This document shows positions 1 to 36,910 of a stretch of 36,910 bases of DNA, piece after piece (the first letter of the stretch is position 1; each line of letters opens with the position of its first letter). Position numbers and translations under genes: made by a program. The stretch covers positions 1-36,910 of the forward strand of contig JAFDCJ010000014.1 of assembly GCA_019312835.1 (NCBI GenBank), read 5' to 3'. Under the pieces are notes generated by a model. It was given only the letters and a program-made list of their open reading frames with translations. It did no database searches and was not told where the DNA came from. This DNA is from Deltaproteobacteria bacterium. Lineage in GTDB: Bacteria; Desulfobacterota; Desulfobacteria; Desulfobacterales; JAFDCJ01.

Positions 1-438
1 AGTGATTGACAGGAGAGGGGGAGTAATATTCGATTGAATTGTGCCCAAATTGTGCCCGTCAAGGTCAAATAATTTGATAGACGTTTCCGATTGTTTCCCT
101 TAGGCATTTATTCGAATTTCTATTTTCTTGACATTTCAATCCTCAATTAATAATGGTGAAATCAGATCGGGATTTAAGTGGTCTCCCCTTCAATTTTAAC
201 AATAACTTTTGCCTAGAATTGAGAGCTTGGAGGTTTTTATGAACCTCAACGCCTGTTTATTTCACTCCTGATTGAATGCGAAGTTCTTTATTTTCCTTAC
301 CAGAATCGCTTTCGAATATTGTTGACATCCCTACGACTCTGCAGCCGATTGCTATGACAACGCCCCCAATTGATGATTTGTCCGATTTCAGAAATCAATA
401 AACATTGCCAAGGCCATTTCTAACAAGGAGGAAATCTC
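1..438. other. intergenic, no gene seen
   Basis: AT-rich stretch with no convincing reading frame. It holds a tandem direct repeat of AATTGTGCCC (37-46 and 48-57), a short hairpin GAGGTT/AACCTC (230-247) and two TTGACA hexamers (128-133, 322-327). Neither hexamer has a good -10 box at normal spacing, so I call no promoter for the gene at 439. Confidence 0.5.
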
Positions 439-879
439 ATGAGCAAAGAAATAAATGTCCGCTGGGGATGGTTAAAAGTTATGTACGGGTATACGATTGT
501 CGGAGCCGGCGGATTCGGGTTGGCAATGGTGCTGTTTCCAGAAACGGTTCGTTCCCTGTTTAGATGGCCGACCCAAGATCCGATCGTATATGGCGTTACC
601 GGTAGCGTCTGGTTGGCTTTCGGAGTTATGTCCATATTTGGTTTACGTTCTCCGCTTAAATTTATCCCGATTCTGATGATGCAGCTCTGTTACAAGTCGA
701 TTTGGTTCATCGGTGTTGTGTTCCCCCTGCTAATCGCAGGAAACTTTCCATTATACGGCATACTGCATGTTTTTGTCATGGGGTCTTACATCATCGGCGA
801 TTTGATTGCGATTCCATTTCCCTATGTCTTTTCCAAAATGGACGCAAAGGACATTGCACTGGCATCAGAACGGGCATGA
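439..879 (+). CDS. small four-helix membrane protein, function unknown
   Basis: A 146-residue protein I do not recognise by family. It starts at ATG 439 behind a clear ribosome site (AAGGAGG at 425-431). Hydrophobic segments lie at about residues 15-35, 50-70, 75-100 and 105-128, with polar ends, which suggests four inner-membrane helices and a cytoplasmic C-terminal tail ending in charged residues. There is no signal peptide, cysteine motif or catalytic signature. The layout resembles small bacterial integral membrane proteins of unknown role. It stands alone: the next gene on the same strand starts over 300 bases away. That it is a real gene is supported by its ribosome site and membrane-protein composition; function is not inferred. 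Confidence 0.75.
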   Translation: MSKEINVRWGWLKVMYGYTIVGAGGFGLAMVLFPETVRSLFRWPTQDPIVYGVTGSVWLAFGVMSIFGLRSPLKFIPILMMQLCYKSIWFIGVVFPLLIAGNFPLYGILHVFVMGSYIIGDLIAIPFPYVFSKMDAKDIALASERA

Positions 880-1206
880 ATGATACCTGTGTTACCCGAA
901 AAACGATGAACTGCGGGGAGCCAATTCGAATAGTTAAGATCTGACCCATTTATTTTTCCTCTGTCTGGCCTGATCCTCCTTAGAGAGCTTGTCAGCCTGG
1001 ACAATAGAGCTTATTATTCAGCTATGCCTCAGCCAAGCAGCAAGGTCCTGCTCCTGCAATTGCCAATGGGGCAATTCACTCGAGAAGCGAAGACACTATT
1101 TGTCTGACTGTAAAGATAATTGTTTGTTGATGGACAGCGGTGATTTTATAATGAGTTGTGAGGCACTATCCCCCGCTTGACACCCGCACAAGAAAGGGTG
1201 ATTACC
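880..1206. other. intergenic, no gene seen
   Basis: Short frames here have no ribosome sites and no recognisable protein. The last bases hold the ribosome site (AAAGGGTGA, about 1193-1201) of the HtrA-like gene. Confidence 0.5.
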
Positions 1207-2211
1207 ATGAAACTAATTTACCTGAAAATCCTCATCGTTATTTTGGCCACCGTCGCGGCTACTGTCCATGCGCAACAGGCAGCGGAAAAATCCTTGGATG
1301 CTGTTGTCGAGATTCGCATCTCGGTGCCGGAAAATGCCCGCACAGCGCAAAGATTCGGGACAAAGCGGGTGGCAAGTGGTGTTGTCATCGATAAAGCCGG
1401 ACATGTCCTCACCATCGGGTTCCAGACGATCGAGGCTGAAAAAGTTGAAATAGTCGGAAAGGATCACAAAACCGTCACTGCCACCGTTGTCGCTTATGAC
1501 CGCAATACCGGCTTTGGTCTGTTGCGGGCAACTTCGCCGCTGCAAATGAACCCCATGCCGTTTGGCAGTTCATCGGAGGTCAAGCAGGGCGACCCGGTTC
1601 TGGCTGTAAGCTATGGGAGCGCTAATGCCGTCCAGGGGGCCGTAGTGATTGCCCGCAAAGAATTTGCCGGTCCATGGGAGTACCTTCTGGAGAATGCTAT
1701 ATTTACAGCCCCTTCGATTGAACGTTTCAGCGGTGCCGCTCTTATTAACAGCGATGGCCACCTGGTTGGTATCGGGTATTTGTTTTCTCCGCTCACGGTT
1801 GCGGGTATAGGCGTGATGCCAGCCAATATGTTCGTGCCGATAGATCTGTTGAAACCGATTCTCAGCGACCTGAAGCTTTCAGGGAGTTCCAAGCTGCCGC
1901 CACGACCCTGGCTCGGCGTCAGGACGGCAGAATTATACGGCCACTTAATTGTAGAGCGGGTCAGATCAGGCAGCCCCTCTGAAAAGGCCGGAATCAAAGC
2001 CGGCGATATCATTGTTGCCGTTAATAAGCAGGAGGTGCAGGGGATGGCGGATTTTTACCGAAAGGTCTGGGCTCTCGGCCAAGCAGGCGTGGATGTGCCG
2101 CTGCGCATTCTCCAGGGTGTTCAGTTTCGAGACATTGTCGTTCATTCCACTGTTGCCGATCAATACAGACCGCCTGGGCAGAATGAAAAGCAAACCAGCA
2201 TTGAATTGTGA
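1207..2211 (+). CDS. HtrA/DegS-like periplasmic protein with PDZ domain, catalytic triad incomplete
   Basis: A 334-residue secreted protein. I start it at ATG 1207 rather than the in-frame ATG at 1177, because a ribosome site precedes 1207 and the N-terminus then becomes a clean signal peptide (residues 1-22, ending VHA-QQ). Residues 25-220 follow the trypsin-like fold of the HtrA/DegS family: SGVVIDKAGHVLT, a YDRNTGFGLLR segment and ERFSGAALIN. Residues about 235-315 form a PDZ domain (PWLGVRT, AGIKAGDIIVAVN). By alignment with DegS the catalytic histidine position is Phe72, the aspartate position is Gly102, and only Ser175 remains; GNSGG is reduced to RFSGA. It is therefore unlikely to be an active protease and may act as a scaffold, sensor or chaperone in the periplasm. 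The domain call is firm; the role is inferred. Confidence 0.85.
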   Translation: MKLIYLKILIVILATVAATVHAQQAAEKSLDAVVEIRISVPENARTAQRFGTKRVASGVVIDKAGHVLTIGFQTIEAEKVEIVGKDHKTVTATVVAYDRNTGFGLLRATSPLQMNPMPFGSSSEVKQGDPVLAVSYGSANAVQGAVVIARKEFAGPWEYLLENAIFTAPSIERFSGAALINSDGHLVGIGYLFSPLTVAGIGVMPANMFVPIDLLKPILSDLKLSGSSKLPPRPWLGVRTAELYGHLIVERVRSGSPSEKAGIKAGDIIVAVNKQEVQGMADFYRKVWALGQAGVDVPLRILQGVQFRDIVVHSTVADQYRPPGQNEKQTSIEL

Positions 2212-2315
2212 TAAACGCTGGCATTCGCCAGCCAGCCTTGGCGCCCACAGAAAAATCTCACTGCCCATTATCAGATTGTTGCCATGGTCCTACCGCAGTA
2301 TCCCCCGGTTCTAAT

Positions 2316-5300
2316 TCAGGCTGCTTTCCGTTCCTTTTCCAATTCGGTTTTTACAGCCATGCCGATTCCCTCGATGGTGTAAGGTTTTTTCACATAGACC
2401 CCGGCTCCCAGGCCTTGCGCTTTTTTGACCCTGTCTGTCTCCGAAAAGCCGCTCACGATAATCGCTTTTTGATGGGGGTGTCTGGAAACGATTCTCTTGT
2501 AGGTTTCCAATCCATCAATTCCCGGCGACATGATCATGTCTAGAACGACCAAATCGGCCCGTTCATCGTTCATAAGCTCAACGGCTTCTTCGCCACTCGC
2601 TGCGATCTTCACCGAATAGCCTAATTGGGACAATATTTTTGACGCGATTTCGCGCTGTTCTCTGACATCGTCAACCACCAGGATTGCTTCGCCGTTACCC
2701 CTGTAATCATTTAATTCCGGGGCGTCAGGATTTTCAGGTCTTTCTTTTCTTGTTATGGGGAAATAGATTTTAAACGTGGTGCCTTTTTCCAATTCACTGT
2801 CAACGTGTATGTAACCGTGGTGATCTTTGACCGTTCCCCACACAACCGCCATTCCCAGCCCCGTTCCGCTTCTGCCCATGACCTTCTTGGTGTAAAATGG
2901 TTCAAAGATCCGATTTATCTCCTCTGCGGCGATTCCCACCCCCGAATCGGATACGGTTAAAACCACATAGTCGCCTTCGTTAATATCGTCATGACCCCGT
3001 ATCGGTTGATCTAAATACCTGTTTTCCGTTTTTAAATGAAGGATGCCGCCATCGACCATAGCCTCAGCTGCATTTGAAACTAAATTCATAACTGTTTTCA
3101 TGAGATGAACCGGAGAGCCTGCGATGTTTAAAAGCGCAGCCTCAAGATCGGTTGTTATTTCCACCAGCGGATGAAATGATTGTAATTTTTTAAATTCCGG
3201 ACTGGTCAGGTATCCAGATATTATATCATTCAGATTCACCACCTCGCTTATCGATACCCCCCTTCTTGCCAGCGTCAGTAAATCCTGAACAATCGCGGCG
3301 GCCTTCTTGCCTGAATCCTGAATCGCCCTGATGGAGTCTCTCAGGGGGCTGTCTTGAGGCAGATCCATTAAGATCAGTTCCGGATAGCTGACAATCCCGG
3401 ACAGGATATTATTAAGATCATGGGCGACGCCTCCGGCAAGCGTACCAATCGCTTTCATTTTCTGGGCCTGCTGAAGCTTTATTTCAAGCCGGATACGTTC
3501 CTCTTCAGCTTTTTTCCTTTCGGTAACATCCCGCATCAAGCCCCTGAAACCGGTGATCGTTCCATCGGAAGCTTTAACCGCCGAGGCTGAAAGTTCAATC
3601 GCAATCGACCGACCGTCTTTTAGATCAATGTCAAAATCTACGTTTCTTCTGGGCTTGCCTGTCTGGTAGATGTGGTTAAATACCTGAATCATCTTATCTG
3701 CGGTGTCAGCACTGGCATACCGCCGGTAGTTCATGCCTTTCAATTCATCTTCACGGTACCCTGTAATTTTGCAAAGCGTTGAGTTGAAAAAAATCAGGTT
3801 GCCTTTGATGTCCACTTCAAAATAGCCATCCTCAATCGTCTCAAGAATGTTGCGATACTTTTCCTCGCTGCGCCGCAAAGCCTCCTCAGATTGCTTTTTT
3901 TTCGTAATATCAGAGAACATCACCGCCATTTTGTTCTGTTCTGTCTGGAAAGCGTTAACCTCGAATATTCCCTGTATCCGATCATCTTCATAATGAACAT
4001 GTTCGCCTCTTATTTGCTTGCCCCTTTCACATATTTGCCGGTATAGATTGGGGATATTCGTATCGGCCAATGACGGGAAGGCTTCTTCTATCACTTTGCC
4101 GCAAAATTGCCTGTTATCGACCCCAAGAATTTTGTCGGTAGCAGGATTGGCATCGACAAAAACAAGGCGGCCATCTTCCTCCAGTTGATACATATAGATT
4201 CCCATCGGAGTAGATTCGACGATTTTGCGAAACTTTTCTTCAGATTCACGCAAGGCCTTCTCTGCCAGCTTACGCTCGCTGTAGAGATCATCAAGCTCCC
4301 ACTTAACGAGCTCGATGGCGTCGAACACCGGATTAAACGGATGGGAAGGATCTTTTTGCCGGTCGGGGTTAAGTCCATCAACTTCCCAATTGATTTCCTC
4401 TAAAAATTTCAGCAGCTCTGTCACATATTGATTGATCTGGTCGTCATTCGCAAATTTTTTAATATTTTTTTTCCTCGAAGCAGCATATAGAGGGTTTTTA
4501 ACCCTGCGGTTTTGATCTTCAATCAAATTCAGGGCACTATTTAAATCCTTTGCCACTCTGACCCTGAAAGGAGCAAAGGGCCTGGACATGTTAATGGCCG
4601 CCCCGAGCAACCGGTTAACACCATAAAAGATCAACATTTGAAAAGGATATTTTTTGTAGAATTCCAAGATGGCCGCGATATAGAGTTTGCGTTCCTTTTG
4701 TCCAATCCCCACCGATTGATCCAATCCCAGTATATGATAATAGCTGTCCGGCGGTAAGTTCGATGTTTGCGCAACTTCCTCCAGCAATTGGAAGCAAGGC
4801 TCCATCTGGTTCACTTTAATCCGACCGGCAGTGATGCCGTGGAGGACATTGGTATTGATTTTTTCAACCCGCATTGCAAAATTGTCGGTTTTATATTGCC
4901 AGGTGGAATCTGCAATGACGGCTTCATCCTGACCCCTATCCGGTTCAACGTCCATTTGATTCGAAGGAGAATCGAACGGGAATTTATTGGTTTCATCCCT
5001 GCTGCCAGATAGGATTTTGTGGGCCAGCGTAACGGCATCACTGAAATTCTGGGCAATCTCTATGGTGAAAGCAAAGATTTTAAACCGTTTTCCAAGTTGT
5101 ATTGCGATTCTTAAAGCCGTTGGGGAGGCGTAGTAGACCAACCCTAATAGACGCTTGCGTCTTCTTAAATCCCTAATATAGAATTTTCGAGCCCGGAAGG
5201 ATGACCCCTTCAGGTTCGACCAGTCATCAATTTGAACATAGGGCCGATTTCCCGGGAGAACCTTGGCGCGAAAATTTTTGGTGAAATCCAACGCACGCCT

Positions 5301-5492
5301 AAGATCTGATGATTTTGCGTATCCGGAAGGCCTTAACCAGACAATGTTGTCGGCAACAAGCGTAATGGATATTTTATAATTTTTGCTGGTGCGGATAGTT
5401 GCCCATTCAGATTTTTCATACAGCGATAACCTGGTTTCGGAACAAACCGACCCCGAATCTGAATTTGGGCTACAAAAAACCGTGTTAGCCAT
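2316..5492 (-). CDS. hybrid sensor histidine kinase with duplicated N-terminal domain, two PAS domains and C-terminal receiver
   Basis: A 1058-residue soluble two-component protein with no transmembrane segment. Residues about 29-160 and 197-330 look like two copies of one sensor domain I cannot name; both carry a RKFYI/RKLYI-type motif and end in a D-A-x-x-L helix. PAS domains follow at about 417-530 and 543-660, then a linker coiled coil. The HisKA box has phospho-acceptor His691 (GGVAHDLNN). The ATPase domain has an N-box (Asn807 in NLVSNAAEA), DSGVGIA at 849 and GTGLG at 876. A receiver domain (935-1050) has acidic VVDD at 939, phospho-acceptor Asp985 and Lys1036. The receiver suggests a phosphorelay with no obvious partner regulator nearby. 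The start at ATG 5492 has AAGG ten bases upstream and leaves the first repeat intact. Confidence 0.9.
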   Translation of the reverse strand: MANTVFCSPNSDSGSVCSETRLSLYEKSEWATIRTSKNYKISITLVADNIVWLRPSGYAKSSDLRRALDFTKNFRAKVLPGNRPYVQIDDWSNLKGSSFRARKFYIRDLRRRKRLLGLVYYASPTALRIAIQLGKRFKIFAFTIEIAQNFSDAVTLAHKILSGSRDETNKFPFDSPSNQMDVEPDRGQDEAVIADSTWQYKTDNFAMRVEKINTNVLHGITAGRIKVNQMEPCFQLLEEVAQTSNLPPDSYYHILGLDQSVGIGQKERKLYIAAILEFYKKYPFQMLIFYGVNRLLGAAINMSRPFAPFRVRVAKDLNSALNLIEDQNRRVKNPLYAASRKKNIKKFANDDQINQYVTELLKFLEEINWEVDGLNPDRQKDPSHPFNPVFDAIELVKWELDDLYSERKLAEKALRESEEKFRKIVESTPMGIYMYQLEEDGRLVFVDANPATDKILGVDNRQFCGKVIEEAFPSLADTNIPNLYRQICERGKQIRGEHVHYEDDRIQGIFEVNAFQTEQNKMAVMFSDITKKKQSEEALRRSEEKYRNILETIEDGYFEVDIKGNLIFFNSTLCKITGYREDELKGMNYRRYASADTADKMIQVFNHIYQTGKPRRNVDFDIDLKDGRSIAIELSASAVKASDGTITGFRGLMRDVTERKKAEEERIRLEIKLQQAQKMKAIGTLAGGVAHDLNNILSGIVSYPELILMDLPQDSPLRDSIRAIQDSGKKAAAIVQDLLTLARRGVSISEVVNLNDIISGYLTSPEFKKLQSFHPLVEITTDLEAALLNIAGSPVHLMKTVMNLVSNAAEAMVDGGILHLKTENRYLDQPIRGHDDINEGDYVVLTVSDSGVGIAAEEINRIFEPFYTKKVMGRSGTGLGMAVVWGTVKDHHGYIHVDSELEKGTTFKIYFPITRKERPENPDAPELNDYRGNGEAILVVDDVREQREIASKILSQLGYSVKIAASGEEAVELMNDERADLVVLDMIMSPGIDGLETYKRIVSRHPHQKAIIVSGFSETDRVKKAQGLGAGVYVKKPYTIEGIGMAVKTELEKERKAA

Positions 5493-5969
5493 AATTTCGT
5501 AACCTTGTATCTACGTAGTCTCGAGCAGCTTCTTGAGCGATTACGTTTTTTGTGCGGATTTTTTTATCATCAAATCAATCGGTTAATCAGAACTTCGAAA
5601 GTCGTTGCGGCGTGCTAATCCATCATCCATCACACGATCGTTTCCTAAAATAATCAATTCCATGGTTTCGGTGGCAAAAACGAAGATCCCATGACCATAT
5701 TTTCCAAGGAGGCATAAATGCTCTATCGGCATTACGTGCCGAAATCTTTAGATAAATTGGAAACAGCGCAGCCGAGGTCAGACCGGTGGAAGCGCCTGAT
5801 AATTTGAGCAATTCTATTCGTAATGTTTCAGGACGTGAGCCGGCTCGAACGCGTGCCATTCATCGTGGTCCATATTGTCGGCCTGATTCATATCAGCGGC
5901 GTTGAACCATCTCCAGCAATTGACGAATGCGCCGGTTTTTGGTAAGCTGAAAAGGTATTAGATACCAAT
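5493..5969. other. intergenic upstream of riboswitch
   Basis: No convincing gene. The minus-strand frame at 5623-5859 lacks a ribosome site and any recognisable domain. The palindrome CTACGTAG (5511-5518) lies just upstream of the kinase start. The right end holds the possible promoter for the riboswitch transcript. Confidence 0.45.
5920..5948 (+). promoter_or_regulatory. possible sigma-70 promoter for riboswitch transcript
   Basis: TTGACG (5920-5925), a 17-base spacer and TAAGCT (5943-5948). The -35 is good and the -10 is poor. Transcription would begin just before a small hairpin (GGTAT/ATACC, 5954-5966) and the riboswitch. Confidence 0.3.
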
Positions 5970-6055
5970 AAATCCACGATAAAGCCAAAGCAGCTGTGAG
6001 GCTGTGACGGAAAGCCGCGGGCCTTGAATCAAGGTGGCTGGGTTGCCAGGGGATG
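5970..6055 (+). promoter_or_regulatory. GEMM-I cyclic-dinucleotide riboswitch aptamer
   Basis: The sequence has the GEMM-I (c-di-GMP-I) core in order. First comes a GCCAAAG segment, then a hairpin CAGCT/GGCTG closed by a GTGA (GNRA) tetraloop, then the GACGGAAAGCC block at 6006-6016, a second hairpin CCTT-GAATC-AAGG, and the terminal GGCTGGGTTGCC (6036-6047). The closing helix may pair ATCC (5972-5975) with GGAT (6051-6054). GACGGAAAGCC and GGGTTGCC closely resemble the Geobacter members of this class. The class includes c-di-GMP binders and a 3',3'-cGAMP-binding variant. I could not align the selectivity base (position 20 of the Vc2 RNA) reliably, so the ligand is left open, with c-di-GMP the default. 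Confidence 0.82.
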
Positions 6056-6061
6056 AATGCC

Positions 6062-6100
6062 AAGCCGGGTAACCCATATGGTGACCCGGCTTCTTGTTTG
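6062..6100 (+). terminator. riboswitch-controlled intrinsic terminator
   Basis: AAGCCGGGT (6062-6070) pairs perfectly with ACCCGGCTT (6084-6092), with an inner ACC/GGT extension, followed by the T-rich tail TTCTTGTTTG. Its left arm can instead pair with the aptamer: GGTAACCCA (6068-6076) against TGGGTTGCC (6039-6047), nine pairs with one G-U. The two pairings exclude each other, as expected for an expression platform. Ligand binding should hold the aptamer strand and let the terminator form, which predicts an OFF switch. Confidence 0.7.
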
Positions 6101-6143
6101 TGGGTGCAATCCTGACGTAACCGGAGAGTGGGGTTTAAAAGGA

Positions 6144-6377
6144 ATGTTGAAGTTTGAACTGCCTGTGTACGAGGCTAAAAATCCGCACGATGACAAGTGG
6201 ATCGAGATCTCCGAGATCCATCTCATGGACCAACTGTACCGGACGTATCACAAGGTTACACCGGCCATTAAAGAAATGATCAAGGGCAACGAGGTTGAAA
6301 CGCCACATGGAACCTATCGGTTAAAATTGAAAGGCGGTGTAAAAGACATAGAACGGTCCGAGTTGACCGCCGCCTGA
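6144..6377 (+). CDS. 77-aa protein controlled by the GEMM riboswitch, function unknown
   Basis: I choose ATG 6144 because it lies after the terminator; the upstream in-frame ATG at 6057 would put coding sequence inside the terminator hairpin. Translation signals are modest (GGAGAGTGGGG at 6123, AAAAGGA directly before the ATG). The product is small, soluble and charged, with mixed sheet and helix character: an N-terminal strand-rich part (LKFELPVYEAK, WIEISEIHLMD), a helix (LYRTYHKVTPAIKEMIKG) and a C-terminal strand (GTYRLKLKGGVK). I recognise no family, signal peptide or membrane helix. Its position makes it the direct output of cyclic-dinucleotide sensing. The frame is compact and plausible, but only the riboswitch placement and the composition support it. 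Confidence 0.6.
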   Translation: MLKFELPVYEAKNPHDDKWIEISEIHLMDQLYRTYHKVTPAIKEMIKGNEVETPHGTYRLKLKGGVKDIERSELTAA

Positions 6378-6521
6378 GGTTGCTGGGTATCACCAAAATC
6401 AAACGCCTCCGCCTGATAAAGTTGTATTCCGCCGACAACTATTGGCGCCACTTGATAATCCATCTATTTTTCCGATTCATAATTCAAGGACGAACCATAA
6501 AAATTCAAAGGGAGAATTAGA

Positions 6522-6986
6522 ATGATGCAACCCACTTTAACGAAAGGCATGATCTCATTTATAGCAGTCGGCTTTTTCTTTACTTTGATCTTTTTCGCTA
6601 GTGGTTGTGCCGGCAACAGAATCCAGGTTGGATATGATAATGACGACAGCTATGAGTCTTCGCAGGAAAATTCTGAGCATAAGCCCCAAAAAGGCGGACC
6701 CCCAGCCCATGCACCTGCCCATGGTTATCGCGCCAAACATCACTACCATTATTATCCGTCCGCTTCTGTTTATTACGATAATGAGCGCGAACTTTATTTC
6801 TATCTGGAGGGTGACAACTGGGAAGTCAGCGTATCACTGCCCGGCAGTATTCGAGTGAGATTAGGGGATTACGTCAGCATTGAGATGGAAACCGACCGGC
6901 CTTACCTTTATCATGCCGAGCATGTAAAGAAATACCCACCCGGGCAAATGAAGAAAAAGAATAAAAAGAAATATAATCAAGGCTGA
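6522..6986 (+). CDS. His/Tyr-rich lipoprotein
   Basis: A 154-residue exported lipoprotein. It starts at the ATG pair at 6522 behind AAAGGGAGAA. Residues 10-28 form a hydrophobic signal ending in a lipobox (FFASG-Cys29), so it should be lipid-anchored. The mature part starts with an acidic, flexible stretch, then a Pro/His/Tyr-rich segment (about 55-85, including HAPAHGYRAKHHYHYY). Next comes a compact domain at about 88-135 with YFYLEGDNWEVSVSLPG and a DYVSIEMETDRPYLYH segment. It ends in a very basic tail (KKKNKKK). The compact domain resembles small lipoproteins common in delta-proteobacterial genomes, but I know no function. A strong terminator follows at once, so the gene ends its own transcript. 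Confidence 0.75.
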   Translation: MMQPTLTKGMISFIAVGFFFTLIFFASGCAGNRIQVGYDNDDSYESSQENSEHKPQKGGPPAHAPAHGYRAKHHYHYYPSASVYYDNERELYFYLEGDNWEVSVSLPGSIRVRLGDYVSIEMETDRPYLYHAEHVKKYPPGQMKKKNKKKYNQG

Positions 6987-7009
6987 GCGGGGTTTAACGG
7001 ATATTCGAA

Positions 7010-7037
7010 GCAGGGTCCGCAAAGACCCTGCTTTTTT
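7010..7037 (+). terminator. rho-independent terminator after lipoprotein gene
   Basis: GCAGGGTC (7010-7017) pairs with GACCCTGC (7024-7031) across a six-base loop, followed directly by six T residues. It lies 24 bases after the lipoprotein stop. Confidence 0.9.
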
Positions 7038-7200
7038 AGTGATTTTTTAAGGTGATGTCGAAATGATTCGATAGGCATGAACGCCATAACTCAACGCCGC
7101 GGCCATTCCCGCATGCTTTGGATTCAAGTTTTCCGGTAAAAATCCCGATATTTAATAATGAGCCCAATCTATGCAGGGGTAAATTATAGGGGCAAATCCA

Positions 7201-7755
7201 ATGCAAATCGCCTGTCAATCATGTCGTTTTAATTTCAAATTAGACAGCAACGCTGTAAAAACCACCGGGACCCTGGTCAGGTGTTCCAAATGTCACACCG
7301 TTTTCAGAGTTTACCCGCCGGAACTGGCTAGATACCGCCGACACACAAGGGTTAAAACCCAGAATCTGATTTCCTATTTTGCATTTAATAAACACCGCCG
7401 CTTAATCTCCCATGGATTGGGAATAGCCGTGGATATCAGCAAGGGGGGCATATTGCTGGAGACGCCCTATACGATCGAGTCGAGTTATCTCGTGCTGACG
7501 GCGATTGATAACCTGAAAAATATCATAGAAGTGCAGGGCAGACTGATATATTCAAAAAAATCCCCCCGGGGCACGTTTCTTTGCGGCATAGAATTTATCG
7601 GCAACGATGAGCGCGTGAAAGATTTTATCACCAAATTGGTTCTGGAATACAGTGTGCAGAAAAATAACCTTTTCATTAGGCTAAAAAAACAGCTTTGCGG
7701 TAAGAATTCACCGTCAAATCCCGGCAGGCCGATGCCGTCCGTGCACCAGCCTTAG
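7201..7755 (+). CDS. MJ0042 zinc-ribbon plus PilZ (c-di-GMP-binding) protein
   Basis: A 184-residue soluble protein with two parts. Residues 1-36 are an MJ0042-type zinc ribbon with CxxC pairs at Cys5/Cys8 and Cys28/Cys31. Residues about 44-150 form a PilZ domain. Its c-di-GMP signature is complete: RxxxR (Arg46-Arg50) and, 28 residues later, the D-x-S-x-x-G motif (VDISKGG, Asp78, Ser80, Gly83). The family binds c-di-GMP and then acts on motility, exopolysaccharide or gene expression; the zinc ribbon may contact nucleic acid or protein. It lies 1.1 kb downstream of the cyclic-dinucleotide riboswitch but beyond a strong terminator, so it is not on the same transcript. Its stop shares bases with the stop of the convergent gene (TTAG at 7752-7755). 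The ribosome site is weak (AGGGGC). Confidence 0.88.
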   Translation: MQIACQSCRFNFKLDSNAVKTTGTLVRCSKCHTVFRVYPPELARYRRHTRVKTQNLISYFAFNKHRRLISHGLGIAVDISKGGILLETPYTIESSYLVLTAIDNLKNIIEVQGRLIYSKKSPRGTFLCGIEFIGNDERVKDFITKLVLEYSVQKNNLFIRLKKQLCGKNSPSNPGRPMPSVHQP

Positions 7756-8903
7756 GCCTTGGTCATCACATCCAGATTGGTTTGCATACCGGCTTCCATC
7801 AGTTTCGCGGGGTCTTCGACCCTGCTTTCTTTCAGTCTGTCATAGTTGGGCTCGAATCCAAGGCCTGGTTTATCGGGTATCTTTACCTGGTTGTTTTCAG
7901 GCCCTGGCGATCCCATGAAAAATTGTTGGCCGGCCTGCCACATTCCCCAATGAAATTCAGCCCACATGCCATTCATACAGCCGGCCATCGTGTGCATGTT
8001 GAATATCGGCCAGCCGCCGCCGTTGGCGATCGGAAGATTGTAGACCTGGGCCAGATGGGCCGCTTTCTGGGACTCGGTGTAGCCGCCGTTGTAGCAGCAA
8101 TTCGGCTGTAGAATGTCAATGGCTTCGTTCTCGACCAATTCGCGAATCCGCCAGCGGTGGCCTTCCATCTGGCCGGCGGCAATCGGGATGCTGGTTCGAC
8201 GTCGAAGGTCTGCCAGCGCCCGGGCATCGTTTTGATGCAGCGGCTCCTCGAACCATGTCAGATTTAAATCCTCGATTTTGCGGCAAAGCAACCGCGCCTC
8301 CAGCGGCGTGAATCGATAGTTGGCATCGATCATCAGGTCGATATCGTCACCGACGGCTTCGCGCACCAGGCGAATCCGCATTGCATCTTCCCGCCAGCCG
8401 CCCTTGTCACACGCAACCACCATCTTGAGGCGGGTATTTCCCTCCGCGACAAATTTTTTGGCATACTCGACGAGTTGATCCCGATCGAAAAAAGGGTAAC
8501 CGAAGGTGATATAGGTGCCGGCCCAATCGCGGTATCCCCCCAGCAGTTGGGCAATGGAGCGGCCGGCTTCCTTGCCTTTGATATCCCACAAGGCGATATC
8601 AAGGGCGGCCAGGGCGTTTGAGATCACACCGGTATAGGCACGCGGGTTCAGCGTCCACCAGATCTTTTCATGGATTGCCTCGGTATTGCGCGGATCCATG
8701 CCTCTTATGGCAGGCAGGATATCGTGTCTCAGGGCCATAACGATGGACCACGGCAAAAATGCGCCTGTTACGCCACAGCCCTTATAGCCTTCATCGGTTT
8801 CAACTTCGCAAAACGTAAAAACGCGATGCTCGAGGGGTTTGTCGATCATCGGCAGGTAAACCGGATACTGATGAACACTTGCTGTAAGATTCTTAATTTT
8901 CAT
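7752..8903 (-). CDS. mandelate racemase/muconate lactonizing enzyme-like protein (enolase superfamily)
   Basis: A 383-residue enzyme of the enolase superfamily, which abstracts the alpha-proton of carboxylate substrates, often in sugar-acid dehydration. I start it at ATG 8903, which follows AAAGGTGG, not the in-frame ATG 24 bases upstream. The N-terminal capping domain covers about 1-125 and the barrel 130-370. Visible landmarks are Lys160 (RLKMVV), metal ligands Asp193 (MIDAN) and Glu219/220 (WFEEP), and His304. The third metal position, usually Glu in an A-G-E motif, is Gln245 (AAGQMEG), and the QPD motif is QPN (Asn268). The substrate cannot be assigned. It is divergent from the PEP-mutase-like gene at 9108, and the two may share a pathway. 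Confidence 0.85.
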   Translation of the reverse strand: MKIKNLTASVHQYPVYLPMIDKPLEHRVFTFCEVETDEGYKGCGVTGAFLPWSIVMALRHDILPAIRGMDPRNTEAIHEKIWWTLNPRAYTGVISNALAALDIALWDIKGKEAGRSIAQLLGGYRDWAGTYITFGYPFFDRDQLVEYAKKFVAEGNTRLKMVVACDKGGWREDAMRIRLVREAVGDDIDLMIDANYRFTPLEARLLCRKIEDLNLTWFEEPLHQNDARALADLRRRTSIPIAAGQMEGHRWRIRELVENEAIDILQPNCCYNGGYTESQKAAHLAQVYNLPIANGGGWPIFNMHTMAGCMNGMWAEFHWGMWQAGQQFFMGSPGPENNQVKIPDKPGLGFEPNYDRLKESRVEDPAKLMEAGMQTNLDVMTKA

Positions 8904-9036
8904 TGATACCACCTTTTTCCAGAGCAAACGGGCTGCAACCCGGCCGGTTTAAAAGATTGGAACGTGCGTTTTTCTGGTGCAAATATAGGGAGCCTGGTTA
9001 TGGGTGTCAATACAGCATATTGCAACCGCGCGGGTG

Positions 9037-9065
9037 TTGACTCCCAGGGGGCGGCTCGCTATACT
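9037..9065 (+). promoter_or_regulatory. sigma-70-type promoter for gene at 9108
   Basis: TTGACT (9037-9042), exactly 17 bases, then TATACT (9060-9065). Transcription would start near 9072, giving a leader of about 35 bases that includes the TGGAGG ribosome site. Confidence 0.65.
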
Positions 9066-9107
9066 CGCGCCGGATAAAGACACGTTTCCTAACAACTGGA
9101 GGAAAAG

Positions 9108-10013
9108 ATGGCCAAACAAAGCGCCACCTCAAAATTGCGCGCCCTTTTGAAGAGAGGAAAATTTATATACATGCCTGCCGTCATCGACCCGCTGGGGGGG
9201 CGCGTTGCGGAGCGAAACGGCGTTAAAGCCGTCTATGCGGGCGGGTATGCAACCGGCAGTTCCCTAGCCGTAACCGAACCGCTGCTCACGATGACCGAAC
9301 AGGTCGATTTTGCGAAAAGAATTGCCAGCGCTTGTTCCATTCCCATGATTTGTGATGCCGGCGCAGGCTTTGGCGAGCCGCTGCATGCCATGCGGACGGT
9401 TCGCGAATTTATTCGCGCGGGGATTGCAGGTATTCACATCGAGGATCAACTTTACCCCAAGCGGGCGCATTATCATAAATACGTGGCCCATACCATTGCG
9501 GTGAAAGAATTTGTCGATAAAATTGAAATGGCCTGCCGGGCCCGTGATGCCATCGATAAAAAATTTGTTATGATCGCCCGCTCCGATACCTGCAGATTTG
9601 AAGGTCTGGGTGAGGCGATCAACCGGATAAACAGGGCCGCGGATGTCGGTGCGGATCTTGGTCTGGTTTTCCCGTGCAATCACAAAGAGGCGCTGGCCGC
9701 CCCCACAAAATCCAAGCTGCCGCTCATCTGGGTGCAGAGTCGCGGCAACCGTGATGGAAGGCCACTTTACAGTAATAAACAACTCCAGGAAATGGGCTAT
9801 ATCGGCTGCATCGACGCCCAGATCCATATCGGCATTTCCTACTATTATCTGGACAAGGCCTTGAGGGAAATAAAACGCAGCGGTAAGTACAGCGGCCTTA
9901 CCGAAGACCAATGGGTTCAGACTCGACAGCAGATAGAAGACCTGTGTGATCTTGAAGAATATTATGCCGTCGAGGAAGATACGGTCGAAGAGAAAAAATG
10001 GGGCAGGCGATAA
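9108..10013 (+). CDS. isocitrate lyase/PEP mutase superfamily protein with altered active site
   Basis: A 301-residue barrel protein of the ICL/PEPM superfamily, whose members cleave or form C-C or P-C bonds of 2-oxo and hydroxy acids (2-methylisocitrate lyase, oxaloacetate decarboxylase, PEP mutase). It starts at ATG 9108 behind GGAGG. Conserved landmarks are the Y-A-G-G-Y-A segment (43-48), Asp83, HIEDQ (110-114, Glu112) and PKR (117-119). Two hallmarks differ: the D-A-D-T-G metal motif reads DAGAG (83-87), losing one Asp, and the K-R-C-G-H loop reads KRAHYH (118-123), losing the lyase cysteine. So it is probably not a methylisocitrate lyase. It has its own promoter and lies back to back with an enolase-superfamily gene. 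The C-terminus is rich in acidic residues. Confidence 0.85.
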   Translation: MAKQSATSKLRALLKRGKFIYMPAVIDPLGGRVAERNGVKAVYAGGYATGSSLAVTEPLLTMTEQVDFAKRIASACSIPMICDAGAGFGEPLHAMRTVREFIRAGIAGIHIEDQLYPKRAHYHKYVAHTIAVKEFVDKIEMACRARDAIDKKFVMIARSDTCRFEGLGEAINRINRAADVGADLGLVFPCNHKEALAAPTKSKLPLIWVQSRGNRDGRPLYSNKQLQEMGYIGCIDAQIHIGISYYYLDKALREIKRSGKYSGLTEDQWVQTRQQIEDLCDLEEYYAVEEDTVEEKKWGRR

Positions 10014-10023
10014 CACCTGGCCT

Positions 10024-10053
10024 CTAAAAGGTCCGGCGTTTAGGCACCTTTAG
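10024..10053. terminator. possible bidirectional terminator hairpin
   Basis: CTAAAAGGT (10024-10032) pairs with ACCTTTAG (10046-10053) with one bulged A, between two convergent genes. It lacks a long T run. Confidence 0.4.
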
Positions 10054-10059
10054 TTGAGC

Positions 10060-11265
10060 CTATTGACCCGGGGGCGATGGCGAATCTTTGGTCACTGCAA
10101 CATGCAATACAACTATTGCTGCCAGACCATAAATGGCTGCTGCTAAAATAAACACACTGCGCACCCCCAGCCACATCGCAAACACGGCTGCCAGCAAAGG
10201 GGCAACGCTGCGGCCGGCTGCCGTTATGCTGGCATTTAGCCCATAGGTAGCACCCTGAGTTCCGGCCGGCAGCTGCAAATTCATCAGCGCACCAATGGTT
10301 GGCAGTATCCCGCCATATGCAAACCCCGTCAAAGCTTGAAGCAGAATCAGCTGCCAGGTGGCGTCAACAAGGGCCTGGGGGAGATATAAGCCAATGGATG
10401 CCACCAGGGAAAACAATAAAATTCTCAAATGACCGATACGATCACCGATACGCCCCAGCCAGACGGCACTGATGGAGCCGGTAACCGCGTTGATTCCCAT
10501 CATCAAACCGGTCGCCACCGCCGCTCCCGAGGCTGATTGCATCAGCTCCATGACAAACAGAGCCGCAATGGGAAAAAACAGCATCCGTCCGGTGGTCTGT
10601 AAAAAGGTCACACCGTAAAGACTGAGCATATTCGGTGCCGAGAGCAAGCCGCGAAAACTTTCCAAAACCGATTGGCGTTTATCCGTGACGGCAGGCCTGA
10701 AATCTTCCCGAACCCACAAAATGGTTGCAAAGCCCGAAAGCGCCAGAAGGCTGCCGGTGATCCAGAAACACTCCCGAAAGCCAAACGTATCGCCGATAAC
10801 GCCACCAATCAAAGGCCCGATCGCAACACCGATCCATGTGCCTGTTTGCAGCAAACCAATGGATTCACCGGAATGTTCCCTGGGAGTTGCGGACGCCACC
10901 AGTGCGGTTGCAGCCGGGATGGTGCCTGTCACCAGTCCCTGCAATGCCCTGAGCAATGTCAGCTGCTCGGCACTATTGACAAACCCCATCAAGGCAATCA
11001 GGACCGCTCCGCCCAGGGTGGCCCGAATGAGCATAAGTTTGCGGCCATAACGATCGGCCACCGCCCCCCACAGGGGTGCTGAGATCATCATCGTAATGGC
11101 CTGGGCGGAAAAAACCATCCCAGACCAAAATTCGATGGTTCCCCAGGTTCCGACCCCCAGCTCCTTGATGTATAGCGGCAGAAACGGCAGGACCATACTG
11201 AATCCGACCATTGAAAGCATTTGGGCACTAAACAGCACGTATAAATTTCTTCGCCAAATCAGCAT
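10060..11265 (-). CDS. MFS transporter, drug/metabolite exporter type
   Basis: A 401-residue protein with about twelve hydrophobic helices, of the major facilitator superfamily. The loop between helices 2 and 3 carries the family signature G-x-x-x-D-R-x-G-R-K (GAVADRYGRKLM), and the second half repeats it as GRIGDRIGHLR. A helix-5 segment with G-x-x-x-G-P-x-x-G-G (GVAIGPLIGG) is the antiporter motif C of proton-driven exporters such as TetA-type pumps. This supports efflux rather than uptake; the substrate is unknown. I take ATG 11265 as the start; an in-frame TTG nine bases upstream is possible, and neither has a clear ribosome site. It converges on the PEP-mutase-like gene with only 46 bases between them. 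Confidence 0.88.
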   Translation of the reverse strand: MLIWRRNLYVLFSAQMLSMVGFSMVLPFLPLYIKELGVGTWGTIEFWSGMVFSAQAITMMISAPLWGAVADRYGRKLMLIRATLGGAVLIALMGFVNSAEQLTLLRALQGLVTGTIPAATALVASATPREHSGESIGLLQTGTWIGVAIGPLIGGVIGDTFGFRECFWITGSLLALSGFATILWVREDFRPAVTDKRQSVLESFRGLLSAPNMLSLYGVTFLQTTGRMLFFPIAALFVMELMQSASGAAVATGLMMGINAVTGSISAVWLGRIGDRIGHLRILLFSLVASIGLYLPQALVDATWQLILLQALTGFAYGGILPTIGALMNLQLPAGTQGATYGLNASITAAGRSVAPLLAAVFAMWLGVRSVFILAAAIYGLAAIVVLHVAVTKDSPSPPGQ

Positions 11266-11623
11266 CTGCAACAATTCATCTAGTAATTATTATTGGTTGA
11301 GCAGTAAAGAAACGCACTATAATATTTTCATATAAGCGAAAGCAATTACAAAATAAAGCGATCCTGCAAAAAGCCGCGAACCGCTTCCGTTGCGGGCAGG
11401 CCGGGGTGTCCTTGTGGTCAGCATCCGCCCTGCTAATTTGCAGTTTCAGCAAATTTGCGCTAATGATTGGCCGGGAGGATAGTGGTTTGTCCAATTACAA
11501 GTCGACAAGGTTTTTCTGATTAACCCTTTCGATCAGGTTGACCTCAGGGATACACCTGGCGGCCGAGGAAGCAAATAAAGGGTCAACTCTCGGCGGATGT
11601 ATTTAACACAAGCAAGCGAGTAA
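11266..11623. other. intergenic, no gene seen
   Basis: No supported gene. The sequence is of mixed composition, and the short minus-strand frame at 11276-11494 has no domain or ribosome site. The region separates the MFS gene from a decayed gene. Confidence 0.45.
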
Positions 11624-12312
11624 ACCCGAATAGGAGGAATTCCGACGGCTCCGCATAATGACTACCCCAAATTTGAACGGCCATGTTTCTTTGCGGGAAT
11701 GATATTAAGCGCTGAGGATTTTCAAGCCGAGCAGCAATACCATGACAACAAACGTCGAATGCATAACCGCTGTCTGCATGGGTGCCGGGTGGCTTGTGGT
11801 CTTGAGGTCGATTTGCACAAAAATACGGTTTACATAGAGCCGGGAATGGCACTTGATTGTCATGGTAATGAAATTGTTGTATCCGGGCCGGCCGAGATAT
11901 CTCTGCCGTCTAGAAAGAGCCGCTTTTTTCTGACAATTGCCTATTCTGAAACTGCCACCAGGCCTGGGCCGGGGTTTTCGTGCGATCATGATTCCGAGAA
12001 ATTAGAATTTTCGCGCATCCAAGAGTCTTTTAAACTCGGTTGGACGGCAAGGGATCCCCTCGCGGATCACAATTGCCAGAAGGGCGCCTGGGTCACCTGC
12101 GGCCGATCCCATCCCATTGCCATCGCCAAATTTGTTTTCAGGCGTCGAACCTTAAGGCTCAGCAGGTCCTTTGAAGCGCAAATCAGCCGGGGACGGCAAT
12201 TCGGGTGATGGTATTTCACGCCGTCGCCTCGGGTCGAATCAATTGGCTCGTACAGGACCATACGGACCATCATGGCGAATTCCGACGCTTCGATCGTTTT
12301 CAATTCAACTAA
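11624..12312 (+). pseudogene. broken gene related to contractile-injection/baseplate-locus protein
   Basis: The longest intact frame (from ATG 11699 to 12208) contains a conserved pattern that I know from proteins in extracellular contractile injection and phage-tail-like loci: SAEDFQAEQQYH, HNRCLHG, CGLEV, EPGMALDCHGNEIVV, then a Cys-rich C-terminal half. The same frame continues upstream of that ATG with family-like sequence (PKFERPCFFAGM), but no start codon follows the AGGAGG at 11632-11637. The only nearby ATG (11658) is in another frame and stops after 14 codons. At the 3' end, after the stop at 12206-12208, gene-like sequence continues in the -1 frame to 12312 (INWLVQDH, HHGEFRRFDRF). 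Lost start plus a 3' frameshift point to a pseudogene, or to sequence errors. No other injection-system gene is nearby. Confidence 0.6.
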
Positions 12313-12352
12313 ACCACAACCTTAATTGTGAAGGTGTGAAAGGAGAAAAAAA

Positions 12353-13378
12353 ATGGCTAGAACCAAAAGGATGTTTATCAGCGATATCCATCTGAGTTCA
12401 TTGGAGCGGTACAACGCTGCCGATGCGATGAAAAGAGCCCGCTTTGTTCCTCAAAAACACAAAGCCCGGCTGGTGAATTTTCTGAACAAATCAGTCCTGG
12501 AAAAAGAAAGCGAGATAAAGGATCTGGTCCTGGCGGGTGATATTTTTGATGACTGGGTCTGTCCGCCCGATGAAGCGCCACCGACTTTTCAGGGAATTTT
12601 CGACGCCAATCCCGAGATTATGGCAGCCCTGAGGGCCATCGCCCAAAGTCGCATCAACCTGTATTACCTGCCGGGAAATCATGATTACAGCCTAAAAAAA
12701 GCAGCCCTTCAATCCGCAATCCCGGGAGCAATTTTTCAAAAAGTGTATGATGACAGCCAGCTGAAGCTGCACGCCGAACATGGCAACAACCATGTTCTGT
12801 TTAATAAATCCTATTCGATGATCGCCGGGGGGCGTCCGATCGGCTATTTCATCACACGTCTTGTCGAGCATCTGGGCGGTTACGTGAGTCGGTTTCATGA
12901 TCTTATTTCGTATTCCGATGACGTGATCAAACTGGTCGCGGGCAAATCAAACTTTTTTGCTTTGCTGATTCAAGCGCTGGCAGACAGGGCCGGTGTCAAA
13001 GAAATCGTCATGAATTCAATGGGACGCAAGCTTACAATCAAAGAAATAAAAAAGATGTACAAACCGCTTGCCGACAAGCACGCGCCCATCGAAGCCTTGA
13101 CGAAAATGGCGCTTGAGGGCGAGCTGGAACCTGTCGGCGACCGTCTGTGCCAAAAAAGGGGCTATAAAACGGTGATCTTCGGCCATACCCACAAAGCCAA
13201 AATCGACAGAGATTCCTTTCTCGTTGCCGATCGGATCTACGCGAATGCGGGTTGTTGGAGCCAAAAAAAGGCCCACTGCGTTATCGTAGACCGAACCGAG
13301 AAAGGGAACACGTCGGTCAAGCTTTGCCGGGTGGAAAACTCCGGGCGGCCGGTGGTGGTCGATAAGGAGAAGACCTAA
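12353..13378 (+). CDS. calcineurin-like metallophosphoesterase (LpxH-like fold)
   Basis: A 341-residue two-metal phosphoesterase. The start at ATG 12353 has AAAGGAG at 12340. All metal-binding motifs are present: D-x-H (Asp11, His13 in FISDIHL), GDIFDDW (Asp63), GNHDY (Asn109, His110), AEHGN (His143) and GHTHK (277-280). The order and spacing resemble UDP-2,3-diacylglucosamine hydrolase LpxH and relatives, but it is about 100 residues longer than LpxH. The extra part is a helical insert at about residues 150-265 between the AEHGN and GHTH motifs. The substrate is therefore uncertain: lipid-A precursor, nucleotide or another phosphodiester. No signal peptide, so cytoplasmic. It is preceded by the decayed gene and convergent with the LeuA-like gene. 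Confidence 0.88.
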   Translation: MARTKRMFISDIHLSSLERYNAADAMKRARFVPQKHKARLVNFLNKSVLEKESEIKDLVLAGDIFDDWVCPPDEAPPTFQGIFDANPEIMAALRAIAQSRINLYYLPGNHDYSLKKAALQSAIPGAIFQKVYDDSQLKLHAEHGNNHVLFNKSYSMIAGGRPIGYFITRLVEHLGGYVSRFHDLISYSDDVIKLVAGKSNFFALLIQALADRAGVKEIVMNSMGRKLTIKEIKKMYKPLADKHAPIEALTKMALEGELEPVGDRLCQKRGYKTVIFGHTHKAKIDRDSFLVADRIYANAGCWSQKKAHCVIVDRTEKGNTSVKLCRVENSGRPVVVDKEKT

Positions 13379-13392
13379 GGTGGCGGCTGTTT

Positions 13393-14601
13393 TCAGCCTT
13401 TCTGGCGGTCCACGATGGCCTTGAATTCTGCGAGGGTCAGCAGGGCGCGTTTTTCAGCCCCTTGCTGTTTGACTGCTTTTAAAATTTTCGTCACCGTATC
13501 GTCGTTGACGTTTTCGATACCCAGCTTTTCAAGGGTATAGGTAATGGACGCCTTGCCGCTTTTTTTGCCGAGGACCACTTCGCCCTCCCGGCCGAAGAAC
13601 TGCGGGGCGGTGGCGAACATGGCCAGGGGATTTTTCATGACCAGGTCAACGCCGATGCCGGATTCCCGGGTATAATTACCCTGGCCGATAACCGGTTTGT
13701 TGGTGGCCGGCTTGACCCCCGAAAGTTCCTCCGCCAGCTTGCAGAGGTCTAAAATTTTGTCAAACTTGTAATTCGTGTCAAAGCCGAGCAGCATCTGCAG
13801 CCCCACCATCAGCTCTTCCAGAGCGGCATTGCCGGTTCTTTCACCGAGGCCACTGATGCATGAATGGACGACTTCGGCGCCGGCTGTAACAGCGGCCAGT
13901 TCGGTGGCAACCCCCATGCCGAAGTCATTGTGGGTGTGGATTTCCACCGGCAGTCCGGTGAGATTTTTGACTTTCCGGACCATATATTTAATGGCCTCCG
14001 GCAGGGCGCAGCCCATCGTATCCACCACACCGACCGAGTCCGGGGGAGACTCGGCCATAATGCGGGTCAAAAGATTGGTCAAATCTTCATCCCGGGCCCG
14101 GGTCGTATCATAGGGGAAGTAGACGGTATAAAGGTTTTTTTCACGCGCATAGTTAATGCAGTCGACGCTTTTGCGCAGGACATCTTCCCAGGTCCAGCCG
14201 AACTGGTACTTTAACTTGGGATAACCGATCGGTATCTCGACGATGACACCGTGGGCACCACAGTCGATGGCCTTGTCGATATCGACGGTCAGGGCCCGGG
14301 CAAAGGTAAATATCTTGGCCTTCAATCCCCGTTTGCTGATGGCTTTGATGGCTTCAAAATCTTCTTCGGAAACAGCCGGCATCCCGGCCTCGATGCGTTC
14401 GACGCCGACATCGTCAAGTGCCTCTGCGATTCTGACTTTGTCATCCTTCCTGAACACCACACCGGGTGTCTGCTCCCCATCTCTTAGAGTGGCATCATGG
14501 ATCTCAACCTTTTGAGGCAGATCGAATTCCGCGGTTACCTCGTCAGCGTAGTTATAAGGACTTACCCACCACTTGTCTTCCACCAGATATTGTCCGCCCA
14601 T
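13393..14601 (-). CDS. LeuA/homocitrate synthase-like condensing enzyme (DRE-TIM metallolyase)
   Basis: A 402-residue enzyme of the DRE-TIM family (2-isopropylmalate, homocitrate and citramalate synthases, HMG-CoA lyase), which join or split acyl-CoA and 2-oxo acids. The signature D-A-T-L-R-D-G-E-Q (36-44) and the metal motif IHTHND (221-226, His222 and His224) are intact, with GLGERTGNAALEE at 251-263. It has a roughly 30-residue N-terminal extension (KWWVSPYNY) and no C-terminal LeuA regulatory domain, so its length fits homocitrate synthase or citramalate-type enzymes rather than full LeuA. It starts at ATG 14601 behind GGGAG. It lies downstream of the ABC importer operon, separated by a palindromic repeat, and may be part of the same pathway. 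The exact substrates cannot be read from sequence. Confidence 0.85.
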   Translation of the reverse strand: MGGQYLVEDKWWVSPYNYADEVTAEFDLPQKVEIHDATLRDGEQTPGVVFRKDDKVRIAEALDDVGVERIEAGMPAVSEEDFEAIKAISKRGLKAKIFTFARALTVDIDKAIDCGAHGVIVEIPIGYPKLKYQFGWTWEDVLRKSVDCINYAREKNLYTVYFPYDTTRARDEDLTNLLTRIMAESPPDSVGVVDTMGCALPEAIKYMVRKVKNLTGLPVEIHTHNDFGMGVATELAAVTAGAEVVHSCISGLGERTGNAALEELMVGLQMLLGFDTNYKFDKILDLCKLAEELSGVKPATNKPVIGQGNYTRESGIGVDLVMKNPLAMFATAPQFFGREGEVVLGKKSGKASITYTLEKLGIENVNDDTVTKILKAVKQQGAEKRALLTLAEFKAIVDRQKG

Positions 14602-14733
14602 GTTACTTGATCTCCCTGGAAGTATATTTCGAATAGCTTTAATTTTTTGGTATTATAAAAAAGTTATTTTTTAGGGTGACTCCCGCGAGGGAGAGTGTGT
14701 CACGATGAAATAAAACACCAATGTTTCTGTATG

Positions 14734-14812
14734 GTCATTCCGATCTTGACCCGGGATCCAGTATCTTTGGGGTTTGTTACATTCCTGGATGCCGGATCAA
14801 GTCCGGCATGAC
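14734..14812. repeat. palindromic intergenic repeat element
   Basis: Two 28-base arms, 14734-14761 and 14785-14812, are imperfect inverted copies (outer GTCATTCC/GGCATGAC, inner GGATCCAG/CTGGATGC) around a 23-base spacer. Such elements, ending in CATGACGG-like sequence, are widely dispersed between genes in many proteobacteria. It could form a long RNA hairpin between the ABC permease gene and the LeuA-like gene. Confidence 0.7.
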
Positions 14813-14852
14813 GGGCTGAGATTCAGCGTTCCTTTAAACTATGAAACAGCTT

Positions 14853-15608
14853 CTAGTTGCGTGCCGCCGCATAATATTCAAACTTGCGCTCGATCATCCC
14901 GAGCCCCTCGGCAATCAGAAAGGCAAAGAAAAATAGAAACAACAACAGGGCCCACATATGCTCCATTAAAAAATTGCTGGAATACAGCTCGAACAGCCGG
15001 CCGAATCCGACAATGGATACCAGTAGCTGGCCGATGATGACGCCCTTGACGGAGCGGATACATCCGAGGCGAATGCCCGCCAGAATTTCCGGCAACGCCG
15101 CCCAGATATAAATTTTGGTAAACGACTGCCAGCGGTTGGCACCAAATGATTGTGCCATTTCCACCAGGGATGGTGTGATGTTCATCACGCCGGCGCGCGC
15201 GTCCAAAACGATAATCCAGATGGCGAACAACATCGTGGTGAGGATAATGGTTTTGACCCCGAATCCGAACAGCGTCATGAGAATGGGCACCAGCGCCGTC
15301 AACGGGGCACTTAAAAACATATTGACCCACGGCAGCAGCATCCGGTCGGCAAGAACGGAACGTCCCATCAGGATTCCGAGCGGTATACCCGCTGCGATGG
15401 CCAGACCGGTGCCGACGAGAAAACATTTGGCGGTGATCCAGGCCGCCTTCATAAAGGTTGCTGTCGGAATAACCTCAACCATCCGAACAATAATGTCGCT
15501 CAACGGCGGCAAAAGGATGGACAGCTCGAACTGACCGATCAGCTCCCAGATAATGGCCCAAATTATCAAAGAGGTCATCATCGGCAGCTTGATTCCAAAT
15601 AGTCTCAT
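14853..15608 (-). CDS. ABC transporter permease, SsuC/TauC type
   Basis: A 251-residue inner-membrane permease of the nitrate/sulfonate/taurine-type ABC importers, with about six helices. The EAA loop that docks with the ATPase is at about residues 150-170 (EMAQSFGANRWQSFTKIYI, followed by PEILAGIRLG). I start at ATG 15608, which lies 14 bases after the ATPase stop and has AGAGAGA upstream, rather than at an earlier in-frame ATG inside the ATPase gene. It is the second permease of the operon, after the permease at 16414, so the importer probably uses a heterodimer. The C-terminus ends in a helix followed by basic and aromatic residues (RKFEYYAAARN). The palindromic repeat follows it. Confidence 0.88.
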   Translation of the reverse strand: MRLFGIKLPMMTSLIIWAIIWELIGQFELSILLPPLSDIIVRMVEVIPTATFMKAAWITAKCFLVGTGLAIAAGIPLGILMGRSVLADRMLLPWVNMFLSAPLTALVPILMTLFGFGVKTIILTTMLFAIWIIVLDARAGVMNITPSLVEMAQSFGANRWQSFTKIYIWAALPEILAGIRLGCIRSVKGVIIGQLLVSIVGFGRLFELYSSNFLMEHMWALLLFLFFFAFLIAEGLGMIERKFEYYAAARN

Positions 15609-15622
15609 AGTATCTCTCTTCG

Positions 15623-16417
15623 CTATTCCACGTAGGTTCGCAGGCCCTTCCATATACGCTCGACGGTGTCCAGATAGACGGGATCACGCCGGATGGCATC
15701 CGGGGATATGTCCCGGCGGATATCGGGCCTGATGATTTCCGAAACACGGCTGGGCCGCGGCAACAACAGGGCAATGCTCTGGGAAACGTAGACGGCCTCC
15801 TCGATCGAATGGGTGACGAACAGAAAGGTCTTTTGCTGGTTCTGGACCACGCCCAAAAGGTCTTCCTGAAATTTACGGCGGGTCTGTTCATCAACGGCTG
15901 AAAAAGGTTCATCCATCAAGAGAACTTCGGCATCCACGGCCAGGGCCCGGGCCAGCCCCACCCGCTGCCGCATGCCGCCCGAAAGCTCGTGGGGGAAGCG
16001 ATTTTCGAATCCCTTCAACCCCACGTCCGCGATCTGCTTTTCAGCGATGGCCATCCTCGCGGATTTGGCAACCCCCTGCAGCTCAAGGCCGAAGGCAACA
16101 TTGCGGATGACCGTCGCCCAGGGCATCAGGGCAAAGTCCTGAAACACAAAGGCACGCTCCCTGCCCGGACCGGTTACCGGTTTGCCGTTGACTTTCACCG
16201 CACCGGAGGTTGCGGGCAGCAAGCCGGCAATTATCTTCAGCAGGGTGGTCTTCCCGCAACCGGATGGGCCCAACAATGAGGTCAGCTCTCCTTTGGGAAA
16301 ATCAAGCGTCATGTTGTTCAAGGCCTCGACGCCGCCAGGATATATTTTCGTAACATTCTCCACAGATACGGCGACCTCAGCCGCAGAATTTGAATTCGAT
16401 CCAGTGTTGGAACTCAT
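15623..16417 (-). CDS. ABC transporter ATP-binding protein, SsuB/TauB type
   Basis: A 264-residue ATPase powering the importer. It has Walker A GPSGCGKTT (50-58), a Q-loop (VFQDFALMPW, about 92-101), signature LSGGMRQRVGLARAL (about 144-158), Walker B LLMDEPFSAVD and the switch histidine in VTHSIEEA. These features, and the -ALMPW- Q-loop, fit the sulfonate/nitrate/taurine class. Its ATG overlaps the stop of the upstream permease by four bases (ATGA at 16414-16417), which indicates translational coupling. A polar 15-residue N-terminal extension rich in Ser and Asn precedes the ABC fold. The substrate is set by the binding protein at 17334. Confidence 0.92.
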   Translation of the reverse strand: MSSNTGSNSNSAAEVAVSVENVTKIYPGGVEALNNMTLDFPKGELTSLLGPSGCGKTTLLKIIAGLLPATSGAVKVNGKPVTGPGRERAFVFQDFALMPWATVIRNVAFGLELQGVAKSARMAIAEKQIADVGLKGFENRFPHELSGGMRQRVGLARALAVDAEVLLMDEPFSAVDEQTRRKFQEDLLGVVQNQQKTFLFVTHSIEEAVYVSQSIALLLPRPSRVSEIIRPDIRRDISPDAIRRDPVYLDTVERIWKGLRTYVE

Positions 16418-17178
16418 TGTTTTACCCTTTTATCCGGCCTGAAAAATTTGTATTCAGAATATTCTAATATTTCGATGAAAATCACGGCAAATACCATGAT
16501 TGAAAAGATAGCCGCATACATCTTGTCGTATTCAGCTATCGATTGGTTATAGGTAATCAAATCCCCGATGCCGGTGGGGGTGATCAGCAGTTCGGCCAGA
16601 ACCGCTCCGATAAATCCCATGGCGGCCCCCAGGCGGAGCCCGGCGTAGATAACCGGACTTGCAGAAGGCAGAATGATTTTCAGGATCACCTGGCGGCGGC
16701 TGCCGAGATAGGACTCGCCCATCTCGATCAGGGATTTTGGGGTGTGGCGGATAGCGTTGAAGGCATTCAAAACGATCACCGGCATCGCCATGATGCAGAC
16801 CGTCATAATTTTCGATGTCAGCCCGATGCCGTATGCAAAGGTCAGCAGCGGAATCAGGGCGGCCAGCGGAGCAGACTGCAAAACAATGAAAACCGGTGCG
16901 CCGAACCACTCGGCACCTTCATTGAGCCCCATGAAGATGCCGCAGCCCACCCCGAGGATCGATGAAATGATCAGCCCGATAAACAGGGGCTGGAAGGTGG
17001 CCGGGTAGACCTTGGCCATGGAGCCGTCTGCAAGCATGCCCCACAGGGCAGACATGGTCTGCAAAAACGTTGGAAATGCAGGGCTGATGGGAATGCGGCC
17101 GGCGTATTCCCAGGCACCGAACACGATGGCGACCGATATTATTCTTAACGTTAATGGATGTCTGAAAAAATCCCTCAT
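16414..17178 (-). CDS. ABC transporter permease, SsuC/TauC type
   Basis: A 254-residue inner-membrane protein with about six helices, of the same class as the permease at 14853. The EAA loop is at about 145-165 (EMGESYLGSRRQVILKIILP, then PVIYAGLRLG). It is the first membrane gene after the binding protein, and its stop overlaps the ATPase start. A strong hairpin lies between it and the binding-protein gene, which could lower its expression relative to that gene. No clear substrate determinant is visible. Confidence 0.88.
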   Translation of the reverse strand: MRDFFRHPLTLRIISVAIVFGAWEYAGRIPISPAFPTFLQTMSALWGMLADGSMAKVYPATFQPLFIGLIISSILGVGCGIFMGLNEGAEWFGAPVFIVLQSAPLAALIPLLTFAYGIGLTSKIMTVCIMAMPVIVLNAFNAIRHTPKSLIEMGESYLGSRRQVILKIILPSASPVIYAGLRLGAAMGFIGAVLAELLITPTGIGDLITYNQSIAEYDKMYAAIFSIMVFAVIFIEILEYSEYKFFRPDKRVKQ

Positions 17179-17285
17179 GGTGATCCTTATAATGGCAACA
17201 GCGCGAAAATTCCACGCCGCCTATTAAGATCTGACAAGATATTGTCTGGCGCAGCTGAAATAAATGCAGGGTATGCAAAACCACC

Positions 17286-17316
17286 GGTTGCCCCGGACAG
17301 CATGTCCGGGGCGACC
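17286..17316 (-). other. strong intercistronic hairpin after binding-protein gene
   Basis: GCCCCGGACA (17290-17299) and TGTCCGGGGC (17303-17312) pair perfectly over a three-base loop, with flanking pairs extending the stem to about 14. It begins 18 bases after the stop of the binding-protein gene. No long T tract follows on the minus strand. It fits an mRNA-stabilising or partial-termination element that keeps binding protein more abundant than permease. Confidence 0.7.
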
Positions 17317-17333
17317 GAACGGCTGTTTAAGAA

Positions 17334-18320
17334 TTAGTTACCCAGGTCCGCTTTGGCTTGGGCCAGCGGAGCCAGATACCAGTAATCTTCGACCTTGAGG
17401 CTGGAGGCCGGACCTTGCATTTGGCCGGCAGCCACATAGAATTCAAAGTCGGCTTTAGCGGCCTCCACCCCCCCGCCGTTGGGATCGTAAAGCCCGCCTT
17501 CCACGGCCTCTTTGTAAAAGGCATCCACTTCAGCCAGCAGCTCCTTGGGAAGGTCGGACAGCAGGTTGCGTTTCTTGCGCTCACGGTCAATTATGCTGGG
17601 ATCCTTGGTCATGTCCCGCCAGGTGCGCAGAAGCTCCTCGACCAGAATCGACACACTCTGTTTGTTCTTTTTCATCCAGTTAATCTCGCCGAACACGACC
17701 TCGTCGCTGGCTGGATCATCGACGCCCGGCAGCACGTGGAACCGGTCACCTGCCTTGGCCATCAGGATGTTTTTGTTGGACAGGTCGACAATCGTCGCAT
17801 TAATCTGGCCCTTCATCATGGCCACAATCCGGTTCTCCGAGCCCGGCACATAGCTGCGCTGACCAAAGGTAATGCCCTCGCGCTTGGCGATGATATCACC
17901 GATGGCTTCGGTGCCGGTACCGCGGGCATGGAAGGTAAATGGTTCCCCGTCCAGATCTTTCCAGGTTTGGTACTTGTTGGATGCCACCGGAAAGAAGACC
18001 AGCTTGCTCAGCTGGAAGATATTGCGCAGCGGCACCTTGGTCTTCTGAATGACCGAATAGGGGGTACCGACGGCAAGGTCCACCTGACCGTTGATAACGG
18101 CTTGAATGGCGAGCTGTTCTTTGGCAAAGGCCGTCATTTCATAGTCCAGTCCCCGATCCTTGGCGCGATCGAGGGCGACGATGAAGCAAAGGGTTTCAAC
18201 CGATGCCACATCGCCTAAGGCAATCCGGACTTTGTCGGCGGCCTGAGCGTTCAGACCGATACTGAGGACCATGGTGATGACGATGAAAAAAACGGATAAT
18301 TTTTGGGGTAACCTTTTCAT
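17334..18320 (-). CDS. ABC transporter periplasmic substrate-binding protein, TauA/NMT1-like
   Basis: A 328-residue exported binding protein of the TauA/SsuA/NMT1 family. Residues 1-27 are a signal peptide (basic start, hydrophobic core, cleavage after AQA). The mature part starts with KVRIALGDVASVETLCFIVALDRAKDRGLDYEM, the strand-helix pattern of this fold. A segment near 90 (LAVGTPYSVIQKTK) occupies the usual ligand-hinge position. It starts at ATG 18320 with AAAAGGAG upstream. The family carries sulfonates, nitrate, pyrimidine precursors and aromatic acids; the ligand here is unknown. Its neighbours, homoserine dehydrogenase and an aminotransferase, suggest an amino-acid-like compound, which is inference only. 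It precedes the importer membrane genes. Confidence 0.85.
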   Translation of the reverse strand: MKRLPQKLSVFFIVITMVLSIGLNAQAADKVRIALGDVASVETLCFIVALDRAKDRGLDYEMTAFAKEQLAIQAVINGQVDLAVGTPYSVIQKTKVPLRNIFQLSKLVFFPVASNKYQTWKDLDGEPFTFHARGTGTEAIGDIIAKREGITFGQRSYVPGSENRIVAMMKGQINATIVDLSNKNILMAKAGDRFHVLPGVDDPASDEVVFGEINWMKKNKQSVSILVEELLRTWRDMTKDPSIIDRERKKRNLLSDLPKELLAEVDAFYKEAVEGGLYDPNGGGVEAAKADFEFYVAAGQMQGPASSLKVEDYWYLAPLAQAKADLGN

Positions 18321-18416
18321 TTTTTTTCTCCTTTTGGTTGGGGTTGTTGGATTAGCGATCCCATCGCATGGATCACGGGTTGATTGAGCCTGCTTAAATC
18401 ATCGATCTTATGCCGG

Positions 18417-19583
18417 TTAGAGCTTTTGTAAGGCCTTGTGCATGCTGGCCATGGCCTTTTCCAGGTTTTCATAGGAATTGGCGTATGACAAGCGGATGAA
18501 GCCCTCGCCATAATCACCGAATACATGGCCCGGAACCACGGCAATTTTAGCTTCATCCAGCAAATACTCCGCCATTTCCTGGGAAGATTTTCCCGTTTCT
18601 GTGATGCTGGGAAAAATATAAAAGGTGCCGGCCGGTTTGGCTACCTGAATACCGGGCATCTCCTGCAAGGCGCTGCTGACCAGCGCACCTCTGCGGCCGA
18701 ATTCGGCAATCATATGCGCCACGTCATCCTGGGGGCCGTTAAGGGCCGCGACCGCGCCCCATTGGGCAAAGGAGGTCGCACAGATGGTGACATACTGATG
18801 AATGCGGACCATCGCCGAGATAGCCACCGGGCTGGCGGCGACAAATCCGAGGCGCCAACCGGTCATGGAGTAATTTTTGGCAAACCCGCTGACGGTAACC
18901 GTCCGGTCTTTCATCCCGGGAAGCGATCCAAAGCTGACGTGGCGATGGCCGTCAAAGACCATTTTTTCATAGATTTCATCGGAGAGAACATACAGATCCT
19001 TTTCCTCGGCCAGCTGCGCCAGCGCTTGAAGGGATTCAGTGCTGTAGACGGCGCCGGTGGGATTGTTGGGCGTGTTGATCACGATCATTTTGGTTTTGTC
19101 CGTGACACGGGACCGGAAATCATCGATGGAGGGCGTGAATTGATGTTCTTGCCTGGCCGGGACCGAAACCGGTACGCCGCCTGCCATCTGAACACAGTAA
19201 AAATAATTGAGCCAGCACGGATCCGGTATCAGAACTTCGTCACCGGCATCCAGCAGGCCCATCATCGCTATGAAAACCGCTTCATTGCCGCCCACCGTCA
19301 CGATGATTTCACCAGGATCGTAGGACATCTGATTTTCCCGCTGCAGTTTATCGGCCAGCGCTTCCCGTAATTGCGGAATGCCATAATTGGATGAGTAGTG
19401 AACCTTACCCTCATCAAGGGCCTTTTTGGCGGCCTCCTTGATATGGGCGGGGGTGTCAAAATCGGGTCTTCCGATGTTTAGGTGAATAATTTCCTCGCCG
19501 GCCTTCTCACGACGCATCACCTCCTCAAATATTTTGCGAATACCCGAAAACGGTATCGATTCCATCCGATCAGCAACCTTCAT
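18417..19583 (-). CDS. class I/II pyridoxal-phosphate aminotransferase, aspartate-aminotransferase-like
   Basis: A 388-residue PLP enzyme of fold type I. Landmarks are NIGRPDFDTP (36-45), Asn174 in TPNNPTGAVY, Asp202 and Tyr205 in SDEIYEKM, the PLP lysine Lys236 (SGFAKNYSMTGWRLG) and Arg244. An arginine near the C-terminus (FIRLSYANS) would bind the substrate carboxylate. The sequence fits the Asp/Tyr/aromatic aminotransferase group with broad specificity. It lies in the operon between homoserine dehydrogenase and the ABC importer, so transamination of aspartate, or of a compound delivered by the importer, is plausible. A ribosome site (GGGAGAAAC) precedes ATG 19583. Confidence 0.92.
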   Translation of the reverse strand: MKVADRMESIPFSGIRKIFEEVMRREKAGEEIIHLNIGRPDFDTPAHIKEAAKKALDEGKVHYSSNYGIPQLREALADKLQRENQMSYDPGEIIVTVGGNEAVFIAMMGLLDAGDEVLIPDPCWLNYFYCVQMAGGVPVSVPARQEHQFTPSIDDFRSRVTDKTKMIVINTPNNPTGAVYSTESLQALAQLAEEKDLYVLSDEIYEKMVFDGHRHVSFGSLPGMKDRTVTVSGFAKNYSMTGWRLGFVAASPVAISAMVRIHQYVTICATSFAQWGAVAALNGPQDDVAHMIAEFGRRGALVSSALQEMPGIQVAKPAGTFYIFPSITETGKSSQEMAEYLLDEAKIAVVPGHVFGDYGEGFIRLSYANSYENLEKAMASMHKALQKL

Positions 19584-19630
19584 TGATTGTTTCTCCCTTT
19601 TTTCAATGTCCGTGTTTTTTTAATGCCTGA

Positions 19631-20677
19631 TTAATCCGCAAGTATGACCGTATGGATCAGGTCTTTTAGCAAAGCGGCCGCTGCCCCCGTTGGTGAACTC
19701 TTGCCACCGGTTACGGTGACCCTGCCCATGGTATCCGTCAGATAGCTGATGCCTTTTTCGGCATAATTGATGGACGCCAGGGGATGATCCTTGTCCAATG
19801 CTTTGGGGCCCACTGAAATCTTCAGACCGCTGTCGCTGCGCTCGGCAGTTCCCACCAGCTTGATCACCTTGCCCGATTTAACGGCTTTTTCTATGTCGGT
19901 TAACCCGATGCGGGTAATGCCCTCTAGCGGCACGTCGTCAGGGCCCAGTTGCTCACCGAAAATGCGATTGGCGATGACGATCAGCTTGTTCCTGGTATCA
20001 AACCCTTCGACATCCAACGTCGGATCGGTTTCAGCGATTCCCATTTCCTGGGCCGATTTTAAAGCCGTTTCATAAGCGCATTTTTCAACCTGCATGCGGG
20101 TCAGGATATAGTTGGTGGTGCCGTTTAAGATGCCTTCAACGGCCAGCACGTTGGCGCCTGCCAGACAAATCAGACCCACATCCAGGGTCGGCAGTGCTGC
20201 TGCCGTGGCCGCACTCATGAAAATTCTGCTGCCGTTGTCCCGGGCCAATTTCAAAATTTCCCTGTAAAATAAAACCAGGGGCCCCTTGTTGGCGGACACA
20301 ACGTCCAAACCGCTTTGTAGCGCTGCGGAAATGTGCCCGCGGGCCGGCTCACCGTCCACCAGGTTGGTGGGGGTTGCTTCCACCAGTATATCGGCTGGAA
20401 TACGCGACACGGCTTCAACACCCGTTAGGCCGGGTCGCGCGTGCGGCGCAAAGGTCTCCACCGCGCCGCCGGCGTCCAGATGCACCAGCAAATCATCGAC
20501 GGACAGGGTACCTTGATCCGCCACCGCCGCTCCGCCGATATCAACCGCTGCCACGACTTCGATATCAAGTCCGTACTTTTTGGCAATCTGTCCGCGGCGC
20601 TCCGCCAGTAGACGGACAAAAGCCTTGCCGACCGTACCCAGTCCGCATAAAATAATGCGCTTGGTTACTGTACTCAT
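19631..20677 (-). CDS. hom: homoserine dehydrogenase
   Basis: A 348-residue NAD(P)-dependent enzyme that interconverts aspartate 4-semialdehyde and homoserine. The Rossmann motif is GLGTVG (12-17). The nucleotide/active-site lysine lies in SANKGPLV (Lys131), the substrate motif is GILNGTTNYIL (182-192), and the catalytic segment DPTLDVEGFDTRNK (218-231) has Asp222 and Lys230. The length fits the short form without the C-terminal ACT domain that gives threonine feedback inhibition in biosynthetic enzymes. That, and its position after a GntR regulator and before transport genes, makes a catabolic or salvage role possible. The GntR gene ends 54 bases upstream. Confidence 0.9.
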   Translation of the reverse strand: MSTVTKRIILCGLGTVGKAFVRLLAERRGQIAKKYGLDIEVVAAVDIGGAAVADQGTLSVDDLLVHLDAGGAVETFAPHARPGLTGVEAVSRIPADILVEATPTNLVDGEPARGHISAALQSGLDVVSANKGPLVLFYREILKLARDNGSRIFMSAATAAALPTLDVGLICLAGANVLAVEGILNGTTNYILTRMQVEKCAYETALKSAQEMGIAETDPTLDVEGFDTRNKLIVIANRIFGEQLGPDDVPLEGITRIGLTDIEKAVKSGKVIKLVGTAERSDSGLKISVGPKALDKDHPLASINYAEKGISYLTDTMGRVTVTGGKSSPTGAAAALLKDLIHTVILAD

Positions 20678-20731
20678 AATCTTTCCGACACCATATCCCT
20701 CATGCCGCCAGGGCCCACCAAACCGTCCGGT

Positions 20732-21412
20732 TTACCCTTGGCCTTCGGCGGCATAATCCGCATAGGACTCCTTGATAAATCTTTCCAGAGCTTCCATCGT
20801 GAAGCTTTTTTGATTCTTGACCAGGCTTTCCGCCAGGACCGTATCCTTGGCCTCCAAGGCCTCTATGATTTTTTTGTGCTCCTCCACGGATGCAACGGCT
20901 CTCTCGGGTACGAATGAGAACACGCATTGGGTGCGCTCCATCTTTTCCCACAAATCTTCGATGAGTTGCGTCAACGTAGGGTAGGGCGCGGCCCGATAGA
21001 TTCTGAGATGAAAATCTTTATTCAAGGCGCCTAATTTCTCAAGTTTCTCCGACTGGATGGCCAATTCCATTTCACGATTCTTCTTGACGAGAAAATCGAT
21101 ATCTTTGGAGGTGACATGGGGAACCGCCAGGCGGGTCGCCAGAGATTCGAGCTCGGTTCGAATTAAATACAGCTCGATGATTTTACCTCCGTCGAGTTCA
21201 GTCACGATGGCGCCGACGTGGGGCGTAAAATGGACGTAACCCTCGCTCTCAAGCCTACGGATGGCCTCGCGAACCGGTATATCACTCAAACCGAACGCCT
21301 TGGCCACCTCACTCATGATGATCTTCTGCCCCGGCTTTAGCCGCCCCTCGATGATGTCTTTGCGAAGAGCTTCATAGACCGCCACATTTTTGGTGATGAA
21401 TTTTAGCGACAT
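20732..21412 (-). CDS. GntR family transcriptional regulator, FadR/FCD subfamily
   Basis: A 226-residue repressor or activator. The N-terminal winged helix covers about residues 8-70, with the recognition helix in SEVAKAFGLSDIPVREAIRRL and a wing ending FTPHVGAIV. The C-terminal FCD domain (about 80-215) is all-helical and usually binds a carboxylate ligand through a metal; candidate histidines are in KDFHLRIYRAA and VEEHKKIIEA. It is the first gene of the minus-strand operon running through hom, the aminotransferase and the ABC importer, so it most likely controls that operon in response to a substrate or intermediate. A palindrome overlapping its promoter fits autoregulation. Confidence 0.92.
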   Translation of the reverse strand: MSLKFITKNVAVYEALRKDIIEGRLKPGQKIIMSEVAKAFGLSDIPVREAIRRLESEGYVHFTPHVGAIVTELDGGKIIELYLIRTELESLATRLAVPHVTSKDIDFLVKKNREMELAIQSEKLEKLGALNKDFHLRIYRAAPYPTLTQLIEDLWEKMERTQCVFSFVPERAVASVEEHKKIIEALEAKDTVLAESLVKNQKSFTMEALERFIKESYADYAAEGQG

Positions 21413-21512
21413 GATTTGCCTCGTAATAAATTGTGATCAGGAAAATAACATCGAAGGAGCAACAAATTTATCTATAAAAAAATAAGTAAGTTATACTATA
21501 TTTGATCGCGTA

Positions 21513-21549
21513 GGCTATATTCTATAGAATGTATTTTATAGCCTGTCAA
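21513..21549 (-). promoter_or_regulatory. promoter with overlapping operator-like palindromes upstream of GntR gene
   Basis: On the minus strand TTGACA (21549-21544), a 17-base spacer and TATAGA (21526-21521) make a good sigma-70 promoter. An inverted repeat GGCTATA/TATAGCC (21513-21519 and 21537-21543) spans spacer and -10 and encloses a perfect 12-base palindrome, ATTCTATAGAAT (21519-21530). A protein bound here would block RNA polymerase. The leader to the GntR start is about 100 bases. Confidence 0.65.
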
Positions 21550-21691
21550 CCTTTTTTTCTGCTTGGGAAACCACCCTGTCCGGGCAAAAAGCCAAGCACA
21601 AATCAAAGAATCCGGAAATCAGAAAAGGATATGGTCGGGTGACCCTATCTTTTTTTTACAGATGACGTTGCGGCAGGAATAAAGGAACGGA

Positions 21692-22210
21692 TTAGGGCAG
21701 CCTGACAACCAGTACCGGGATCGGAGAGTTCTTGATAACCCATTTGGCGGTGCTGCCGACCAGGACATCGGTGAGGGTGCCGTGGCCGTATGTGCCCATT
21801 ACGATCAGATCACAGTTGTGTTCCTGGGCCGTATCAACGATAACCTCGGCGGGTGTGCCATTTTTGATCAGGATTTCATCGGTCCCGAAGGTTTGCGCCT
21901 GGGCATCGTCCTGGGCCTTTTCGGAAAAAGCCTCAAGAACCTCCTTGATAGCCGCCTGATCCCTTCTTTTGCCGATTAATTGATTCCGGGCTTCGGAATA
22001 ATGCCGGTTTTTGATCTCTTCCCAGGTGTCCTTACTGATCATGTTGGTGATAAATTCTTCACCGGGGAATTCAGCCAACACATGCAAAATCGTAATACCG
22101 GCTGAATACATATTGGCCAGGCTGACTGCATAGGCAAAGGCATGAGCCGCATTTTCCGACAGATCGGTGGCATACAGGATTTTTTTGATTTGGATGTTTG
22201 GTATATTCAT
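21692..22210 (-). CDS. universal stress protein (UspA family), probable TRAP-associated
   Basis: A 172-residue Usp domain protein. I start at ATG 22210 (MNIPNIQIKKILYATDL), which begins the usual first strand; the longer frame adds eleven unrelated residues. The nucleotide-binding motif G-x2-G-x9-G-[ST] is intact (GTYGHGTLTDVLVGST), so it should bind ATP. It is the last gene after a TRAP transporter operon on the same strand, 206 bases after dctM. In Halomonas elongata a Usp protein (TeaD) encoded with the TRAP transporter TeaABC binds ATP and lowers its activity. By analogy this protein may regulate the transporter next to it. That link is inference from order. Confidence 0.88.
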   Translation of the reverse strand: MNIPNIQIKKILYATDLSENAAHAFAYAVSLANMYSAGITILHVLAEFPGEEFITNMISKDTWEEIKNRHYSEARNQLIGKRRDQAAIKEVLEAFSEKAQDDAQAQTFGTDEILIKNGTPAEVIVDTAQEHNCDLIVMGTYGHGTLTDVLVGSTAKWVIKNSPIPVLVVRLP

Positions 22211-22416
22211 TTTCGTATCCCAACATGCGTAATTCGGAACCAAGGAAACCTCTCGCCAGGACGCAAAGACACCAGGGCTAACTTGATGAAATCCCTTTGC
22301 GGGCGATGCGCCCTTGCGCGGAAAAATTTAACCATAAAATGTGAAAAAGTAACAATTATCACAATTGCAAATAAAACACCGATGGTTCGGCAGGCACCAG
22401 CGCCGTTACCGATTCT

Positions 22417-23742
22417 TTATCTCCCGAAGTACAAGTCGGGCAGCCACAGGGCAATACCCGGCAAAAACATGACAATGGCCAAACCCACCATCATCACCAG
22501 TACGAAGGGTATGATCGAACGGTAGATATCCGCCAGGGTGACCTCCTTGGGGGCCATGGCCTTCATTAAAAACAGGTTGTAGCCGAAGGGCGGCGTCATG
22601 TAAGCAATCTGGCAGGTGATGGTGTAGAGAACGCCGTACCAGATCGGGTTATAGCCCAGATCGATGACCAGGGGGACATAAAGGGGGGCCACGATGATGA
22701 GCATAGCCGTGTCGTCCAGGAACATACCCATCAGAATGTAGGACAGCTGCATCATCACCAGGACGCCGAAGGGACTGAGACCCCACCTTTCGATAAATAA
22801 GGACTTGATGGCATGCACCGCGCCCAAACCGTCAAAAACGGCGCCAAAGCAAAGGGCTGCCAGAATCACCCACATGAACATGCAGCTGACGCTCAGGGTG
22901 TTTTTTAAGGTTTCATCCAGTACGCGGTAATTCAAGCGCCCTTTGACGAGAGCGGCGATGGTGGTTGCCGTGGCACCGGCGGCCGAACACTGCACCAGGC
23001 TTGTGATGCCCAACAGAAAAAGGCCCGTCATCGAAAAAATGATGACCAGGGGAACGATTCCGGCCCTGAGCAATCGTATCTTCTCAGCCCAGGTGATGGT
23101 TTCCAGTTCTTCCTTTGACAGGGTGGGGCCCAGATGGGGCTGAAGTCGGCATCTGAGATAGATGTAGGCCATAAAAAGCCCCGCCAGAAGGAAGCCGGGG
23201 AAAACACCGGCAAGCCAGAGCTGGCCGACGGGTTGTCTGGCGATCATGCCGTAGAGGACCAGGACCACACTGGGGGGGACCATAATCCCCAGAGAACTGC
23301 CGGCCTGGATGACACCGGTAACCATCACCTTGTCATAATTGCGTTTGAGCATCTCCGGCAACGCCAGGCTGGCGCCAATGGCCATCCCGGCCACGCTCAG
23401 GCCGTTCATGGCGGATACAGCCACCATTAATCCCATGGTTCCGATGGCCAGTCCGCCGCTGACCGATCCCATCCACACATGGAACATGCGGTACAGGTCG
23501 CTGGCGATACCGGATTCGGAAAACATATAACCCATATATATAAATAGCGGCAGGGTGAGGAGCGGGTACCAGTTCAGCAACGCAAAAGCGGCGTTAAAGG
23601 GCATTTCGGCAGCACCTTCGCCCCAGAGCAATAACGCGAAAAGGGTGGCAACCCCGCCAATGGCCCCAAAGACCCGTTGCCCGGTCAGCAGCATGAGCAT
23701 CATCGAGGTAAAAATCAGGATCGCGATCAGTTCATAACTCAT
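22417..23742 (-). CDS. dctM: TRAP transporter large membrane subunit DctM
   Basis: A 441-residue inner-membrane protein with about twelve hydrophobic segments. It is the catalytic permease of a sodium- or proton-driven TRAP importer. Family features include an N-terminal helix pair, the GSVSGGLAIGTMGLMVAVSAMNG region, and QAGSSLGIMVPPSVVLVLYG (about 147-166), which matches the conserved G-x-x-I-P-P-S ion-binding motif. The second half repeats the pattern (LDDTAMLIIVAPLYVPLV). Its ATG lies one base after the dctQ stop, so the two are likely translationally coupled. Confidence 0.93.
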   Translation of the reverse strand: MSYELIAILIFTSMMLMLLTGQRVFGAIGGVATLFALLLWGEGAAEMPFNAAFALLNWYPLLTLPLFIYMGYMFSESGIASDLYRMFHVWMGSVSGGLAIGTMGLMVAVSAMNGLSVAGMAIGASLALPEMLKRNYDKVMVTGVIQAGSSLGIMVPPSVVLVLYGMIARQPVGQLWLAGVFPGFLLAGLFMAYIYLRCRLQPHLGPTLSKEELETITWAEKIRLLRAGIVPLVIIFSMTGLFLLGITSLVQCSAAGATATTIAALVKGRLNYRVLDETLKNTLSVSCMFMWVILAALCFGAVFDGLGAVHAIKSLFIERWGLSPFGVLVMMQLSYILMGMFLDDTAMLIIVAPLYVPLVIDLGYNPIWYGVLYTITCQIAYMTPPFGYNLFLMKAMAPKEVTLADIYRSIIPFVLVMMVGLAIVMFLPGIALWLPDLYFGR

Positions 23743-23743
23743 T

Positions 23744-24253
23744 TTATAGTTTCTCCCCCCTCGCCTTGGCGATGTCCTTGAAAAAGGTGGCGATCGATTG
23801 CAACAGCATCAGCAGAACGCCGGTTCCCATGATAATTTTGATGGGAGCCATGTACGGGGCCCAGGCGGATCGATTTTTCTGCCCGTACATGACCGCGTAT
23901 TCGATGCTGGAATAGGCGCCGATGAGAAGAAACACGAGGTAGAAGATCAGAAACATGCTGGTAATGGCATCCACCTTGGCCTTTTTCTTTTCCGACCATC
24001 GGCCGTAAAGCAAGTCCATTCGAACGTGGCCTTTTAAGATCATGGAGAAACCGCCCCCGAGCAGGTAGTAGGCGGCCATGGTAAACTGCGCCATTTCAAC
24101 CGCCCATATGCTGGAAATTCCGAAGAGGTTTCTGGCAATCGGCTCGTAGAGCAAGATCGCGATCATCATGAATACCAAATACATGGAAAATATTCCGACA
24201 ACCGTGTTGAGTTTATCAACTGACCGTACGAAGGTTACGACTGCTTTAGGCAT
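23744..24253 (-). CDS. dctQ: TRAP transporter small membrane subunit DctQ
   Basis: A 169-residue protein with four hydrophobic helices (about 15-35, 52-72, 88-110 and 132-152). It has the DctQ pattern: a conserved R-N-x-F segment (ARNLFGISSIWAVEMAQF) and G-x-V-x-M-D (GHVRMDLLYGRW). It partners DctM, stabilising the transporter and helping dock the binding protein. ATG 24253 follows AAAGG. A 288-base gap with a strong hairpin separates it from dctP. Confidence 0.92.
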   Translation of the reverse strand: MPKAVVTFVRSVDKLNTVVGIFSMYLVFMMIAILLYEPIARNLFGISSIWAVEMAQFTMAAYYLLGGGFSMILKGHVRMDLLYGRWSEKKKAKVDAITSMFLIFYLVFLLIGAYSSIEYAVMYGQKNRSAWAPYMAPIKIIMGTGVLLMLLQSIATFFKDIAKARGEKL

Positions 24254-24464
24254 TTTTGCCCCTTTCCTTTGGTCCCTTTGCCCATAATTGACTTGAGCGA
24301 TATATTATCCGATCCGCGCCGATCATTTATGCTGAAGCGATTCGCGAAAAACTATGATCCACCGCCGGCGGACCTTGGCTTATCGTGTTTCCTAGGCATC
24401 AAAATTCCGGCACAGCTCTTGATAAAAAATCGCTCAATGAAAGCTTATCTCAGTTATAGTAGGC

Positions 24465-24507
24465 CGGCCTTCCCCGGGTTTTGCTGCTTTCGGGCCAGGG
24501 AAGGCCG
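24465..24507 (-). other. strong intercistronic hairpin after dctP
   Basis: CGGCCTTCCC (24465-24474) and GGGAAGGCCG (24498-24507) pair over ten bases with a 23-base loop. It lies 34 bases after the dctP stop and is not followed by a T run on the minus strand. As with the hairpin at 17286-17316, it may protect the binding-protein message or reduce read-through into dctQM. Confidence 0.65.
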
Positions 24508-24541
24508 CAGTTATTTCGAAGGCATCTCGGATGCCCAGTTA

Positions 24542-25591
24542 TTAGTACCGGTAAGGAGGACCGGCCTCTCTCATGGTGTTGAGGTAGTCTTTGAGGATTT
24601 GGACCACCTTGGCAGTTCGCTTGCTCTTTTTGGCGGTCTCGTCCCAGAACTTCATGGCCGCATCTTCAACTTGCTTCCACTCACTGTCGGGGATCGAGGT
24701 AAGCTTCAGTTTTCCGCCCTTGGTGCGGTAGTGGGCCTCTCCCCACCAGTACCAATGCTGCCGGTAATAGTGTGATTGGTCCATTTGAAGCTTGAAGAGG
24801 GTCTGGAGCCGCTCCGGCAAGGCGTTCCATGAGTCCTCGTTCGCATAATACGAACCCGCCCAGGCGCCGGAAATGGGGTTGGTCAGGTAATAGCTGGTGA
24901 CATCGGCCCATCCGACCGTGTAATCCTCGGTAATGCCGGACCAGGCCACCCCGTCCAGTTCACCCGTTTGAACGGCCATCTCGATATCCTCCCAGGGCAG
25001 GGCCACCGGGATGACACCGAATTGTTGCATGAACCTGCCACCGGTGGGAAACATGAACATCCGCAAACCCTTGAGGTCATCAAGTTTGCGGATCGGTTTG
25101 GTGGTAGCGAAGTTACACGGGTCCCAGGCGCCGACACTGAGCCATTTGACACCTTTGACTTCGGAGAAGGCTTCTTCCCAGATTTCGTTCAATCCATACC
25201 AGTTCCACAGCACGGGAACGTCCAGGGAGTAGCGTGACGCAAAGGGGAAGTAAGCACCGAAAACGGACACATCCACGGGCGCGGCGATGGAGTCATCATC
25301 ACTCTGGACGGCATCGATGGTTCCCTTCTGCATGGCTCTGAACAACTCACCGGTGGGTACCAGCTGATCCGCGTTGTACAATTCGATCACCATCTCGCCG
25401 TCGGCGACTTTGTTAAACATATCGATGGCCGGTTTGCAGACATGCGCGGCCAAGGCCGGTCCGGCATAGGTTTGCATGCGCCATTTGATGGTGGTTTTCT
25501 TGGCGGCATGCACAAAGGGCGCGTTTACTGTTGCAGCCGCCACCGCTGCGGCGCCTACGCCTGCTTTTTTAAGAAAATCGCGTCGTTTCAT
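24542..25591 (-). CDS. dctP: TRAP transporter substrate-binding protein DctP, Tat-exported
   Basis: A 349-residue periplasmic binding protein of the TRAP family. The N-terminus has a twin-arginine signal (MKRRDFLKKAG, hydrophobic stretch to about residue 30, cleavage after VHA), so it may be exported folded. Family landmarks are the ELYNADQLVPTGELFRAMQKGTIDAV segment (about 76-101), the carboxylate-binding arginine in LKGLRMFMFPTGG, and VALPWEDIEMAVQTGELDG. The many Trp and Tyr residues and the Tat signal resemble the binding proteins for 2-oxo acids, lactate and related carboxylates (TakP-type), but the ligand is not certain. A hairpin follows, then dctQ and dctM. Confidence 0.92.
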   Translation of the reverse strand: MKRRDFLKKAGVGAAAVAAATVNAPFVHAAKKTTIKWRMQTYAGPALAAHVCKPAIDMFNKVADGEMVIELYNADQLVPTGELFRAMQKGTIDAVQSDDDSIAAPVDVSVFGAYFPFASRYSLDVPVLWNWYGLNEIWEEAFSEVKGVKWLSVGAWDPCNFATTKPIRKLDDLKGLRMFMFPTGGRFMQQFGVIPVALPWEDIEMAVQTGELDGVAWSGITEDYTVGWADVTSYYLTNPISGAWAGSYYANEDSWNALPERLQTLFKLQMDQSHYYRQHWYWWGEAHYRTKGGKLKLTSIPDSEWKQVEDAAMKFWDETAKKSKRTAKVVQILKDYLNTMREAGPPYRY

Positions 25592-26199
25592 TCTACCTGG
25601 CTCCTTTCATGGTTTAGGGTTAACATCCAACCAAATCGACACAGCCCAGTAGCCAAATTGTGCCAAGGCCATTGAAATCGCAACCACTCAGGCATATCCT
25701 TGTCACGAAAAGGCGTCGAGGTGATGGTTCTTTTACTCCGGACTGAGCCGCTAAAGCGCCGAAACATACCGGGTCTGGAAGCCCAAGCGGACTACCTGTC
25801 TATACAATTTGTGATGAAAAAAATTTGCCCAGCGCTCTAAACGGGCGAAGCTTAACGTAACACTCCCGGTAGGGTCTTTATTTTCTTACTAAAGATAAAA
25901 ACTTTGTCAAGAAATTTATGGCAAATTCGGGTTAAACTTTTCATTTGCCCGGCTAGAAATGTCCAGCTACCCGAGATGTCTGAAAAATATGTGCCAAGAA
26001 CCGGGCAGGATGGAATCCGCAAACTGGAAGCATTTTCTTTCCAATTGTGGCTGCTGCCAATTGCTCAACACCTTATGCTAAAAAAAGATTGACTCAGTCC
26101 CAAGCTCCGTTATATTTTTAGCGCTTATAACACCGGCCCCCTGGTTGTTGGTAAAGGAACCTATCATATCGAATTTCAAACAGAGCAAAGGAAGTTAAG
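25592..26199. other. divergent intergenic region between dctP and kinase-like gene
   Basis: About 600 bases without a supported gene. On the minus strand TTGACA (25910-25905) could start a long leader for dctP, but the -10 box at 17 bases is poor. The element TTGTATAGACAG (minus strand, about 25812-25801) resembles sites of FCD-type GntR proteins, yet it does not match the palindrome at 21513. The right end has a modest ribosome site (AGGAAGTTAAG) for the gene at 26200. Confidence 0.35.
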
Positions 26200-27153
26200 A
26201 TGTCCGATTCAACGAACCTATTGGAGAGGGAATTTACCGAAGACGTCTGTTGCGAATTATTGCCGGACTGGAAAGGACTTGATATAAAAATCACCCAGCT
26301 AAGCGGCGGCATAACGAACAAGCTGTACCGTGTCCAATCAGAGGCCGGAGACTACACCGTTCGAATTTACGGCGACCAGACCGAGCTGTTTATCGACCGC
26401 GAATACGAGGCGAAGACCATCGAGGCCATGGCCGAAATCGGCGTAGGCTCGAAGCTGATAAAATTCATGCCCGAGATTGGGGTCACCATCGTGGAATTTA
26501 TCGGTGACTCCATCGTGCTTACCAATGATCACTTTTTGGACAGATCCCTGTATCCGAAAATAGTCGATCCCATCCTAAAAATACACCAGAGCGGGGTTCA
26601 GCTGCCGAAAATGTTCAATCCGTTGGTGGAAGTAAACAAAATGTTCGGCATCCTTAAAGATCTCGAGGTTGAATATCCGGAATTTGATATCGCCGGCACC
26701 ATTGATCGTCTGGAAAAACTGGCGACGATCATTGATATTCCGGAATCGGAGTATACGGCCTGCCACAACGACCTGCTGGCGGACAATTTTATCCTCATCA
26801 ATGAAGAAGCCAGACACAAATACGACGCACCCATGTACATCATAGATTGGGAGTATGGCGGCATGGCGCCCCGTTACTATGATATCGGCGATATGTTCCA
26901 GGAGATCCTGGTTCCCCGCGAGGCCGAGAAGGAAATTGTGGCCGAATACAGCAAAGGCGACAATTATGACCAGAACCTGTATTATATCGATCTATTTAAG
27001 CCATTTCCGGATATCTACTGGTTTCTATGGAGCCTGATCCAGCTCAACATCTCCAAAATCGAATTCGACTATTACCATTACGGCAAGGTCAAATATGAAA
27101 ATGCCCTGGGGAATCTGGAATTCATCAAAAAGGAGCATGGCGTTGCTATATAG
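26200..27153 (+). CDS. choline/ethanolamine kinase-like (LicA/APH fold) protein
   Basis: A 317-residue phosphotransferase of the choline/ethanolamine kinase group within the APH kinase fold. The N-lobe has SGGITNKLYRV and a lysine-replacing strand (YTVRIYG). The catalytic loop is CHNDLLADNFI (the H-N-D-x-x-x-x-N pattern), and the metal motif is IIDWEYGGMAPRYYDIGD (the I-D-x-E-Y segment). It starts at ATG 26200 after AGGAAGTTAAG. The fold usually phosphorylates small alcohols, such as choline, ethanolamine or related amino alcohols; the target here is unknown. It lies upstream of the glutamate-dehydrogenase-like gene on the same strand, but a repeat-rich gap of 315 bases separates them, so co-transcription is uncertain. 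Confidence 0.88.
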   Translation: MSDSTNLLEREFTEDVCCELLPDWKGLDIKITQLSGGITNKLYRVQSEAGDYTVRIYGDQTELFIDREYEAKTIEAMAEIGVGSKLIKFMPEIGVTIVEFIGDSIVLTNDHFLDRSLYPKIVDPILKIHQSGVQLPKMFNPLVEVNKMFGILKDLEVEYPEFDIAGTIDRLEKLATIIDIPESEYTACHNDLLADNFILINEEARHKYDAPMYIIDWEYGGMAPRYYDIGDMFQEILVPREAEKEIVAEYSKGDNYDQNLYYIDLFKPFPDIYWFLWSLIQLNISKIEFDYYHYGKVKYENALGNLEFIKKEHGVAI

Positions 27154-27214
27154 CGCTATGTCGGCAAATAGATTTAAATGATCGGCTTGCTTATTCTATA
27201 TCATAGGCAACTTT

Positions 27215-27375
27215 GAGCATAAAAAATTCCAAGCACCAAATAACAAATATCAAACAATATCCAAATCCCAAGAGCCAATGACCCAAACAAATTAGGTTAT
27301 GCGGCGAGCCTTCCTTGTTTCGAATTTGAGTATTAGGATTTGAGATTTATTTGTAATTTGGGATTTGAAATTTAA
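27215..27375. repeat. AT-rich imperfect inverted repeat, A/C-rich and T/G-rich halves
   Basis: The left half is rich in CAAAT and CCAAATCCC; the right half has the complement (GGGATTTG, ATTTGTAATTTGG). The halves form an imperfect inverted repeat. It is low-complexity, non-coding, and fills most of the 315-base gap between two genes. Such blocks occur between genes in several delta-proteobacterial genomes I am aware of. Confidence 0.6.
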
Positions 27376-27468
27376 TACATATCATTCTGCGCAAGTTAGC
27401 ACCTATATGGAGTCTGTCCGTCTCTTACCCCATCTATTGGCCGGCAGCGTTTTTATTTGGGAGGAATC

Positions 27469-28818
27469 ATGTCCGATATTCTCGAAATCATCAAGGCAAG
27501 AGATCCGCATGAAAAGGAGTTTTTCCAGGCGGTCGGCGAGGTGCTGGATAGTGTCAAACCGGTGCTGGATCAGAATCCGCACTATCGCCAGGCGGCGGTC
27601 CTTGAACGGCTCATCGAGCCTGAACGGATTGTTACCTTCCGGGTTCCCTGGAACGATGACCTGGGCAACGTCCAGGTTAATCGCGGATTTTTAGTGGAGA
27701 TGAACAGTGCCATCGGGCCCTACAAAACCGCTCTGCGCTTCCACCCATCCGTAAACCAGAGCATATTGAAGTTTCTGGGGTTCGAACAGGTCTTTAAAAA
27801 CGCCCTGACCACGATGCCTCTGGGGGGTGGTGCCGGGGGGTCGGACTTTGATCCCAAGGGCAAATCCGATGCCGAAATGATGCGGTTTTGCCAGAATTTC
27901 ATGCGAGAGCTTTATCTTCACATCGGTGTCAACACGGATATTGTGGCCGGCGACATCGGCGTGGGGTCGCGTGAGATCGGTTATCTTTTCGGGATGTTCA
28001 AGAAACTCAGCAATGAATTCACCGGCGCTCTGACGGGCAAGGGCCTTAACTGGGGCGGCAGCCTGATACGGACACAGGCGGCCGGTTACGGTTGTGTTTA
28101 TTTTGCCGCCGAAATGCTGGCCACCCGCAGCATGACCCTGGACGGACTGGTGTGTCTGGTATCCGGGTCCGGCAACGTCGCCCAGCACACCACGGAAAAG
28201 TTGATTGAGTTGGGGGCCCAGGTGGTAACCCTGTCGGATTCTGCCGGTTATATTTATGATCCTGAAGGAATCGATAAAACCAAGCTGTCCTTTGTCAAGC
28301 GGCTTAAAAATATCCGTCGGGGCCGGATCAAGGAATACGTCGATAACTACCCCGGGGCGGTTTACACCCAGACCGATCCGGGCAAGCCAAGCAACCCGTT
28401 GTGGACCCACCGGGCATCATGTGCCTTCCCCTGCGCCACGCAAAACGAAATTTCCGAAGAAGACGCCTATGCCCTGATCAACAATAACATCAAACTGGTC
28501 TGTGAAGGCGCCAACATGCCCTGTACCCCCGAGGCTACGGCGCTTTTCCTGCGCAAGCCGATTCTCTATGCGCCCGGCAAAGCCGCCAATGCCGGCGGGG
28601 TGGCGGTATCAGGGCTGGAAATGGTTCAAAACAGCCAGCGTCTGAACTGGCTTGCTGAAGAAGTGGATCAACGGCTCAAAATCATCATGAAGGGCATCCA
28701 TACAACCTGCCTGGAGGCTGCTGAGACTTACGGGACCCCCGGCAATTATTTTAACGGGGCGAACATTACCGGGTTTGTGAAGGTGGTGGAGGCGATGATA
28801 GACCAGGGCGTGGTTTAG
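27469..28818 (+). CDS. NADP-type glutamate dehydrogenase homologue lacking the catalytic lysine
   Basis: A 449-residue protein with the full architecture of hexameric glutamate dehydrogenase. It starts at ATG 27469 behind GGGAGG, not at an in-frame codon 12 bases upstream. Landmarks are PYKTALRFHPSVN (Lys86), FEQVFKN (Lys110), SDFDPKGKSD, AGDIGVGSREIGYLFG (Asp162) and the nucleotide motif VSGSGNVAQHTTEK. These match Clostridium symbiosum GDH numbering with an offset of three (Lys89, Lys113, Asp165). The catalytic Lys125 position, in the G-G-G-K-G-G motif, is Ala122 (GGGAGG; codon GCC at 27832-27834). The usual P-Y-K-G-G is PYKTA. Ordinary glutamate dehydrogenase activity is therefore doubtful, and I give no gene symbol. 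It could use another substrate, be regulatory, or be inactive. Confidence 0.88.
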   Translation: MSDILEIIKARDPHEKEFFQAVGEVLDSVKPVLDQNPHYRQAAVLERLIEPERIVTFRVPWNDDLGNVQVNRGFLVEMNSAIGPYKTALRFHPSVNQSILKFLGFEQVFKNALTTMPLGGGAGGSDFDPKGKSDAEMMRFCQNFMRELYLHIGVNTDIVAGDIGVGSREIGYLFGMFKKLSNEFTGALTGKGLNWGGSLIRTQAAGYGCVYFAAEMLATRSMTLDGLVCLVSGSGNVAQHTTEKLIELGAQVVTLSDSAGYIYDPEGIDKTKLSFVKRLKNIRRGRIKEYVDNYPGAVYTQTDPGKPSNPLWTHRASCAFPCATQNEISEEDAYALINNNIKLVCEGANMPCTPEATALFLRKPILYAPGKAANAGGVAVSGLEMVQNSQRLNWLAEEVDQRLKIIMKGIHTTCLEAAETYGTPGNYFNGANITGFVKVVEAMIDQGVV

Positions 28819-28867
28819 TGAATGGCGGATGTCGAATTGAGGTCGTCGCTCCGCTCCGACATTAAAA

Positions 28868-28941
28868 AGCTCAAAGCTGAATGCTCAAAGCTCAAAGTTA
28901 AGATATTCAGAATGTTCGTTTTTAGCTTTCAGCTTTGAGCT
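28868..28941. repeat. intergenic inverted repeat (AGCTCAAAGCTGAA type)
   Basis: AGCTCAAAGCTGAA (28868-28881) is inverted as TTCAGCTTTGAGCT (28928-28941), with extra AGCTCAAAG/GAGCTA units on both sides. It lies between convergent genes and could fold into a long hairpin in either transcript. Confidence 0.65.
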
Positions 28942-28953
28942 ATGAGCTATCAG

Positions 28954-29910
28954 CTACAATGAGCGAATTTCCTGGCGCATGAATACCGTGTAGGATACAG
29001 CAAAGCAGATAATCGTTATGGCCACCAGTGAAATGATGTAGGGGATGACGATCAGGATGCTTTGACCCAGGGGCAGCGGACCCGAAAAACGTGCCATGGA
29101 AATGTTCTCCATGGGGCCGACCGAAATCATGGAGCGGGTTGATTTGCGCAGCGGATCGATGATCGTGGCGGTTGCATCCGTATAAAGCTCCATGGGCGAG
29201 ATCAGCTGAAATGCTTTAATGATCCTGGCTTGCCGTATGATAGCTTCCGGATTTTCAGGGGATGGATCAGTGGCCAGGGCGTTGGCCACAATATTGGCCC
29301 CGATGGACACGAAAAACGAAAAAAAGATCCACACCGCCAGAGATGCCAGGGCGGAGGTGGCCGTACTGCGGAATAAAATCGAAAACAGTATCGCAACTCC
29401 CAGCCAGAAGGAAACATAGACAATACTGATGACCAGGTAGAAAAATATGCGCCAGATTTCCTCCAGTCCCGGAACAATCCCCATGACGAGCAGCCCGAGG
29501 CCGGTGATAACCAGCACAATGGAAACAAGCATGATGGTTATCATGGCCACACCGGCTAAAAATTTGCCGTTGATCACCACGTCCCGGTAGATGGGCTGGG
29601 AAAGCAGTTTGCTTAAAGTGCCTTGATTGCGTTCGCGGTTGATGGTGTCAAATCCCAGAATGAGTCCTACCAGCGGGCCGAAAAATGCCACAAACTGCAC
29701 CAGGGAAAACATCGCGCCCGGTGCGGTAAAAAGCATCAGAAAGATAAAGCGAGGCTTGGCAACTCCTTCCAACTGCTGTCGGATATTGAGCCCCACCATA
29801 TAGGCCGTTATCAGGCTGATCATGGCAATCAGGGCAAAGATAATGACAAAGCGATAGCTGCTGAAATGATCGGCCAGCTCTTTTTTCAAAATCACGTTGA
29901 TGCCTTGCAC
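28954..29910 (-). CDS. ABC-2 type transporter permease
   Basis: A 318-residue membrane protein with about six helices, of the ABC-2 export class. I start at GTG 29910: AGGAGG lies seven bases upstream and the start is two bases after the stop of the ATPase gene. The longer frame would read through the ATPase gene. The N-terminus (VQGINVILKKELADHFSSYRFVIIF) is the amphipathic start typical of ABC-2 permeases, and the large loop (about 50-100) includes GFDTINRERNQGTLSKLLSQP, the family's coupling motif. A long periplasmic section lies at about residues 165-240. It works with the ATPase at 29913 and probably the NEW3 protein at 30667. Confidence 0.87.
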   Translation of the reverse strand: MQGINVILKKELADHFSSYRFVIIFALIAMISLITAYMVGLNIRQQLEGVAKPRFIFLMLFTAPGAMFSLVQFVAFFGPLVGLILGFDTINRERNQGTLSKLLSQPIYRDVVINGKFLAGVAMITIMLVSIVLVITGLGLLVMGIVPGLEEIWRIFFYLVISIVYVSFWLGVAILFSILFRSTATSALASLAVWIFFSFFVSIGANIVANALATDPSPENPEAIIRQARIIKAFQLISPMELYTDATATIIDPLRKSTRSMISVGPMENISMARFSGPLPLGQSILIVIPYIISLVAITIICFAVSYTVFMRQEIRSL

Positions 29911-29912
29911 GG

Positions 29913-30665
29913 CTAAGCCTCCTGAAAATATTTCATGTAGATTTCTTCCAGCGAATAGGTCTCCTGCCCGATGCCGAGTTTTTCCTTGGCCAGGCGGTCC
30001 ATGGGACCTTGGGCCACCATCTGCCCCTTGATCATAATGCCGACCCGGTTGCAAATCTTCTGAACCTGGTGCAGCAGATGGCTGGACAGCAGGACCGTCA
30101 TCCTTTTATCGTGGCATAAGCGTTCGATAAGCTCCATGATGCGGTTGGTGGCATCCGGGTCCAGGCCCAGAGTGGGCTCATCAAGGAACGCAACCTTGGA
30201 ATCTTTGATCAGCAATTCGGCGACGCCCAAACGCTGCCGCATGCCGCGCGAATAGGCTCCGATCTTCTTTTCAGCTTCGGTGGCCAGTCCCACCATGTGC
30301 AATGCCTCCTCGATGCGTCCGTCGATCTCGCTGCCGGTCAAGCCGTTTAATTCAGCCACAAACCGCAGCATCTGAACTGCGTTCAGATCCGGGTAGAACC
30401 CCATGTTTTCCTGCAGGTAACCGATGGCCGACTTTACCTTAATCGGCTCTCTGGCGGGATCCAGGCCCAGGACCCTGGCACTGCCGCTGGTTGGTTCCGT
30501 CAATCCGAGCAGCATCAGCAGGGTGGTCGTTTTGCCGGCACCATTGGGTCCCAGAAATCCGAAAATTTCGCCCTCGTTTACCGCAAATGACAGGTGATCC
30601 ACCGCCACATCATTGTGGTAAATCTTGGTCAGCCCGTTGGTCTCAATAATGGCTTGGGTTTCCAT
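29913..30665 (-). CDS. ABC transporter ATP-binding protein, ABC-2 export type
   Basis: A 250-residue ATPase. I start at ATG 30665, one base after the stop of the NEW3-domain gene; the longer frame would overlap it. It has Walker A GPNGAGKTT, Q-loop QENMGFYPDL, signature YSRGMRQRLG, Walker B VAFLDEPTLGLD and switch SSHLLHQV. The S-R-G-M-R-Q-R signature and short size fit CcmA/DrrA/NosF-type exporters paired with ABC-2 permeases. It is in the middle of a three-gene operon on the minus strand with almost no spacing, so stoichiometric assembly is likely. Substrates of such exporters range from drugs and sugars to copper-enzyme maturation factors. Confidence 0.9.
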   Translation of the reverse strand: METQAIIETNGLTKIYHNDVAVDHLSFAVNEGEIFGFLGPNGAGKTTTLLMLLGLTEPTSGSARVLGLDPAREPIKVKSAIGYLQENMGFYPDLNAVQMLRFVAELNGLTGSEIDGRIEEALHMVGLATEAEKKIGAYSRGMRQRLGVAELLIKDSKVAFLDEPTLGLDPDATNRIMELIERLCHDKRMTVLLSSHLLHQVQKICNRVGIMIKGQMVAQGPMDRLAKEKLGIGQETYSLEEIYMKYFQEA

Positions 30666-30666
30666 T

Positions 30667-31881
30667 TTAGCGCCTTCCCAGCCAGCGAAATATGCCAAAG
30701 AGGCCTGCAATCACCGCCACAATAATCCCGATACCAATCCAGCCCCAGGCCGCCGATGCCTTTACGGTGGTGCGCAGTTCCATTATTTTGGAAGCCTTTT
30801 CGCCCTCGACATTGATGCTGATCGAATAATCGCCCACCAGGGCATCCTCATAGGGGGTGATGGTCATCTCAACCTGTTTTAGATCGCCCGGTTCGACGAG
30901 TTCCAGCCTTTCCGGGGTGAATTCGACCTTCCAGTTTTCGGGCTTAAAGGACATGAATTTGACATCATGGTTGGCCGCCGACCCGGTATTCTTAACGTAA
31001 AAAGAAAGATTTGCGGGTTTGCCCTGTCTGGCATCCAGGGACAGAAGACCGCTGGGGGTGCCGACTTCTATGCCGTAGGTCCCTGTCAGAATGACCGCCA
31101 GTTGGACTTCACCTTTGGCATCACCGGAACTGACGCGAACATTAATCGGATATTTGCCCGCTTCTGTCATGGGCGGCGGTTTTACCTCCACAGCAATGGT
31201 CTGGTTCTGGTTGGCTTTCAAGCGCAGGCTGGTGATGAATTTGGTTTCATAGGCGGGCTTAAAATTGATGTCCCACCCCTTGGGCCCCTGGGCGAAAAGA
31301 TCGAAAACGGCATCTTTATCCAGCTTGCTGTTGACTTCCATTGAAAACTCAAAGGTCGCATCCGAGGGCCCGCTGATCTCCGGGTACGAGGTGGTTAACT
31401 TGACGCCGCGGTCGTCCTCGATTTTCTCAGCCGCGCCGGTGACGATCACCAGCACGTTGCGCGCCATTTTGAATTGGCCGTCCTGGGTTTTGGCTTCGAT
31501 TTGAAAGGTGTATTTTCCCGTACTCACTTCCTTGGTCGGCTGGGCATCAAAGGTCAGGGTCTTGTCCTCACCGGCCGGTACATGAATACCGGTCACCGTA
31601 AAGCGATAGGTTTTGATCTTGGCTTTCCATCCCTCTGGAATTTCAGAAAGCCAGACCTCCACATTTTCATCGGACCTGCCCTTGTTGTGGAAGATGATAT
31701 CCATGCTGACATCTTCTTCGGCGGGAACTTCAACCCCCGGGTATTCCGTGGCCATGGTAATGGACCTCAGGGGTCGGTTGTTATCAGAATCTTTTGCAAA
31801 ACAAAGGCCCGGCAGAATGACAACGGCCATAACCACCAACGATACCGTCAACATCAGGCGATCCGTTTTCACAATTTTCAT
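30667..31881 (-). CDS. NEW3-domain membrane-anchored protein (COG1470 type)
   Basis: A 404-residue envelope protein. Residues 1-29 form a signal peptide (VVMAVVILPGLCFA). The rest is strand-rich and seems to hold three repeated NEW3 (alpha-galactosidase-associated, Ig-like) domains. Their recurring pattern is Y-P plus a late W-K or W-x segment: VWLSEIPEGWKAKI, LFAQGPKGWDINF, MSFKPENWKVEF, each followed by an L or V strand and a proline-rich turn. A C-terminal helix (GIGIIVAVIAGLFGIFRW) anchors it, ending in GRR. This fits the COG1470 group, often encoded beside ABC-2 exporters. It is the first gene of the operon with the ATPase and permease. It probably acts outside the membrane on or with the exported substrate. 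Confidence 0.85.
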   Translation of the reverse strand: MKIVKTDRLMLTVSLVVMAVVILPGLCFAKDSDNNRPLRSITMATEYPGVEVPAEEDVSMDIIFHNKGRSDENVEVWLSEIPEGWKAKIKTYRFTVTGIHVPAGEDKTLTFDAQPTKEVSTGKYTFQIEAKTQDGQFKMARNVLVIVTGAAEKIEDDRGVKLTTSYPEISGPSDATFEFSMEVNSKLDKDAVFDLFAQGPKGWDINFKPAYETKFITSLRLKANQNQTIAVEVKPPPMTEAGKYPINVRVSSGDAKGEVQLAVILTGTYGIEVGTPSGLLSLDARQGKPANLSFYVKNTGSAANHDVKFMSFKPENWKVEFTPERLELVEPGDLKQVEMTITPYEDALVGDYSISINVEGEKASKIMELRTTVKASAAWGWIGIGIIVAVIAGLFGIFRWLGRR

Positions 31882-32096
31882 GTAAATCTCCTTTTTGCTG
31901 AAAATAAATCGCAGCCGATGGCTCGAATCTAGCGTATCGGGTCACGATTTTTTTTTGGACAAGTGGTATACAAATTCCGGCAGGGGATTGTCAACCCACT
32001 TTCAAATCTAGCGTTTGACGACATCCAAAATATAAGTTAACACCAGATAATTTTCAATACCAATGGTGGTAAAAGAGGCACAGGAATCCATTTTAT

Positions 32097-32948
32097 ATGG
32101 TTGCGCGCAACGACATACACTGGCGACTCTTAACGGACAGGTCCGGGTTCCTCGATCATGTCATCCAGACGCTTGGTGAACGGATCGGGCAGGAGAATTA
32201 TTTGGCCAAGCGCGAAATCCACTGGCAGACCTCCGCCGGCGTGGTCATGCTGCTCGGGGATAGACCCGCCGGGCCGGATAAGCGTACAGAGCCCTGCCTG
32301 GTTCTAAACAAGCGTTCGTTAAGGGTTCGACAACCCGGAGATCTTTGTTTTCCCGGCGGCAGCATGGCGCCCCTGATTGATCCCTGTCTCGCCTCTTTAT
32401 TTTCGCTGCCGTTTAGCTCGCTGGGGCGTTGGCCCTACTGGAAAAATTGGCGCCAAACCCACCGTCGGCCGTCCAAATCAATGTCGATTCTGTGGGCCAC
32501 CGGCTTGCGGGAAAGCCTGGAAGAAATGCGGTTGAATCCTTTCGGTGTCCGTTTTCTGGGGCCGCTGCCCCCCCGATCCCTGGTGATGTTTAAACGCACT
32601 ATCTATCCGATGGTGGGCTGGATTAACCGCCAGAAACGATTTTTTCCCAATTGGGAGGTGGAAAAGGTGGTGCGCCTTCCGCTAAAAGACCTCCTCAATC
32701 CGAAATATTACAGCCGCTATCGACTCCAGATCGGAAAAGATGCCGGCCAGGGACCAGCCGCATCGATTCAGCACTACCCCTGTTTCCGGCTGCAGGCACC
32801 CGACAACCAGGAAATCCTGTGGGGTGCGACCTACCGCATAACCCTCGATTTCCTCCGACTCGTCTTCGGGTTCGAACCACCTGCACTCGCGGCCCTGCCG
32901 GTTGTGGACGGAGTGCTTGATGAAACCTATCTGACCGGCCAAAAGTGA
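32097..32948 (+). CDS. Nudix-like (CoA-pyrophosphatase-like) protein with insertion in the Nudix box
   Basis: A 283-residue protein resembling the CoA pyrophosphatase branch of Nudix hydrolases. It has a strand VVMLLGD, then LVLNKRSLRVRQPGDLCFPGGS (about 69-89), and REsLEE at 138-143 with a following LGPLPP. In normal Nudix proteins 14 residues separate the box glycine from the RE pair; here about 50 do (Gly88 to Arg138), so roughly 36 extra residues, rich in Trp, Arg and Ser, interrupt the box. The C-terminal part has FFPNWEVEKVVRLPLKDLL, as in CoA pyrophosphatases. The start at ATG 32097 has only GGAA upstream. Activity is uncertain because one box glutamate may be missing. Confidence 0.65.
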   Translation: MVARNDIHWRLLTDRSGFLDHVIQTLGERIGQENYLAKREIHWQTSAGVVMLLGDRPAGPDKRTEPCLVLNKRSLRVRQPGDLCFPGGSMAPLIDPCLASLFSLPFSSLGRWPYWKNWRQTHRRPSKSMSILWATGLRESLEEMRLNPFGVRFLGPLPPRSLVMFKRTIYPMVGWINRQKRFFPNWEVEKVVRLPLKDLLNPKYYSRYRLQIGKDAGQGPAASIQHYPCFRLQAPDNQEILWGATYRITLDFLRLVFGFEPPALAALPVVDGVLDETYLTGQK

Positions 32949-32973
32949 TGAATTAATTTTGTGTTTTGTCTCT

Positions 32974-33024
32974 GGTATTTAGTGTTTTGTATGGAACCGA
33001 TACCCTGTCCAAACACTAAATACT
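32974..33024. repeat. intergenic inverted repeat (GGTATTTAGTGTTTTG type)
   Basis: GGTATTTAGTGTTTTG (32974-32989) is inverted as CAAACACTAAATACT (33010-33024), one base different. It lies after the Nudix-like stop and may act as a loose terminator or an inserted repeat. Confidence 0.6.
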
Positions 33025-33111
33025 AAAAACTAAACGCTTGCCCGATAAATCACACTGCCGATTTTTGATAACCCAATAATAATATTATATAAAATTTTAC
33101 TTGTGTTTTAC

Positions 33112-33145
33112 AGAAGAATTCTATAATATACGAATAGAAGAATTC
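33112..33145 (+). promoter_or_regulatory. promoter with flanking direct repeats upstream of ParA-like gene
   Basis: A perfect -10 (TATAAT, 33122-33127) is framed by two copies of AGAAGAATTC (33112-33121 and 33136-33145), 24 bases apart. A -35 is weak (TTGTGT at 33101, spacer 15). The repeats sit just before the -10 and near the likely start point, where the DNA-binding partner protein could repress transcription. Confidence 0.55.
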
Positions 33146-33172
33146 GAGAAAATTTGAACAGGAATGATTGAT

Positions 33173-33958
33173 ATGCGAAAAATTGCAGTGGCCATGGCCA
33201 AAGGTGGGGTGGGTAAAACCACGACAGCCGTGAATCTGGCTCACGGGCTCGCCTCACGCGGCCAGCGGGTGTTGCTGGTGGATTGCGATACCCAGGGGCA
33301 GGCCGCCAAATTCCTGGGCCAAAAGCCGGAATTCGGCCTGTATGAATTTATCACCGAGCGTCAGGAAAACGGTCAGGTGATTGCCAGAAATGAAACCCTG
33401 CATCGAACCCGTGAAAATCTCTGGCTGCTGGACGGGGGCATCCGGCTGGTGGAGTTAAAAAACTGGCTGGGAGAGCAGCCCAGGGACATACGGCAAACCG
33501 TTTTAGCCCAAAAACTGGTGCCAAGGCAGGGCGCCCTGGACTATCTGATTTTTGATTGTGCCCCGGGCTGGGATGTTCTGAGCGTCAACATCCTCATGGC
33601 CGCCACCGAGGTGCTCTGCCCGGTGGCCCTGCAGGGGCCTTCTCTGGAGGGCTTGAAGACCTTTTTCAGGTATCTGCAATCGGCCCAGAAAATAAACCAG
33701 CAATTGCGGCTGGAATATATTTTGCCAACCATGTTCGACCGCCGGACCCGCCACAGTTATCAAATGTTAAGCCAGCTTAAAAAGCATTTTGCCCGGCAGA
33801 TGTGCGACCCGATCCATTACAGCGTGCGCCTGGCGGAGGCCCCGACTTTGGGCCGCACGATTTTTGAATACCGGTCGAGCAACCGGGGGGCGTTCGATTA
33901 TGAAAATTTAGTCAGGAGGATAATGAAAAATGGCAGCCAGGAGCAAGGACAGCCCTGA
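33173..33958 (+). CDS. ParA/MinD-like partition ATPase
   Basis: A 261-residue ATPase of the ParA/Soj superfamily. I prefer ATG 33173; an earlier ATG at 33164 lies directly against the AGGA ribosome site, whereas 33173 has good spacing. The deviant Walker A is KGGVGKTT (10-17). Walker B-like segments are VLLVDCDTQGQAAKF and YLIFDCAPGWDVLS. The length is that of short ParA proteins without an N-terminal DNA-binding domain, so DNA targeting would come from the partner protein downstream. The two genes overlap by 29 bases and have good ribosome sites, forming an operon. Such pairs segregate plasmids, chromosome regions or protein cargo. Confidence 0.88.
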   Translation: MRKIAVAMAKGGVGKTTTAVNLAHGLASRGQRVLLVDCDTQGQAAKFLGQKPEFGLYEFITERQENGQVIARNETLHRTRENLWLLDGGIRLVELKNWLGEQPRDIRQTVLAQKLVPRQGALDYLIFDCAPGWDVLSVNILMAATEVLCPVALQGPSLEGLKTFFRYLQSAQKINQQLRLEYILPTMFDRRTRHSYQMLSQLKKHFARQMCDPIHYSVRLAEAPTLGRTIFEYRSSNRGAFDYENLVRRIMKNGSQEQGQP

Positions 33959-34238
33959 TCTTTTTGCCGATAGTCCGTTGGATCCGGTCGAATCGGCCAT
34001 CGGCTATCAGCGCCCCTCATCATCCCGGCAATCCAGCAGGACCGCAGCCAAAAAAAAGGCCGGTTTTTACCTCTCGGTGGATGTTCTGCAGCGCTTTACC
34101 CGGAAGTTCCACGAATTAAAGCTGGCCGGAGTGCCCATTGACAACAAGTCGACTTTGCTGGAGCTGGCGCTTGCATTTGCACTGGATGATATGGACAAGG
34201 GCAAGACCAGCCGGGTGCTGCAAAAATTGCAGCAGTGA
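33930..34238 (+). CDS. small ribbon-helix-helix-like partner of ParA
   Basis: A 102-residue protein overlapping the ParA-like gene by 29 bases, with AGGAGG at 33914-33919 ten bases before ATG 33930. The first 42 residues are polar, Ser-, Asp- and Lys-rich and probably disordered. Residues about 43-102 have a short strand (AGFYLSVDVLQRF), then helices (RKFHELKLAG, KSTLLELALAFALDDMD), as in ribbon-helix-helix proteins or the tail-end partners of ParA. Together they resemble a ParA-ParG/omega-type unit. In those, the disordered N-terminus stimulates the ATPase while the RHH part binds repeats. The repeats at the promoter are candidate binding sites. No homologue name is claimed. Confidence 0.68.
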   Translation: MAARSKDSPDLFADSPLDPVESAIGYQRPSSSRQSSRTAAKKKAGFYLSVDVLQRFTRKFHELKLAGVPIDNKSTLLELALAFALDDMDKGKTSRVLQKLQQ

Positions 34239-34321
34239 AACTTTTCCGGCGCGGCGGATCAGGTTGCCGGCAGGCAGCGTTTTTTTATCTTGATATGCCG
34301 CTGTTGGCAGTGGTTTCAGAC

Positions 34322-35014
34322 TCAACCCACACCGGTTGGCCTGAACAAAACGGTAATATGAACGTTTCTTATTCCGAATCGATTTAGAGGAATCATCACG
34401 GCATGGTCTTTGGTAAGACCCGGCGGAAATGCAACGGAAACCGGCATCTCACCGGAAATGACCCCCTCACCGGCACAACGTGTGCATTCATAAATTCCCA
34501 CGCCGCCGCGGCCTCGACAGGTCGGACAGACAGCCTGGGCCGGCACCAGGACCCTGGCATTGCCGCCGCGGCGTGCCTGATCCGGTGTCAGGGTCACCTC
34601 GAGGGTCAGGTTTTGAACACGAGCAGACTTCGGTTGCGTGAGATCGGAAAAATTTCGCCACAGCCAGTCAAAGATCTCGTCAAATGAAAGGGTGAATGAC
34701 TGAAAGGATCTTACCGGCGATATGTCCCCGATATCGACGGGACGTTTCTCGGGGATAAGCGGTTCCGGTCCGGTGTAAGTGCTGGGCCTCAAAGATGTTT
34801 TTACTGGCACTTTCCGGATGCTTTGCTCATATTCACGCCTCCTGCGGCTGTTTCCGAGCACCGCATAGGCTTCCTGAATATCCCGGAATCTTTCGCTGCT
34901 GCCGGCATAACGATCCGGGTGATATTCCTTGGCAAGTCGCCGAAACGCACTTCTGATTTCATCTACGCTCGCATTTGGTGAAATACCTAGTATTGCAAAA
35001 TAGCTTTTTGCCAT
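34322..35014 (-). CDS. short DnaJ-type co-chaperone with one zinc site
   Basis: A 230-residue J-domain protein. I start at ATG 35014 after GAGGAG, seven bases upstream; the longer frame adds six residues. Residues 1-62 are a J-domain with the HPD motif (32-34), which stimulates the DnaK ATPase. A linker follows, with hydrophobic residues about 103-125. The C-terminal half has one pair of C-x-x-C-x-G-x-G motifs (CPTCRGRG and CTRCAGEG; Cys163/166/177/180), where DnaJ has two pairs, and then a short beta domain (VAFPPGL, ITVLFRP). It therefore lacks the full peptide-binding domains. It follows the Hsp20 genes on the same strand and may act with them. Confidence 0.85.
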   Translation of the reverse strand: MAKSYFAILGISPNASVDEIRSAFRRLAKEYHPDRYAGSSERFRDIQEAYAVLGNSRRRREYEQSIRKVPVKTSLRPSTYTGPEPLIPEKRPVDIGDISPVRSFQSFTLSFDEIFDWLWRNFSDLTQPKSARVQNLTLEVTLTPDQARRGGNARVLVPAQAVCPTCRGRGGVGIYECTRCAGEGVISGEMPVSVAFPPGLTKDHAVMIPLNRFGIRNVHITVLFRPTGVG

Positions 35015-35242
35015 GACAGAACTCCTCACCAATTCTTATTGAACCGTGCGGCCGTTTTCGAACAAGACCGAATTAATGGACCAAATTGTTAGCGGAAAAA
35101 ACTTGTCAAAACTGCGTTCTTACACTGGCAATGGCAGTGATAAGATATTTCTGCTCTGGTATGTGTCATTTTGTTAAAAGCTGAGCACATGATCCCGGCC
35201 TAGCTGGTCTGATAGCCAAACGGCCCGTCTTCAAATTAATCC

Positions 35243-35704
35243 TCAGCCAGTTGAAACTTTTATGCGCCTCGTTTCAGATTCTTTTGCTTTTCGTAATTTG
35301 ATTTTCAGGATACCGCGCTGATAGCTTGCGTTCACTTTATCAGGGTCCACTGCCGCAGGCAGCTCAATCGTCCTGTTGAAGTAGCCATAGGACCTTTCGA
35401 CACGATAATAGATCTCTTCTGTCTCCTCTCGCGACTGTTTTTTTTCACCTTTAATCGTTAACAGGCGTCCATCTATGGAGATATCTAAATCTTTGGCTTC
35501 AATTCCAGGGATTTCAGCCTTGACCGTGATATCCTTCCGCCCTTCGCTAATGTCGACAGTTAGATCCCATTTTCCGTTGCCAAAAAGGTACGGTGACGGC
35601 AGAAACTGCGGCTCAAAAAAACGGTCATACAGGTTTTCAATTTTTCGACGCAATCCATTGTCAGGGGTTTCCGTTTTTCTTTTCCACGGCAATATGTCAA
35701 ACAT
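35243..35704 (-). CDS. small heat shock protein (Hsp20/alpha-crystallin)
   Basis: A 153-residue ATP-independent holdase. The alpha-crystallin domain covers about 45-150, with the strand VKAEIPGIEAKDLDISIDGRLLTIKGEK, the segment YGYFNRTIELPAAVDPDKVNASYQRGILKIKL and a C-terminal I-x-V tail (RIKVSTG). The N-terminus (IENLYDRFFEPQF) is the variable arm. It starts at ATG 35704 with GGGGAGG upstream. Its start codon overlaps the stop of a short upstream frame at 35697-35858. It is the middle member of three hsp20 genes in this window. Confidence 0.93.
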   Translation of the reverse strand: MFDILPWKRKTETPDNGLRRKIENLYDRFFEPQFLPSPYLFGNGKWDLTVDISEGRKDITVKAEIPGIEAKDLDISIDGRLLTIKGEKKQSREETEEIYYRVERSYGYFNRTIELPAAVDPDKVNASYQRGILKIKLRKAKESETRRIKVSTG

Positions 35705-35858
35705 TTATACCACCTCCCCGGTAGACAAAAGTGCTTTTTGTTGAGAAAAAACTAGACAGTATTGAGATTATTTGTTTACTGATACGCCTGAACTGGTTTA
35801 AGCGGGAAAAACCGAGCGTTGTATGGAAATGGAGGCGATAGAGGGTCGGTCTATACAT
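35697..35858 (-). CDS. candidate small leader ORF overlapping hsp20 start
   Basis: A 53-codon frame from ATG 35858 with a near-perfect Shine-Dalgarno (AGGAGGTGA) seven bases upstream, better than for any hsp20 here. The product is basic and has no known family: MYRPTLYRLHFHT, then a hydrophobic part (ISKQIISILSSFF) and VYRGGGINV at the end. Its last eight bases overlap the hsp20 start (TAAATGTTTGAC), as in translational coupling. It could be a real small protein, a leader that controls hsp20 translation, or a chance frame; only the ribosome site and the overlap support it. Confidence 0.45.
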   Translation of the reverse strand: MYRPTLYRLHFHTTLGFSRLNQFRRISKQIISILSSFFSTKSTFVYRGGGINV

Positions 35859-35968
35859 GATATCACCTCCTATTTCATTAGCCTGGCTTAGCACCAATTA
35901 AACAAAAGGCGAATATATCTATTATCGATTGTATGAATCCGAAATTACTTTGCTTCCAACGATTAGCT

Positions 35969-36013
35969 GGAGCCGGGATCTCGCATCGCGTGTTTGCGCA
36001 GACACCCGGCTCC
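35969..36013 (-). other. hairpin between hsp20 genes
   Basis: GGAGCCGGG (35969-35977) pairs with CCCGGCTCC (36005-36013), nine perfect pairs with a 27-base loop, ten bases after the stop of the hsp20 gene at 36023. There is no T run, so it may protect the message or attenuate it rather than end it. Confidence 0.45.
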
Positions 36014-36022
36014 GTATGGCTT

Positions 36023-36433
36023 TTAGCCTGTTTTAACAGCAATCTTTTTCGGAGTTGCCTTTTCAACCTTCGGGAGCGTTAATCGAAGTACGCCATCATT
36101 GAGCTTTGCATCAATGTTTTGCTGGTTGATGAGTTCTCCAAGGGTAAACTGTCGGTAGTAGCGGCCGGTTTCATACTCGACCAGAATTTCTTCCTCGTCG
36201 GTATTGTCAACCGGGGCGATATCTGCCAACAGGGTCAAGGTGTTGTCACGAAGATCAATCGTCAGATCATCTGCTTTTACGCCGGGCATATCGGCGAGCA
36301 AGGTTATCTCTTTTTCCGTCTCAAATATATCAACCGCAGGGGTGAAAACCAATCCCGGCGTGGTTTGTTCGGCAGGACTGGCCACCTCTTGCTTTCCTCG
36401 AACTTTAAGCTCTTTGCTCTGTGTATCAGCCAT
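36023..36433 (-). CDS. small heat shock protein (Hsp20/alpha-crystallin)
   Basis: A 136-residue Hsp20 homologue with the alpha-crystallin domain at about 35-125. Landmarks are EITLLADMPGVKADDLTIDLRDNTLTLLAD, a YETGRYYRQFTLGELINQQNIDAKLNDGVLRLTLPK segment and an ending IAVKTG. It starts at ATG 36433 with AAGGAGG upstream. It is distinct from its neighbours (a longer acidic loop near residue 75 with DNTDEEEILVEYE), so the cluster is a family of diverged paralogues that may build mixed oligomers. Confidence 0.93.
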   Translation of the reverse strand: MADTQSKELKVRGKQEVASPAEQTTPGLVFTPAVDIFETEKEITLLADMPGVKADDLTIDLRDNTLTLLADIAPVDNTDEEEILVEYETGRYYRQFTLGELINQQNIDAKLNDGVLRLTLPKVEKATPKKIAVKTG

Positions 36434-36443
36434 TGCTTGAGCC

Positions 36444-36458
36444 CTCCTTTGTGAAAGA
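36444..36458 (-). promoter_or_regulatory. possible weak hairpin masking an hsp20 ribosome site
   Basis: On the minus-strand RNA, UUCUUU (36458-36453) can pair with AAAGGA (36449-36444) over a CAC loop, six pairs with one G-U, covering part of the AAGGAGG ribosome site. A short hairpin like this is the pattern of RNA thermometers, but the stem is weak and short. Confidence 0.3.
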
Positions 36459-36467
36459 ATATGTTGG

Positions 36468-36910
36468 CTAACTTACGCTAATTTGTTTGGGTTTTGCGAC
36501 CTCTGCTTTTGAAACCACTATGCTTAAAATACCGTTCTCCAGCTTGGCATCCACTTTATCAGAATCGATATCGCCAGGAAGTCCGATCATCCTGGAAAAT
36601 GTGCCAGCTTCGCGTTCTCTTCTGTGATAACGGGCGCTTTCTTCTTCCGCAGCGATCTTTCTTTCACCGGAAATAGCAAGGTTCTTGCCGGTAACCTGAA
36701 TGTCAAGCTCTTCACCATTCACTCCAGGCAATTCGGCGCGAACATAATAATTGTCTCTGTCTTCACTTAGATTAATCAGCGGAAATACGCCCGCGCTTAC
36801 TCTTTGACTCGGAGTATCATCAAACATCTGATCAAGCTGCTGTCTCATCCGATGTAACTCTTCCAACGGGCTTCGGAATCTCCATGTGGGAACGTTGAAA
36901 AATCTGCGAT
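36468..36910 (-). CDS. small heat shock protein (Hsp20), 5' end beyond the window
   Basis: A third Hsp20 homologue. The first start-like codon in frame within the window is a TTG at 36866, but the frame stays open to the window edge with family-like sequence (FFNVPTWRFRSPL), so the true start lies outside. The alpha-crystallin domain has YVRAELPGVNGEELDIQVTGKNLAISGERK, EREAGTFSRMIGLPGDIDSDKVDAKLENGILSIVV and a KQISVS end. The N-terminal piece (LEELHRMRQQLDQMFDD) is typical of bacterial Hsp20. It is probably the first gene of a minus-strand operon continuing with the hsp20 at 36023. Confidence 0.9.
   Translation of the reverse strand, partial: RRFFNVPTWRFRSPLEELHRMRQQLDQMFDDTPSQRVSAGVFPLINLSEDRDNYYVRAELPGVNGEELDIQVTGKNLAISGERKIAAEEESARYHRREREAGTFSRMIGLPGDIDSDKVDAKLENGILSIVVSKAEVAKPKQISVS

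Follow-up and report, generated by a model that had tools for sequence, protein, structure and literature searches.

A stand-alone gene for a 77-residue protein is very probably controlled by a c-di-GMP-I (GEMM-I) riboswitch acting as a transcriptional OFF switch. Both lie on the forward strand of the window, that is, the whole stretch of 36,910 nucleotides analysed (contig JAFDCJ010000014.1 of assembly GCA_019312835.1, Deltaproteobacteria bacterium, order Desulfobacterales). GEMM-I OFF switches are well known, and the sensor is an ordinary riboswitch of a known kind, which changes nothing in riboswitch knowledge. The target protein is lineage-specific. It belongs to an undescribed small-protein family tied to c-di-GMP in uncultured Desulfobacterales, including a marine-worm symbiont, and the switch predicts when the protein is made.

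The Rfam covariance model RF01051 (c-di-GMP-I) matches positions 5974-6050 (+) over its full length, model positions 1-87, scoring 57.2 bits where the cut-off is 35, with an E-value of 8.7e-9. This is the only Rfam match in the window. At the edge of the match, 5972-5975 and 6051-6054 form the closing helix P1 (AUCC/GGAU), and the aptamer with P1 spans 5972-6054 (+). P2 is a hairpin at 5990-6005 (+), identified by the Rfam alignment and by two-sided pair changes in relatives, with a GUGA (GNRA) loop at 5996-5999. With Vc2 numbering set on the Rfam consensus, alignment places G20 at 5984, the pair C21-G46 at 5985/6010, A47 at 6011 and C92 at 6046; the binding-pocket nucleotides of RF01051 (G at 5984, A at 6011, C at 6046) are thus all present. 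A sequence-only reading of this DNA had named a GEMM-I aptamer with a GNRA loop and had proposed a covariance-model search and an inspection of position 20; the search returned the GEMM-I family above its cut-off, the loop stands where the Rfam alignment puts it, and position 20 is G rather than the A20 of GEMM-Ib (cGAMP) aptamers. Compared with the family at large, the window copy shares the full-length match, the three pocket nucleotides, the P2/P3 core and the GNRA loop, but differs in having C21-G46 for the consensus G21-C46, GUGA for GAAA, and a P3 that appears from its sequence to be compact and to lack the 11-nt tetraloop receptor (CUAAG/UAUGG).

These differences recur within the genus, where eight genomes contain 31 GEMM-I matches and an alignment of the aptamers shows two subtypes. 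In the canonical subtype the 21-46 pair is G-C, the loop is mostly GAAA, and the receptor is of the CUAA type. The flipped subtype has C21-G46, other GNRA loops, and a P3 either compact or extended without the receptor; its members include the window copy, four related leaders described below, and leaders of minor-pilin-like genes (L002, L005, L061 and L063). A second model, RF03167 (c-di-GMP-I-GGC), gives the four related leaders 64-68 bits at a cut-off of 59. Although they exceed that cut-off, they carry A47, in the context GACGGAAA or GTCGGAAA, where the printed consensus of RF03167 has G47 (GACGCGAA). The window copy also has A47 and is best fitted by RF01051.

The aptamer is flanked by the remaining parts of a transcriptional switch. 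A predicted promoter, TTGACG-N17-TAAGCT with a TG extension before the -10 element, lies at 5920-5948 (+), from which transcription would start near 5955. The terminator hairpin at 6062-6092 (+) joins a left arm AAGCCGGGTAACC (6062-6074) to a right arm GGTGACCCGGCTT (6080-6092) through 12 pairs and one A.G mismatch, with -19.7 kcal/mol when folded alone. Its U-rich tail CTTGTTTG (6093-6100, +) is an interrupted tract, weaker than the tracts of the relatives (TTTTTTG or similar). A scan for consensus promoters and terminators detected neither element of the window leader, because the -10 element is poor and the stem contains a mismatch. The switching strand TGGGTTGCC (6039-6047, +) can serve either as the 3' part of the aptamer or as an antiterminator strand, pairing with 6068-6076 through nine pairs including one G-U (-16.2 kcal/mol). 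Shuffling the left arm reproduced nine-pair complementarity by chance in 29 of 20,000 trials.

Promoter, aptamer, antiterminator, terminator and small gene occur together in the window and at four other loci (L009, L010, L011 and L015), which come from three other genomes of the genus, L009 and L015 being two copies in one genome. In every one of the five leaders, TTGACG-N17-TAANNT lies 31-38 bases 5' of the aptamer core. Across the five, none of the 110 aptamer cells departs from standard pairing, and four pairs are changed on both sides; the core antiterminator has standard pairs in 34 of its 35 cells, and 60 of 65 terminator cells are paired when the right arm is aligned by hand. Having five copies of one switch gives a clean test set.

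Each of the five loci has different neighbouring genes, and the small gene is therefore the constant target. This constancy also bears on whether the window switch governs a longer operon, running on into a lipoprotein-like gene (6522-6986, +) and a gene with a zinc-ribbon (MJ0042 type) and a PilZ domain (7201-7755, +, less than 1 kb after the small gene), and so forming a c-di-GMP feedback loop. The three genes share a strand, the consensus scan found no plus-strand terminator in 6377-6540, and the PilZ domain of the third gene makes its product a possible c-di-GMP receptor. However, the genes are separated by gaps of 144 and 214 bases, and the four related loci have other genes downstream, or genes on the opposite strand. 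We regard the operon as unlikely and treat the small gene as the regulated unit.

The sequence-only reading had not decided between c-di-GMP and cGAMP. Our best guess for the ligand of the window aptamer is c-di-GMP, not cGAMP, a prediction strongly suggested by G20, A47 and C92 in the window copy and by the lack of A20 among the cleanly aligned GEMM-I matches of the genus. G20 occurs in every genus match with a clean alignment, a count that leaves out L046 (no clean aptamer at the coordinates used), L060 (matched only from model position 7, judged by eye, apparently of the flipped type) and one of the 31 matches. The cGAMP riboswitches (GEMM-Ib) of Geobacter, for example that of pilM, have an overall aptamer fold like that of the window copy, but carry A20 in place of its G20. 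The source genome has 15 GGDEF matches. Eight domains could be read from end to end with the Asp of diguanylate cyclases kept, while L103 and L105 deviate and the others were unreadable with the patterns used; given eight canonical domains, c-di-GMP is expected in the cell. Synthases of cGAMP have Ser where c-di-GMP synthases have Asp (PMC6456294). At this position L105 has Asn, and its motif reads GGDDF.

An aptamer that senses 3',3'-cGAMP in the manner of GEMM-Ib, or that senses both dinucleotides, is improbable on this evidence. In its favour, the C21-G46 flip of the window copy, against the usual G21-C46, sits in lower P2, where changes are able to shift ligand selectivity (PMC9262584). 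The same paper describes G20 as contributing to selectivity without strictly deciding it. One GGDEF domain of the genome, L103, also has Ser at the Hypr position. That domain is degenerate, however, having lost the conserved Asn and reading AGDEF, and the G20 of the cleanly aligned genus matches likewise speaks for c-di-GMP.

The direction of switching can be predicted from the layout with similar strength. The main terminator sits entirely 3' of the aptamer, does not overlap it, and uses no aptamer sequence, so that the two are compatible, and its left arm is common to the antiterminator. Because the terminator needs nothing from the aptamer and ligand binding can free its left arm, ligand should favour termination. 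With c-di-GMP bound, 6039-6047 would be held in the aptamer, the 6062-6092 hairpin would form, and RNA polymerase would stop before the gene. At low c-di-GMP, 6039-6047 would instead engage the left arm of the hairpin for long enough that polymerase gets past, allowing synthesis of the 77-residue protein. The sequence-only reading had arrived at this terminator/antiterminator design and at the same OFF logic; its competing strands proved exact to the coordinate, and the design, with the OFF logic predicted from it, is kept in the four other leaders. Cd1 of Clostridioides difficile, a GEMM-I OFF switch that works kinetically (PMC9262584), has the same arrangement: a terminator apart from the aptamer, an antiterminator made of the aptamer 3' strand and a terminator strand, and a ligand that favours the terminator, as predicted for the window; Cd1 controls flagellar genes, whereas the window leader precedes a single small gene.

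Folding along the transcript shows where competition could occur. With only the left arm emerged, the window, L009 and L015 each reach an antiterminator probability of about 1. The value is about 0.3 for L010 and 0 for L011, in which a competing fold wins. In equilibrium folding, every full-length leader is dominated by terminator-like hairpins, L010 and the window giving mixtures. We infer that the switch must be kinetic, because a terminator mostly wins at equilibrium even without ligand. The minimum-energy fold of the whole leader misfolded the aptamer and was discarded for judging the switch.

Part of the window ensemble is a second terminator-like hairpin, in which the aptamer strand pairs with the right arm of the terminator. 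Ligand would block this hairpin, as expected of an ON switch in which ligand prevents termination, and leaders of ON design, with the aptamer strand as a terminator arm, do occur in the genus before minor-pilin-like genes (L005, L060 and L063). The pilM riboswitch is an ON switch, with an aptamer strand used in its terminator (PMC9262584). An ON direction is nevertheless very improbable for the window leader, since the 6062-6092 hairpin is independent of aptamer sequence and would form with ligand bound, and all four related leaders were scored as having separate terminators. The pilin genes themselves are not all of one sign, since L002, before a pilin-like gene of the source genome, has a separate terminator.

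The target of the predicted OFF switch runs from an ATG at 6144 to a stop at 6377 (+) and is a real protein gene. Its dN/dS is about 0.16 (0.16-0.17 against L009 and L011), a sign of purifying selection, and five residues (E10, W19, P40, G48 and R59) are invariant among 19 aligned homologues. That the frame is no gene and the RNA itself the product, as a poorly spaced ribosome-binding site and the absence of a known protein family might suggest, is hardly credible beside these homologues, this dN/dS, and the confident core of the structural model.

Searches of Pfam, NCBIfam, PHROGs and PDB returned no meaningful match to the protein, in keeping with the earlier statement that it has no recognised family. 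A hit to PF03127 GAT (E 0.0085) was dismissed as chance, and PDB profile matches, which were to designed coiled coils and spanned one helix, were dismissed as composition. AlphaFold models residues 11-60 with pLDDT of about 90 as beta-beta-alpha-alpha-beta-beta, followed by a loose tail. The PDB fold search gave nothing with E below 2, and so no solved fold alike; viral fold matches to uncharacterised phage proteins of 59-66 residues (E 0.01-0.14, TM at most 0.77 on the target) were weak and were set aside. Searches of phage, viral-contig and plasmid sequences produced no relatives.

The family is narrowly distributed, with relatives found only in Desulfobacterales. A short peptide pattern, sensitive to close relatives only, identified seven loci in 84,980 genomes. 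Every one belongs to Desulfobacterales or to a deltaproteobacterial MAG; Olavius symbiont Delta 1 and a Desulfosarcina MAG are among the carriers. A profile search found members in 11 of 389 sampled Desulfobacterales genomes from six genera, the match in G096 being marginal. Among the members checked outside the genus of the window genome, none had a GEMM element nearby. The family tree groups the proteins under riboswitch control in a single clade (support 81/83), with one change, and only this clade of the family has the riboswitch.

Genomic context offers some leads to function. In G271, which belongs to another genus than the window genome, both copies of the gene lie 17 bases 5' of a single-domain response regulator (regions L089:3092-3613 and L091:996-1618). 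The L090 member has a hydrophobic N-terminal extension in open frame. A PilZ gene lies nearby, with 1-3 kb between, in four of about 19 contexts (the window, L087, L088 and L093); these neighbours were noticed post hoc, and with 21-35 PilZ matches per genome the association may be chance, which makes it a lead only. Taken together, the response-regulator adjacency, the L090 extension and the PilZ neighbours suggest, tentatively and with considerable doubt, that the 77-residue protein serves as a small accessory in signalling and is produced while c-di-GMP is low. Rather less likely is the fuller proposal that it founds a new signalling-accessory family, is produced at low c-di-GMP only, and acts with response regulators or PilZ proteins. 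If this were true, the protein would alter behaviour on exit from the high c-di-GMP state.

Several other GEMM-I leaders of the genus were noted. Flipped-type aptamers of ON design precede minor-pilin-like genes (L005, L060, L061 and L063), and their P3 insertions reach about 70 bases. A gene for an M23-type peptidase-like protein, so called by sequence alone, is found in six genomes of the genus behind a conserved leader that carries both GEMM-I and a terminator of its own (L006, L043, L045, L049, L050 and L053). A gene with haem-binding motifs, resembling those of multihaem cytochromes (L004:1501-2787), has a GEMM-I aptamer directly 5'; a clear terminator was not found in this leader, and control is possibly translational. 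At L051, from position 1501, a flipped-type GEMM-I aptamer and a terminator are followed by a very short frame for a membrane peptide. Elsewhere in the window, 35243-36866 (-) holds three genes in a row that resemble Hsp20, an assignment made from their sequences.
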